Positions 1-47,893 of a stretch of DNA of 47,893 nucleotides are shown here, piece after piece. The notes beneath the pieces were generated by a model, which made no database searches, was not told where the DNA came from, and saw only the letters and a program-made list of their open reading frames with translations. How positions within the stretch are numbered: position 1 is the stretch's first letter; every line of letters begins with the position of its first letter. This DNA is from a virus, in the IMG/VR virus record IMGVR_UViG_3300028556_000014, positions 1-47,893 of that record; one strand, given 5' to 3'. The position numbers and the translations under genes were made by a program.

Positions 1-81
1 CGACGTGCGGCTTACCAGCGTCACGCCGATAAGCTGATCGAGCTGCTCGAAACCGCGCCGATCAGCAAAGCAGCGGCATAG
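1..81 (+). CDS. C-terminal end of an unidentified protein (partial)
   Basis: Frame 1 is open from the left edge of the window to a TAG at 79-81 and encodes 26 residues rich in Ala, Glu and Leu, ending in SKAAA. It reads in the same direction as the csf genes and could be the last part of an upstream member of that operon. In type IV-B loci a small subunit (Cas11) often precedes csf2, but too little is visible to assign a family. Confidence 0.4.
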   Translation, partial: RRAAYQRHADKLIELLETAPISKAAA

Positions 82-123
82 CCGCGATGCCGCGGGCATA
101 TCGATCCTCTCGCGGAAAGCAAA

Positions 124-327
124 GTGATGATCGCGCGGTACCTGCTCCGGCATGGACGGGCTCAGCCGAATGCGCCGGAGGAATCGCGCGCCGAATGGCC
201 CGTTCTGGCCGATCCGCTGGACGTGTTCGACCTTCCTGCCGATGCCTCGCCGAGCGCCGCCGCATCCGAGACGGCGGAGGCCGCGGAGGAGACCCCACAA
301 TTCGGCCTCTTTGGAGATGATCAATGA
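124..327 (+). CDS. small protein ahead of csf2, with C-terminal QFGLF motif
   Basis: A 67-residue ORF starts at GTG 124, with ATG 127 directly behind it, and overlaps the csf2 start by 4 bases. The N-terminal part is basic and the middle is acidic and Ala-rich, probably disordered. The protein ends PQFGLFGDDQ. QFGLF fits the Q-x-x-L-F pattern of bacterial sliding-clamp-binding peptides, although a clamp function is only inferred. It occupies the place where type IV-B operons carry the small subunit Cas11, but no homology to it is evident. The frame is the same as that of the partial ORF that stops at 81. A single gene split by an amber stop is possible but unproven. Confidence 0.45.
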   Translation: MMIARYLLRHGRAQPNAPEESRAEWPVLADPLDVFDLPADASPSAAASETAEAAEETPQFGLFGDDQ

Positions 328-1169
328 CGCGATACCGATTGCTGCTGGAAGCGTTGACGCCAATCGCGCACGGCGACACCCGCACCGGGATCGACAATCC
401 GACCAACATCCGCCTGTTCATGACGCAACCGACGACGGCAAACGGTCGGTTGGTCTATGCGCCACATATAAGCGAGAACGCCTTACGCACTGCAATGCTG
501 CGGCGCCCGCTCGCCGATCACCTGCTGACGACCCTGGGAGTCGATCCCGGCTCTCTCTCGCGCGCCGTGTTGGCGCTCCTCTACTCAGGCGGCAACATGG
601 GGCACGGCCGAACGCCCGGAGACGAAGCAGTGCTCGGCCACATGCTGAAACGGCTCTATCCGTCGCTCGATCTGCTTGGGGGCGCCGTCGATACGTTCAT
701 TATCCCGCGCTCGCGGCTGCGGATGTCCGCATGGCTAGTGGCGCAGGAATACCTCACGCCGATCGAGACACTCTTTCCCGAGCTCGCCGACACTGCACGG
801 ACGATCAGTGCCTACGATCTGATCGGGCAAGAGACCCGCACCCGTGGAACCGGCGAGAAGGCCGGCGGCAATCAAATGCTGTACACCTATCAGGTGCTCG
901 CCGCAGGCGCGCGCATCGTTATCGAATTCACGATCGATTCCTGGACACCGCAGCCGACGGTCGGCGCGTTGGCCCGGGGCGTCGCGGAATGGGACGGCTT
1001 CATCGGCGGTCAGGGCCGGCAAGGGAAGGGCCGCTGCCGGGCCGAATGGATCAGCGCCGCGCCTGCTCTTGAGTCTTATGATCGGCATCTCACGGACAAT
1101 GCGGATGCGTTGCGCGCCGGGATCCTTGACGGCTCACTCGGGACCGGGAAGACGCTATGCGCGGCATGA
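324..1169 (+). CDS. csf2: type IV CRISPR-associated Cas7 (Csf2)
   Basis: This 281-residue protein matches the RAMP-type backbone subunit of type IV effector complexes, which polymerises along the crRNA. It begins with a ferredoxin-like strand (YRLLLEALTPIAHGD), then a 'SENALR' helix start corresponding to the NALRG region of Csf2 proteins. A 'LLYSGGNMG' loop follows, then 'LDLLGGAV' near residue 118 and 'NQMLYTYQVLAAGARI' near residue 188. A glycine-rich C-terminal loop (GGQGRQGKGR) closes the domain. It overlaps the preceding small ORF by 4 bases and csf3 by 13 bases (4 if csf3 starts at 1166), so the genes are probably translationally coupled. The family call rests on these motifs from memory; the gene order supports it strongly. 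Confidence 0.85.
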   Translation: MTRYRLLLEALTPIAHGDTRTGIDNPTNIRLFMTQPTTANGRLVYAPHISENALRTAMLRRPLADHLLTTLGVDPGSLSRAVLALLYSGGNMGHGRTPGDEAVLGHMLKRLYPSLDLLGGAVDTFIIPRSRLRMSAWLVAQEYLTPIETLFPELADTARTISAYDLIGQETRTRGTGEKAGGNQMLYTYQVLAAGARIVIEFTIDSWTPQPTVGALARGVAEWDGFIGGQGRQGKGRCRAEWISAAPALESYDRHLTDNADALRAGILDGSLGTGKTLCAA

Positions 1170-1936
1170 CTTTGCCGACCGACCGCTTCCCAACCGCATG
1201 CCGGGAGCTCGAGTTCGGAGAGACGAAACGGCGGTGCTGGCGCGCTCTATGGCAGCGGTGGCAGAACCTCACATGTGAGCCGCTCCGCGTCGTGGCGCAC
1301 CTCGCGAACGGTTACATCGCGCCGGTAGACGGCGGACTACATCTCGATGGAATCCTGAGCGCTGCCTGCTTTTCGCTCTACCCGTCCGTGATCAATCCGA
1401 CCGCGGACCGCTATATCATTCCGCTCCCTCTGTCCCTCGCCTGGGTATCGCCGATCGGCGACCCGCTATGGCTGGCCACCGAACTGCGGCCAGCGGATGA
1501 GGCAAAGCTGGGCGTGGCATATCTCCATGCCCGATATCCAGTCGACCGCGCCGATCTGGCAGGCCGCCGGGCCGTACTCACATCGGCCGGACGCTACAAA
1601 GACGCCCGCCTGCCGCTTGCGGTGACCGTTGCCGACCGCGTGGAGGGTTGGTGCATCGGCGATGCAGGGCAGGTCAATCGCCTGCTGAACCTGATCGACT
1701 ATATCGGTCGCAAGAGCGCGCACGGATTTGGCAGAGTCATCAAATGGGAGATCGCCGCGGCACCCGATGTCGATCCCGAGACGATCCTCGACCGGAGGGC
1801 GGTGCCGCTCGACTATCTTGCGGAGATCGGTGCTTCAGTCGCAGCAACTCGTTTAGCGCCTCGTCTGGGTTGGACGCCGCCATATTGGCATCCCGCATCG
1901 CAGGGGCCGGTCAGGACCGCGGCATGGACGCACTAA
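1157..1936 (+). CDS. csf3: type IV CRISPR-associated Cas5-like protein (Csf3)
   Basis: This 259-residue RAMP protein resembles Csf3, the Cas5-like subunit that caps the crRNA 5' handle in type IV complexes. Supporting segments are 'PLRVVAHLANGYIAP' followed by 'GGLHLDGILSAAC' (the LHLDGLL motif), 'SAGRYKDARLP', 'VEGWCIGD', and the C-terminal glycine-rich 'IGRKSAHGFGRVIKWEI', the RAMP G-loop. ATG 1157 and ATG 1166 are both possible starts. The latter forms an ATGA overlap with the csf2 stop. The 3' end overlaps the CysH-like gene by 13 bases. Confidence 0.8.
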   Translation: MRGMTLPTDRFPTACRELEFGETKRRCWRALWQRWQNLTCEPLRVVAHLANGYIAPVDGGLHLDGILSAACFSLYPSVINPTADRYIIPLPLSLAWVSPIGDPLWLATELRPADEAKLGVAYLHARYPVDRADLAGRRAVLTSAGRYKDARLPLAVTVADRVEGWCIGDAGQVNRLLNLIDYIGRKSAHGFGRVIKWEIAAAPDVDPETILDRRAVPLDYLAEIGASVAATRLAPRLGWTPPYWHPASQGPVRTAAWTH

Positions 1937-2655
1937 CCCGAGCCGGATTTATCGCTCACGCCCAAAGCGCCGGATACCAACGGCGGCTCGGGACCACAAT
2001 TGCGCTATTGCGCGCTGAGCTCGATGATCGCAGCTACGTCTCATTTTCCGCGGGGAAAGACTCGTCGGTAATCGCCCATCTCTGCCACGCCATCCGATCC
2101 GATATTCCCGTGCTAATGGTTGACCCCGGTTGCCCGACGCATTGGCTGGAAGGAGAAAGACTGGCCTGGACAGCCTACGCGGAGGCGTTCGGCTGGCAAT
2201 TGGTTCTATTCCCGTGGGATAAATGGCGCGAGGTCAGCGCTGCTCGGACAATCGCTGAGCACCGCCGCCTCGCTCACGCCGGAATGTTCGCCGATCTTCA
2301 TGCTTGGGCGGCGGCGCATGGCCTCGACCAACGCGTCATGGGGATGCGATCCGAAGAGTCGCCGCAACGAGCCATTCTTGCGGCAACGCGGGGTCCGTCA
2401 TATGTATTGGCCGATGGAACTCGCGCGCTAAATCCGATCATTGATTGGCGCGTAGCTGACGTCTGGGCCTACATCCTGACGCATCGGCTGCCCTGGCTGA
2501 CAATCTACGACCATCTCGGGCCAGCAGCGCGGAACGGTCTCATCGGCCGCAGCGGCGCAACCCACGGCCGGCTGGCGTGGCTCAAACTGCATTATCCCGA
2601 TGCGTATCTGCTAGCGCGCACGTTGATGCCCATCGAGGCCGCGCAATATGCCTGA
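1924..2655 (+). CDS. CysH-like PP-loop protein of a type IV-B locus
   Basis: This 243-residue protein belongs to the PAPS reductase / PP-loop ATP pyrophosphatase superfamily. The nucleotide-binding loop is SFSAGKDSS at about residues 41-49. It is followed by 'VLMVDPGCPTHW' and 'VMGMRSEESPQR', both typical of CysH-like enzymes. A cysteine tail typical of assimilatory CysH is not visible. CysH-like genes are a hallmark of type IV-B CRISPR loci, where their role is unknown. The start is set at ATG 1924, inside the csf3 coding end, because upstream in-frame sequence is csf3 read out of frame. It overlaps csf1 by 8 bases. Context makes a sulfate-assimilation role unlikely. Confidence 0.85.
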   Translation: MDALTRAGFIAHAQSAGYQRRLGTTIALLRAELDDRSYVSFSAGKDSSVIAHLCHAIRSDIPVLMVDPGCPTHWLEGERLAWTAYAEAFGWQLVLFPWDKWREVSAARTIAEHRRLAHAGMFADLHAWAAAHGLDQRVMGMRSEESPQRAILAATRGPSYVLADGTRALNPIIDWRVADVWAYILTHRLPWLTIYDHLGPAARNGLIGRSGATHGRLAWLKLHYPDAYLLARTLMPIEAAQYA

Positions 2656-3367
2656 GACCGCTTCGGAACTCATCTGGAACGCATTCGGAGCGCGCGCGCC
2701 GGAGGGGAAGACGGGATCGCAATACCGCTTCGAGCCAGCCATGGGCCATTGCGCGATCTGCGGCGCGGCGATCACGGAAGGCGTGCCATTTGCGCCCCGC
2801 CGTGGAGTCGTCGGCATCGACAATCCTACATTCAGCGGCTATGCCGAATATGCCCGCTGGGGCTCGCATGTCTGCCGAGCCTGTGCATGGCTGTGCGGTG
2901 ACCCGAAGCGCACGCATCGGGCGATGCTCGTCGTCGGCGATAGGGGTTGGTGGCCGACGATTGCTCAGGCGATCGATGGACGGCCGAGATGGCGTAACAT
3001 CCTCGGCGAGATCGCGCGCGCCGCGCCGGAAATGCCGATGACCGGCGTGTTGACGACCGATCCCAAACCCCGGCTATGGCCGCGCGCCCAATTGGCAACT
3101 TGTGGCCGCCCCGGGATGTATTTTCACTGCCCCGAGCAGGACATCTCCGGATGGCGCCAGTTCGACCTGCGGACTGTGGCGCAAGCGCTTGCGGCCGTAA
3201 ACGCCGCGATCACCATTGGCGCGACCAAGTCCGCAGCACTGCGCGGGATTTGGACAATGCCGACGCTTGCGGACAGGCATGGAACCAAGATTGTCGATAG
3301 AGTCGAGCGCCGGCTTGCCGAGTATCGCGGCAGCACCGAATTCATGATAGCGGCCGTGGTGGCATAG
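2648..3367 (+). CDS. csf1: type IV CRISPR-associated large subunit (Csf1)
   Basis: The protein has 239 residues and two Cys pairs that form a likely zinc finger: CAIC at about residues 36-39 and CRAC near 76-79, with a further Cys in 'AWLCGD'. This N-terminal treble-clef-like zinc site followed by a compact helical domain is characteristic of Csf1, the reduced Cas8-like subunit of type IV complexes. The length fits the usual 200-250 residues. It is the last csf gene; the next gene starts 3 bases after the stop, so effector and recombination genes are probably on one transcript. Confidence 0.75.
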   Translation: MPETASELIWNAFGARAPEGKTGSQYRFEPAMGHCAICGAAITEGVPFAPRRGVVGIDNPTFSGYAEYARWGSHVCRACAWLCGDPKRTHRAMLVVGDRGWWPTIAQAIDGRPRWRNILGEIARAAPEMPMTGVLTTDPKPRLWPRAQLATCGRPGMYFHCPEQDISGWRQFDLRTVAQALAAVNAAITIGATKSAALRGIWTMPTLADRHGTKIVDRVERRLAEYRGSTEFMIAAVVA

Positions 3368-3370
3368 CTA

Positions 3371-3661
3371 ATGACCGCCCGAAAGGACGCGCTCCATCTT
3401 CCGTCCCGCACGCCGGCATACGTTGATCGCGAGACCGGCGCCGCCGAATTGCGCATCTCTCCAGAGACCTGGGACAAATGGGTTGACGACGGTACGCTGC
3501 CTAAACCCGCCCCCGGCTTCCCTATGTCAACACCCCGTTGGCGCTGGGAAGACGTAGACCGTAAGCTGTCGGGAAGATCGCCGAGCGACGCCGATTCATT
3601 CGTGGCTACAGCAGGGGGATGGCGTGGGGCGCCGAAGGGTCGGAAGCGTGCCGCTGCCTAA
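3371..3661 (+). CDS. excisionase/AlpA-like winged HTH protein
   Basis: This 96-residue basic protein carries a MerR/excisionase-type helix-turn-helix: 'GAAELRISPETWDKWVDDGTLPKP' places a short recognition helix and wing at residues 23-50, followed by 'PRWRWEDVD', the usual end of AlpA-like DNA-binding domains. The C-terminus is Lys/Arg-rich (GRKRAAA). It lies directly upstream of the recombinase gene and overlaps it by 38 bases, the position expected for a recombination directionality factor. An alternative is a transcriptional regulator of the integrase. Confidence 0.7.
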   Translation: MTARKDALHLPSRTPAYVDRETGAAELRISPETWDKWVDDGTLPKPAPGFPMSTPRWRWEDVDRKLSGRSPSDADSFVATAGGWRGAPKGRKRAAA

Positions 3662-4811
3662 AGGTGTCGAGAAGGTCACCGCACGCGGCCGGACCTATTA
3701 CTATTGGAATCCAGGTCGCGGGACGGCGAGGGCAGGGGACCGTATCCCCCTGCCTAATGCCGATACCAACCCAGTAGCGTTTTGGCGTGAAGTCGAGCGT
3801 CGCCGCAATGAGGCGCCAACGATCTACCCGAGCGGCAGCGTCGGCGATCTTATTGTTCGCTACCGGGCATCAAAGGATTTCGGGAAGCTCGCTGACAAGA
3901 CCCAATCCACCTATGGGGTGCATCTTGATCGCTTTTCAGCTCCAGGCGGATGGGGACTAAAGAACGCGCGCCAGCTGACGCCGATGGGCGTGATGGCAGA
4001 GCGCGATGATCAAAAAGATACGCCCGTCATGGCAAACCAGATGCTCGCGGTCGGGCGCTCGCTCTGGGATTGGGCGATCCCACTCGGCTTGGTCGATGCC
4101 AACCCATTCGAGAAGGTAAAACCGCTAGACGTGGCTGACCGCGGCCATGTTCCCTGGCCGGGCTGGCTGGTTGATATGGTTCTCGGCACCGCACCTCCAG
4201 ACCTAACGCGCATGGTCCGACTCGGGCGAATGACATGCCAGCGGGAGAGTGACCTCGTGCGTTTTGGCCCCCAGCATCGCGATCGTAATGGCCTCTGGTG
4301 CCGCCCGCAGAAGACGCGGAAACGCCGCCGTGCGTTCCTGATCCCGCTTGCCACAGTCGATGCCATGGAGTTGGACCGTTGGCCGGGAACCGCCCTCGTT
4401 TTCCGCAATGACCGCTTCAAGGCACCTGTCGAGCGCATCCGAGACGACCTCTACCTCTTTTCGCCGCGCGGCACGGATTACAATCCGGAAAGCCTGCGGT
4501 CTCGCTGGGGTCGCTGGCTGAAGTCTGACAATGGTCGGGAAATCTGCAACGCCTGGCGCAAATGGCTCACCGAATGCGTGACACGCTACGAATGGGAGAT
4601 CGACCCGGAGGATTCCCGCGGCCCGACGATCCACGGCCTCAGAGGCTCAGGCATTCTCCTGCGCATAGCCGGCGGCTACGACACTGACCAGATCGCGAAT
4701 GATATCGGCATGTCGCGGCCGATGGTGGATCATTACATGCGCTTTCGCGATCAGATGGAGGTGGCTGCGGGCGGTCGCAGCCGTCTCAAGCTGGTCGATG
4801 CCGAGGGGTAG
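3624..4811 (+). CDS. int: tyrosine recombinase (phage integrase)
   Basis: This is a 395-residue site-specific recombinase. An N-terminal arm-binding-like region precedes a SAM-like core-binding segment around residues 75-155. In the C-terminal catalytic domain the first active-site Arg lies in the 'GRMTCQRESDLVRF' helix. 'TIHGLRGSG' holds the HxxR box and 'MVDHYMRFRD' supplies the nucleophilic Tyr. GTG 3624 is chosen because an AGGGGG ribosome-binding site lies at 3613-3618; GTG 3648 is an alternative. The gene ends 46 bases before the first of three repeats that look like integrase arm sites, consistent with an adjacent attachment site. Confidence 0.93.
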   Translation: MGRRRVGSVPLPKGVEKVTARGRTYYYWNPGRGTARAGDRIPLPNADTNPVAFWREVERRRNEAPTIYPSGSVGDLIVRYRASKDFGKLADKTQSTYGVHLDRFSAPGGWGLKNARQLTPMGVMAERDDQKDTPVMANQMLAVGRSLWDWAIPLGLVDANPFEKVKPLDVADRGHVPWPGWLVDMVLGTAPPDLTRMVRLGRMTCQRESDLVRFGPQHRDRNGLWCRPQKTRKRRRAFLIPLATVDAMELDRWPGTALVFRNDRFKAPVERIRDDLYLFSPRGTDYNPESLRSRWGRWLKSDNGREICNAWRKWLTECVTRYEWEIDPEDSRGPTIHGLRGSGILLRIAGGYDTDQIANDIGMSRPMVDHYMRFRDQMEVAAGGRSRLKLVDAEG

Positions 4812-4857
4812 ACCCGGAACGCCGGAATGGCTATATACGGCCTTCGATATGGCTGAT

Positions 4858-5054
4858 TTGCAAAACCGATCTTTGGGATTGCAAAACCACCTTTGGAAAG
4901 CCGCAGAAATCCTAGGCTTTTGGTGGGGGATCGTCTAACGGTAGGGTAGCGAGTTTTGGGCTAAGTATTTGGCCACGCTTGATCTGTTTTGCGGACACCC
5001 TAAAAATCCATACCAATAAAACCAATGACTTCCGGGTGGTTTGCAAAACCACCC
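4858..5054. other. probable phage attachment site region with arm-type repeats
   Basis: The 10-mer TTGCAAAACC occurs at 4858-4867, 4879-4888 and 5041-5050; the last two extend to TTGCAAAACCACC. The first two are 21 bp apart, two helical turns. The third lies inside a perfect 9-bp inverted repeat (5034-5042 with 5046-5054), and GTTTTGC in opposite orientation occurs near 4985. Repeats flanking a tRNA-like core next to an integrase gene match the layout of attP sites with arm-type Int sites on both sides. Function is inferred. Confidence 0.55.
4924..4962 (+). other. 5' half of a tRNA-Gln(UUG)-like sequence (putative att core)
   Basis: The sequence from TGGGGGATCGTCTAACGGTA onward matches the 5' acceptor strand, D-arm and anticodon-stem 5' strand of bacterial tRNA-Gln. 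Position 4956-4958 is TTG in the anticodon place. Only two bases of the 3' anticodon stem follow before the match ends, and no TpsiC arm is present. The D-stem is weakened by wobble pairs. It is therefore not a functional tRNA gene but a fragment ending at the anticodon loop, where many tyrosine recombinases cross over. Confidence 0.55.
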
Positions 5055-5083
5055 GCACCGATATCAGGCAGTGTTCTCTATCC

Positions 5084-5416
5084 ATGGCAAGAGCCGTGCC
5101 CCCGCGCATCTTTCCCTGGCCAAGACAGACGCTTGGCGGCGTCGTCAGACAGGGCGAGTCGATCATCGTATGGTGCAACAATTACGCCTGCGCCTACCGG
5201 CTCGAACATGGGGCGCAGTACCGTGCCATTCTCACTGTGGCCGACCTCACAGCCTATGCCGAGAGATATGGCGACAATCTCGAGTTCGGCTCCTTTCGTC
5301 GCCGTTTGCGCTGCCGGCATTGCGGATGCCGCGATGTCAGCACGATTGCCGATCACCCATACGTGACGCCGAAAGAGCGGGCAGAGCGGGAGGCCCGTGA
5401 TCGGGAAAATCGATAG
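5084..5416 (+). CDS. hypothetical zinc-ribbon-like protein
   Basis: This is a 110-residue protein. An early Cys pair (CNNYAC) in 'IIVWCNNYACAYR' and a later 'LRCRHCGCRDVS' give four or more Cys that can form a zinc ribbon around a short alpha-helical insert. The C-terminus is charged. ATG 5084 is taken as the start because the upstream open frame (from TTG 4979) runs through the attachment-site repeat. Similar short Cys-rich proteins are common in alphaproteobacterial phages and plasmids; function unknown. Confidence 0.6.
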   Translation: MARAVPPRIFPWPRQTLGGVVRQGESIIVWCNNYACAYRLEHGAQYRAILTVADLTAYAERYGDNLEFGSFRRRLRCRHCGCRDVSTIADHPYVTPKERAEREARDRENR

Positions 5417-5657
5417 ATCGGTTCAGCGCCTCACCCGTTTCCCGCCTCGCGAGCGCATCGGCGCTTCGGGCAGAGGCGGTTTCGGCTGAAATGGTTTTGG
5501 TGCCGATGCTGGGTCAAGCTTCGAGAGATGGCAGACCGATCTCACCTGCTGCCGTTTCTCGATTTCTTTATGCAATTTTCACGATCATTTCTATGTCCGA
5601 ACCTTGAGCCAAACGCGTATATCTCGCAAGCTAATGTAAGCCAGGAGTAATAAGAAA

Positions 5658-5918
5658 ATGTCCGGAGGAAACCCTAATAAATTCAGCCCGACGGAACTCG
5701 CGCAGCATATAATAGTGTGGCATCTGGCCGCCCAGGGTTGTGTAGATGGTAAAGAACTCGCCCGATCATTTGATCGGCAGCGACAATTAACCCAACGATG
5801 GGACTTGCATACTCATCAACATCTTGCCGTTCTGGCCATTATGGCTCGGGGAGCTAACCGGCAAGAACCTGCAATGGTTGCCGCCGATGTACCTCGCCGA
5901 CCACAGAGGCGGCAGTAA
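5658..5918 (+). CDS. hypothetical small protein
   Basis: An 86-residue ORF preceded by AGGAGT at 5642-5647. The N-terminal half looks helical (NKFSPTELAQHIIVWHLAAQG). The C-terminus is basic and ends PRRPQRRQ. No family recognised. The 241 bases upstream contain no gene; TTGAGC at 5604-5609 is a weak -35-like element without a well-spaced -10. Confidence 0.4.
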   Translation: MSGGNPNKFSPTELAQHIIVWHLAAQGCVDGKELARSFDRQRQLTQRWDLHTHQHLAVLAIMARGANRQEPAMVAADVPRRPQRRQ

Positions 5919-5924
5919 AACCAG

Positions 5925-6194
5925 TCAGATCACGACCGCCTTGCGCGGGCGACCTCGGCGGGGGGCGTCATCAATCAACAAATCGGGCGGCGTTCGCCAC
6001 GGCGGCACGCCCTCGTGGATCGCGGCCATGGCGAGGGCCAGCAGCCGCGGATGGCGGATCAAATTGCCATGCTCCCAGCGGATATAGGTGCGCAGCGGCA
6101 CGCCGAGATGATCAGCCGCCATCTGTTGCGTGGTGAATCCGGCGAGTGTCCGCCAGGCCCGAAGGGCGGGTCCGGTGAGGGTGATCGGTTCCAT
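5925..6194 (-). CDS. XRE-type HTH transcriptional regulator
   Basis: The protein is about 89 residues from ATG 6194; in-frame upstream starts at 6218 and 6230 are possible, and none has a clear Shine-Dalgarno. 'LRAWRTLAGFTTQQMAADHLGVPLRTYIRWEHG' is a Cro/C1-type helix-turn-helix, with the recognition helix around VPLRTYIRW. The C-terminus is Arg/Lys-rich (RRGRPRK). It is divergently placed against the accessory operon and faces an inverted repeat that overlaps that operon's promoter. The likely role is autorepressor and repressor of the 6.3-12 kb operon. Confidence 0.75.
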   Translation of the reverse strand: MEPITLTGPALRAWRTLAGFTTQQMAADHLGVPLRTYIRWEHGNLIRHPRLLALAMAAIHEGVPPWRTPPDLLIDDAPRRGRPRKAVVI

Positions 6195-6224
6195 TGTGGG
6201 AGCTTGTCTCACGGCCATAAAAAT

Positions 6225-6290
6225 ATGCAATGACGATCATTTTTTCTTGCATCTGTCTACGCTGGTACTAATATCTTTCTTGTCAACGGA
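6225..6290 (+). promoter_or_regulatory. divergent promoter/operator of the accessory operon
   Basis: On the + strand TTGCAT (6247-6252), 16 bases, TAATAT (6269-6274) form a sigma-70-like promoter for the genes from 6336. ATGCAA at about 6227 and TTGCAT at 6247-6252 form an inverted repeat whose right arm is the -35 box. On the - strand TTGACA lies at 6286-6281 toward the XRE gene. Operator function is inferred. Confidence 0.45.
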
Positions 6291-6335
6291 CGATGCCCCG
6301 GCGCGAAAGCGGGTGAGGGCGCAGCGGAGGACAAA

Positions 6336-6560
6336 ATGACCGATTACACCATTCACGGTATTCGCTTCACCCGACGCGCGAAACAGACCCCGCGCGGAGC
6401 AATTTGGTGCTGGGTGACCAACCCCTCCGTCACCGATCTCCTGGCAGGGATCGAAATTCGTCGCGCCACGGGGCCAGAGACCCACGAACTCAACCGGCGC
6501 TCAGCCGCCAATCCGGCAGCGATGTCATTACCGGGGGTTCACCCGAGTTACCGAATCTGA
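6336..6560 (+). CDS. hypothetical protein, first gene of accessory operon
   Basis: This 74-residue ORF has a good ribosome-binding site (GGAGG at 6326-6330). The N-terminus 'YTIHGIRFTRRAK' followed by 'AIWCWVTNPSVTDLLAGIEI' suggests a small beta-rich fold. It is the first gene after the predicted promoter. No family recognised. Confidence 0.5.
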   Translation: MTDYTIHGIRFTRRAKQTPRGAIWCWVTNPSVTDLLAGIEIRRATGPETHELNRRSAANPAAMSLPGVHPSYRI

Positions 6561-6618
6561 CAGCCACGGGATGTGCCCCGGCGCCGCGCGCGGATGGGGC
6601 CTAGCGGAGAGAAGCGAT

Positions 6619-7542
6619 ATGACAACCACCATTATCATGAGCGCACTTGACCTCGCTGCCGCGCTGGGCGATGGGCGCGCCACTGTCGAGGCGCCGGATG
6701 CGGTCGATTACGACGACGGCGACTGCGTCAATTCTGGCGCGGCGTGGCCAAGTTTCGAGCTGACTATTCGCCTCGGTGAGTGGTCGCTTGACGTGCCGGT
6801 CTGGAAATGCGCCGGCTGGGGATTGGCCGCCAATTGGGGCGGCTCGCGGCGCGGCTGGGCTGTGTCGGACGAAGACGGCACATATCGGGGCTTCCGGCGG
6901 TCGCGGGTAATCGAGACCGATGATGAGGAGTACATGGTCGAGATCGCGGGCGGCGATAATCTCGGCAGCGACATCGATCTACCGGCCGGCAGCGACATCG
7001 ATGCAGCCGAAGCAGCGGCCGAGGCCATCGGCGATGCGCTACAGGCCGCCTACGACCGGGTCGATATTCCGGAGCCGTCGCTCGACGAGCTCGACGAGAG
7101 CGATGTGCGGCGGCCCTACTGGATCGAGATATCCCGGGCGCTGGAGATCGCCATCGGCCCCGCTGTACATCGGATCATCGCTGATGGCCACCGTGAGGAT
7201 GATTACGAGGCGGGAGGCGATGGCGTGGTGTGGCTCGTTCGCGGGCTGCCGACCCTCGCCGGCGAGCGCTACGAGACCCGCGATCAGGCCGAGGCCGCGG
7301 TGCGCGAGGAACTGCCGGCGGTCATCGCCGAGCTCCGCTATCTCAACACTGTCGTCGTCACCGTGGACGACAGTGTCGAGGCCGGCAATTGCCGCGCCGG
7401 AACCGAGAAAGCCGCCGAGACGATCCGCGCCCGTCGCGGCCTCGACGCCAACGACGAGATCACCGCCGAAGACGTCCTTGCCGTGATGCCGGACAGCGAT
7501 GCCGCGCGGCGGGTCTGTGTAATTGCCGCGCTGCGGCAGTAA
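6619..7542 (+). CDS. hypothetical strongly acidic protein
   Basis: This 307-residue protein starts at ATG 6619, preceded by GGAGAGAAG. It is rich in Asp and Glu throughout, with clusters such as DYDDGD, ETDDEEY and DELDESD, and has a helical acidic centre around residues 125-160. It also contains repeated Ala-Glu helices. Such charge could suit a DNA-mimic or a nucleic-acid-complex partner, but this is speculation; no known family was recognised. It sits two genes upstream of csb1 in the same direction. Confidence 0.6.
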   Translation: MTTTIIMSALDLAAALGDGRATVEAPDAVDYDDGDCVNSGAAWPSFELTIRLGEWSLDVPVWKCAGWGLAANWGGSRRGWAVSDEDGTYRGFRRSRVIETDDEEYMVEIAGGDNLGSDIDLPAGSDIDAAEAAAEAIGDALQAAYDRVDIPEPSLDELDESDVRRPYWIEISRALEIAIGPAVHRIIADGHREDDYEAGGDGVVWLVRGLPTLAGERYETRDQAEAAVREELPAVIAELRYLNTVVVTVDDSVEAGNCRAGTEKAAETIRARRGLDANDEITAEDVLAVMPDSDAARRVCVIAALRQ

Positions 7543-7558
7543 CCAGTGAGTTCAGGCC

Positions 7559-7657
7559 ATGGCTGCGATTAGCAAACGACGACGCCGGCAGTTGTTCAAT
7601 GCCCAAGGCGGCATGTGCTTCTATTGCCGTTGTGATGGTGGTGCCGATGCCCGATAA
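7559..7657 (+). pseudogene. 32-residue HNH-nuclease-like N-terminal fragment
   Basis: An ATG at 7559 opens a 32-codon frame ending TAA at 7655-7657. A basic helix (ISKRRRRQLFNAQGG) is followed by MCFYCRC, which matches the start of HNH endonucleases (basic helix, then the first zinc CxxC). The His-Asn-His part is absent. It overlaps the next gene by 11 bases, so it may be a translated leader or a truncated remnant. Confidence 0.35.
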
Positions 7658-8096
7658 CCGCCTGCGCCTCGTCGCCGGACCGCCGTTGCGGGCGGTCCTC
7701 GCCGCAACCGGCAACGAATACCCGACCGGCCGGGTCAATGCCGTCGCCGAGCGCTACCTAGCGATGATCGAGGCTGTTCGGCCGGTCTTCGGCCGCCAGG
7801 AATGGCTGGCGATCTTTGACGCGCTCAACGGCGTCGGCCATGATGACTTCCGCGCCGGCGAGGATGCGCCGCGGGTTCCGGCTTGGGCCGGAATCGCGGC
7901 GGAGATCATCGATGCGCGCGGCCTCGGCGAGCACTGGGGTATCGACCAAGCCGCGTTGGCGCGGAAAGTCCATGCTTTGCCGGAGCCGGCGCGCATCGCC
8001 ATCGTCGAGACCGCGCAGCGCTTTTGGGCGCTCTGCGACCTGCCGGACAGCGAGGCACTCCATCTCGCAACCAGCCATCCGGCGACGTGGCCCTAG
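7647..8096 (+). CDS. hypothetical protein upstream of csb1
   Basis: This 149-residue protein starts at ATG 7647 (in-frame ATG 7635 possible). 'NEYPTGRVNAVAERYLAMIEAVRP' suggests a ribbon-helix-helix-like or helical N-terminus. 'FGRQEWLAIFDALNGVG' and an all-helical C-terminal half follow. It ends 18 bases before csb1, preceded by the HNH-like fragment. No CRISPR family recognised; linkage to csb1 is by position only. Confidence 0.55.
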   Translation: MPDNRLRLVAGPPLRAVLAATGNEYPTGRVNAVAERYLAMIEAVRPVFGRQEWLAIFDALNGVGHDDFRAGEDAPRVPAWAGIAAEIIDARGLGEHWGIDQAALARKVHALPEPARIAIVETAQRFWALCDLPDSEALHLATSHPATWP

Positions 8097-8114
8097 GACC
8101 TTGGGAGAGAGAAT

Positions 8115-9269
8115 TTGGACATCGAGGATTTGAGGCGGATCGTCGCCGAGGATGCGGCAATCCGTCAAATCCAGCGGTTGCAACCGATTGGCGGTGCTGG
8201 CGAGAAGATCATGCCGGCTGTTTATGACGGGCATCGGCATGCGATAGAGCATCGCCGCATCGACGGCGAGATTGTGCCTTGCGCAGTACTCGCCGGCGTG
8301 CCGCGGCAGGCGCGCTTGCTGTCGGCCGCCATGCTGAAGGCAATTCGCAAGGGCGTCATCCGCATTGCCTACATAAGCGTCGATTTCTCCGAGTTTAGCG
8401 ATTTCGTCGATCATGGCGAGGTCACGACGCTCGATGCTCCTCATCGCCTGTATGATGCGATTTTCCGCGACAGCGAAACGCTTGACGGCACCCCGTTTCC
8501 CCGTACGGAGCTTTATCAATCGCTCGATGCGGCATCGCCGCGAGATTCGCGCGCTTTGTTTGCGGCGAGTCCAACCGCTCTACTGTTTGGCACATGGAAT
8601 TCGACCGGGCACCGCGGCGGCCGCGGCGGTAAATTCGCTCGGTGTCTCGTTTCCGAGATCATCGCCGTTGGCATAGCGGTCGATGCCAACGGCAAATATG
8701 ACGGCGTGCGGTCAACCGGCCGCATGGACCCTTTGCAAATCCGCAGGGGAGTTCCGATCGTAATTGATGACGATGGCGATTGGCGCATCGGCGACGGCCG
8801 GCGAGGCCAATCCACGCCGGCACAGATCAATCACGGCAACATTCCCCCGATGCTCGTCGGTGGCGGTGTATCGGCCGATCATTGTCGCCGGATTACGGCC
8901 CTCTCTTGCGCCGCTCTCCGCCGCTGCCGGCTGCCGACGCACGATGAGCTCGCTGCTCATGTCATGCTCGCGGCGTTGGGATTGTTCGCGCTGGCAAGCC
9001 AGAAGGACGATGACTATTTGCTGCGCTCGCGCTGTCATCTTGTGCCGGACGGCAATGCGCCGCTCGAAATCGTGCGACGTGATGGTTCGATATTGACTGT
9101 CGAGCTTGATGCTGCGGAGGCCACGCGCCTTGCAGAAGAGGCAATTGCGGCAGCGCGGCAGGCGGGTGTGCCCTGGGGCGACATGCCTTTACGGCTGCGT
9201 CCGCAGGAAAAGCTGACCGAACTGGTACGAAGATCACGGGAGATCGACGTCTCGGACGAAGAATCATGA
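8115..9269 (+). CDS. csb1: type I-G CRISPR-associated Cas7 (Csb1)
   Basis: This 384-residue protein matches the GSU0053/Csb1 RAMP family, the Cas7 backbone of type I-G (formerly I-U) Cascade, over its whole length. The N-terminal 'IGGAGEKIMPAVYD' and 'EHRRIDGE' begin the fold. 'TTLDAPHRLYDAIFRDS' follows at about residue 105. The family signature 'PTALLFGTWNSTGHRGGRGGK' with 'FARCLVSEII' lies at residues 153-187, then 'PAQINHGNIPP', and near the C-terminus 'RSRCHLVP' and 'LRLRPQEKLTELVRRSREI'. Full family length with no visible lesion argues for a functional protein. It overlaps csb2 by 4 bases (ATGA). Confidence 0.9.
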   Translation: MDIEDLRRIVAEDAAIRQIQRLQPIGGAGEKIMPAVYDGHRHAIEHRRIDGEIVPCAVLAGVPRQARLLSAAMLKAIRKGVIRIAYISVDFSEFSDFVDHGEVTTLDAPHRLYDAIFRDSETLDGTPFPRTELYQSLDAASPRDSRALFAASPTALLFGTWNSTGHRGGRGGKFARCLVSEIIAVGIAVDANGKYDGVRSTGRMDPLQIRRGVPIVIDDDGDWRIGDGRRGQSTPAQINHGNIPPMLVGGGVSADHCRRITALSCAALRRCRLPTHDELAAHVMLAALGLFALASQKDDDYLLRSRCHLVPDGNAPLEIVRRDGSILTVELDAAEATRLAEEAIAAARQAGVPWGDMPLRLRPQEKLTELVRRSREIDVSDEES

Positions 9270-9868
9270 CCGACCTGGTCATCGAGGTCCAATTCCTTGT
9301 TGGGGCCGCCTTTCTGGCGCGAACGGATCGTCCAGATCGAATCGAATGGCCACCGCATCCTGATCGACTCTTTAGGGCCATAACTGCGGCGAGAAATCGC
9401 CGGCTCGATGTCCCACGCAGCACATATCGGCGCGAGCAGCATGCGCTCGAATGGCTTGAGCGGCTGCCCACGCCGCGCGTCGCGGCACCGCAAGCCTTTC
9501 TGCGCTCTGCCGTCACCAGCTATGTACCGGTCAATGATATCGGCTGGAATCGGGGATCGCAGCCACGCTTTTATCCAGCCGTAATTCCCGATGACGACAT
9601 GCCGCTGATCTATCTGTGGCGCCCGGCCCCCGGCATTGAGCGGCATGGCACGACCCTGGACATCATGCTTGCCGAGGTTACTTATCTGGGTTCTGCTCAT
9701 TCTCTGGTTGCAGTGCGTCGGCGCACCACTTGTCCGGCAATGCTATTTTGGCAAGGACCGCTACGCGTTCCCTATCCGGGCCGACTGGCCGAACTGGAGC
9801 GAGGCTGGCGGCGAGGATATCGCGTTCTCCCTTCCCGCGTGTTGAGCGATAGCGATGATCACGCCTGA
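9266..9868 (+). CDS. csb2: short Csb2-like protein (Cas5 part only)
   Basis: This 200-residue protein corresponds to the N-terminal half of Csb2 (GSU0054 family), the type I-G subunit that is normally about 450-550 residues and combines Cas5 and Cas6 roles. Recognisable are 'EWPPHPDRLFRAITAA', 'ALEWLERLPTPRV', 'TSYVPVNDIG', 'QPRFYPAVIPDDDM', 'AEVTYLGSAHSLVAV' and 'LRVPYPGRLAELERGWRRGYRV'. The frame ends soon after this last block, where the Cas6-like domain would begin. The following gene is not the missing half. The lost crRNA-processing domain makes this an unusual, reduced form. It overlaps the next gene by 14 bases. Confidence 0.8.
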   Translation: MTDLVIEVQFLVGAAFLARTDRPDRIEWPPHPDRLFRAITAARNRRLDVPRSTYRREQHALEWLERLPTPRVAAPQAFLRSAVTSYVPVNDIGWNRGSQPRFYPAVIPDDDMPLIYLWRPAPGIERHGTTLDIMLAEVTYLGSAHSLVAVRRRTTCPAMLFWQGPLRVPYPGRLAELERGWRRGYRVLPSRVLSDSDDHA

Positions 9869-10904
9869 GCCCGAATTGCGGCGGCGCCGTGGCCGGCCTG
9901 CCGCTATTTCCCCATTAGCCGAATACCGGACATGGCCGCTACGCGCTGATGACGCGCTGCATGCGTTCGCGGCGCTTGGGGGTGCCCTCTGCGGGCTTTA
10001 CGTCAGCACCGATCGCCGCGGCGAGGGTCGAGTGCAATTGCAGCTACATGGAGACATAGATGTTGCGGCCACGGCCGCCGCAGAACGAATGATTGTTCTG
10101 GCCGAGTCGGGCGCCAATGCGGCGCTGGCAGCTAGCCCGTGGGATTTACTGTTGGGGCTGGGGCAGCAACCGGATTTATCGACGCGTACCGCCGAATTGT
10201 GGGCGGGCGCGACGGCGTCATCGATCGCCATGGCGCTCCGCGGCCAATCCACCCTGGAAATGCGCGTATCGCTACGACTCGAGCTGTCGCATCCTTCAGA
10301 TGCACCTGCCGCACGTCGGGCCATTGGCTCGAAGCCAGTACCGCGCTTGTCGTCGCGTGGCCTGAACGCGCTGGCGGCGCTTGCGCTGTACGAATGGCAG
10401 TCGCGCTGGCCGCAAAGCGGCGCGACGGGGCGCGGCGACAACCGTCAGGTCTGGCGTATTACACCAGTCGCCCGGATGACAGGCCAAGAGTGGTTGGGGC
10501 GCCTCGGCGACTGGCCCCGGTGGGCAGAATGCGGCAGCGACGAAGGCATGCGCCACGGCACAATTGATATCTGGCGCCATCGTGTGGCGCACAATGCGCG
10601 CGTACTCTATCTCGCCGACCCGGACCGTATCGTGATCACCGATGAGAACGATCCGACAATGGCGCTCGGGATGAATGCGGCTGCGACAGCCCTGATTGGA
10701 GGGACGATTGATAAGATCGCCTCAGCGTTAGGAGTTTCGGCATCCCTGTTAGAACGTTGGTCCAGAGGCCATGATCTTCCGCCAAGAGATGCGCCGGTCT
10801 GGCGAGATCTTCGAACCATCCTTCACCGGCGCCTGAGCGCCCTCGGTCAAGTGGCGGAAGAATTCGATCGGCTCACGCGCGAAGCGCGGGCGCCAGATGA
10901 TTGA
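9855..10904 (+). CDS. unknown 349-residue protein with C-terminal HTH-like segment
   Basis: The protein follows the Cas5-like gene with a 14-base overlap and occupies the place where a large subunit might be expected. The N-terminus is basic (RRRRGRPA). Residues 30-200 are Ala/Leu-rich and mixed alpha/beta. Residues about 280-310 (TIDKIASALGVSASLLERWSRG) look like a helix-turn-helix. It lacks Csx17/Cas8 motifs and the Csb2 C-terminal blocks that I can recognise. Possibilities are a divergent Cas8-like subunit, a DNA-binding regulator or an unrelated gene; I cannot decide. Confidence 0.6.
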   Translation: MITPEPELRRRRGRPAAISPLAEYRTWPLRADDALHAFAALGGALCGLYVSTDRRGEGRVQLQLHGDIDVAATAAAERMIVLAESGANAALAASPWDLLLGLGQQPDLSTRTAELWAGATASSIAMALRGQSTLEMRVSLRLELSHPSDAPAARRAIGSKPVPRLSSRGLNALAALALYEWQSRWPQSGATGRGDNRQVWRITPVARMTGQEWLGRLGDWPRWAECGSDEGMRHGTIDIWRHRVAHNARVLYLADPDRIVITDENDPTMALGMNAAATALIGGTIDKIASALGVSASLLERWSRGHDLPPRDAPVWRDLRTILHRRLSALGQVAEEFDRLTREARAPDD

Positions 10905-10910
10905 TACCCC

Positions 10911-11969
10911 GTGGCGTTGAGCATCCCGTCGCCCCGTTTGCGGCTGGAGGAATGGGGCCGTGCAATTCCCGGCATCTGGCATGCGGTCGAGGGCGAACGT
11001 GCTTCCTGGCGCCAGGATATTGCGGGCTGGCCGGCACCGATCTTCCTGCCGCTGGAACATGCCGGGCGCGCGACCTTGGCCGCGATCGCGGCGTCCGGCC
11101 AGCGACCGCCTTCCGGACCGGCCGAACTCAGTCCCGCCGCCTGTGTGACGCAATGCCTCGCGACCTGGCGCATGACACAGGGGATTTATCGGATCGACCC
11201 CACGCTCTACGAGGCGCTGATCGCGACGCCGGTAACCGGCGATATCCCGTCCGATGTGTTGCTCTATCTGCCGGAATGGTGCGTCTATATCGAAACGCCA
11301 GGGATGATCGTTCCGACCGCCGATGGTGCCGATATCCCCGTCTATGGGCTGTGGTACTGGCTCGACATCACCCGAGATCGGCCAACAATGATCCTCTCCG
11401 TCGGGATCGACATTGGAAGACGACCGCCTTTCCCCGTGCAGCATGTTCCATTGGTAGGTACGCTCGAACACGCGCTCGACGAGACCGTACGCGAATGGGA
11501 GAGCGCGCTCATCCGCGGCAACGCCAAGCGGCCGCCTCCACCAGCCTACCGCGAGGCGGCGGCCCGATTCTTGCCGCCGGCGCTGTCGCTCATCCTCTAT
11601 CTGTGCAGCCGGAGCGTCGAGATTGCCGGTGCCGCTGGCGGACCAGCCAACCCGACGCCTCAAAAGACACGGCGCGGCATGCGAATATTTCCGGCCAATG
11701 GTCCCCGCCAATGGGAGGTTGGCGTGCGGCTGGGCGCCGCATTGCGCACCGCCTATGCGCGCGAGAGCGAAGGCGGCAATGGACACTCGGTCTATAATCT
11801 CCGGCCGCACATCCGAGGCGCGCACTGGCATACCTACCTGCTCGGTCCCCGCGCGCCGCGCGAGAACGCGGCGCCGCAGCGCCGCGAGCTGCGCTGGCTG
11901 CCCCCAATCCCCGTCGCGATCGAGGATTACGATGCACTGCCGACCGTGATCCGGCCGGTACGGCCGTAA
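10911..11969 (+). CDS. AcrVA2-family-like protein
   Basis: This 352-residue protein starts at GTG 10911. Its C-terminal block 'NLRPHIRGAHWHTYLLGP' followed by 'RELRWLPPIPV' is the strongest conserved region of the AcrVA2-like family. That family was first found as a Cas12a inhibitor in Moraxella and is widespread on plasmids and phages. Other blocks are 'ATWRMTQGIYRID', 'LLYLPEWCVYIET' near residue 120 and 'LILYLCSRSVEI' near residue 230. Most family members have no tested anti-CRISPR activity, so the function is inferred. It is the last gene of the operon containing csb1/csb2 and is followed by a terminator. Confidence 0.6.
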   Translation: MALSIPSPRLRLEEWGRAIPGIWHAVEGERASWRQDIAGWPAPIFLPLEHAGRATLAAIAASGQRPPSGPAELSPAACVTQCLATWRMTQGIYRIDPTLYEALIATPVTGDIPSDVLLYLPEWCVYIETPGMIVPTADGADIPVYGLWYWLDITRDRPTMILSVGIDIGRRPPFPVQHVPLVGTLEHALDETVREWESALIRGNAKRPPPPAYREAAARFLPPALSLILYLCSRSVEIAGAAGGPANPTPQKTRRGMRIFPANGPRQWEVGVRLGAALRTAYARESEGGNGHSVYNLRPHIRGAHWHTYLLGPRAPRENAAPQRRELRWLPPIPVAIEDYDALPTVIRPVRP

Positions 11970-11971
11970 AA

Positions 11972-12005
11972 AAAGGCCGGCCCCTCTTTCGAGAAGCCGG
12001 CCTTT
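11972..12005 (+). terminator. terminator after accessory operon
   Basis: A perfect 10-bp stem AAAGGCCGGC / GCCGGCCTTT (11972-11981 with 11996-12005) begins 3 bases after the AcrVA2-like stop. The stem base is A/T on both sides, so it could act in either direction. Confidence 0.75.
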
Positions 12006-12022
12006 ATCGCCGCGGTGCTAGC

Positions 12023-12041
12023 GAGCCGGGTGAGCCGGCTC
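12023..12041. other. small hairpin in intergenic region
   Basis: GAGCCGG and CCGGCTC (7 bp, 5-base loop) lie in the 194-base gap between the terminator and the toxin-like gene. It has no T-run. Apart from this hairpin and the promoter/operator below, nothing was seen in the gap. Confidence 0.3.
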
Positions 12042-12163
12042 CCGACGGCAATTAGACACGCGGTGGCCAGCGCCAGGCGCGAGGTGCTGTCGTCGCGGTA
12101 AGCTGGCGCGACGCGAGCAGATGGTGCGACAAAGAAGGGCTGAACTTCAGTCTATTTTATCTG

Positions 12164-12197
12164 TTGACCCTATAGGATCACCTATCATATTGATAGG
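12164..12197 (+). promoter_or_regulatory. promoter and operator-like repeat of toxin-antitoxin pair
   Basis: TTGACC (12164-12169) is a -35-like element, with CATATT (12186-12191) as a -10 candidate 16 bases on. A perfect inverted repeat CCTATCA-TAT-TGATAGG covers 12181-12197, and a related palindrome CCTATAGG lies just upstream. The repeat ends 2 bases before the first ATG, suggesting autoregulation by the antitoxin and perhaps a leaderless or very short 5' end. Confidence 0.5.
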
Positions 12198-12199
12198 CA

Positions 12200-12538
12200 A
12201 TGGATGATGCGCGACGCCCTTCCCGAACCGTAACTCCTTTCCGGATGCGACCGGAAAAGGCGCAGCAAATCATCCGGAAGATCGCCGCTGATACCGGCAA
12301 GGTAATCATCGGCGATCATGCTCGGGAGCGGATGGAGCTTCGGGAAATCTCGGATATTGAGGTCTACCGGTTGCTTCGAACAGGTCACGTAATGGAGGAG
12401 CCAACACAAACTGAGCGGAAAGAATGGAAGTGCAAGGTAACCAAAACATTAAAAGGAAATCGCGAGGCTGGAGTGGTAACCATCATCCTGATCAACGGGA
12501 TGCTCTTTATCAAAACGGTCGAGTGGGAAGACCTATGA
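12200..12538 (+). CDS. DUF4258-type toxin-like protein
   Basis: The protein has 112 residues. 'GKVIIGDHARERMELREISDIEVYRLLRTGHV' is the core of DUF4258 proteins, a RelE-barnase-like fold with a conserved 'HARERM' and an 'I.d.ev...l..G' helix. The C-terminal strands 'KVTKTLKGNREAGVVTIILINGMLFIKTVEWED' complete it. The gene directly precedes an HTH antitoxin-like gene with an ATGA contact. RNase toxin activity is inferred from fold and pairing. The first Met lacks a Shine-Dalgarno; ATG 12245 is an alternative start. Confidence 0.7.
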   Translation: MDDARRPSRTVTPFRMRPEKAQQIIRKIAADTGKVIIGDHARERMELREISDIEVYRLLRTGHVMEEPTQTERKEWKCKVTKTLKGNREAGVVTIILINGMLFIKTVEWEDL

Positions 12539-12549
12539 GGAGAGAACCG

Positions 12550-13032
12550 ATGACGCAACACTACGCCGTCAGGGGTAGGGAGAAGGCGTCGGAAGCCTAC
12601 CACTATACTCAGTGCGGGCTTGACGACGTCTTTCTGCTGAACGGCTATAAGCGCCATCAGACTTCCTATGGAAGCGGGGTCACTGTGGAGAATGCGGAGG
12701 GGTTGCATCACGCCATTGCTGAGCATCTATGCCGGAATAAGGCATTCCTCAGCAGCAAGGAGTTCCGTTTCCTACGGAAGCTGTTGGACCTTACCCAGGC
12801 CGAACTAGCCGTGTTTCTGGGTTGCGATGCTCAGTCCATCGCCAGGTGGGAAAAAGGGAAGACTGATATCAACGGAGCTGCCGACAAGCTTGTCCGCGTG
12901 CTTTATCTCGCCTCGCGTCTAGGCGATATAGACGCAGCCGAACTGATCAAGAAAATCTCTGCCTTAGACGCAAAGATTACAGACCGCCAAGAGTTTGAAG
13001 ATACCCCCGAAGGTTGGAAGGCTGCTGCATAA
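12550..13032 (+). CDS. HTH antitoxin-like protein (MqsA/HigA type)
   Basis: This 160-residue protein starts at ATG 12550, preceded by AGGAGAG; ATG 12535 overlapping the toxin stop is an alternative. The N-terminal part (FLLNGYKRHQTSYGSGVTVEN) is unlike known HTH domains and may bind the partner toxin. 'FRFLRKLLDLTQAELAVFLGCDAQSIARWEKG' at residues 73-104 is an XRE-type helix-turn-helix like that of MqsA. It probably binds the inverted repeat upstream of the pair. Confidence 0.72.
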   Translation: MTQHYAVRGREKASEAYHYTQCGLDDVFLLNGYKRHQTSYGSGVTVENAEGLHHAIAEHLCRNKAFLSSKEFRFLRKLLDLTQAELAVFLGCDAQSIARWEKGKTDINGAADKLVRVLYLASRLGDIDAAELIKKISALDAKITDRQEFEDTPEGWKAAA

Positions 13033-13057
13033 GCTTTCCCAAGGCGCACTTCTTGTG

Positions 13058-13096
13058 AAAAGGCCGGCCCTAGGAATCCGGCCTTTTTTATTTTCA
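13058..13096. terminator. bidirectional terminator between convergent operons
   Basis: AAAAGGCCGG (13058-13067) and CCGGCCTTTT (13078-13087) form a 10-bp stem with a 10-base loop, followed by TTTATTTT. On the - strand the same hairpin is followed by a T-run. It separates the + strand toxin-antitoxin pair from the last gene of the - strand late operon. Confidence 0.85.
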
Positions 13097-13606
13097 TTGG
13101 TCGTGATGGACCACCTCGCGCGAATTGAACTCCACGCCTTCCTTGGCGTAGCGCTGAGCAAGCCAGATAGGCCCTGGCACGGTATGGATGCCGTCGTCGG
13201 CCGCCGTGTGATGGTCTTTGCAGAGCAGCACTCCGTTGACGAGCATGTCGTCGACGAAGGTTTCCCACCTGGCAGGATCGAAGTTCGGCCAATCGAACGC
13301 CTGCATCGCCTCCCGCTGACCCGGGGTGAAGGCGGCGACGCCGGTGCGGCAGTCGAGCTCGACCAGACGCCAGTCGATTTCTTCGGCAAGGCACCGCTCG
13401 ATCGGATGGTGATGCGCCTCAAGCGGCCCAGCCTCGGCCGCGGTCCGCTGGCAGATGTAGCAGCGGCCACCCTCGCGCTCGATGAGCAGCTTGCGGGTGC
13501 GGGTGAATAGCGCCGTGGTCACCCGCGCGCCGTGTTCCGGGATGTTGACGTCGACCGAGAGCGTCTCCTTTTCGACATGCGCGGCCGTCAAGTCACCGAT
13601 CATCAA
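13094..13606 (-). CDS. HNH-type zinc-binding protein
   Basis: The protein has 170 residues. A Cys pair (CYICQRT) in 'REGGRCYICQRT' is followed by 'LEAHHHPIERCLAEEIDW' and later 'VLLCKDHHTAADDG'. This gives the HNH-like order of CxxC, His-His and C..HH. Such HNH proteins sit at late-operon ends in alphaproteobacterial phages, but nuclease activity is unverified. It is the last gene before the terminator and overlaps the upstream lipoprotein gene by 4 bases. Confidence 0.65.
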   Translation of the reverse strand: MMIGDLTAAHVEKETLSVDVNIPEHGARVTTALFTRTRKLLIEREGGRCYICQRTAAEAGPLEAHHHPIERCLAEEIDWRLVELDCRTGVAAFTPGQREAMQAFDWPNFDPARWETFVDDMLVNGVLLCKDHHTAADDGIHTVPGPIWLAQRYAKEGVEFNSREVVHHDQ

Positions 13607-13851
13607 TTCCCCCAGATGCAGTATTGGCCGGCTGTCTTGGCCAGTGCGCTATCGCCATGCGCATTCGCCTCGGCTTGCAGGGCGCAGGCGAGCTTGGCCG
13701 CCAGGGATAGCGAGTTGCTGGTCAGGCTCACGGCCTCATTGGCGAGGGCGAGGCTGCCGCCGATGGTGCCGATCGCCGCGCCGGCGCCGACCAGACCGGC
13801 ACAGCCCGAAAGCGCGAGGCCGGCGAGAAGCGTCAAGAGCCTCATGGCCAA
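13603..13851 (-). CDS. small lipoprotein
   Basis: An 82-residue protein with a signal peptide ending in a lipobox (LALSGC, Cys near residue 17). The remainder is Ala/Leu-rich with a glycine-rich start (GLVGAGAAIGTIGG). It lies in the lysis-associated gene cluster and could act at the outer membrane during lysis, but no spanin signature is evident. Confidence 0.6.
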   Translation of the reverse strand: MAMRLLTLLAGLALSGCAGLVGAGAAIGTIGGSLALANEAVSLTSNSLSLAAKLACALQAEANAHGDSALAKTAGQYCIWGN

Positions 13852-14180
13852 TCGGGCAGCGGCACCTTGCGGCCGCTGAGCTCGTGCGTGCTGTCGGCGA
13901 GGAATTCAATCTGGCCAGCGCGCACGAAGGAATGGCATCGCGCCGGCGGCGCCCGATGCCCAGTGCTTTGCTCTTTCCCGGCATCCTCGCCGTTGTATGT
14001 GACCAGCACGGACGGCCTAAGCGTCGGGGCATCGATTTTGCCATCCCAGGACCAGGCATGCGGCCCTTCGACGGCGACGACGTGGGCGCTATCGCAACCG
14101 GGGCACCAGAAAGCGATGCCATTGTCGCCGGCGCCATTCGCAACGACGCTGCGCAGCTTTGGGCTAAGCTGGGCCATCAC
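13842..14180 (-). CDS. DUF6527 family phage protein
   Basis: This 112-residue protein has the family pattern: 'IAFWCPGCDSAHVVAV', 'WSWDGKIDAPTLRPSVLVTY', then 'RCHSFVRAGQIEFLADSTHEL' and 'KVPLPDW'. The Cys pair and Cys-His suggest a zinc site. Homologues in phages are often misnamed ammonia monooxygenase. Role unknown. It overlaps both neighbours by a few bases. Confidence 0.75.
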   Translation of the reverse strand: MMAQLSPKLRSVVANGAGDNGIAFWCPGCDSAHVVAVEGPHAWSWDGKIDAPTLRPSVLVTYNGEDAGKEQSTGHRAPPARCHSFVRAGQIEFLADSTHELSGRKVPLPDWP

Positions 14181-14446
14181 CTGCGCTCCGGTGCCAGAGA
14201 AAACCGCGCTGTCTTGTAGTGCGCGAGATCGCCCTTGCTGCGTACGGGCTCAGCACGCAACATCGCGTCGATCTTCTTACCTTCGGCCTTGGCGAGCTGA
14301 TGATGCCCAGCTCGTCGGGAAAGATGGCCATCCGGTTTGACCCAGAAGGCAAAGCGCTCCAGCTCGTCAAGCGGCCATTTCGGACGCATGAGGTACGCCT
14401 CGGCCTGAAGCGGCGGCGAAAGCTCTCGAAAATCGACGAAGCTCAT
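14177..14446 (-). CDS. hypothetical phage protein
   Basis: An 89-residue protein starting at MSFVDFREL (ATG 14446), overlapping the previous stop by 4 bases. It contains 'YLMRPKWPLDELERFAFWVKPDGHLSRRAGHHQL', which is helical and basic. No family recognised. Confidence 0.6.
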   Translation of the reverse strand: MSFVDFRELSPPLQAEAYLMRPKWPLDELERFAFWVKPDGHLSRRAGHHQLAKAEGKKIDAMLRAEPVRSKGDLAHYKTARFSLAPERR

Positions 14447-14874
14447 AACGAGGCCGTAAATTCGCCGTTGCGTAGATAACCGTGGTAGCCGTTGAGCACG
14501 ATCGACGGTGAACAGCTGATGGTCGGCAGTTCGCCGGTGACGATCCAGCCATCGCCGTTTGACGACTTCCGGTCTACCTCCCATTGCTCGCCATTCGGCC
14601 CGACGACGCAGATCGGCGCACGCTTGTCAGCCCAATCCCGCCAGTAATGGACGGAGAGGAAAGGATCACCGCGCTCGCACATTGGCGTTTCTCGGAAGCC
14701 GGAACGCTTGAACGCTTTCAGCTCGCCAAACGGGTCGAAATAAAACGGCTGAAACCAGGCCATGCCCGGCGTGAAAATACGCTTGTCGTTGCGGTAGAAG
14801 CCGCGCTTGACAGCATCCTCGCCCAGTTCCACGTACTCGGCGAAACTGAGCACGCGCGTGATGCGGATGCTCAT
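14443..14874 (-). CDS. hypothetical phage protein
   Basis: A 143-residue protein starting at MSIRITRVL (ATG 14874). 'GFYRNDKRIFTPGMAWFQPFYFDP' and 'PFLSVHYWRDWADKRAPICVVGPNGE' give an aromatic-rich beta protein; the second block resembles a small ligand- or wall-associated domain. The gene overlaps the upstream peptidase gene by one base (ATGA). Function unknown. Confidence 0.6.
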   Translation of the reverse strand: MSIRITRVLSFAEYVELGEDAVKRGFYRNDKRIFTPGMAWFQPFYFDPFGELKAFKRSGFRETPMCERGDPFLSVHYWRDWADKRAPICVVGPNGEQWEVDRKSSNGDGWIVTGELPTISCSPSIVLNGYHGYLRNGEFTASL

Positions 14875-15311
14875 CAGACGAGCCCGGCCGCGCCGCTGGC
14901 GTCGCGGAACTCGACCGTCCCCGGGATCTGCTGGTGCGCCCAAAGATAGGGGAACGGCGGCGAGCGCCAGTCGTAGATGTCCGGGGTGCGGTTATCGAGG
15001 ATGTAGATGTCCCCGCCGGCGCGGCAGCCGAGGACCGCATGGTACTGGCGCACCGGCGCACGCCCGGGCGCTGGCGGCTCCGCTTCGATCCAGCATAGCA
15101 CGACGAACATATCGGCCACCGGCCAGCCGGCCTCGCGCAGGGCTTTCGCCTTGGCGACCGTGTAATCCCTGCATTCCCAGACTTCACCAGTGGCGGGCGC
15201 GTCGATCCAATTGTCGGCTGCCTGGTCGACGCCGAGCCCCTGATAGGGAATGGCATTGACCCGATTGTTGATGGCGCGGAGTTGCGCGAGCTGCTGAGCG
15301 GTCGGGGTCAT
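14874..15311 (-). CDS. bacterial transglutaminase-like cysteine peptidase (BTLCP)
   Basis: This 145-residue protein matches the BTLCP family. 'NNRVNAIPYQ' and 'DNWIDAP' precede the nucleophile motif 'ECRDYTVAKAKALREAGWP' (Cys near residue 47). 'QYHAVL' (His) and 'ILDNRTPDI' (Asp) supply the rest of the triad. No signal peptide is visible, so it acts in the cytoplasm or is released at lysis. Location among lysis genes suggests a wall- or envelope-directed role, which is inferred. Confidence 0.8.
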   Translation of the reverse strand: MTPTAQQLAQLRAINNRVNAIPYQGLGVDQAADNWIDAPATGEVWECRDYTVAKAKALREAGWPVADMFVVLCWIEAEPPAPGRAPVRQYHAVLGCRAGGDIYILDNRTPDIYDWRSPPFPYLWAHQQIPGTVEFRDASGAAGLV

Positions 15312-15314
15312 GCG

Positions 15315-15704
15315 TCAATCCTCGACTTTTTCAGTCAGCAGCCGCACATAACCGGAGCCGTCGCCCCACAGCTCGACGCCCGTTATCGCGACGCCGCTGC
15401 ACTGGCCCCATTCCGCGGCCCAGACGCCGGTTTCTGCGTCGACGCGATAGGAGCCGCCTTTGTAGCCTTTGATCGTCGAGGCCAGCGCCGCTCTGCACTT
15501 GGCGAGCAAATCGCCAGCGGTTACTTCCGGATGGGTCTGCCGGACGCCGAGCGCCAAGTCTTCATAGTAGCCGCGATACGACCGCAACTCACCGGGGATA
15601 AGGCCCCAGCGATCGTACATGACCAATGCCGCCGGATGAGCCTTTTCCAGCTCCGCGACCAGCGTTCCGAGGGTAATCGCTCCCATGAGCGCGCCGGGGC
15701 TCAT
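15315..15704 (-). CDS. hypothetical phage protein
   Basis: A 129-residue protein starting at MSPGAL (ATG 15704), which overlaps the stop of a small lipoprotein gene as ATGA. 'GTLVAELEKAHPAALVMYDRWGLIPGELRSYRGYYEDLALG' is a recurrent small phage family of unknown function. Confidence 0.6.
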   Translation of the reverse strand: MSPGALMGAITLGTLVAELEKAHPAALVMYDRWGLIPGELRSYRGYYEDLALGVRQTHPEVTAGDLLAKCRAALASTIKGYKGGSYRVDAETGVWAAEWGQCSGVAITGVELWGDGSGYVRLLTEKVED

Positions 15705-15820
15705 GGGCAAGTCCCCACCCCCGCGTGCGTCCGGCAATAGGCGCTAAAACCGGGCTCCTGGTACGGACCGCAGCTCGCGAGCACGAGGCCGGCGAGCAAC
15801 AGGATGAGGGCGCGCATCAT
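15701..15820 (-). CDS. very small lipoprotein
   Basis: A 39-residue ORF beginning MMRALILLLAGLVLASC: a short signal peptide and a lipobox (LASC) at residues 14-17, then a 22-residue tail with two further Cys. It is coupled on both sides by ATGA overlaps (15818-15820 and 15701-15704). The size and place in a lysis cluster recall outer-membrane spanins such as Rz1, but no Rz partner is recognised. Confidence 0.6.
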   Translation of the reverse strand: MMRALILLLAGLVLASCGPYQEPGFSAYCRTHAGVGTCP

Positions 15821-16116
15821 GACGCGGGCTGCGCTGGTGCCGCGGACCACGTGCACGAGATGCCAGCGGCCTGCGATGCCTTTGACGCATTGACGGCGAC
15901 GTCATGGCTGCCGGCGATCACGGCGATCGCCGTCGTCTCATTGGCGAGCGCCTGGGTTGCGCAAGCGCCCGCTTGGGCGGCGGTCATGACCGCGCCTGCA
16001 ACCGCGGCGGCCGACTGGCCGGCAGAGATGATCTGCGCCGGGGTCGGCGTGGTTGTGCCGGTGCAGGCGCCGAGGGCGAGCAGCCCGACCGGCAATAGAA
16101 AGCGCACAAGACGCAT
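15817..16116 (-). CDS. lipoprotein
   Basis: A 99-residue protein from ATG 16116, with GGAGG seven bases upstream. The signal peptide ends in a lipobox (LALGAC, Cys 18). The mature part is Ala/Thr-rich with two Cys pairs possible (GACATQ, GISCTW). It overlaps the next small lipoprotein gene by 4 bases. Function unknown. Confidence 0.65.
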   Translation of the reverse strand: MRLVRFLLPVGLLALGACTGTTTPTPAQIISAGQSAAAVAGAVMTAAQAGACATQALANETTAIAVIAGSHDVAVNASKASQAAGISCTWSAAPAQPAS

Positions 16117-16127
16117 GGGAACCTCCA

Positions 16128-16400
16128 TCAGGATCGGGTGAGACGCCGCGCCTGCCGCGCCGCGACGAGCTTTTGAATTCCGTGCGCGGCGATGATCAGC
16201 ACCGCCGCGACCGTCAGGGAGACGCCGTCGGGCACCGGCCGCGGGCATCCGCTGAGCAGCCAGCCGATCGCCGGCGCCAGTGATGCGGCCGTCATCGTCG
16301 CGGCGGCCGTCACGGTCATCGAGGCCGGGCTTGCCGAAAGTCCCGCGGGCGCGGGAACGGGCGCGAGCGGCGTCACCGCCGCGGGCGTATCGTCGGGCAT
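16128..16400 (-). CDS. small membrane protein, possible holin
   Basis: A 90-residue protein with a Pro/Ala-rich N-terminus and two hydrophobic stretches, about residues 34-50 (AAATMTAASLAPAIGWLLSG) and 60-74 (LTVAAVLIIAAHGI), followed by a basic tail (RQARRLTRS). This size, topology and position beside endolysin genes fit a phage holin, although no named family is recognised. Confidence 0.55.
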   Translation of the reverse strand: MPDDTPAAVTPLAPVPAPAGLSASPASMTVTAAATMTAASLAPAIGWLLSGCPRPVPDGVSLTVAAVLIIAAHGIQKLVAARQARRLTRS

Positions 16401-16460
16401 GGGAATTTCCTTGTGGCTTGTAGGTGAAAGTCGAACTGGACGCCGGCGCGCGCCCAGCGA

Positions 16461-17045
16461 TCAGGCCACCGCCTTTAGGAGATCGCGTCTGTACCAGGCG
16501 ATCATGCGGGCGATGTCGTAGAGGGCGTTGGGGCTGATCTGCCGGAGCTCGTAATGGAATTCCTGCGGCATCAGACCGGCATGCAATAGCAGCCACGCCA
16601 CTAAGGTCGAGCAGTCGAAGGCCAGCCGGGGATGATCCGGCGTCAGGTCCTCGGGGATGTTGCGGCCGATGACGAAGCCGGCGATGGTGCGGCGCGAGTA
16701 ACCGGCACCATTGACCTTGCGCGCCAGCCGCCAGAATTCTTGATGCTCATCCGCCGAAACCGGAATGTGCACGCGCGCGTTGTCGGCGAAGCGCGCATAA
16801 CCCTGGGCGCGGAACTGGACGCCGGGGCGCCCGGTGATCGACTGGTCGGGGGAGTTGCGTGCGCCGAATTCGTATTCCTGATCCGGCTCCAGGCCGAAGC
16901 CGCGCAATTCCCAGCCGCCGATCATGATCCCGACATGCGACCAGCGCGGCCCCACCGTGAGGAAGCCGCCGGTGAGCCGGTCGATCGCCCATGAGACGAG
17001 CCCGGCCTCGCGGACAAAGCGCAGCACGATCGTGTGCGCGGTCAT
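16461..17045 (-). CDS. permuted NlpC/P60-like (papain-fold) peptidase
   Basis: The 194-residue protein starts at ATG 17045, overlapping the endolysin stop by one codon position. 'WSHVGIMIGGWEL' supplies an early His and 'RLAFDCSTLVAWLLLHAG' a late Cys. This His-then-Cys order is typical of circularly permuted NlpC/P60 (YiiX-like) enzymes, which cleave or deamidate amide bonds in peptidoglycan or lipids. It is followed by a helical C-terminus. It probably works with the GH25 enzyme in lysis. Confidence 0.65.
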   Translation of the reverse strand: MTAHTIVLRFVREAGLVSWAIDRLTGGFLTVGPRWSHVGIMIGGWELRGFGLEPDQEYEFGARNSPDQSITGRPGVQFRAQGYARFADNARVHIPVSADEHQEFWRLARKVNGAGYSRRTIAGFVIGRNIPEDLTPDHPRLAFDCSTLVAWLLLHAGLMPQEFHYELRQISPNALYDIARMIAWYRRDLLKAVA

Positions 17046-17686
17046 CAACCGAGCTTCCCGGTTCCGTACCAGGCGAGCGCCGACTCCAGACTCTCGGCGA
17101 AGATCGCCGAGCGGTCGACGGGACCCTTGATGCCCGGCACCCGGCCCCAGCAGGTGTACTGCCACCACAGCGCCTCGGGCGGCCGCTTGTTCATCGCCGA
17201 CTCGCGCAACATCGCGACCGTTTCCGCGCCCTGCTGCGGATACCGCGGGACCCAGCGGTCCCATGTCAGCATCGCCGCGGTCGGCAGCGCCGGCGTCGAG
17301 CCGTGAATGCCCCAATAGCCGAGCGGCAGCCGGCCGGTGATCACCGCGAGTTGCGTGCCGATCGCCTCAGCGACCTGGGGCGTACAGGTCTGGCTGGCGC
17401 GGCCTTCCCAATCGAGCGCATAGGGCTGATTTTTGGCGAGCGCCGCAACATTGCGAAAGCGCTGCACCTGCGCATCGGCCGATCCGGGCCGCAGGAAATG
17501 GTACGGGATCGGCTTTAGGCGGGCGTCGAGCGCGCCCTTCCATTGCGCCGCAAAGGTGGGACTGACGAATGTCGCGCCCTCGGTGCATTTGATCATGACG
17601 ATCCGGATGCCCGCGGCGGCGACCGCCGGCCAGTCGATGTGCGGCTGTGCGTCGCCTACGTCGATAGCGATGTCGAATGCCTGCAT
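17045..17686 (-). CDS. GH25 lysozyme (endolysin)
   Basis: This 213-residue protein has the GH25 barrel pattern. 'MQAFDIAIDVGDAQPHIDW' carries the first catalytic-site Asp residues. 'IRIVMIKCTEGATFVSPTFAAQW', 'PIPYHFLRP' and 'PYALDWEG' (catalytic Asp-Glu) follow, then 'LGYWGIHG' and 'ALWWQYT' near the end. There is no signal peptide, so a holin is needed for export; a candidate lies two genes on. It hydrolyses the glycan backbone of peptidoglycan. Confidence 0.88.
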   Translation of the reverse strand: MQAFDIAIDVGDAQPHIDWPAVAAAGIRIVMIKCTEGATFVSPTFAAQWKGALDARLKPIPYHFLRPGSADAQVQRFRNVAALAKNQPYALDWEGRASQTCTPQVAEAIGTQLAVITGRLPLGYWGIHGSTPALPTAAMLTWDRWVPRYPQQGAETVAMLRESAMNKRPPEALWWQYTCWGRVPGIKGPVDRSAIFAESLESALAWYGTGKLG

Positions 17687-18165
17687 TACTTCCCCCGCAG
17701 AAATTGAAGGATCGCCGGCGCCAGGCTGATGACTGCCGCGCAGATCGCACCCCCGAGACTGATCAGCGCGACGGCGTAAGCGTCGATCCGCTGGAGGAAC
17801 CCGGCTTTCGCCTTGTCGGCGCCGGCGCGCTCGGCGTGGCCGGTTTCGAGCACGTCGATCCGTGTTTCGAGACCGGCCATCGCCCCCTGCATTTCGGCTT
17901 TGACCGCCGCATGCTCGGCTGCGTTGGCCTGGCGGTTGGAATGCTGATTGTCCTCGACGCGTCCGACCCGTGTCTCGATCCGATCGACGGCTTCGGCGAT
18001 GCGCTCGACGAGGCCGGTGACGATCGTCAGGTTCGTCGCCTGAGCGTGGGTGCGGTCCCCGAGCTGCTCCAGGCGCTTTTCGATCCGCGACGTCACCGCC
18101 TCGACCACGGCCAGGCGCTCACCGTCATCGTCGCGCTCCGCCGAGCGCGCCCACGTCACCGCCAT
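17686..18165 (-). CDS. coiled-coil membrane protein of lysis cluster
   Basis: A 159-residue protein. Residues 15-105 are heptad-like charged helix (SRIEKRLEQLGDRT, ERIAEAVDRIETRVGRVEDN). A C-terminal hydrophobic segment (AVALISLGGAICAAVISLAPAILQFL) then spans the membrane. The stop overlaps the endolysin start. It could be a holin-like or inner-membrane lysis accessory; a role is inferred only from position. Confidence 0.6.
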   Translation of the reverse strand: MAVTWARSAERDDDGERLAVVEAVTSRIEKRLEQLGDRTHAQATNLTIVTGLVERIAEAVDRIETRVGRVEDNQHSNRQANAAEHAAVKAEMQGAMAGLETRIDVLETGHAERAGADKAKAGFLQRIDAYAVALISLGGAICAAVISLAPAILQFLRGK

Positions 18166-18249
18166 GCGTGATCCTCGTGTTTAAGAGAAAATCAGAATGA
18201 GGTGAGCGCCCCGCGCGACGCGGGATTCACCTAGCGCATCTGCGAAGCA

Positions 18250-18516
18250 TTATGTTGCCGTGATGTCGATTCGGTGCACGCAGGCGCGCGGCAGCTTGTG
18301 CTCTTGCGGTATCCCCGAGGAATCCTGCCACGCGATCGTGACAATATTGTCTTCGTCCGTGTCGACGACTAGGCAACGGGGGCCGCCACTGTTCAATTGG
18401 ACAACATCGCCAAGACGAAGCGGCGGCTCCCGGTTGTCTTGAAATTGCTCGCTTGATGCTACCAATCTCAGCCGATCGGGATCGATCTCGCGGCGTTTTA
18501 AGGGGTCAAAGGACAT
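18250..18516 (-). CDS. DUF2158/YodC-like protein
   Basis: An 88-residue protein starting MSFDPLKRREI. 'LRLGDVVQLNSGGPRCLVVDTDEDNIVTIAWQ' is the SH3-like barrel of the DUF2158 family. Its ATG (18516-18514) and the ATG of the opposite gene (18515-18517) share the sequence CATG, so the two coding regions start back to back. Function of the family is not known. Confidence 0.7.
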   Translation of the reverse strand: MSFDPLKRREIDPDRLRLVASSEQFQDNREPPLRLGDVVQLNSGGPRCLVVDTDEDNIVTIAWQDSSGIPQEHKLPRACVHRIDITAT

Positions 18517-18748
18517 GACCGACATACCCTTCAAAGCAGGTGACATCGTTCAATTAAAGTCAGGAGGGCCGGCGATGACCGTTTCTCAAGTAGGCGCGGC
18601 CGCCATGACGGGACGCCCTACGGTCTGGTGCGTTTGGTTCGACGGGCAGAAGAAGCTCGACGACACGTTCTCTCCCGAAGCACTCAAATCATACGTCAAG
18701 CCCGAACTTCCTTCATCGGCTCGCGGTATCCGTAGCACTCAGTTCTAG
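18515..18748 (+). CDS. DUF2158/YodC-like protein (divergent partner)
   Basis: A 77-residue protein: 'FKAGDIVQLKSGGPAMTVSQVG', then 'VWCVWFDGQKKLDDTFSPEALKSY', a typical DUF2158 domain. It is the only + strand gene in the lysis/tail-tip region and is homologous in layout to the gene it faces. Its ribosome-binding sequence (AAGGGG at about 18500) lies within the opposite coding region. It is likely a moron. Confidence 0.7.
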   Translation: MTDIPFKAGDIVQLKSGGPAMTVSQVGAAAMTGRPTVWCVWFDGQKKLDDTFSPEALKSYVKPELPSSARGIRSTQF

Positions 18749-18770
18749 ACGCTCGGCGCGATGCCGCGGC

Positions 18771-19343
18771 TCAGGGCGTGAGGATCGCCGTCTCGCGATC
18801 GGCGGTGATCGCACCCGCGGTGACGAGGCTATCCATCCAGGTCTTGACCACGGAGGATGTCAGATCGACCGTACCAGCAGTCAGCCCTTTGGTCAGCCCG
18901 GCGCCGATCGCACCCGTCGCATCCTGTGCCGCCGCCTTCCAGATCGCAGCCTGCTCGGCGTCCGTAAATCGGCCCTGAAAAGCCGCCGATGAAATCGTTG
19001 TCGGTGCCGGAATATCCGCATAGGTCGGCGTCGCGGTGACGGCGCCGTCCGCGAGCGCATAGCAGACCTGGGTGAGACTCTGGCCGCCCGGCGCAGTCGG
19101 TGTCGTCACCGCGTAAATTCCCACAGCGGCGAGACGATCGGACGGCCATAGCGGGAGGCTAGAGTAGGGGGTGCGGCTGCCGTCCGGCAATGTCACCGTG
19201 GGACCGGAGAGGACATTAAGTCCCCCGCTGCCGTCAGAGGCGAGATAGACGGTCGGCGCCGTGGCGCTGCCGTCGAGACAAGGTGCGGCTTGGGCTTGTG
19301 CCGTGGCGGCCAGCGCAACGATCAGGTACGCAATTTTTTTCAT
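18771..19343 (-). CDS. exported or tail-fibre-associated protein
   Basis: A 190-residue protein from ATG 19343, chosen because it overlaps the upstream stop as ATGA. A signal-like segment (MKKIAYLIVALAATAQAQA) is followed by a Ser/Thr/Gly-rich beta region and an Ala-rich helical C-terminus (FTDAEQAAIWKAAAQDATGAIG). No family recognised. It is the last gene of the tail-tip group. Confidence 0.6.
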   Translation of the reverse strand: MKKIAYLIVALAATAQAQAAPCLDGSATAPTVYLASDGSGGLNVLSGPTVTLPDGSRTPYSSLPLWPSDRLAAVGIYAVTTPTAPGGQSLTQVCYALADGAVTATPTYADIPAPTTISSAAFQGRFTDAEQAAIWKAAAQDATGAIGAGLTKGLTAGTVDLTSSVVKTWMDSLVTAGAITADRETAILTP

Positions 19344-20347
19344 GATAGGCATCCTGAGACGACCGGCGTGATGTAGATAACGCCGTTGCCGCCATTGGCG
19401 ACGCTATAGATACCGGTACTCGTAGCTTGGGAATCGCCGCCGCCGCCGCCGTAATTGCCGCCGGCACCGGGAGTTGCGGGTGACGTCGTCCCGCCACCGC
19501 CGCCGCCGCCGCCAGACCCTCCGACGCCAGGGCCAAAATCGATTCCCGTGCTGCCGGCGCCTCCATTCTGATTTACGTCGCCGCCCCCGCCGCCGCCGCC
19601 CTGGGTACCTGGTGATCCGGGACCGCTGACGCCCCCCGCGCCGCCGCCCGCGCCCAGGGCATTATTGCCGCCGCTGCCGCCGTGACCGGCGTTATGAGCC
19701 TCGTCAGAACCGTCAGTGCCGCCGCCGTTGCCGCCACCGCCGCCAGCGCCAAAGGTTCCCCCGAAATATTCGCCGCCAGCCCCGCCGTTGCCGAGCGGAC
19801 CGGCCGCGCCGCCGCCGCCGCCGCCCCAGCGTCCTCCGCTACCGCCGCTATATTTCACGCTGCCGATTCCAGAGCTGGCCGCTCCGCCTGGAGCGTTGGA
19901 GTTGCTCGTCACCAGCGTGCCGGCTTTCGCGACGATGCCGTTGCTCGCCGAAGTGGGCGCGGAGCTGCCGGCGACATTGAACCAGGTATCGCTCGCGGTG
20001 TGGGAATTGGAGGTGCTGCCGCCCTGGCCTATCTGCATGTGAGCGGTGCCGCCAAGGCTCAACGTGACGGTGCTCTTGCTATAGGCGCCCCCGCCGCCCG
20101 CACCATAAGTGGTGCTGCCGCTGCTGACGCCCCCCGCGCCGCCGCCGATCCCCTGGACGACGAAAGAGGTGAAGCCGGTATTGTTCGTCCACGTCGTGCC
20201 GGAGGTGAGTACTGTCAGCACCGGACAGGCGGACATCGGCGGCATCCCGACCGGACTCGCAAGCGCGACTTCGGCAACCGACACCGCGCGGGCGGTGATG
20301 CCCGTCAGCAGCGCCAGGCCGATGCACCAAAGCAAGCAGCGACGCAT
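19340..20347 (-). CDS. glycine-rich tail-tip or surface protein
   Basis: A 335-residue protein from ATG 20347. It has a hydrophobic N-terminus (RRCLLWCIGLALLTGITARA), then an N-terminal beta motif 'TSGTTWTNNTGFTSFVVQGIGGGAGG'. A long Gly-rich region from about residue 75 to 310 contains runs of up to 9 Gly, and the end is 'GVIYITPVV'. This layout matches phage glycine-rich proteins of tails and receptor-binding regions. The export-like N-terminus is unusual for a tail protein and is shared by both neighbours. Confidence 0.65.
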   Translation of the reverse strand: MRRCLLWCIGLALLTGITARAVSVAEVALASPVGMPPMSACPVLTVLTSGTTWTNNTGFTSFVVQGIGGGAGGVSSGSTTYGAGGGGAYSKSTVTLSLGGTAHMQIGQGGSTSNSHTASDTWFNVAGSSAPTSASNGIVAKAGTLVTSNSNAPGGAASSGIGSVKYSGGSGGRWGGGGGGAAGPLGNGGAGGEYFGGTFGAGGGGGNGGGTDGSDEAHNAGHGGSGGNNALGAGGGAGGVSGPGSPGTQGGGGGGGDVNQNGGAGSTGIDFGPGVGGSGGGGGGGGTTSPATPGAGGNYGGGGGDSQATSTGIYSVANGGNGVIYITPVVSGCLS

Positions 20348-20357
20348 CGCGTACCTC

Positions 20358-20882
20358 TCAGTGATGAAAGTTGAGACCGAAGGTATTGATGGAGACGTCC
20401 GTACTGTCGTCGACCGACCAGCCAAATTCATCAACGGCATTCGCGGTTGTGGAAGTGCTGGGCACCGTCCCCCCAGGCCCTTGCCAGTAGCTACCCCAAC
20501 TGACGGCATCGCTGCCGCTGCTCGACTGTTTGACCACGATCACGCCTGTGGGATGGCCCGACGAGGGCATATTCGTCGGGTTCGCGATCGTGCAGGGGCA
20601 CGAGGCGTGCACCAGGTTGATAATGATGTACTGGCCCGCGCTCATGTCCGGGGTGAAGGTCGAGCCCGAGATTGCAGGGGTCTGATCACCCAACTTCTGG
20701 GTTGCCGGCCAGGTTTGCACCGTCGCGGTCGATAGCGATGCGGAGACCTTTCCATCACTCCCGACGGTCAGGCCGGTCGAGAAGGTGATCGGCCCCGAGA
20801 CCGTCGTATCGGCGACGCCGCCGCCCGTCAGAAGCGCAAGCGTCAGCATCGCGGCGACGAGGCCGCGCCCCAGTTTCTTCAT
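20358..20882 (-). CDS. exported tail-region protein
   Basis: A 174-residue protein from ATG 20882. It has a signal-like N-terminus (MKKLGRGLVAAMLTLALLTGGGVA) and a Ser/Thr-rich beta body, with 'AGQYIIINLVHASCPCTIANP' and 'GVIVVKQSSSGSDAVSWGSYW'. It lies between tail and glycine-rich genes. Role unknown, perhaps a fibre tip. Confidence 0.6.
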   Translation of the reverse strand: MKKLGRGLVAAMLTLALLTGGGVADTTVSGPITFSTGLTVGSDGKVSASLSTATVQTWPATQKLGDQTPAISGSTFTPDMSAGQYIIINLVHASCPCTIANPTNMPSSGHPTGVIVVKQSSSGSDAVSWGSYWQGPGGTVPSTSTTANAVDEFGWSVDDSTDVSINTFGLNFHH

Positions 20883-20898
20883 CTCTGAACAGCCTCTG

Positions 20899-21342
20899 TT
20901 AGAAGCGGCGGTACCAGCTCGTATCGGCGGCGCGGTAGCGCCAGGACATTCCGCCGTTGGCGGCGAGAAGCTGGCTGCCGCCGTAAACCGTTTCACCCGC
21001 AGCGCCGGTGACGGAAATCGCCGTGATCGCCTGCGTGGTGTTCAATTCGAACATCTGCCCTTCGGAGGGGCTCGGCGGCAGCACGATGTTGAGCGCCGCC
21101 AGCGTCGCCGACGGCTTGATGATCAATACAGCCAGCCCGGATGTGGTGGTGATCGTGTCGCCGGTTGACGGCGTGTGGTAGGATTGCGCCACGGTCCATG
21201 TGCCGACCAGCAGACTGCCGATCACCGTCATCAGGTCCGAGAGCATCGGCAGCAGCCAGGTGCGGAAACCGCCGTTCGGCATCGTCCTTTCGGTGCTGCC
21301 GTCGTCGCTGTAGTCGTTGCCGTTGATCGAGACCGTGCTCAT
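20899..21342 (-). CDS. distal tail / fibre-associated protein
   Basis: A 147-residue protein. 'MSTVSINGNDYSDDG' opens it; 'AVLIIKPSATLAALNIVLPPSPSEGQMFELNTTQAITAISVTGA' is a beta-helix-like segment that resembles the tip domains of phage tail fibres. The end is aromatic (WRYRAADTSWYRRF). The start overlaps the preceding stop by 4 bases. Confidence 0.6.
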   Translation of the reverse strand: MSTVSINGNDYSDDGSTERTMPNGGFRTWLLPMLSDLMTVIGSLLVGTWTVAQSYHTPSTGDTITTTSGLAVLIIKPSATLAALNIVLPPSPSEGQMFELNTTQAITAISVTGAAGETVYGGSQLLAANGGMSWRYRAADTSWYRRF

Positions 21343-22199
21343 CCGATGATTTCCTCCAGCGCGATCGGCACCTGGTCAAGACCGATATATTGGTAGGCAA
21401 AGAGTCCCGGATCGGTGAGCTGGGCGAGCATCGCGGTGCGCATCCAGTGGACTTCCTCGTCGGGATGCGGCAGCCAAATGATCGGCCGGTAAAGGTCGAA
21501 CTGCCGGTGCAGCTCGAAATGCTTTGTCAGCGCCTCGTCGCGCGGCAGCGTGAAGCTACCCTTGAACGTCCGCGGTTTTGTCCGCGCGTCGAAATATTTC
21601 GCACCGCCGAGCGCTTCGGTCGAGACCGAGCGGTAGCGATGGCCGTAATTGGCGCCGAAATCGAAGTTATAGGTCACCTCATATTGCGCGGCGATCTCGA
21701 GATAGCCGGCCTGGATATAGCTGTCCGCATTGCCGGGGTCGGCGATGTCGATGCGGATCGCCTGCGCCAAATAATTCTGGGCGCCGACCCATATCCATTG
21801 CCAGATCGCACCCGCGATATCGCTGTCGAGATATTTACCGGTCCACCAGTTGTCGTCTTCCCATTCGAGGACGCCCCAGGGGTAGACTTCGGGCCACACG
21901 TCGTAGAGACCGCTGTCATAGACGACGGACGTCATTCCCGAGTCGGAATAGAGCCGCACCCGTATCTGCGCGCTGAGGCTGAAATTATGGCGCGGCAGGG
22001 CGATCAGACCGACACGCCGCATCTCGGTCGAAGTCGCCTCGATCACCGTATTCGCCGCGGTCAGGTCGACCGTGCGCGCGACGTAGGAGAGCGGCAGCAT
22101 CTGAAGCTGGGTGATCGGGTAATCCGATTGCCACGAGCCGCCGGAGAGGGTGAAGAAGCCGCTGGTGCTGGGGAAGCCGAGGATCGCCCTGCGCTCCAT
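21339..22199 (-). CDS. phage tail protein
   Basis: A 286-residue protein from ATG 22199, one base after the upstream stop. 'YPITQLQMLPLSYVARTVDLTAANTVIEA' and aromatic-rich beta blocks (VLEWEDDNWWTGKYLDSD, IWQWIWVGAQNYLAQAIRIDIAD) are followed by 'LPRDEALTKHFELHRQFDLYRPIIWLPHPDEE'. This type lies between the hub-like protein and fibres in many siphophages of alphaproteobacteria. No enzymatic motif. Confidence 0.65.
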   Translation of the reverse strand: MERRAILGFPSTSGFFTLSGGSWQSDYPITQLQMLPLSYVARTVDLTAANTVIEATSTEMRRVGLIALPRHNFSLSAQIRVRLYSDSGMTSVVYDSGLYDVWPEVYPWGVLEWEDDNWWTGKYLDSDIAGAIWQWIWVGAQNYLAQAIRIDIADPGNADSYIQAGYLEIAAQYEVTYNFDFGANYGHRYRSVSTEALGGAKYFDARTKPRTFKGSFTLPRDEALTKHFELHRQFDLYRPIIWLPHPDEEVHWMRTAMLAQLTDPGLFAYQYIGLDQVPIALEEIIG

Positions 22200-22200
22200 G

Positions 22201-23757
22201 TCAGCCCCACAACGCCAGGGTGAGGATATTCGCGGCCGAGTTCGGCTCGATCCCGGTGATGACCATCGGCCGCCCGGCGTCATAGCCGAAACGGTTTTGC
22301 ACGACCGAAACGGTTTGCCCGAGCTCGAATGCCGCCACCGCGGCGGGCGTGAGCGGCGTGTCGATCTCGACAAAATCCCGCCGCACCTTGAACAGCGCGA
22401 GGATGCGATCGGCCTCGGCCTGGGCCGCGGTCTGGTCGCGCAGCAGCGTATCGATAGTCTTGCTGAGCGCGCCCGGTGACGGCGTCTTCACCGTGTCGTC
22501 GCTCGACACGACCGAGCGCGTCGCGGCCGAGAGCCATGCCCGGCGCGTGTCGCTCACCGCGCCGGCGACGGCATCGCCCGACTGGACGGTCCAGTTTTTT
22601 CCATACGTCAGGGTCACCTGCCAGGTGGGCAGCCCTTTGTCGGGATCGTTGGTGGGCAGGAACCGGCACGCGATAATGTCGAATTCGCCTTGCGCCGCAT
22701 CGCTGCCGAGACCGAACCGCCGCAATGTCGCGACGGGTGTTCCGGGGGCCTCGAAACGCTGCATCCGGAACTGTCCGAGCCGGTCGAACCCGTACCATGC
22801 GCCGATCGAGGACAGCACCGTGTCGAGCACCGAGAGGCACGTGGCGCCGCTATCGGTCACCGCAATGCCGATGACGCTCGAATTCGCGGTGTCGAGGGCC
22901 GTCACATCAGCGGTCTCCACGTCGGCAGGGTCGATCAGCCGCTCGACGATCCGTTTCGCGATCTGCGCCGCGGTGCGGTCGGCGCTCGTCGCGCCCTCGG
23001 TGATATCCGCGGTGATCGTGCCCGCCGCCGACGAGCCGCGCCGCATGTAGCCGCCGGATTTCCACACCCGGTAACCGCCCGATGACGGCGCGCTCGCCTC
23101 CATATCGGATTGGCTGGTGTAGTCGGTGCCCTTGGTGAGCGCGATGCCCTTGTCATACAGCGCCGGCACGTCGACGACGGCGCCGTCATTGGCCTGATCC
23201 TCAAGCCGCGAGGTGTTGACCATCGGCACGGTGAGATTGAGAATCTCACCGTAGATCAGCGGCTTTGGCCGCCCGGCCAGGTCATCGACGCCTTCGAGGC
23301 CCGCCGGCAGTGAATTGTTGCCGGCATAGGTGTCGGTTTGGATCGGCTGGGCGAGGTCCTGGAGCCGGTCGCGCAGCTTGATCGTGACCGTCGCCAGGTC
23401 GAACAGAGCCTGACCGACCGTGCCGACGATCAGCGAGACGAAATCGCTGTAGGCGGCGTCGGCGTCGCCGACCAGCACGACGTATCGCTGTCCGGCGAGG
23501 CCGTAATCCCGCAGATTGTCGAGCGCGCCATCGGGGTTGGCGAGGACGAGGTCGGTCGTCGCGATCGAGTTCTCGCCGCCGGTCGTGTTGCGCGCGAAAA
23601 TGTCCCGGCGGAACGTCGGCAACGCGGTGAGGCGGTCGAGATAGGGACCCGGCGCGGTCGGATGGGTGTAGCCGACCGAGCCGAAGCGCAGGGTTTTGAG
23701 CGCCCCCGCCACGGTGTCGTAGGCATCGATCTCGATGAGGTAGGCAAGCCCGGTCAT
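22201..23757 (-). CDS. tail hub / baseplate-like protein
   Basis: A 518-residue protein. The N-terminus 'LAYLIEIDAYDTVAGALKTLRFGSVGYTH' starts a beta-rich domain found in distal tail proteins. 'RPKPLIYGEILNLTVPMVN' and 'DTVLSSIGAWYGFDRLGQFRMQRFEAP' resemble hub (gp27-like) domains. The C-terminus 'FELGQTVSVVQNRFGYDAGRPMVITGIE' is the usual end of such proteins. It lies directly downstream of the tape measure gene, as expected for the tail tip. Confidence 0.7.
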   Translation of the reverse strand: MTGLAYLIEIDAYDTVAGALKTLRFGSVGYTHPTAPGPYLDRLTALPTFRRDIFARNTTGGENSIATTDLVLANPDGALDNLRDYGLAGQRYVVLVGDADAAYSDFVSLIVGTVGQALFDLATVTIKLRDRLQDLAQPIQTDTYAGNNSLPAGLEGVDDLAGRPKPLIYGEILNLTVPMVNTSRLEDQANDGAVVDVPALYDKGIALTKGTDYTSQSDMEASAPSSGGYRVWKSGGYMRRGSSAAGTITADITEGATSADRTAAQIAKRIVERLIDPADVETADVTALDTANSSVIGIAVTDSGATCLSVLDTVLSSIGAWYGFDRLGQFRMQRFEAPGTPVATLRRFGLGSDAAQGEFDIIACRFLPTNDPDKGLPTWQVTLTYGKNWTVQSGDAVAGAVSDTRRAWLSAATRSVVSSDDTVKTPSPGALSKTIDTLLRDQTAAQAEADRILALFKVRRDFVEIDTPLTPAAVAAFELGQTVSVVQNRFGYDAGRPMVITGIEPNSAANILTLALWG

Positions 23758-23761
23758 GCGG

Positions 23762-26700
23762 TCAGCCGATCGCGTTCACGAGGGCGCGGGCGCTGGCGAC
23801 ATTGTTGTCGTTGATCGCGCCCAAACCGGCTGCGATCTGGCCAAAGCCGGCCGCGCTCATCGCGGTGAGATTGTTGATCGCCGCCAGGACCGATTTGAGC
23901 GTACTGCCGAAATTGTCCCAACCGGCGCGCAACTGATCGATCGAGGCGCGCACCGCGTCGAACGACCCCTGAAGCTGATCGACGTGGCTGCTGACGGCCG
24001 ACGCGCCGGTCGATATCGCATTCACCGTCGATGTCCCCGCGAGATCGATGTGGTTGCCGAGCGTCAGGATGTTGTCGTTCACCGCGTTGATGGCTTGTGC
24101 GCTCGCAGCGCTGGCGCCGTCGGTGACCGTGGCTGCCGTGCCGGTGAGCGCGATTGTCTGGTTGCCGCTGGTGATCGTGCCGACCGGGTTCGCCTGCGTC
24201 TGGCTGGCGTTGAGCACGCCGGGCAGCGCTGCCAGATCGGCCTGCACCTCCTGGAAGATCGCCTGGCCCTGGGCGCTCGACGCATAATAGGCCGAACTCG
24301 CCTGCAACAGCGCCTGCGCGGCATTGGTGATGCCCTGCAATGCCGTAAGATCGCCCGATCGCGCGAGGCCCAGCTCGGTCTGGTACTGGCTCTGCGCAGC
24401 GCTCAGAGCGCTCTCCGGCGAGGTATAGGCCGATTGGCCCGTCTGCAACGAGTTCAGGTAATCCCGAATCTGCGCCCCGGCTTGCAGGACATTGTTGAGC
24501 TGTTGCTGCGCGGCGGCTTGATCGGCCGCTGCCTGGGCCGCGGCATTGGTCGCGGCGATCGCCTTGTTCGCCTCGTCGACCCATTCGCCAAAGGCCGGGT
24601 TTAGCGCGTCGAGCGCCTGGCGCGCCTGATCGAGCTGGGTCGGGTTCAATCCTTCCAGGATCGTCAGCGCCGACTGATGCTCGGTCTCCTGGATCTGCTG
24701 CGCCTCGATGCCGGTCGGGCTGAGACCGAGCGACGGTAGCTGCGCCAGGGCGGCCTGCGCGGTCTTGTCGAGATCGTTCAATTGCGCAATGAAGCCTTCA
24801 CCGATCGCGTTGTAGTAATCCTGCATCGCGGAATACTGGAAGCTCTGCGCGGCCTGCGCTTGGGTCAGCGCCTGCGTCGCCGCGACGGCGGCTTTCGCCT
24901 CGTCGATCCATTGGTCGAAGGCGGGATTCAACGCGTCGAGCGCCTGGCGGGCCTGATCGAGCTGATCCGGGGTCAACCCCTCCAGGATGGTCAGGGACGA
25001 TTGATGCTCGGTCTCCTGGATCTGTGTGGCTTCCTTCCCCGACGAGCTGAGGCCAAGCGTGGGGAGCTGCGCCAGGGCGGCCTGCGCGGTCTTGTCGAGA
25101 TCGTTGAGCTGCGCCAGGTATCCCTGGCCCGTTGCATTCAAATAATCCTGATTGACCGAGTAGGCGAAATTGGTCTGCTGGGCCAGATAAGCCGCGCCGC
25201 CGCCCGCCGCGATGAGCGATTGGGTCAACTGCTGCAGGTTCTCGTCGATCCCGCCGAACGCCGTCTGCACCTGCTGCAACTGCGTCGGCGACAGGGCGCT
25301 GAAGATCGAATTGAGCGCGCTCTCATAGATCGCGGTGTTCTGCTTGATGACGGTCGCATCGTCGCCGATCCCGAGCGCGCCCGCCTCGCGCTGGTTTTCG
25401 CTGAAGGTGCCGAAGGCTGCCTTGGCCTGATCGATGAAATCGCTGCCGCCGTTGACCGACTGATCATAGGCATTTTGCAGGGCCGTCTTGAAGTCGCCCT
25501 GCAATGTCGCGGTCGCTTTCGCCAGCGCGTCGTTGACCGGGTCGAGCGAGAGGCCGAATTGTTGCGCCTGCTGCGAGATGGTGGCGAAGGTCGAATTGAC
25601 CTGGTTGATCGCCTGCTCGAACGGCCCGGCCACCCAGGTTTTGAGGTCCTGGATCGATTGCGGCAGACCCTGGATCGAGCTGAGCGCGGTTTGCGTCGCC
25701 TGGGCCAGATTGTCATACGCGCTGGCGAACTGGACCGCCGCCTGAAGCTGCGACGGATCGGTGACGGTCGACAGCACCTGGCGCAGGGTCGGCCCGACCT
25801 GCGACAGATCGAGACCCTGGATGATCTGCTGCTCGATCGAGTTGATCGCGGTGTTGACGTCCGGGAAGGAGTAGGTGTTCTCGCCGTTGTCCCCCATGCC
25901 CAGCACGACCTTGATGCCGTCCCTGGTGCCGGATTGAGGGATGATGTTGCCGCCCGGCAGCGTGCCCTGCGGCAGGATTTGCAAAAGTTCCTGCACGAAG
26001 GAGGAGAACGCCGACGCCATCTGCTGGACGTCCTGGTCGCTCTGCGCCACGCCGTTCGAGCTGAGCGCGCCGACCTGCCCGTTGGTCAGGTTGATGTTGG
26101 TCGCCGACTCATTATTCGCCGGCTTCCCCCCGAACAGACCGCCGAAGATATTCCCCAAGAGGCCGCCGGCGATCGCGCCGACCGGCCCTGCGGCGGAGCC
26201 GAGGATCGATCCCAGCAGGCTGCCCCCGGCCAGCCCGCCGACGAGACCGCCGGCGCCGCTCAAGAGCGTGCTGGCAATTCCGGTATTGCCGGTGAGCAAC
26301 CCTGCCAGAGAGCCTATCGTCCCGCCGAGACCCGCGAAGCCCAAGGCGCCCGTCAGGGTCGTGGTGCCAAACAGGCCGGGAGCGGGCGGCCCAATAAAAT
26401 CACCAACCGGCGCTCCAGAGTAGAAACCAAGCGACGGCCCGATACTGTTATTCAGCCAGTTGGTGATGTTGCTGAAGGCGCCACCGGTGCCGCCGAACAA
26501 ATTGGACCCGCTGTTGGCGAGCGAACCGACGTTCGACAGGGTGCCGATGACGTTGCCGTCCTTATCTTTCAGCACCTGGCCGGTGCCGGTCGACGACGAC
26601 GAACTGCCACCAAAGAGGCTGCCGAGCCCAGACAACAACCCGGCACCCGAGAATAGCGACCCGAAACTCTGCGCTGCGCCGGTGAAGCCCAATAGCGACA

Positions 26701-29700
26701 GCACCGAGCCGATCGCCGGCTTGATCACCGACAGCGAGATGAGCTGCGCCTCGATCTGCGCAATGACGGAATGAAAAATCGAACCCCACGAGGTGATCTT
26801 CTGACCATCGAACGCGGCTTCGAGGTTGTTCGTGATGTCCTGGTCGATTGTGTTGCCGATCGAGGTCAGCGTGCTGTTCACGCGCTGGGCATCGGCATTG
26901 ACATCGCTCCAGGCAATTTTTGCCTTTGCCAAAGCGTCGGTGCTCGCGATCAGCTTCTGATACTCGGCGTCTTGATCGGTGAGCCCCTTGCCCTGCAAAT
27001 ATTGCTTGGCCTGCAAGAGCGAGACTTGGCGGTTGATCTCGTCGCTCGTCTGCCCTGCATACTGCGCTTCGAGCTGGTAGACCTGGATCTGATTGTTGTT
27101 TTGATTGACCTGCTGGTTGATCTGAAGCGCCGTCTGCGCGGCGTCATTCGCCTTGAGCTGAGCCTCGATCTGCGCGGTGAGCGCGGTTACCCGGTCGATA
27201 TCGGCCTGATTGCCCGTCGCCATCGCCTTGGTAAGGGCATCCTGCGTAATCGCGGTCGCCTGGTTCTGAATCTGCTGATCATGGAGCTTGGCCGTACCCT
27301 GCGCCGCCGCGTCCGCGAGCTGCTGCGTGGCAGCGCCTTGCTGAGCGAGAGCGGGAAGCGTCTTGGCCGCCGCCGCGAGAGCATCCGCCGCCTGCCGTTC
27401 GAGAATTTGGTTGTAGGCCGTCTGGACCGGGATGCCAGTTTTCAGATTGTCCGTCTGGGCCTGGGTCATCGCGGCAGTCCGCAGGCCGGCTACTTCGCTC
27501 TGCTTATAGGCCGCGGCGCTATCAACCAAACCCTTGGTCTGAAGGTCGGTAAGCGTCGACTCCTTTTGCAGATTGATGAGGGCGACCTGACGCGTCTGAT
27601 CGGCTTTTACCTGCGCCTGGTCCATGGCATCCCACCATGGGAGCTGGGCTCGGATCGCTGCGTTGTAGGTCTCCGTGTAGGTTTGGCTGGCCTGTTGTTC
27701 TATGTTCCATTTCTGTGCGTTGGCAATCGCGTCCTGATAATCGCGATTGAGCTGCTTCAATGCCTCGTCTTGCTCAGCCTGCTGTTGCGGCGTTCCGTTC
27801 GGATCATTGACGAGCGATGAGGAAGTGATGCCCGGAATCGGGGTGTTCAGCGGCGCATCATACGGGATGGCGGGAGTTTGGGTCGCGCTCGGGAACATGC
27901 CCGAGCCGTATTGACTCGCGGCAGCCGAAGCGGCTGTCAAATATCGCCCATACGACAGGCTCGGGTTCGTCGTCGTGAACGTGCTCCATGGCGTGAAATT
28001 CGTGCCGCCGTTGGAAATCGAATAGGCGAGGTTGAGCGCTGTCTGCGGGTCGAGCGCGGATTGCGCAGTGGAAAGACCCCATGCCGCGCCATTGATCTGA
28101 GTGAGGCCATAGGAACCTAGCGGGTCGCCGTAATTGATGTTGCTCGGGTTCCCGCCGCTTTCGGCCAACGCGATGGCGGTGATGATCTGGGCCGATTGTC
28201 CCGTGAAACCTGCATTAATCGCGAATTGATAAATCTGCGCGGCGGAGAGCGTCTGCGACCCGCTGACAGCCGGGACACTCGATCCGGAGACGCTCGGCAC
28301 GAAATTCAGCGCGCCACCAATGAGGGGCAAACCGGCATTCGATCGCATCAGGTCATTCAACGCTTGGGGCGTCGTGGCGATCGGTGTTCCTTGCGGGGTG
28401 CCGATCGCCGGCCACGCCGGCACATTGGGACTTGGCGTCGCTGGGCCGCTCATGTTCGGCGCAAACGGCATCGCGGCGGCTTCGGCATCCTGTGATACCG
28501 CGGCTTCCATCGTCGCCTTGCCCGACACGACCGCGGCCATCGCATTGACAATCCCGATCAACGCGTCGTGAACCGCATCGAAAGCTTTGGTGTTGGATAA
28601 CGTGTCGAGCAGATGGCCCCACGCGCCCGAAAGCGTGTTGGTGGCGGTGCTGGCGTCGCCGAGCGATTTCAGATGATCGCCCGCGATCTTCTTCGTCAGC
28701 GCGTCGATCGCTGCATTAAGTGCGCCAGCTTGATCGCCATGCGCTTTCATCTCCAGAATGTTTGTTGCCTGCGCCGCGGTGAGCGCGCCGACCTGATAAT
28801 CGAGCTTCAGGACGCCATCGACACCGCCGGAGATCGCGGCATCGAACTTACTCGCCGCATCCGGCACCTTCACGCCCAACGCCGCGCTCAAATCAATGAC
28901 TACTTGCGAAATATCTTGAACCGCAGCTTGGTTGAATAACGGGTTGCGGGCGATTGTGAGCAAAACTTGGTTGGCATCGCTACTCGCTACCCCGATATCC
29001 CTCAGCCCTTGCGCGACCTGCTGAAACTTTTGTGCAGTTCCGGCTGCATCCGTTACTGTGGACTGAAGCGCCAGCTCAAATTGCCGGAGCTGGGCTTTGT
29101 TTTCCTCATAGCGGCTCTCCAATATCAACAAGCCGGCCGCCAATCCACTCACCGCGGCAACAGCGAGCCCTATCGGACTTACGAGCGCGCTCAGAATACC
29201 CGATAGCCCAGTACCACCTTGCGCAAAAGCGCCGATGGCTTGGGCACCCTCCATGGTTGCCACACGAGCAGCAGACATTCCTGAAGCGATAGCCTGAAAA
29301 CTATTGACCGCAGCAGCGCGAAGCTCGTCCAAGCCTTGTTTATTGAGCCCGAATGCTCTCGTACTCGCGTTCGTCGTGTCAGTCAGGTCTTTAAGCGCGC
29401 CACTTTTCTCGGCCTGAGTTGTGAGGGTCCCGAGCGCGTCTTTTGCAGAAAGAGACCCCGCCGCGAGCCCGGCCGCCGCGGTCCTTACGTCACTCAGCCG
29501 AGACGTCAGCAGTGCATTTTTCGAGTTGAATTCGTCATAAGTGATCGCCCCCTTCATCATCTGCTGGGTCAGGCCGTTCATCGCCGTTTGGACGGCAATC
29601 GTTTCCTGGCCCAGCTTCTGGGAGGCGAAAAAGACCGGGTCTAGTCGCGAGAGATAATTGTCGGCCGCACGCTGCGCTGATGTGAATCCCTGGGTCAGTT

Positions 29701-29893
29701 GAGACATCGGCGCGACGCCATCGGCTGTCGCCGCCGCGGCATTGCGCTGCGCCTGTTCCTGCTTCGCCTGACTCGCAGCGAAGCGATCGGTCGCCTGCTG
29801 GGCGACCTGCATGGCAGCCGTGTACTGCGCGGTGCCTTCTTCGACACCGACCAGCTTGACGACGATTTCGGTGACGACTTGATCTTCAGCCAT
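23762..29893 (-). CDS. tail tape measure protein with lytic transglycosylase domain
   Basis: This 2043-residue protein sets tail length and is ejected with the DNA. Long Gln/Ala-rich coiled-coil regions make up most of it. At about residues 545-660 'SAAQIYQFAINAGFTGQSAQIITAIALAESGGNPS', 'GSYGLTQINGAAWG' form a Slt/goose-lysozyme-like domain with a catalytic Glu (AESGG). Residues about 1060-1260 are hydrophobic and Gly-rich (LLSGAGGLVGGLAGG), probably membrane-inserting. Near residue 1600-1780 a 109-residue unit is repeated twice. It follows the chaperone genes and two moron genes, as in other siphophages. Confidence 0.92.
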   Translation of the reverse strand: MAEDQVVTEIVVKLVGVEEGTAQYTAAMQVAQQATDRFAASQAKQEQAQRNAAAATADGVAPMSQLTQGFTSAQRAADNYLSRLDPVFFASQKLGQETIAVQTAMNGLTQQMMKGAITYDEFNSKNALLTSRLSDVRTAAAGLAAGSLSAKDALGTLTTQAEKSGALKDLTDTTNASTRAFGLNKQGLDELRAAAVNSFQAIASGMSAARVATMEGAQAIGAFAQGGTGLSGILSALVSPIGLAVAAVSGLAAGLLILESRYEENKAQLRQFELALQSTVTDAAGTAQKFQQVAQGLRDIGVASSDANQVLLTIARNPLFNQAAVQDISQVVIDLSAALGVKVPDAASKFDAAISGGVDGVLKLDYQVGALTAAQATNILEMKAHGDQAGALNAAIDALTKKIAGDHLKSLGDASTATNTLSGAWGHLLDTLSNTKAFDAVHDALIGIVNAMAAVVSGKATMEAAVSQDAEAAAMPFAPNMSGPATPSPNVPAWPAIGTPQGTPIATTPQALNDLMRSNAGLPLIGGALNFVPSVSGSSVPAVSGSQTLSAAQIYQFAINAGFTGQSAQIITAIALAESGGNPSNINYGDPLGSYGLTQINGAAWGLSTAQSALDPQTALNLAYSISNGGTNFTPWSTFTTTNPSLSYGRYLTAASAAASQYGSGMFPSATQTPAIPYDAPLNTPIPGITSSSLVNDPNGTPQQQAEQDEALKQLNRDYQDAIANAQKWNIEQQASQTYTETYNAAIRAQLPWWDAMDQAQVKADQTRQVALINLQKESTLTDLQTKGLVDSAAAYKQSEVAGLRTAAMTQAQTDNLKTGIPVQTAYNQILERQAADALAAAAKTLPALAQQGAATQQLADAAAQGTAKLHDQQIQNQATAITQDALTKAMATGNQADIDRVTALTAQIEAQLKANDAAQTALQINQQVNQNNNQIQVYQLEAQYAGQTSDEINRQVSLLQAKQYLQGKGLTDQDAEYQKLIASTDALAKAKIAWSDVNADAQRVNSTLTSIGNTIDQDITNNLEAAFDGQKITSWGSIFHSVIAQIEAQLISLSVIKPAIGSVLSLLGFTGAAQSFGSLFSGAGLLSGLGSLFGGSSSSSTGTGQVLKDKDGNVIGTLSNVGSLANSGSNLFGGTGGAFSNITNWLNNSIGPSLGFYSGAPVGDFIGPPAPGLFGTTTLTGALGFAGLGGTIGSLAGLLTGNTGIASTLLSGAGGLVGGLAGGSLLGSILGSAAGPVGAIAGGLLGNIFGGLFGGKPANNESATNINLTNGQVGALSSNGVAQSDQDVQQMASAFSSFVQELLQILPQGTLPGGNIIPQSGTRDGIKVVLGMGDNGENTYSFPDVNTAINSIEQQIIQGLDLSQVGPTLRQVLSTVTDPSQLQAAVQFASAYDNLAQATQTALSSIQGLPQSIQDLKTWVAGPFEQAINQVNSTFATISQQAQQFGLSLDPVNDALAKATATLQGDFKTALQNAYDQSVNGGSDFIDQAKAAFGTFSENQREAGALGIGDDATVIKQNTAIYESALNSIFSALSPTQLQQVQTAFGGIDENLQQLTQSLIAAGGGAAYLAQQTNFAYSVNQDYLNATGQGYLAQLNDLDKTAQAALAQLPTLGLSSSGKEATQIQETEHQSSLTILEGLTPDQLDQARQALDALNPAFDQWIDEAKAAVAATQALTQAQAAQSFQYSAMQDYYNAIGEGFIAQLNDLDKTAQAALAQLPSLGLSPTGIEAQQIQETEHQSALTILEGLNPTQLDQARQALDALNPAFGEWVDEANKAIAATNAAAQAAADQAAAQQQLNNVLQAGAQIRDYLNSLQTGQSAYTSPESALSAAQSQYQTELGLARSGDLTALQGITNAAQALLQASSAYYASSAQGQAIFQEVQADLAALPGVLNASQTQANPVGTITSGNQTIALTGTAATVTDGASAASAQAINAVNDNILTLGNHIDLAGTSTVNAISTGASAVSSHVDQLQGSFDAVRASIDQLRAGWDNFGSTLKSVLAAINNLTAMSAAGFGQIAAGLGAINDNNVASARALVNAIG
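24594..25040 (-). repeat. tandem 327-bp repeat inside the tape measure gene
   Basis: Two related units start 327 bases (109 codons) apart, for example GCGTCGAGCGCCTGGCG at 24606 and 24933. Each codes for 'QLNDLDKTAQAALAQLP', 'QIQETEHQS.LTILEGL' and 'LDQARQALDALNPAF'. Changing the copy number would alter tail length. Confidence 0.75.
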
Positions 29894-30007
29894 GCGATCG
29901 GCGCTCGGTTGAATTCGTGGCCGCTGATTCTGCGATCAAGGTAGGGCGCTCTATGGTAATAACGGGGGCAACCAACGGCATGGACCAATCCCCATCCGGG
30001 GGTTAGG

Positions 30008-30035
30008 CAGGCGAAGCGTTGGCGCGCCTCGCCTG
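30008..30035. other. hairpin between tape measure and moron genes
   Basis: CAGGCGA (30008-30014) and TCGCCTG (30029-30035) form a 7-bp stem around a GC-rich loop that includes the palindrome GGCGCGCC. There is no T-run. It lies in the 178-base gap ahead of the tape measure start and opposite moron; its function is unclear. Confidence 0.3.
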
Positions 30036-30071
30036 GCTGTTACGTGTCCTAAGCGCTACCGCGAAGTGATC

Positions 30072-30608
30072 ATGTCCCCAAACGGTCAGGAAATCGCCCG
30101 ATGGTTATTTATTATTTTTGCTGTTGTATTGGGTGTTTTCATTTTCCATGAAATGCACCGGGAGGCTGCCGTTTCTGCTGCAAAAAGTCCTGTTTCGACA
30201 ATTTCCTCCGCAGATTGCGACCCTAAATCCCCCTCATGGGTTCAATGTCTGGAGGCTGGGGCGCGGGGATCGGCAGTCCCTTTACGTGCACCCGAACTGC
30301 CGAAACCTAACCCGGAAGAACAGCGTGTTTCCCGCATGTCACAGCTTTTAGGGAGTGGCTCTACGAATTCTTATGATGAGTATGAAAAGCTCTGTTCTCA
30401 AGCGACTACCGAGCCCGTAGTCGGGATGACGGTATTGCAAGCTAGAGCAACAACTTGGTGTTTCCCGTGCGAGAGGCATAAAACCACTACAGCCTCCGGC
30501 ACCCGCGTTCAAGAAGTGTATGCGATATCTTTACTGGCAGGATGTAGTGGCTACCGTCATCGCTATCTCTATTTTGAAAACGGCATCCTGACTGCGATCC
30601 AAGACTGA
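30072..30608 (+). CDS. membrane-anchored hypothetical protein (moron)
   Basis: A 178-residue protein with one N-terminal membrane segment (WLFIIFAVVLGVFIFHEM, about residues 10-27) and a periplasmic or cytoplasmic domain with several Cys (ISSADCD, QCLEAG, KLCSQ, WCFPCERH, AGCSGY). The DNA is visibly more A+T-rich than the flanking tail genes and lies on the opposite strand, so it is likely a later insertion. Such genes are often expressed in lysogens. No family recognised. Confidence 0.6.
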   Translation: MSPNGQEIARWLFIIFAVVLGVFIFHEMHREAAVSAAKSPVSTISSADCDPKSPSWVQCLEAGARGSAVPLRAPELPKPNPEEQRVSRMSQLLGSGSTNSYDEYEKLCSQATTEPVVGMTVLQARATTWCFPCERHKTTTASGTRVQEVYAISLLAGCSGYRHRYLYFENGILTAIQD

Positions 30609-30710
30609 TCCCTATATTTTCCCTCCCGACACACAATAGGCAGCGGACTCGACTCGGTTTTGTTTCGGGAGGTAAGCTCACGCAAAACGGGACGTGGAGC
30701 GAGGGACGCC

Positions 30711-30917
30711 GTGCATATTCTTTTAGGCATCATCTGTCTAATCGCGATCCCAATCATTATCTCGGCCGCGAACTCCGCACACAGACAACAAACTGGCGTC
30801 AATATGCCCTCGCGGAACGCAATGCGGCGCATCCGGCGAAACGCCCGCCAAAAAGGAATTAGCAACGAAGCGGCATACAATAACTGGCTTTCAAACAAAC
30901 AGAAAAGACGACGGTGA
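30711..30917 (+). CDS. small membrane protein (moron)
   Basis: A 68-residue protein from GTG 30711, preceded by GAGCGAGGGA. The N-terminus is hydrophobic (HILLGIICLIAIPIIISAA); the rest is basic (MRRIRRNARQKG, KQKRRR). It lies downstream of the other + strand moron and converges with the chaperone gene 5 bases away without a clear terminator. Confidence 0.5.
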   Translation: MHILLGIICLIAIPIIISAANSAHRQQTGVNMPSRNAMRRIRRNARQKGISNEAAYNNWLSNKQKRRR

Positions 30918-30922
30918 TCTCA

Positions 30923-31306
30923 CTATTCCCGTTTCTCGCTCATCACTTTCAAAAAAACCCGGTCCAGCGCCTTCAGCGTTCCGACCTCCCAAGGCGTGGG
31001 CTTCCGCCCGGTAAGCCTCACCCAGGCATCGATATCGGGATAAGTGATCGCTGCCACACCGAAGCCGCCGGCCGGCCTCGCGTCATTCAACTCGCAAAAC
31101 CACCGCCAGAGATAGATGCCGCCCTCGGGGAACGGCGGCCCGGCAAGATCAGCCTCGATCTTGGCGATCTTGCCGGGGTTCCTCTCGCGACTGAGTAGGC
31201 CCTCAAGATGATCCCGATCGGAAACGCCATTCTTGTCGGCGCGGGATAGGCCGAACTGATGCTCCGCGAACTCGATCAGCCCTGTGCGGAGCGCTTCGTA
31301 AAACTG
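30923..31306 (-). CDS. tail assembly chaperone, downstream frame (T-like)
   Basis: Frame open from CAG at 31306 to TAG at 30925-30923, without any ATG/GTG/TTG start near its beginning. The product 'QFYEALRTGLIEFAEHQFGLS', then 'GIYLWRWFCELNDARPAGGFG' and 'IDAWVRLTGRKPTPWEVGTLKALDRVFLK' is typical of phage tail assembly chaperones located between tail tube and tape measure genes. It is in the -1 frame relative to the upstream gene and overlaps its end, as in lambda G-T. It is most likely made only as a frameshift fusion. Confidence 0.7.
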   Translation of the reverse strand, partial: QFYEALRTGLIEFAEHQFGLSRADKNGVSDRDHLEGLLSRERNPGKIAKIEADLAGPPFPEGGIYLWRWFCELNDARPAGGFGVAAITYPDIDAWVRLTGRKPTPWEVGTLKALDRVFLKVMSEKRE

Positions 31307-31740
31307 TCATCGGCCGCGAAGTGCTGAGCGAGCTGGTTGTAGACGCGCCCATAGGCCGGATCGAGCAGAAGCTTTCGCACGTTCTCCTGGGAGAACGGGT
31401 AATCGGCGCCGTCGAGCCGCACTGGCGTCCAGCCGAGCACTCGCTCGCCGAACAACCGGACGTTTTCCTCTCGGACGTCATCCGGCGACCGCTCGGGCTC
31501 GATCCATTTCTTCCGGTTCACCGCCGCTTGTTCTTTCTGGCGCGCGGTGCGCAGGACTTCCCGCGCCTGGCGATCCGACTGGGCGATCGTCACCGGGTGG
31601 CCCGGACCCGCGAGCGTCCAAACCCACGACGTCGGATTTCCGGTGACAGGATGAACGATGGCCAATTCATCGGTATCCGTGGAACGCAGCTCGGAAATGT
31701 CGAAGACCTCGGCCTTCCGGGCGGCGGTATCTTTGCTCAT
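31276..31740 (-). CDS. tail assembly chaperone, upstream frame (G-like)
   Basis: A 154-residue protein from ATG 31740 (GGAGAATTG upstream), charged and with 'VFDISELRSTDTDELAIVHPVTG' at the N-terminus, typical of phage tail chaperone G-like proteins that act before the tape measure. Its stop (31278-31276) lies inside the T-like frame. A run TTTT (31303-31300 on this strand, codons AGT TTT ACG) is the only homopolymer in the 28-base stretch where both frames are open. Confidence 0.7.
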   Translation of the reverse strand: MSKDTAARKAEVFDISELRSTDTDELAIVHPVTGNPTSWVWTLAGPGHPVTIAQSDRQAREVLRTARQKEQAAVNRKKWIEPERSPDDVREENVRLFGERVLGWTPVRLDGADYPFSQENVRKLLLDPAYGRVYNQLAQHFAADDSFTKRSAQG

Positions 31741-31793
31741 GATACAATTCTCCAATCGGGAGGTTGGAATAGACGATCGGGCCGAAAATGCCC

Positions 31794-33029
31794 TTACGAC
31801 GCGTTCGACACCTGGAACCTCGCCATCACGGGATCAAAGCCGCTGCCATGATCATCCAGACCAACGAGCGCGGCGGGGATCGAGATCGTCTGAGTGCGCG
31901 GGCCGCCGGCCTTGTTGAGCGCCGACTTGTCGACACCGCCCAGCGTGAAGTTGCCGATATACAGCGAGACGAAATCCTTCGGCTCCGCCTCGTTTTCGAC
32001 CGCGAGCATCTGGAGCGAATAAACCGTCTCGTCAGCGAAATCCTGGACGCGTTGGAGGTCCTGTCGCAGCGCCGTCAGGTTGATCGCCACGGACATCTGC
32101 CCGGAGAAAACGTCAGGCGAATAGGGCGATGCGGCGGTGCCGAACGTCTCCGGGGCATTCACGCCGATATCGAGCGTCACGTCGAAGCTGGTGAGATCGA
32201 CGATATCTTCGCCGTTCACCCGCAGTGTCGCATTGGCAACCGAGAGCGGAACGCCCGTCGGCTCGGTCGGCGACGTAAAGAAGGGGGCGCTCGAATCTGC
32301 GACGGTCTCGAATTGCCCGGTGCCGACCCAGGTCGTATCGAGTGTGATGATGCCGTTCGGCTGCATGGCGAACTTGAGCGTCCCCCATTTGGCGTCGGTG
32401 AACACCTCCGAGCCGTCGATATCGAGGTCGGCTTCCTCGATGGTGAAATAGCGCTCGACGAGAGAACCCGCCGCCGGATTGATCAGCGTGCGCCCGGTCC
32501 TGGTGATTTCGCAGGCCGTGTCGGGCGTTGCGTTTACCGTCAGGGTCTCCGCAACGGTGATCGTGGTGGCGTCGAGCGCGGTCACGCGCAGGTTCCGGCT
32601 GTTGTTCCCTGTCGAAGCGTGATTGGTGAGCCGGATCACATCGCCGACGCGAAAGCCCAAAGATATCGGGCTGCCGCTGTCGAGGACGATCGTATTTGCG
32701 CCAGTCGTGATGGACGTGAAATCGCTTTGGGTCACCTGCATGTCGGCGCTCGACCAAGTCCCGCGCATTACCGCCTGGAGAATGTCGTCGGCGAGCCCGA
32801 GCGAGAGTTCGGACGTATAGGTTCCGCCGGTCTTTTGTATCCCGTGGCGCCCACGGCTCATCATTCCGTCGCGGCGCACCTCGTTACTCTGGGTCGTCGC
32901 CTTTGTCAGGCGACCGCCCTGGCCGCCAGCGTTACGCAGGATGCGCGCGCTACCGCCCGTGGCCTGAGAGCCCAATCCCGATTGCACCTTGTACGCGATG
33001 TAGCCGTTGCTCTGGCTCTGGAAGGGCAT
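31794..33029 (-). CDS. major tail tube protein
   Basis: A 411-residue protein from ATG 33029. 'GYIAYKVQSGLGSQATGGSARILRNAGGQGGRLTKATTQSNEVRRDG' is the classic N-terminus of this tube protein group. 'FTSITTGANTIVLDSGSPISLGFRVGDVIRLTNHA' (an Ig-like or OB insert) follows, then 'YFTIEEADLDIDGSEVFTDAKWGTL' and the C-terminal 'DPVMARFQVSNAS'. It lies between tail terminator and chaperone, as expected. It polymerises around the tape measure. Confidence 0.85.
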   Translation of the reverse strand: MPFQSQSNGYIAYKVQSGLGSQATGGSARILRNAGGQGGRLTKATTQSNEVRRDGMMSRGRHGIQKTGGTYTSELSLGLADDILQAVMRGTWSSADMQVTQSDFTSITTGANTIVLDSGSPISLGFRVGDVIRLTNHASTGNNSRNLRVTALDATTITVAETLTVNATPDTACEITRTGRTLINPAAGSLVERYFTIEEADLDIDGSEVFTDAKWGTLKFAMQPNGIITLDTTWVGTGQFETVADSSAPFFTSPTEPTGVPLSVANATLRVNGEDIVDLTSFDVTLDIGVNAPETFGTAASPYSPDVFSGQMSVAINLTALRQDLQRVQDFADETVYSLQMLAVENEAEPKDFVSLYIGNFTLGGVDKSALNKAGGPRTQTISIPAALVGLDDHGSGFDPVMARFQVSNAS

Positions 33030-33106
33030 GATGAGTCTCCCGGTGAAAGGATTCGCGGCCCGGTACCGAAAGCCGCGCACGCAAAACAAAAAGCTCGATT
33101 TGTGAT

Positions 33107-33538
33107 CTATCCGGCGTAGTAGAAGTCGAACGGAACGCTCGTCATCAGGACGAAATAGTTTCCGTCTTCCACGCTCGCCACGCCGTCATACACGCTGAAA
33201 TCTTGGGTTCTGACCAACTGATCGCCGGAGCGGCCAAATTCGGCCCTCTGAAAGAGCAGCGACAATTCATCAGCGATGGTCAGCGCGGCCTCTATGCCGG
33301 AGCCCTTCCGCGCCAGCACATAGAAGCGGATCAGGCCGGGATGGATAAAGAGGCGGCTGCCCGGCTTGCCGAAAGCTTCCAAAGCGTTCCGGCCGCCGAT
33401 AATTTCGGCCTCGATATAGATCGCGGGCCTGCCGTTGTCGACCGGAGGTTTGAAATCCTCATTCTGCCATCGTACGGGGCAGCTCGAAAAACCCGCAGCG
33501 AGATATGCCTTGATCGCCGCGACCGCAGGCGCGAGCAC
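33107..33538 (-). CDS. tail terminator / minor tail protein
   Basis: A 143-residue protein: 'VAAIKAYLAAGFSSCPVRWQNEDFKPPVDNGRPAIYIEAEIIGG' and 'PGLIRFYVLARKGSGIEAALTIADELSLLFQ' match DUF4128/gpU-like tail terminators, which end tail tube growth. Located two genes before the tail tube and after the head-tail connector. Confidence 0.75.
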   Translation of the reverse strand: MLAPAVAAIKAYLAAGFSSCPVRWQNEDFKPPVDNGRPAIYIEAEIIGGRNALEAFGKPGSRLFIHPGLIRFYVLARKGSGIEAALTIADELSLLFQRAEFGRSGDQLVRTQDFSVYDGVASVEDGNYFVLMTSVPFDFYYAG

Positions 33539-33539
33539 G

Positions 33540-34238
33540 TCAGGCGGCCTTTGCCGTGATGACGAGACAAGGAAAGCGGTTCTCCCGCGTCTTCACGACC
33601 GCGCCGAGCGCGCCTCGGTCGCCAAATGTGATCTTGGCGATGTTGCCAAACCGGCGCTGGAGGTCTTTCGCGGAGATTTCATAGACGCCATCCGGTGCTT
33701 GTACCGACAAACCGGGCCGGCGCGTCTTTTCGTGACCCTCCGATCCAGTTCCTTTGAGTAACCGGCCGCCCGCATTGCCCTTGGCGAAGCGGAAGCCGCC
33801 CTCGATTTTTCTCGCGTACTTGCGCATGTTGATGATCACAACCTCGTCCGCCGGGCTGATATCGACAACTGCACCCTCGGTTGTGGCGTCACGGCGCTGG
33901 CCATTGACGAACAGCCAATGATCGTCCCGATAATGGCCGCCCTCGTCGGGACCAACCGGCGAGCGCTCGATGAGCATCTGAAACGCCGCGTCGACAACGT
34001 GACCGAGAAGATCAAACTCCGTCAGCGTGACGAGCTGTGCATCGTCGACCGGCCTGTTCGGCGAACCGTCAACATATTGATGGATCGGCGCTTCCTGCCC
34101 CAGCGCTGTGCGGATTGCCGCTTGATTGGCGGCTACCTTTTCCTTCGTGGTCTCGACGAGCTGCTGCCGCGACGCCACGGTGATCCTGTCCGCGAGCGCC
34201 TTGATCCTCGTGGAAGTGAAAGGACTTGCCGTGGGCAT
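33540..34238 (-). CDS. head-tail joining protein (neck/gp10-like)
   Basis: A 232-residue protein from ATG 34238. The N-terminus 'FTSTRIKALADRITVASRQQLVETTKEKVAANQ' is helical and followed by 'VDGSPNRPVDDAQLVTLTEFDLLGHVV', 'GGHYRDDHWLFVNGQ' and a basic loop 'KTRRPGLSVQAPDG'. It occupies the gp10-like neck protein place between connectors and tail terminator. No named domain is certain. Confidence 0.6.
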   Translation of the reverse strand: MPTASPFTSTRIKALADRITVASRQQLVETTKEKVAANQAAIRTALGQEAPIHQYVDGSPNRPVDDAQLVTLTEFDLLGHVVDAAFQMLIERSPVGPDEGGHYRDDHWLFVNGQRRDATTEGAVVDISPADEVVIINMRKYARKIEGGFRFAKGNAGGRLLKGTGSEGHEKTRRPGLSVQAPDGVYEISAKDLQRRFGNIAKITFGDRGALGAVVKTRENRFPCLVITAKAA

Positions 34239-34243
34239 CAGTC

Positions 34244-34402
34244 TTAAACGAAATCGGGTGGCAAATCGGCCCAGCAACCAAACCAAGACGACTGCTGACG
34301 GACAGCCGGCTCGCGCGCAAATTCGACGAGCCGTGTCGCCGGTGGGAATTCGCCAGCTTCAATCGACCGCCAGCCCTCGCGCCGAAATTCGGTATCAGTC
34401 AT
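34244..34402 (-). CDS. small hypothetical protein in the connector cluster
   Basis: A 52-residue ORF (MTDTEFRREGWRSIEAGEF... ending LPPDFV), start ATG 34402, two bases after the upstream stop and five bases before the next start. Tight packing in the operon supports it despite the small size. It contains Trp-rich 'SSWFGCWADLPP'. Role unknown. Confidence 0.5.
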   Translation of the reverse strand: MTDTEFRREGWRSIEAGEFPPATRLVEFAREPAVRQQSSWFGCWADLPPDFV

Positions 34403-34404
34403 CC

Positions 34405-34755
34405 TTATCCCTTCGCCCTCAGCACATAGGCGACCAGCGTGCCTTCATCCGACCGGGTCGCATCATCGGGGAACGTGATCGCCAGTTCCTTGCCCTTGTC
34501 CGCGAGCAGGAGCTTGTCGTCTTCGGTGACCGGAAGGCTCAAGCCCGCATTCACCAGATCCTCGACCAGCACTACGGCCGTGTATTCATACTGCTCGATA
34601 TCGCCGATTAAGACTGCGGCGCCATCGCCCCGAACATTTGCCCGCGCCTTGTAATCGGTGAAGGTTTGGTCCTGTCCCGACCCTGAATCCCGCCGGATAT
34701 AGACGGTATCCTTCAGCGTGCGCCGATAAAGGGATTGGGTTCGCTGAAGCGGCAT
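34405..34755 (-). CDS. head completion / tail adaptor-like protein
   Basis: A 116-residue protein from ATG 34755, overlapping the upstream stop. 'YRRTLKDTVYIRRDSGSGQDQTFTDYKARANVRGD' and 'YEYTAVVLVEDLVNAGLSLPVTEDDKLLLAD' give a small beta fold like the head completion (gp16-like) proteins. Position between gp6-like connector and neck protein supports this. Confidence 0.55.
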   Translation of the reverse strand: MPLQRTQSLYRRTLKDTVYIRRDSGSGQDQTFTDYKARANVRGDGAAVLIGDIEQYEYTAVVLVEDLVNAGLSLPVTEDDKLLLADKGKELAITFPDDATRSDEGTLVAYVLRAKG

Positions 34756-35390
34756 CAGCCCACCGTGAACGGTTTTATCTTCGCCATCACGCTCGGCGGG
34801 AGATCGCCAGATTGACCGATGGCTCCGACCCAATATGAAAAGCTCGCAACGCCATCGATCGATTCCGACCGCAGCGCAGGATCGCGCCCGCGCGAAGCCC
34901 AGTAGGACGCGACCAGATCGATGCAGGCCGCCTCAAGCGAGGCGGGAAGATCGCGGCCGTCGTCAGCCGGCAACAGATATCCTGCAACATACTCTATCGC
35001 GATACTTTTCCGGCACCACCATCGCCGCGGATAGCCGCTCTCAGTCAGCCGATAGACCACGCCGATTTCGGGGTCGAAACGGTAATGAGCGGTGTCCAGC
35101 GTCTCAGCGCCATCGATTGTCACGCTTACTATGCTGACCACGGGCCAACGCCGCAGGAACAATCTCTCGGGCTCGCTCGGACGGCTGTCGCGATAGAATG
35201 TCTCGGTAATAGTTTGTCGCCCCAGTGACGGTCGGACGCGCACAGCGATATCCGAGGACGCCTCGTCGATCTTGGCGCTCAGCAACGTGTCCGTGTCGGT
35301 CCCAGTGATACCCAGCTCTTGCTTGATCCGATCAAGGGTCGCGAGTTGAGTGTTCTCGGCCGGTGCCGTGATGACTAAGGTCGAATTCAT
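34755..35390 (-). CDS. head-tail connector (gp6-like)
   Basis: A 211-residue protein from ATG 35390. 'LATLDRIKQELGITGTDTDTLLSAKIDEASSDIAVRV' is the helical N-terminus of phage gp6-like connectors. It is followed by 'RPSEPERLFLRRWPVVSIVSVTIDG' and 'SLEAACIDLVASYWASRGRDPALRSESIDG'. It forms the ring under the portal. The glycan cassette separates it from the capsid genes, an unusual insertion. Confidence 0.75.
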   Translation of the reverse strand: MNSTLVITAPAENTQLATLDRIKQELGITGTDTDTLLSAKIDEASSDIAVRVRPSLGRQTITETFYRDSRPSEPERLFLRRWPVVSIVSVTIDGAETLDTAHYRFDPEIGVVYRLTESGYPRRWWCRKSIAIEYVAGYLLPADDGRDLPASLEAACIDLVASYWASRGRDPALRSESIDGVASFSYWVGAIGQSGDLPPSVMAKIKPFTVG

Positions 35391-36019
35391 GCCGCCAGCC
35401 CCATGTGGCGGCGCGCCCACTCGGCCATAAACGTTTTCCGGCGACCGCGGAAGTGAACCACGGTCGGCATACCGGCATGGTCGCCGACATGATCCGGCGC
35501 CCAGTTGTGAGCCTCACAAGGCAACTCGCAGTAATCGAGGCCCGATGTCTTCAGGGCCGCATAGAGCGCCCGCTGATCATCGCCCCATTCGAGCGGGCGA
35601 CGATCGAGCGCGGCTTGCCAGACCGGCGCGCAAGTCGGTCCATCCGCACAGAAAATAGTGCCTGTGTTCATCGGGCAATCGGAGAACGGCCCGATCGTCA
35701 CGGCGAGATCGCCCACGAAATACGGGCGCGGATCACGGGTCACGAGGCAGTCGGCGCCGACGAGCAAGACCGGCCCTGGCGTTACGGCCAGAAACTGCCG
35801 CTGGCCGTCCAAAAGCGCCAGCATCAGATTTTCCGGCAGATCGAACCGCGTTGTCTCCAATGGCGCTGGACGGTTTCGGTCGCTGATTACGACATGGCGC
35901 AGACCGAGCCGCCGGCACGACGCATCCAGCATCATCAGCAGGGCATCGTAGTCGCAGCCCCACTTCTCGAAACGCGGCGCAAAGAAGCTGGCGACGATCA
36001 CAGGATCGACGCCTTCCAT
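35387..36019 (-). CDS. glycosyltransferase-like protein
   Basis: A 210-residue protein from ATG 36019. 'PVIVASFFAPRFEKWGCDYDALLMMLDASCRRLGLRHVVISD' and 'VLLVGADCLVTRDP' resemble the Rossmann half and DxD-like site of GT-A glycosyltransferases. 'EWGDDQRALYAAL' fits a QxxL-type acceptor helix. It overlaps the acyltransferase gene by 22 bases. Catalytic function is inferred from this resemblance and the neighbours. Confidence 0.5.
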   Translation of the reverse strand: MEGVDPVIVASFFAPRFEKWGCDYDALLMMLDASCRRLGLRHVVISDRNRPAPLETTRFDLPENLMLALLDGQRQFLAVTPGPVLLVGADCLVTRDPRPYFVGDLAVTIGPFSDCPMNTGTIFCADGPTCAPVWQAALDRRPLEWGDDQRALYAALKTSGLDYCELPCEAHNWAPDHVGDHAGMPTVVHFRGRRKTFMAEWARRHMGLAA

Positions 36020-36681
36020 TCGCGGGCATGCGGCTCTGCCGCATAGATCGAATGCCAGTCTTCGACCTGCGCCCGCGCTGGGAAGCCTTTCGCCATGAGG
36101 CCCGCCGGAACGTCGCGGGTGACGACGGCCGCCATCGCGATCGTGGCGCCATCGCCAATGGTGACACCGGGCCGCAACCGCGCGCCGGCGCCGATCACGA
36201 CATCCGAGCCGATCCGGCAGGGCGTGACGCCTTTCCACCGATAACCGCGCGGGCGGTCATCGTTGACCGCGAGGACCTGGACCGAGACGAAGCACCGATC
36301 GCCGACGATCGTTCCGCCCGAGATGTGTGTATCGTCCATCAATTGGCAGTCGTCGCCAACTACAGCATCATAGCCGATCTTGACACCACAGCCGATGACG
36401 CAGCGCTTGCCGATCCTCGCGCCCTCGCGGATATGGGCGTAGGGGCAGACCTGCGTATCCTCGCCAATTTCCGCACCGGCATAGACGATGGCATAGGGGC
36501 CAACGACAACGCCCGGGGCAAGCGTGACGGGCGGGAGATTGTTGTCGATCGGCTTGGCGAAGGCGTGGCCACGCATCGGCTCGAACCAGACAAGCGCCGT
36601 CGCATGGACGCGGGCGCCGTTATCGAGGTTGAACCATCGCCAAGCGTCATTGCGCAGGACTTGCAATTGATCGTCCATCAT
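35998..36681 (-). CDS. left-handed beta-helix (hexapeptide) acyltransferase
   Basis: A 227-residue protein with hexapeptide repeats from about residue 55 to 190: 'GVVVGPYAIVYAGAEIGEDTQVCPYAHIREGARIGKRCVIGCGVKIGYDAVVGDDC', then 'VVIGAGARLRPGVTIGDGATIAMAAVVTRDVPAGL', typical of LbH O- or N-acyltransferases acting on sugars. The active-site His cannot be set with certainty. It overlaps both neighbours. It probably modifies a nucleotide-sugar or glycan. Confidence 0.85.
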   Translation of the reverse strand: MMDDQLQVLRNDAWRWFNLDNGARVHATALVWFEPMRGHAFAKPIDNNLPPVTLAPGVVVGPYAIVYAGAEIGEDTQVCPYAHIREGARIGKRCVIGCGVKIGYDAVVGDDCQLMDDTHISGGTIVGDRCFVSVQVLAVNDDRPRGYRWKGVTPCRIGSDVVIGAGARLRPGVTIGDGATIAMAAVVTRDVPAGLMAKGFPARAQVEDWHSIYAAEPHAREWKASIL

Positions 36682-37373
36682 ATCCTCAACGCCTCGGTCA
36701 AGCTCGCAAAGCGAAAATCGGTGATCGCGGATTGCGGAGTCGCGTTAACCACCTCGACGTTCAGACGCTTAAACACGCCAGCCATACCGCGCCACGCCGG
36801 GAGATAGCGGTCGCGAAAGGCCGCCAAGTCATGCTGGTAATAGTCATCATGACCGTGCGTGCGGCCGTTGACGGCCTGCGCCTCAAACCCGATCAGCACG
36901 ATCCGCCTGGCACCCATGACGGCCGCTAGGCAGGCCGCGCTATGGCCGCTTGATGCGCCGACGTGATCGGGGAAGGCTCCCAGGCGTTCGACCAGGGCGG
37001 TGAAATCGATACGCTTTACCGCATCGCCCAGCCGGGCCTTTGCGTTCCGGTTGCTGGTGATGATCGGCCCCGGCCAGCCGTGGGCCAATTCCGGCCGGTT
37101 TTCGTTCCAGGAATTGTCGGTGAAATAGAGCGGGTCATTGGCCGTCGCAATCGGGCGCACCTTCCGGCACCCGCTGTTGATCGCAATGAGCCGATGACCA
37201 CGCAGCACGTCGAGATCAAGATCGGCGAGGCTTGGGCCGCCACCGATCAGCACGACCGTCAGTCCCTCGAACGACCGATCAGGCGCCCAGAACGGAACCG
37301 GCGTCGGTGCGCCGTCGATCACGACCTGGCGCGGCCCCACGTAGCGGATACCGCGGCCGTCGCCGGCTATCAC
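36678..37373 (-). CDS. MptE/DUF115-like protein
   Basis: A 231-residue protein. 'GLTVVLIGGGPSLADLDLDVLRGHRLIAINSG' is the nucleotide-binding start of the DUF115/MAF-like family, related to pterin pyrophosphokinase MptE and to flagellin-modifying MAF proteins. 'HVGASSGHSAACLAAVMGARRIVLIGFEA' is the second conserved block. In a phage late operon it may act on a sugar nucleotide with its two neighbours; no substrate can be named. Confidence 0.6.
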   Translation of the reverse strand: MIAGDGRGIRYVGPRQVVIDGAPTPVPFWAPDRSFEGLTVVLIGGGPSLADLDLDVLRGHRLIAINSGCRKVRPIATANDPLYFTDNSWNENRPELAHGWPGPIITSNRNAKARLGDAVKRIDFTALVERLGAFPDHVGASSGHSAACLAAVMGARRIVLIGFEAQAVNGRTHGHDDYYQHDLAAFRDRYLPAWRGMAGVFKRLNVEVVNATPQSAITDFRFASLTEALRI

Positions 37374-37699
37374 GCCGGCCTGGCCCGGCGCTCGACCTCG
37401 GCCGCGATCACATCGTCGGCTGCGGCGGCACTATCCACAGGCTCATCAGTCAGCTTGCGAGCCAGGGCAAATCGCGCCATGTGGTGCTGGTCCCGCCAGT
37501 CATCGGGGATTTCGACAGGCTCTGGCCCTGTTTCCTCGATCGTCGATTCCGGCCGATCCGCCACGATCTCGGCGACGCCGCGGCGCAGCCAACGATCAGC
37601 TTCATCGGCCGAGACGTCGTGCTCGGTACCTTTGCGGTAAGGCTTGTCGGCCCAATCCCGCGGCAACTTGGGATCGACGGTAAAGCGGATGCGCGGCAT
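37370..37699 (-). CDS. small phage protein of the capsid region
   Basis: A 109-residue acidic protein starting after a GAGGAT ribosome-binding site. 'YRKGTEHDVSADEADRWLRRGVAEIV' is a common motif of small proteins coded next to phage capsid genes, perhaps a Rho-like or decoration helper. Overlaps the next gene by 4 bases (ATGA). Confidence 0.55.
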   Translation of the reverse strand: MPRIRFTVDPKLPRDWADKPYRKGTEHDVSADEADRWLRRGVAEIVADRPESTIEETGPEPVEIPDDWRDQHHMARFALARKLTDEPVDSAAAADDVIAAEVERRARPA

Positions 37700-37726
37700 G
37701 GCAAATCCTCAGCAAAGGAGAAGCGG

Positions 37727-37759
37727 CCCGGCGGGGCCGGAACCCGCCGGGTTTTGTTT
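37727..37759 (+). terminator. hairpin downstream of the capsid-region structural gene
   Basis: A perfect 9-bp stem CCCGGCGGG / CCCGCCGGG (37727-37735 with 37743-37751) is followed on the + strand by TTTTGTTT. The late operon runs on the - strand, where no T-run follows, so for the operon it is more likely a processing or attenuating hairpin. Confidence 0.45.
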
Positions 37760-37769
37760 CCGCTACGGT

Positions 37770-38294
37770 CTAATCGATGATCGCCGAAGGCATGTTCTCA
37801 GGCGCTTCGACTTGGTATGGGTCAGAAAGGATGTACCAAATGGTGCCGATCTGACCGTCCGTGCTGGTGCCTACGTCGCCGATCTCGGCGCGGATGCAGT
37901 CGTAATTATTGGCGATATCGAGGTCTTCGGCTTTGAACTCGATGACCCAGATTTTCTCCTGCTCGGCCGACGTGGTGTCGGTATAGGTGTTCGCGGCTGC
38001 CTGCGTGACCTTGGTCCACTGCCCGACATCGGACAGGTGGGTCAGGTCCTGCTTGACGTAGACCTCGGTGAAGTTCAGGGCCTTGTTGGTGCCGAACGCG
38101 ACATCGGTCCCCTGGAGGATCGTGATCGTCGGGTCATTGCCTGCCGTCCCCAGGGAGGAATGGAAGCACACTGCGCAACGACGGTAGTTCTTCAGCGAGA
38201 CCACATCGGCGACGCGCGCGGTCGAGAGTGCGGCCGGTGGAAAACCAGTCACGATCATATGGTTCTCGAGGAAGCGGAGATTGGGGTCGTTCAT
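37770..38294 (-). CDS. capsid-associated structural protein
   Basis: A 174-residue protein from ATG 38294. 'HMIVTGFPPAALSTARVADVVSLKNYRRCAVCFHSSLGTAGNDPTITILQGTDVAF' and 'KALNFTEVYVKQDL' match small structural proteins coded just after HK97-type major capsid genes in alphaproteobacterial phages. A decoration or head protein role is likely but not demonstrated. Confidence 0.6.
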   Translation of the reverse strand: MNDPNLRFLENHMIVTGFPPAALSTARVADVVSLKNYRRCAVCFHSSLGTAGNDPTITILQGTDVAFGTNKALNFTEVYVKQDLTHLSDVGQWTKVTQAAANTYTDTTSAEQEKIWVIEFKAEDLDIANNYDCIRAEIGDVGTSTDGQIGTIWYILSDPYQVEAPENMPSAIID

Positions 38295-38368
38295 GAGACC
38301 GGTCCTTTCGGTCAAGAATTTCGAGAGCCGGACAACGTGGAGACGCCCGGCTTTAGCCGTTCAGTCGA

Positions 38369-39754
38369 TTACCGGCTTTCGAGCGTGATGAACGGCGACA
38401 GCGTGTTCGTGCCATCGCGCGGCGAGATAGGCGCCGACCACCATGGCGCACCAGCCAGACGGAAAATGAACCGGTAGACGGTCTCGTCGGTGTCAAACTT
38501 CAGGTGGATCGATGTGTCGACCCGCGCCCCCCCGGTTTTGGTGATCGTGCGGTACATCGAGAGATCGACCAGTGCGATGTCGCCGAGATCGCCGATCGTC
38601 TCCATCGCCTGGAGCACCTTGATCGGACGCCCAAGCAGCATCCCATAGGGCGACGCGGAAAGCGCGCCGGGCGGGACAAAGATCGGAACCTGCGTGCCGG
38701 TCGCGGTCGACGGGTATTTGCCGACATCGGCGAACGACATCAGCGGCAGTTGCGCCCAGACATCCTGGTGCATCAGCCACGTCGCCCGCGCGAAGCACGG
38801 GGCGTACATGCGGCCCATCATCTTCACCAGGTTGCGATGAAAGATGGTATCGGCCGGCTGCGAAGTCTCCTTGTTGACGGTGACCAGTGCGCCCGAGTTC
38901 ATGAAGCCGAGCGGTTTTCCGACGCCGTTGCCCTGGACGATCGCGAGATTGATGACCGAAGTCATCACCTCCGGCGCCTTGACCCGGAGATAGTTGTCTA
39001 GCTGCGGCGCATCCTCCAGCAGTTCGTCGGTGACGTCGACCCGGGCGAACAGCTTGTTGAGGCGCAGTGTATCGCCCTTGAACTTCACGCCCGCGGCGGT
39101 CGCCGCCTGCGCCTCGCCCTCCCAATAGACCTGAATGCCCGACGTTCCCCACGGGGTCGTTTCGTCCTTCGGGTGCGACACGGCATTGCGCACCGTCGTC
39201 GAGCTGTCCGTGCTCGACAGCAAACCGTCTTCGCCCTCGACTACGCTCATGATGCCGTCGCGGAATTCCGCCGGCACAAGGAAGCCGCCATCCTCGCCGG
39301 TGCCCTCTCCCATCTGCATGAGCCGGCCGCGGGCGCCGTCATCTTCCCCCGCCGCGGCGCGGACGCATGAGGCGAACTCGCCGAGATGCTTAAAGCCGCC
39401 GGTTCGCGGGTCGACGCGCACCTGCGCCGGAACGGTGCGCGCGCCGGGCTGCGGCGTCTGCGGGTCGGCCGGCGTCCGGCGGCCCTGGCCGGCGCCGATC
39501 TGGTCCAGCTTTTTGCGGGCCTCGATCTGGCGCCCGAGCCGCTCGACCTCGGCCGTATTGGCTTCGATCTGGCCGAGTTCGTCGTCGGTCAGGTCGCGGT
39601 TCGCCGTATCGGCAGCGCTGAAAAGCTGTTAGGATGCCTGCTGCAGCTCCTGCTGGCGCGCCTGCATGCCATCGATCGTCGGGGCCGCCATGAAGATGAC
39701 GCCTTCCGGAACCCGGCCGAATGCGACCGGGGCAACTCTGTGATTTCGGTACAT
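38369..39754 (-). CDS. HK97-family major capsid protein, interrupted by an in-frame TAA
   Basis: HK97-fold capsid protein. The conserved body includes 'EDGGFLVPAEFRDGIMSVVEGEDGLL', 'LARVDVTDELLEDA', the E-loop region around 'VQGNGVGKPLGFMNSG', and 'YKPSTATGTQVPIFVPPGALSA'-like P-domain sequence. The frame is open upstream of the first downstream start (GTG 39421) through a coiled-coil delta domain (DDELGQIEANTAEVERLGRQIEARKK) to a single TAA at 39631-39629, then continues as 'MQARQQELQQAS' to ATG 39691 or 39754 (MYRN; GGAG upstream). One ochre codon thus splits the scaffold domain. It is a mutation, a sequence error or a recoding site; a restart would lose the delta domain. Confidence 0.88.
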
Positions 39755-39849
39755 GGTTGGTTGCTCCAGATGCCGGGTCTTCCCAGCGAAGGGGAGCGCC
39801 TTTCGCCGGTAGCAGCCGGCGCCGTTGCCCAAGCGGATTATGGGCGGAT

Positions 39850-39923
39850 CACCGGCCGGCGGGGCTGCTACACCCCCGGCGCTGGGCAGAGGGAACGCAC
39901 ACGGCGTTCCCCGCCAGCCGGTG
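39850..39923. other. structured intergenic element between protease and capsid genes
   Basis: Within the 186-base gap 39755-39940, two 15-base arms (39850-39864 and 39909-39923) pair with one G-T mismatch. A second perfect 8-bp hairpin GGGAACGC / GCGTTCCC (39891-39898 with 39904-39911) competes for three bases of the outer stem. The alternative folds suggest a regulatory leader or processing site for the capsid mRNA; no T-run makes a classical terminator. Confidence 0.5.
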
Positions 39924-39940
39924 AACTTCGAAAAAATGTT

Positions 39941-41029
39941 TTAGGCCCGCGCGGCCTTCATTCGGGCAAGCGCCGCGACCGCCACCGAGCGGCGGGACCG
40001 CAGGTTCTCGGGAATCGGCGGGAGCCGCAGCTTGTCGCGGTCGATGTTCATTGCCGCGATCCGCAGCCCCGCGAGTTGTGCTGGCGTCGTATAGGTATCG
40101 ACCGTGTCGCAGAACCCGAGCTGCTTGCACTCTGCCGCACCCATGTAGCGGTTCTCGTCCATCAACGCGGCGATGTCGGCGGCCTTCATCCCGGTCTTTC
40201 GGGCATAGGTCTGGATCGCTTCGTTGTCGATCGTCTCGAGATCGTCCGCCAACTGCCTGAGATCGTTGCAATTGCCGATCATCCCCGTATAGCAGCGGTG
40301 AATCAGCATGATCGACCCTTCGGCCATATGGATCGTGTCACCCGCCATCGCGATGATCGACGCGGCGGACGAAGCCTCGGCAATGATGTTCATATCGAAC
40401 TGCGCCGGGTGCTGCCGAATCATGTTGGCGATGGCACGACCCTCGATCGCGTCGCCGCCGGGAGAGGACATCCGCATCTGCACCGTTTTGCAGTTGGGTG
40501 GAAGCTGGCGGAGCTGCGCGGCAAACTGTTCTTTGGTAACCCCGCTGTCATCCCAATAGCTGCCGCCGACGATGCCAAAAAAATCGATCTCGGCTGCGTC
40601 TCCACCCTGGCTGCGGACCTGTAGCACGGCCTTACCGCTCGGCTTGTAGGGTAAAATGACGCCGGAACGTCGGCTGTCCGTGCCCGCGCCTTCTTTTTCC
40701 TTGATCAAGTCCAGCAGCGTCCCGGCTTCGTTGTAGATCGCCTTCTCGTCCTCCTGCGATGCACGACTGCGGATCGCCCGGAGCGCGCCGCCGTAGACCT
40801 TGCCGGCCTTGCCGTGGGGATACTTGTAGCGGGCCTTCGTGTCTGCTGTCGCTGACATGTCCTCGCCAAGATGGAAGCGCCCGAAGTTGGTCCAATCGTC
40901 GCCGTTGTCGCCGAGCAGCTTGTCGCCATCCTCTGCCGAGAATGACCAGGGCGACGTGTTGTCGTAATTCCCGGCCTCGATCAGCGAGCGGGCATACGAG
41001 GCGCCGGTGGTGTTGAGGATGATCGCCAT
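39941..41029 (-). CDS. ClpP-like (S14) prohead protease
   Basis: A 362-residue protein. A 110-residue N-terminal region (GRFHLGEDMSATADTKARYKYPHGKAGKVYGGALRAIRSRA) is the domain often fused to phage ClpP-like proteases. The protease part follows from about residue 145: 'TVQMRMSSPGGDAIEGRAIANMI', the nucleophile 'AEASSAASIIAMAGD', and 'GSIMLIHRCYTGMIGN' with the His. 'RKTGMKAADIAALMDENRYMGAAECKQLGFCD' closes it. It cleaves capsid delta domains during head maturation. Confidence 0.88.
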   Translation of the reverse strand: MAIILNTTGASYARSLIEAGNYDNTSPWSFSAEDGDKLLGDNGDDWTNFGRFHLGEDMSATADTKARYKYPHGKAGKVYGGALRAIRSRASQEDEKAIYNEAGTLLDLIKEKEGAGTDSRRSGVILPYKPSGKAVLQVRSQGGDAAEIDFFGIVGGSYWDDSGVTKEQFAAQLRQLPPNCKTVQMRMSSPGGDAIEGRAIANMIRQHPAQFDMNIIAEASSAASIIAMAGDTIHMAEGSIMLIHRCYTGMIGNCNDLRQLADDLETIDNEAIQTYARKTGMKAADIAALMDENRYMGAAECKQLGFCDTVDTYTTPAQLAGLRIAAMNIDRDKLRLPPIPENLRSRRSVAVAALARMKAARA

Positions 41030-41043
41030 GTGGCTTCGCTCCG

Positions 41044-42027
41044 TCAGTCGAGCGCGAGAACGCGCACCGGAAGACCGTCGATCACGAGTTCGCGCACCCG
41101 CACCTTGGGGAGATCGCGAGCCGTCAGATTGGCGTGGTGGCTGTCACCGAGGTCGATGACTGTGCCGCTGATCCCGTCGCGTCCCGGAGGGCCGACCTCG
41201 CCGCGCGGACCGATCGGGCCGCGCTCGCCAATCGGCCCGCGAGGTCCGGTCGCGCCATCTTTCCCGGCCGGACCAATCTCGCCCCTTACGCCCTGCGGAC
41301 CAGTAGCGCCCCGGTCGCCTTGAGGTCCCTTTGGGCCGATCTCGCCGGGCAAGCCTGGCGGCCCAATATCGCCGCGCTCGCCACGTGGGCCGATCGGACC
41401 CGGCTCTCCGCGCGGGCCAATCTCGCCCCTGGCACCAGCCTCGCCTTGAGGCCCAGCGAGCCCCTGAGCTCCATCGGCCCCGTTTGTTCCGGGCTCGCCG
41501 CGATCGCCGGACGCCCCGCGCTCACCCTGCGGCCCCGGAGGGCCGATCTCGCCGCGCGGCCCCGTCGCGCCGACCAGACCCGGATCACCCCGCTCGCCGC
41601 GATCGCCGGGCGCCCCGCGCTCACCCTGCGGCCCCGGAGGGCCGATCTCGCCGCGCGGCCCCGTCGCGCCGACCAGACCCGGAGGTCCTATTTCGCCCTG
41701 AGGGCCGACCGCACCACTTTCGCCACGGTCGCCTTGAACACCGGGTGCTCCTTGCGGTCCAGTCGCGCCGACAGGACCAATTTCGCCTCTGGGTCCGGAC
41801 GCGCCCGTCGGCCCTCTTTCACCAACTGGCCCTTGCGGGCCAATGAGACCATCGCGCCCATCCCGCGCCATTGGCCTCGCTTCAAGCGCAATCACGCGCG
41901 CTGTAAGATCGACAGTTTTTCGTGCCCATGCGGAGATCTGCTCGCACGCCAGCTCCAGAATAGTACGCCTCGGCTCCCCACCAGCCTCATTCACGGCACG
42001 CGCCAGGATCGGCCGCTCAGCCGGCAT
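41044..42027 (-). CDS. collagen-like (Gly-X-Y) phage protein
   Basis: A 327-residue protein from ATG 42027. An N-terminal helix (PILARAVNEAGGEPRRTILELACEQISAW) is followed from about residue 55 to 285 by uninterrupted G-X-Y triplets (GPQGERGAPGDRGERG). A non-collagen end (TVIDLGDSHHANLTARDL... RVRELVIDGLPVRVLALD) may trimerise it. Collagen-like repeats form fibres or head decorations in phages. It overlaps the portal gene by 11 bases. Confidence 0.8.
   Translation of the reverse strand: MPAERPILARAVNEAGGEPRRTILELACEQISAWARKTVDLTARVIALEARPMARDGRDGLIGPQGPVGERGPTGASGPRGEIGPVGATGPQGAPGVQGDRGESGAVGPQGEIGPPGLVGATGPRGEIGPPGPQGERGAPGDRGERGDPGLVGATGPRGEIGPPGPQGERGASGDRGEPGTNGADGAQGLAGPQGEAGARGEIGPRGEPGPIGPRGERGDIGPPGLPGEIGPKGPQGDRGATGPQGVRGEIGPAGKDGATGPRGPIGERGPIGPRGEVGPPGRDGISGTVIDLGDSHHANLTARDLPKVRVRELVIDGLPVRVLALD
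41512..41710 (-). repeat. 99-bp tandem repeat in the collagen-like gene
   Basis: The 99-base (33-codon) unit beginning CGCCCCGCGC at 41611 repeats the one at 41512 with near identity over at least 70 bases; both code for the same G-X-Y run. Such near-identity inside a triplet repeat points to a recent duplication. Confidence 0.7.
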
Positions 42028-43366
42028 GAGCGAAATCCAGGAGCGTCGCCGCCTCACGCAGGAGCGCGGCAGCCCACGGCGCATCGGCCGGCATCAGCTC
42101 TTTTGCCGGCGCGGGAACTGGCGCAACGGGCTTCTGGCCGACTTGGTCCAGCGTGGTCATGTTGCCCTCGACGATATAGACCTGACCGCCAGCTCCCTTG
42201 CCTGGCTTCTTTATGTCCTCAAGCTCGGCCCAGTCGTCGGCGTTGATGATCCCGTTGCGGCGCATGATCTGTAGACCCGTCTGCCGCGTCGCGAAGTCGC
42301 CGCGCAGCAGCCCTTTGACCTCGAACACCACCTTGAGATTGGAGCGGTTCTGCCCGAACAGCTTGTAGGTTGCTTCCTGCTCCAGGCGCATAGCCCAAGG
42401 TACGATTGCATCGCCGACAACATCGATCGACAACTGTTCGACGTTGTTGAAACTCATCCGCAGAAGATGCATGACCTTATGGGGCGGCGTTCCCATCCAC
42501 CGGCAGATTTCTTCCACCTGAAATTGCATGGTGGCGACGAACTGCGCCTGATCTGGGGTTGAGCTGGTCTGTTCCCATTCGAGGCCGCCATCAAGCACGA
42601 GTGGCTTGTGCGCTTTGCCGGGGCCACCGCGGTGCGTTTCATCGATCCGGTCCAGGAGGCGTTTGACGCCTGCCGGATCAAGGCCGGTTGCGCCGGTGAT
42701 GACGCCGCCGTTATTCAGCCCGTTGCCGAAATACGCCGCCCCGAAAAGCTCCGTTGCCCGGGCCCAGCCGATCGATTGGGCCGCATATTCGATCACGCTG
42801 AGGCCGACCGCTCCGTTCCCATAGCCGCGGAGATGAAATACGTCGCGAGAGGCGAAGATCGTTTTGCCTCCGTCGATCGAATAGACCAGTTCACCGACGC
42901 CGATCGGCGTTCCCCTCGCGCTCATCATCGGTTCAAGCGCGCGCTCGAATTTGATCCGGTGCGGCTCAATCGGCCAAAGGTTGACTAGCCGCCCGACATT
43001 GTCTGTTTCGATCTCTGCGACGCCGTTACCGTGCATGATGGCCCAGCCAACCATCGTCTCCCGAAACTGGAACGGCGAGAGTTCCGGATTGGTGCGCCAG
43101 TTCAGGACGTTATCGACCGGGTGCGTATCGACCGGGGTCGATCCGATACCAGTCGATTGCATAATTCGAGCGGGAAGTTGGCCGCAGGTCTGGGTCAGAT
43201 ATCGATGACCGGCCCAGACCGTCGAACTCATCAAGGCATTGTCGGGCGTGATGTAAACACCGGCGACAGTCTGGCCAGTGTAGCGGATACGGCGGCGCTC
43301 GGGATACCGCGGCTCTGTGGTCAGCCGCACGTTGGCAATCTTGCGGATGAGGTCGCGCAGCGCCAT
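42017..43366 (-). CDS. HK97-family portal protein
   Basis: A 449-residue protein: 'MALRDLIRKIANVRLTTEP' start, 'STVWAGHRYLTQTCGQLPARIMQ', 'MHGNGVAEIETDNVGRLVNLWPIEP' and 'FLRGYGNGAVGLSVIEYAAQSIGWA'-like core, then 'EICRWMGTPPHKVMHLLRMSFNNVEQLSIDVVGDAIVPWAMRLEQE'. These are conserved portal blocks. It follows terminase and precedes the collagen-like and protease genes, as expected. C-terminal tail is proline-rich. Confidence 0.92.
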   Translation of the reverse strand: MALRDLIRKIANVRLTTEPRYPERRRIRYTGQTVAGVYITPDNALMSSTVWAGHRYLTQTCGQLPARIMQSTGIGSTPVDTHPVDNVLNWRTNPELSPFQFRETMVGWAIMHGNGVAEIETDNVGRLVNLWPIEPHRIKFERALEPMMSARGTPIGVGELVYSIDGGKTIFASRDVFHLRGYGNGAVGLSVIEYAAQSIGWARATELFGAAYFGNGLNNGGVITGATGLDPAGVKRLLDRIDETHRGGPGKAHKPLVLDGGLEWEQTSSTPDQAQFVATMQFQVEEICRWMGTPPHKVMHLLRMSFNNVEQLSIDVVGDAIVPWAMRLEQEATYKLFGQNRSNLKVVFEVKGLLRGDFATRQTGLQIMRRNGIINADDWAELEDIKKPGKGAGGQVYIVEGNMTTLDQVGQKPVAPVPAPAKELMPADAPWAAALLREAATLLDFAHAG

Positions 43367-45255
43367 CAGAATTCGGCCCCTTCCTGCGCGTGCTGCCTAT
43401 CCTGCCAGCGCTCGAAACGAGCTTTGTGCTCGGCAAAGAGCGGATGTCTCATATCGGCAAGGATTTCCTGCGACCACTCGTCAGTGTCTTTTGTGGATCG
43501 CCGCTCAAAGGCTTCGGCATAGGCGGCGGGATCGCTGTAGATGCCCCGATAGACTCCGGTATCTTGCACATCGATCATCATCAGCCGCATTGTCATGATC
43601 AGCGCGACCGGGCCATCGATCTTGTTTTCTGACTTTTCCTTGCGTGGGAAGACCTGGTCCTTGCCGTCCATCCGGGATATGACATTGGACATCATCCATG
43701 TCATCGGATCGTTAGGTCCGCAGTTGTGCTTCAATCGCCCAGCATCTAGCAAGGCCGCGACTTGCTTCATCGGCTCTGTATAGACCGCTGCCGTCTGCTG
43801 AAATTCCGAGACCTTCGCCCCTTTGGTCATCAATCGCGACATCAACATCGTCGCTTGGTTCGGATCGAAGGTTATTTCCTCGACGGTGAACCGACGCCGG
43901 ATGTCGTCCAAATCTTCCTCTATCCGACCGAAATCAATCATGTTGCCGTCTGTGACGACCAGCTTCGGCGGATCGGCGAGTGCCCAGCCGCGGTAGTGAT
44001 CCTTGCCGGGCTCCTCGACCACATCTGCGGGCAGGTAATACCTTCCGAACGTTGCGTAACTCCCATCGCGGAGGTCGAATAGGATTTGCATCGCCGCTAT
44101 ATCTTGTTTTGACGCGAGATCGAGGGCGATCTTGCACTGCTCGCCCTCGAAATCCTCCAATCTTAATTCCGGATCGTAGCAGTGCGCCCAACTCTGCATA
44201 TTGAAGAATGCCGAGCGGGCATTGACCCACAGGTTCAGATGCTTGGTTTTGAACCGCCCCTGTTCGCGAGCGTTCCGAATGGCCTCACGCTGGCGAGCAA
44301 GCAGAAATTCCTCGGACACCGAGATATTCAAGTTGGGGTTGGCCTTCCGGATCGCTTCCGGCGACTCCCATTTATCATCCGGATCAATCGTATACTCAAT
44401 GAACCATTTTTCCTCGTCTTCGATAACCCGCTCAAGGATTTTACGGCAGGTCAGTATCTTGTCAAAACACGGACCCGCCATGTTGTCGCCTGCCGTCGAG
44501 ATCACCCACATCAAGGGCTGCTGGCGAGCACCCATGCCGGTGAGCATGGTGTCGTATTGATCGGCGGTGTCGTGTTCATGAAATTCGTCGATGATCGCAC
44601 AGCTCGGCATCGCGCCGTCGCCCGGCTTGCCGATCAGAGGCTCAAAGCGAGACCCGTTCCCGATGATGTGGATATTCGAGGCGTTGACCTCGACGCCGTA
44701 ATGCTGAAGGAGATCGGGCCGACGTTCCGCCATTAATTTTGCAGGGCGGAATACCTCCCAGGCTTGCTTCTCGGTCCTGGCGCCGGAATATATCTCGGCA
44801 CCATGCTCGCCATCTGCGCAGAGCATGTAGAGACCGACGCCAGCGCTCACGATCGACTTCCCATTCTTCCTCGGCACGATGGTCACAGCTTCTCGAAACC
44901 GACGCAGTCCATCAGATTTTCGCAGCCACCCGAAAGCATTGATCAGCGCAAAGCACTGCCATCCCTCAAGCCGGATCGTCTCTCTCCGCGCTGCCCAGGC
45001 ACCTTTCGTATGTCGCAACAGCTCGATGAACTTGCAGACCCGTTCTGCCTTCAACGTGTCGAAACGGTATGGCCAGGCCGCGTCTTTCTCGCTCTTGCGA
45101 TCCCTGACCCAGCGCTCACACGCCAGCCGCTCCCATTTGCAGGCCGAGCGGCGACCGGATAGGACATCGGCCACATAGGCTTCGGCGAGCGCGACGTGCG
45201 GATGTTCCACCGGCTCTGTCGGCGAACGTCCGCGCGACGGCGGCAATCGCGGCAT
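43366..45255 (-). CDS. terL: terminase large subunit
   Basis: A 629-residue packaging motor. Walker A is 'VTIVPRKNGKSIVSAG' (about residue 125), Walker B 'CAIIDEFHEH' and the coupling motif 'MWVISTAGDN' come next. The nuclease part contains 'IALDLASKQDIAAMQILF' and 'VVTDGNMIDFGRIEEDLDDI', acidic residues of the RNase H fold. This is the Terminase_1 (HK97-like) pattern. It starts 5 bases after the small subunit and ends on the portal start. Confidence 0.93.
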   Translation of the reverse strand: MPRLPPSRGRSPTEPVEHPHVALAEAYVADVLSGRRSACKWERLACERWVRDRKSEKDAAWPYRFDTLKAERVCKFIELLRHTKGAWAARRETIRLEGWQCFALINAFGWLRKSDGLRRFREAVTIVPRKNGKSIVSAGVGLYMLCADGEHGAEIYSGARTEKQAWEVFRPAKLMAERRPDLLQHYGVEVNASNIHIIGNGSRFEPLIGKPGDGAMPSCAIIDEFHEHDTADQYDTMLTGMGARQQPLMWVISTAGDNMAGPCFDKILTCRKILERVIEDEEKWFIEYTIDPDDKWESPEAIRKANPNLNISVSEEFLLARQREAIRNAREQGRFKTKHLNLWVNARSAFFNMQSWAHCYDPELRLEDFEGEQCKIALDLASKQDIAAMQILFDLRDGSYATFGRYYLPADVVEEPGKDHYRGWALADPPKLVVTDGNMIDFGRIEEDLDDIRRRFTVEEITFDPNQATMLMSRLMTKGAKVSEFQQTAAVYTEPMKQVAALLDAGRLKHNCGPNDPMTWMMSNVISRMDGKDQVFPRKEKSENKIDGPVALIMTMRLMMIDVQDTGVYRGIYSDPAAYAEAFERRSTKDTDEWSQEILADMRHPLFAEHKARFERWQDRQHAQEGAEF

Positions 45256-45260
45256 CCGAC

Positions 45261-45743
45261 TTAACCAAACTCAGCGAATGGGTTGTGATCGCGTTCGTTC
45301 GGTTTTGCCGAGATGCGCGAGCGCGAGCTGGGCGACATCCCAAATTCCACAGCATACCGCATAGTGTCGGCCATCGCCTTGTTCGCGACGCCGACCAACG
45401 GGTTCTGGATTGCGTTGCCATTCGTCGTTTTGATGAGCAAGCCGCACGTCAGAGGATCGCGTTTGGCCATTTCAGCAATCGCCCTCTCGGCAGTCATCCA
45501 CCGTCCATAGGCTTGGCAATACGCAGCGAGCGCGGCCCGATCGATCGCAGTTAACAGGCCAAGACGATATAGTTCCTCGGATACCCGGTCCCACTCGACC
45601 TTAGCATCGTCGTTTAGCTCGGCTGGCGGAGACGGCAGCAGAAGCGTCGGCTGCGGCTCGGATCCGTTCAGCGCGCGTTTGCCGGGATTCCCGGTGACGA
45701 GTTTTAAGTGGGTAGGCTTAGGTTTGCGTCCACGCGTCGACAT
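45261..45743 (-). CDS. terS: terminase small subunit (P27 family)
   Basis: A 160-residue protein with the P27 signature 'GRKPKPTHLKLVTGNPGKRALN', 'AKVEWDRVSEELYRLGLLTAIDRAALAAYCQAYGRW', then 'NAIQNPLVGVANKAMADTMRYAVEFGMSPSSRSRI'. It recognises packaging DNA and hands it to TerL. It is the first gene of the late - strand operon in this window. Confidence 0.93.
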   Translation of the reverse strand: MSTRGRKPKPTHLKLVTGNPGKRALNGSEPQPTLLLPSPPAELNDDAKVEWDRVSEELYRLGLLTAIDRAALAAYCQAYGRWMTAERAIAEMAKRDPLTCGLLIKTTNGNAIQNPLVGVANKAMADTMRYAVEFGMSPSSRSRISAKPNERDHNPFAEFG

Positions 45744-45779
45744 AACAACTCATTCCACCCCTCGCAGCCGGGAAAACGC

Positions 45780-45807
45780 TTGTCTTCGACGCGCCCGCTG
45801 TTAGAAT
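45780..45807 (+). promoter_or_regulatory. promoter upstream of the ASCH gene
   Basis: TTGTCT (45780-45785), 16 bases, TAGAAT (45802-45807) form a sigma-70-like promoter; the ASCH ATG is 25 bases past the -10 and has AGGGGGAT as ribosome-binding site. The same 89-base gap must hold the promoter for the divergent terS operon, which is not evident. Confidence 0.5.
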
Positions 45808-45832
45808 TTTATCACTCGGGTCAGGGGGATAA

Positions 45833-46132
45833 ATGTCTGAGAAATCGCCATTAATCGTAGTAAAGCGCAAATATTATGATCAATTTTCTTCTTGCGCGAA
45901 AACGATTGAGTATCGGCGGATTCGAGGCTCGTTCACTAATCGCGTTTACTATCCGGGTCGACGGGTCAGAGTAGCCTACAACTATGATATTGGCAGATAC
46001 CCGTTTCTCACAGCGACTGTGACCCAGTTCTATGCTCAGCCGGCTCGCTCATGCCCAGATCTTATGGAGATTGACCCGACCCTCTCCGCGGATGAGATGA
46101 TCGCGGCCATTCACCTTAATGTCGATCGGTAG
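45833..46132 (+). CDS. ASCH-like domain protein
   Basis: A 99-residue protein: 'LIVVKRKYYDQFSSCAKTIEYRRIRGSFTNRVYYPGRRVRVAYNYDIGRYPFLTATVTQF' matches the ASCH/PUA-like fold, with the conserved Lys-Thr-Ile-Glu-Tyr-Arg-Arg block that binds nucleic acid or a modified base. It is divergent from terS, convergent with the ATPase-GNAT gene, and may belong to the DNA-modification group. Confidence 0.65.
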   Translation: MSEKSPLIVVKRKYYDQFSSCAKTIEYRRIRGSFTNRVYYPGRRVRVAYNYDIGRYPFLTATVTQFYAQPARSCPDLMEIDPTLSADEMIAAIHLNVDR

Positions 46133-46145
46133 AGCACCTGCGAGG

Positions 46146-47303
46146 TCAATCAGTCTTTCGACCCAGCAATAGTCCGGTTCTCTCTGGCTTGCGGGCGCTT
46201 GGTGACCCCGCCGGAGCGCAGAACGCAAAGCTCGCGCTGACGCGCCGTGCAGATCGCTGGCGTTGATGCTTTCCAAGACCGCCACGTTTGGCTCCTGGCT
46301 TTGTACTCCCTGCATTCCCGACGCCATATCGTAACATCCTCCATCGGGGAGACGCGGCCTTCTGCGCTATGATTGCGGGATGCGATGGCGTCGAGTGAAA
46401 GCGCCATCCGCGCTCCCACAGGTACATTCCCAACCAGCCGGCCAGCATGCCGCCGATACCGAGGCCCTGATATTCGGGAAGAACCACCGTCCGATGCTCA
46501 GTCCAGATGTTGCGAGCAATCGGGTGCGGAAACGGAATCGCGGAACAGAATGCAACACATTCGCCGCCGATAAAGCCGCCGATGCAAACGGCCGTGTTGT
46601 GCAACGATGCACTCAGATAGTGATGGTGGCTAAAGCGCGGCCAGACGTTACGGCTGACGCTGCGGATTTCAACGGCGATCTCGGGTCTTCGTTGAACCGA
46701 CCTCCATTCGAATGCCGCAAGATGAGGTTCGTACACCCAATCTGGTTGCAGCCATTCGATGATGTCGTAATGACAGGACACGGCTACAAACTGCCGCTTC
46801 GTTCGTCGAATCGTCTTCTGCATGCAATTCGATGCGATTTTCGCGACCTGGCGATCCACGACCGAAGTGAACTCGTCGATTACCACAAGACCGGCTGTCT
46901 CGGCCATCGCGCGTGCCATTGTCACACGAAACTGCTCGCCGTTGCTCAGCACATGAAAAGGTCGAAGCCAATTTGGCACCGAGCCGAAGCCGACCGCGTT
47001 CAGCAAGCCAGAGATTTCCTTGATGCCGCATCCGGCCGGAAACCCGTCGATGATGCTGTGATCACCCGACCACTCGAAGCCCGAAACCACCGCGTCGCCG
47101 AAGCACTCACGCGCTACGGACGATTTACCGGCGCCAGAAGGACCAACGATCAGACCGACGCTCCATTCCCGCTCATCGAGCGGAAGATCAATCATCATCT
47201 CTACCCGGCTTTTCTCGGCCGGCGGTATATCGAACATGCCCGCGATCTGCGCGACTCGCGGCGTCTCAACTATTATGCTTTCCCGGACGATACGAGTCTT
47301 CAT
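46146..47303 (-). CDS. ABC-type ATPase fused to a Mom-like GNAT domain
   Basis: A 385-residue protein. Residues 45-195 are a soluble ABC-type ATPase: Walker A 'GPSGAGKSS', a degenerate signature 'LSNGEQFR', Walker B 'LVVIDEFTSVVD' and a switch His in 'VAVSCHYDI'. No membrane segments. The second half is a GNAT domain with acyl-CoA-loop 'LPEYQGLGIGG' and 'THSTPSHPAIIAQKAASPRWRML'-like residues, the latter like phage Mu Mom, which makes a modified adenine. The C-terminal 'RRVSASFAFCAPAG' suits the end of that family. It likely modifies phage DNA bases. Confidence 0.7.
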   Translation of the reverse strand: MKTRIVRESIIVETPRVAQIAGMFDIPPAEKSRVEMMIDLPLDEREWSVGLIVGPSGAGKSSVARECFGDAVVSGFEWSGDHSIIDGFPAGCGIKEISGLLNAVGFGSVPNWLRPFHVLSNGEQFRVTMARAMAETAGLVVIDEFTSVVDRQVAKIASNCMQKTIRRTKRQFVAVSCHYDIIEWLQPDWVYEPHLAAFEWRSVQRRPEIAVEIRSVSRNVWPRFSHHHYLSASLHNTAVCIGGFIGGECVAFCSAIPFPHPIARNIWTEHRTVVLPEYQGLGIGGMLAGWLGMYLWERGWRFHSTPSHPAIIAQKAASPRWRMLRYGVGNAGSTKPGAKRGGLGKHQRQRSARRVSASFAFCAPAGSPSARKPERTGLLLGRKTD

Positions 47304-47851
47304 GCGATTGAAGCCTTGACCTTCAGGCCCTCAGCCTGCATCCGCTGTATCAGCTCCACTTGATGATCTTCATCGCGGCATTCAACAATGACCGCCCATG
47401 TCTCGGCAGGCGTGACCGCACCAGCATCGCCGCCGACACCGAGGCCCTTGCCAAGAATATCGTCGAACGAGACGATCATATTAGCGCCGAGCTGTTCCAG
47501 GTCCGCGACCTCAAGCTCCAGCATCGCGGCATCCCATCCGGCATCAAGCGCCAGTTTATTATCCGCAAGCACATAGGCTCGCTTCTGTACCTCGGTCCAG
47601 CCGCGGGCCACCATGACGGGAATTTCTGCCAGGCCCAGATGCTGCGCCGCCATTACCCGTCCATGGCCCGCGATGATGCTGCCAGCCTCGTCGACCAGAA
47701 CCGGCGTCGTCCATCCCCATTCCAAAATACTGGCCGCAATGTGTGCGACCTGTTTATCGCTATGGGTCCTAGCGTTTCTCGCGTAAGGCATAAGGGTCGC
47801 GACAGGCCGCCGCTCAATCCGGTCAGCCGGCCATGATGGCTGTTCGCTCAA
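47300..47851 (-). CDS. ParB/sulfiredoxin-fold protein
   Basis: A 183-residue protein with the ParB N-terminal nuclease-like pattern 'LMPYARNARTHSDKQVAHIAASILEWGWTTPVLVDEAGSIIAGHGRVMAAQHLGLAEIPVMVARGWTEVQKRAYVLADNKLALDAGWD'. 'GHGR' is the conserved CTP/ATP-binding loop. There is no helix-turn-helix or long dimer region typical of plasmid ParB. In phages such proteins sit beside methyltransferase or DNA-modification genes. It overlaps the ATPase-GNAT gene by 4 bases. Confidence 0.8.
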   Translation of the reverse strand: MSEQPSWPADRIERRPVATLMPYARNARTHSDKQVAHIAASILEWGWTTPVLVDEAGSIIAGHGRVMAAQHLGLAEIPVMVARGWTEVQKRAYVLADNKLALDAGWDAAMLELEVADLEQLGANMIVSFDDILGKGLGVGGDAGAVTPAETWAVIVECRDEDHQVELIQRMQAEGLKVKASIA

Positions 47852-47893
47852 ATTTGACCCCGTGTTGCTATTCCGCGGTCTTACAAAATTGAC

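Follow-up and report, generated by a model that had tools for sequence, protein, structure and literature searches.

In the type I-G system of T. sulfidiphilus, Csb2 and Cas7 co-assemble on the crRNA, and the Cas6 half of Csb2 cleaves the pre-crRNA and grips the 3′ hairpin (PMC9638904). With the Cas6 domain alone in place of Csb2 no complex was formed, so that the Cas5-like half matters for assembly; the role of this half was termed elusive in the type I-G structural study (PMC9638904). A phage-borne Cas5 homologue, AcrIB3 (38% identical), is without an 18-residue hook and displaces the native Cas5 in type I-B Cascade, according to the part of PMC13131331 in which Katz et al. 2024 is cited. 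The apparent failure of viruses to recruit Cas proteins broadly as inhibitors was called an enigma in a 2024 review (PMC11656645).

Source record and comparison loci

The window, i.e. the whole stretch of DNA analysed here, is one linear metagenomic contig of 47,893 bp and perhaps a fragment, so that every missing cas gene or array is a statement on these 47.9 kb only. It carries the viral hallmark genes for portal protein, terminase, major capsid protein, tail protein and endolysin, and an integrase gene (3624–4811). The closest named phage by terminase was Komagataeibacter phage phiKM1 (59%), from which an alphaproteobacterial host may be guessed. On the minus strand, 36678–37373, situated amid structural genes, matched a PHROG annotated as alpha-2,3-sialyltransferase, and 46146–47851 encoded a protein that gave ATPase-like and GNAT matches and, at the extreme end of the record, a DNA methyltransferase.

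Separate from the csb genes, a type IV (IV-B-like) module with the gene order csf2-csf3-cysH-csf1 was located at 324–3367, in which no cas11, csf5 or DinG was noticed. Its near relative lies on a related viral contig of 90.9 kb (L132/L138), with csf genes 62–69% identical to those of the window and none of csb1, csb2 or orf3 found. Co-travelling of the csb block and the type IV module was rejected, as L132 has the module without csb.

Type I-G loci for comparison were collected from a genome scan, plasmids, one viral contig and a survey of Acidobacteriota (the phylum of locus L002), where Csb2 was carried by 31 of 297 genomes. A 16.8-kb contig classed as viral (IMGVR_UViG_3300042271_000498; L029/L131) encodes an integrase together with type I-G csb1, full-length csb2 and cas3.

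Csb1

The csb1 (cas7g) gene (8115–9269, plus strand) starts with TTG, preceded by GGGAGAG, and encodes a full-length protein of 384 aa, which was assigned using Pfam PF09617 (GSU0053; E = 8.4e-35), PADLOC Cas7g (7e-33) and TIGR02570 (2.2e-9; 37.4 bits, just under the cut-off of 38). The homologues compared were about 360–440 aa long at 30–40% identity. Csb1 had been described as intact over its known length; this holds for the length, but the protein is not fully canonical, as its signature motif is gone. Residues 58–70 (8286–8324, plus strand) read VLAGVPRQARLLS in place of LLDSVQSQANRxE, with AGVPRQARLLS at residues 60–70, where homologues have the signature DSxQSQANRxE.

In alignment columns with at least 80% conservation, 35 of 43 residues were kept, and the losses were clustered, five of the eight falling within residues 60–70 (P = 0.001). 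The signature was retained in nearly all other Csb1 rows, even in rows missing 13–16 conserved positions, and the only other row missing most of it was a 148-aa fragment (L035). A compensated frameshift at the motif was rejected, since the other frames of this stretch do not read DSxQSQANR. Judging by its place near the start of the RAMP fold, the signature is suspected to serve crRNA-backbone or Cas7–Cas7 contacts. In the Csb1 tree, the phage protein was placed beside an Acidobacteriota clade without strong support, on an end branch of 1.1 compared with a median of 0.53.

Csb2N

The second gene, csb2N (9266–9868, plus strand; 200 aa), encodes the Cas5-like half of Csb2 only. TIGR02165 matched residues 4–181 with E = 3.2e-33 on profile positions 2–192 of 492, in agreement with the original prediction, in which Csb2 was said to end after its Cas5-like block, without the Cas6-like half. 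Intact homologues from about 27 type I-G loci comprise 457–571 aa, i.e. 250–370 residues more, in which the Cas6 part is held. Alignment placed the end of csb2N approximately 25 residues past the GRLxxL motif, which is the final conserved block in this Cas5-like half, and 22 of 24 residues in columns with at least 80% conservation were kept. The structure model reached a pLDDT of 49 from an alignment of 3 sequences only, and Foldseek was uninformative.

The proposed coupling of csb1 and csb2 by ATGA is real (9266–9269), and csb1, csb2N and orf3 each scored best by codon use in their own frame, compared within their own strand, with a weak preference for csb2. Two observations had been named beforehand as speaking against a true half-length Csb2. 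The first, a frameshift in a full-length gene, disagrees with frames that are intact and coupled and with the conserved Cas5 residues; the second, a Cas6 part directly downstream in another frame, was absent in a six-frame profile search. Short Csb2 proteins among the comparison loci were contig-edge or C-terminal fragments, plus one truncated Streptomyces gene. On a plasmid of Streptomyces sp. NBC_00826 (L006, 8148–8423), a 91-aa csb2 stump adjoins csb1, with no cas3 annotated nearby, in what appears to be decay. The search for other phages encoding such a short Csb2 yielded only the single copy among the matches listed in pattern-seeded collection scans, from which distant copies may have escaped.

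It is distinctly unlikely that the genes are the remnant of a type I-G operon that the phage acquired, that was truncated in recent times and that is now decaying or non-functional. The single copy and a truncated HNH remnant upstream (see below) would fit such a history, and decay of csb2 does occur, as the Streptomyces stump illustrates. Against this, the three overlapping frames are intact and have the best codon score in frame (weakly so for csb2), csb2N ends just past the last conserved block with its conserved residues kept, no downstream Cas6 remnant was found in any frame, and the block lies inside an operon with an acr homologue whose terminator was retained.

Missing type I-G components

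Custom profiles for the Cas6 half, Cas3, Cas4-Cas1 and Cas8g were built from the type I-G loci, where each recovered its own family; none of them matched in a six-frame search of the window. The window was likewise free of a CRISPR array or mini-array, exact repeat pairs of at least 14 nt at 48–95 nt spacing were confined to a GCC run at 19.4 kb, whole repeats from the type I-G loci gave no real match, and no Rfam match was obtained. Within the 47.9 kb, these profile and repeat searches bore out the earlier statement that Cas3, Cas8/Csx17, Cas1/4 and an array are lacking. As the missing Cas6 half, Cas3, Cas8g, Cas4-Cas1 and array are not in the window, neither of the two observations named above was made. 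An RNA anti-CRISPR in the form of a solitary type I-G repeat was also considered and rejected: with 3 mismatches or fewer allowed, the end of the repeat (GGCCTCATTGAAGC) was found 6 times with 5.7 expected, which corresponds to chance.

In the sense of membership, the csb pair is not a type I-G system, because the Cas6 part, Cas8g, Cas3, Cas4-Cas1 and array were all tested and absent, and Cas7g alone was present. Nor does the pair belong to type IV-B: it matches type I-G families only, shows no Csf1, Csf2, Csf3 or Cas11 signature, and BLASTP detected no similarity of its proteins to the csf proteins encoded in the window. The genes do share two features with an inhibitor of the AcrIB3 kind, being cas homologues on a virus record without the rest of their system, with the Cas6 half, which crRNA maturation requires, and the Csb1 signature, which may also be needed, gone and the remainder conserved (22/24 and 35/43).

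Predicted operon and cargo slot

By gene order and spacing, csb1, csb2N, orf3 and acrVA2L form a predicted operon closed by a strong terminator. The two-gene unit of the original prediction thus persists as the csb1/csb2 pair, but the unit is larger and continues into orf3 and an AcrVA2-family gene. AcrVA2 is active in the down-regulation of Cas12a. The acrVA2L gene (10911–11969, plus strand; 352 aa) starts six bases past orf3 and belongs to the AcrVA2 family (phrog_6160, 2.8e-42); its product matched AcrVA2 (PDB 7ci1) in phmmer with E = 5.6e-13 over the stretches 82–154 and 255–318. Its relatives include a 71% identical homologue in L132 and a gene annotated as AcrVA2 in Shewanella phage Y11. 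After acrVA2L follows the predicted intrinsic terminator (11972–12005, plus strand; AAAGGCCGGC...GCCGGCCTTT, 10-bp stem), and the region 11960–12060 folded with −47.4 kcal/mol (z = −3.2). AcrVA2-like relatives were also very frequent on plasmids (683 records), most of them conjugative and from Escherichia, Salmonella and Acinetobacter, among others; those among the matches listed are mostly annotated as hypothetical.

The left flank of the cassette is o151 (7641–8096, plus strand), which encodes a small protein with homologues in related phages (56% identical in L132/L138, 28–31% in L154 and L164). In every case an AcrVA2-like gene follows the homologue immediately or nearly so: in L132/L138 the two are parted only by a small complete HNH-like gene, and in the more distant phages L154 and L164 they adjoin directly. 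In the window, a 31-residue remnant (KRRRRQLFNAQGGMCFYCRC) that resembles the beginning of an HNH protein was observed at 7559–7654, cut just before o151.

Since the flanking genes are adjacent or near-adjacent in related phages without the block, csb1, csb2N and orf3 most likely entered this older gene pair together as one cargo block, either by insertion between its two members or by a swap. The lower GC3 of csb1 (0.66), csb2N (0.59) and orf3 (0.65), compared with 0.82 and 0.75 for the flanking genes, agrees with a cargo insertion. The whole block was represented by one example among the matches listed in the collections searched, the scans being pattern-seeded.

Orf3

The third gene, orf3 (9855–10904, plus strand), shares its first 14 bp with the end of csb2N, stop codon included, and encodes an orphan protein of 349 aa. 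Searches of Pfam, NCBIfam and PHROGs assigned it to no family and gave only weak helix-turn-helix (HTH) matches, and no homologue was found in the viral contigs, phages or plasmids searched; two Acidobacteriota matches looked spurious on re-run. A possible HTH at C-terminal residues of about 280–318 (10692–10808, plus strand) was indicated by weak matches to several HTH models, the best being obtained with a C-terminal fragment (Pfam, E = 0.012; PADLOC mad1, 2.7e-4).

Together with the loss of the Csb1 signature, this possible HTH would suit Cas-derived proteins that have taken on a non-CRISPR role, for instance RNA-binding regulators of the phage operon with Orf3 as DNA-binding partner. Such a role is considered improbable, even more so than decay, given that the rest of Csb1 and the Cas5 half are highly conserved and that the neighbourhood is one of counter-defence.

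Orf3 was also considered as the missing Cas8g, because by eye LRADDALHAFAALGG resembles GLxxxxPLGFLAALG, and this was rejected, with no support from profile or shuffle tests: against the Cas8g N-terminal block, 1219 of 3000 shuffles scored at least as high as the real orf3. The single-sequence model of Orf3 was of no use (pLDDT 36); the rejection holds at the level of sequence, and a Cas8g-like fold may still be present. These results bear on the main rival explanation, in which a Csb1 filament capped by the Cas5 half would make up a reduced, array-less ribonucleoprotein carrying host crRNAs or other small RNAs. Orf3 would then be a new partner or large subunit, and the particle would act without Cas3, in competition between elements like that of type IV-B or in gene silencing. 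Type IV-B, also without Cas6 and array, assembles on heterogeneous RNA (PMC7937560), and a type IV module of such kind is present on the same record; the conserved residues were kept (35/43 in Csb1, 22/24 in csb2N), and orf3 is linked to the csb1-csb2N pair. The explanation is nonetheless judged somewhat unlikely, because the Csb1 signature motif is gone, Orf3 has no sequence similarity to Cas8g, array, mini-array and type I-G-like repeat are all absent from the window, and the type IV module occurs without the csb block in L132. That Csb1, Cas5-only Csb2 and Orf3 form an array-less, Cas6-less Class 1 complex parallel to type IV-B, used by the phage as an RNA-loaded weapon against host or rivals, is unlikely.

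Proposed mode of action

The reading tentatively favoured, at a probability of roughly 0.45, is that the cassette serves counter-defence, with defective Cas7 and Cas5 subunits that would poison the type I-G Cascade of the host. It is preferred because a homologue of AcrVA2 is in the same operon and because AcrIB3 offers a precedent. The well-conserved Cas5-only Csb2, the absence of all other type I-G components and of an array from the window, and the insertion of the block with its lower GC3 count in its favour as well. The block csb1-csb2N-orf3 would be phage cargo with its origin in a type I-G operon of bacteria and co-expressed with the AcrVA2-family anti-CRISPR homologue. The Cas5-like half and the signature-less Csb1 would enter, or compete for, the assembling host Cascade; from the type I-G assembly data (PMC9638904), a free Cas5 half is expected to compete at an assembly surface without contributing a grip on the hairpin. 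Poisoned complexes, with at least one abnormal Cas7 among their subunits, would have no Cas6 half to process pre-crRNA or hold the 3′ hairpin, and on this proposal no interference would result. Orf3, with its possible HTH, may be an operon regulator like the Aca proteins, or a third partner.

Of the two functions put forward in the original prediction, blocking of the host system is supported by the surroundings of the genes, with an AcrVA2 homologue in the operon and a cargo slot, and by the localized loss of the signature in Csb1, whereas a minimal complex using host crRNAs is not favoured, in view of the absence of Cas6, array and type I-G-like repeat from the window. Some points weigh against the counter-defence reading. 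AcrIB3 needs one subunit, and Cas7 and Cas5 parts together may also fit a self-contained complex. The reading presumes a type I-G system in the host of this phage, the block is represented by one example among the matches listed, and the AcrVA2 neighbour is circumstantial evidence only, given how widespread its homologues are among plasmids and phages.

A Cas5-like half that is naturally split from its Cas6 half and kept beside a motif-altered Cas7 offers a ready-made probe of the role of the Cas5 half. Should inhibition be shown, type I-G would, to our knowledge, have its first anti-CRISPR, and this Acr would be made up of two Cascade subunits.

Comparison with known systems

With type I-G Cascade (Csb1/Cas7g and Csb2/Cas5-6g), the phage genes share a full-length Csb1, the Cas5-like half and the canonical gene order, and the start-stop overlap of csb1 and csb2 recurs at other type I-G loci (L029, L004); they differ from it in lacking the Cas6 half, Cas8g, Cas3, adaptation genes, array and Csb1 signature. 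The last gene of the predicted operon is a homologue of AcrVA2 (PDB 7ci1/7ci2), of which the csb genes are neighbours and not the same kind of thing. As a working analogy, type IV-B (csf1, cas11, csf2, csf3, cysH) is likewise a Cas7/Cas5 complex of mobile elements without Cas6, nuclease or array, but the csb genes match type I-G and not Csf families, and the real type IV genes of the phage form a module of their own. AcrIB3 and AcrIB4, as far as Katz et al. 2024 are reported in PMC13131331, resemble the cassette in that a solitary, phage-borne homologue of the Cascade Cas5 is missing one functional element; the present pair is of type I-G instead of I-B, combines a Cas7 with a Cas5 subunit rather than using a single one, and its inhibitory action is a proposal.
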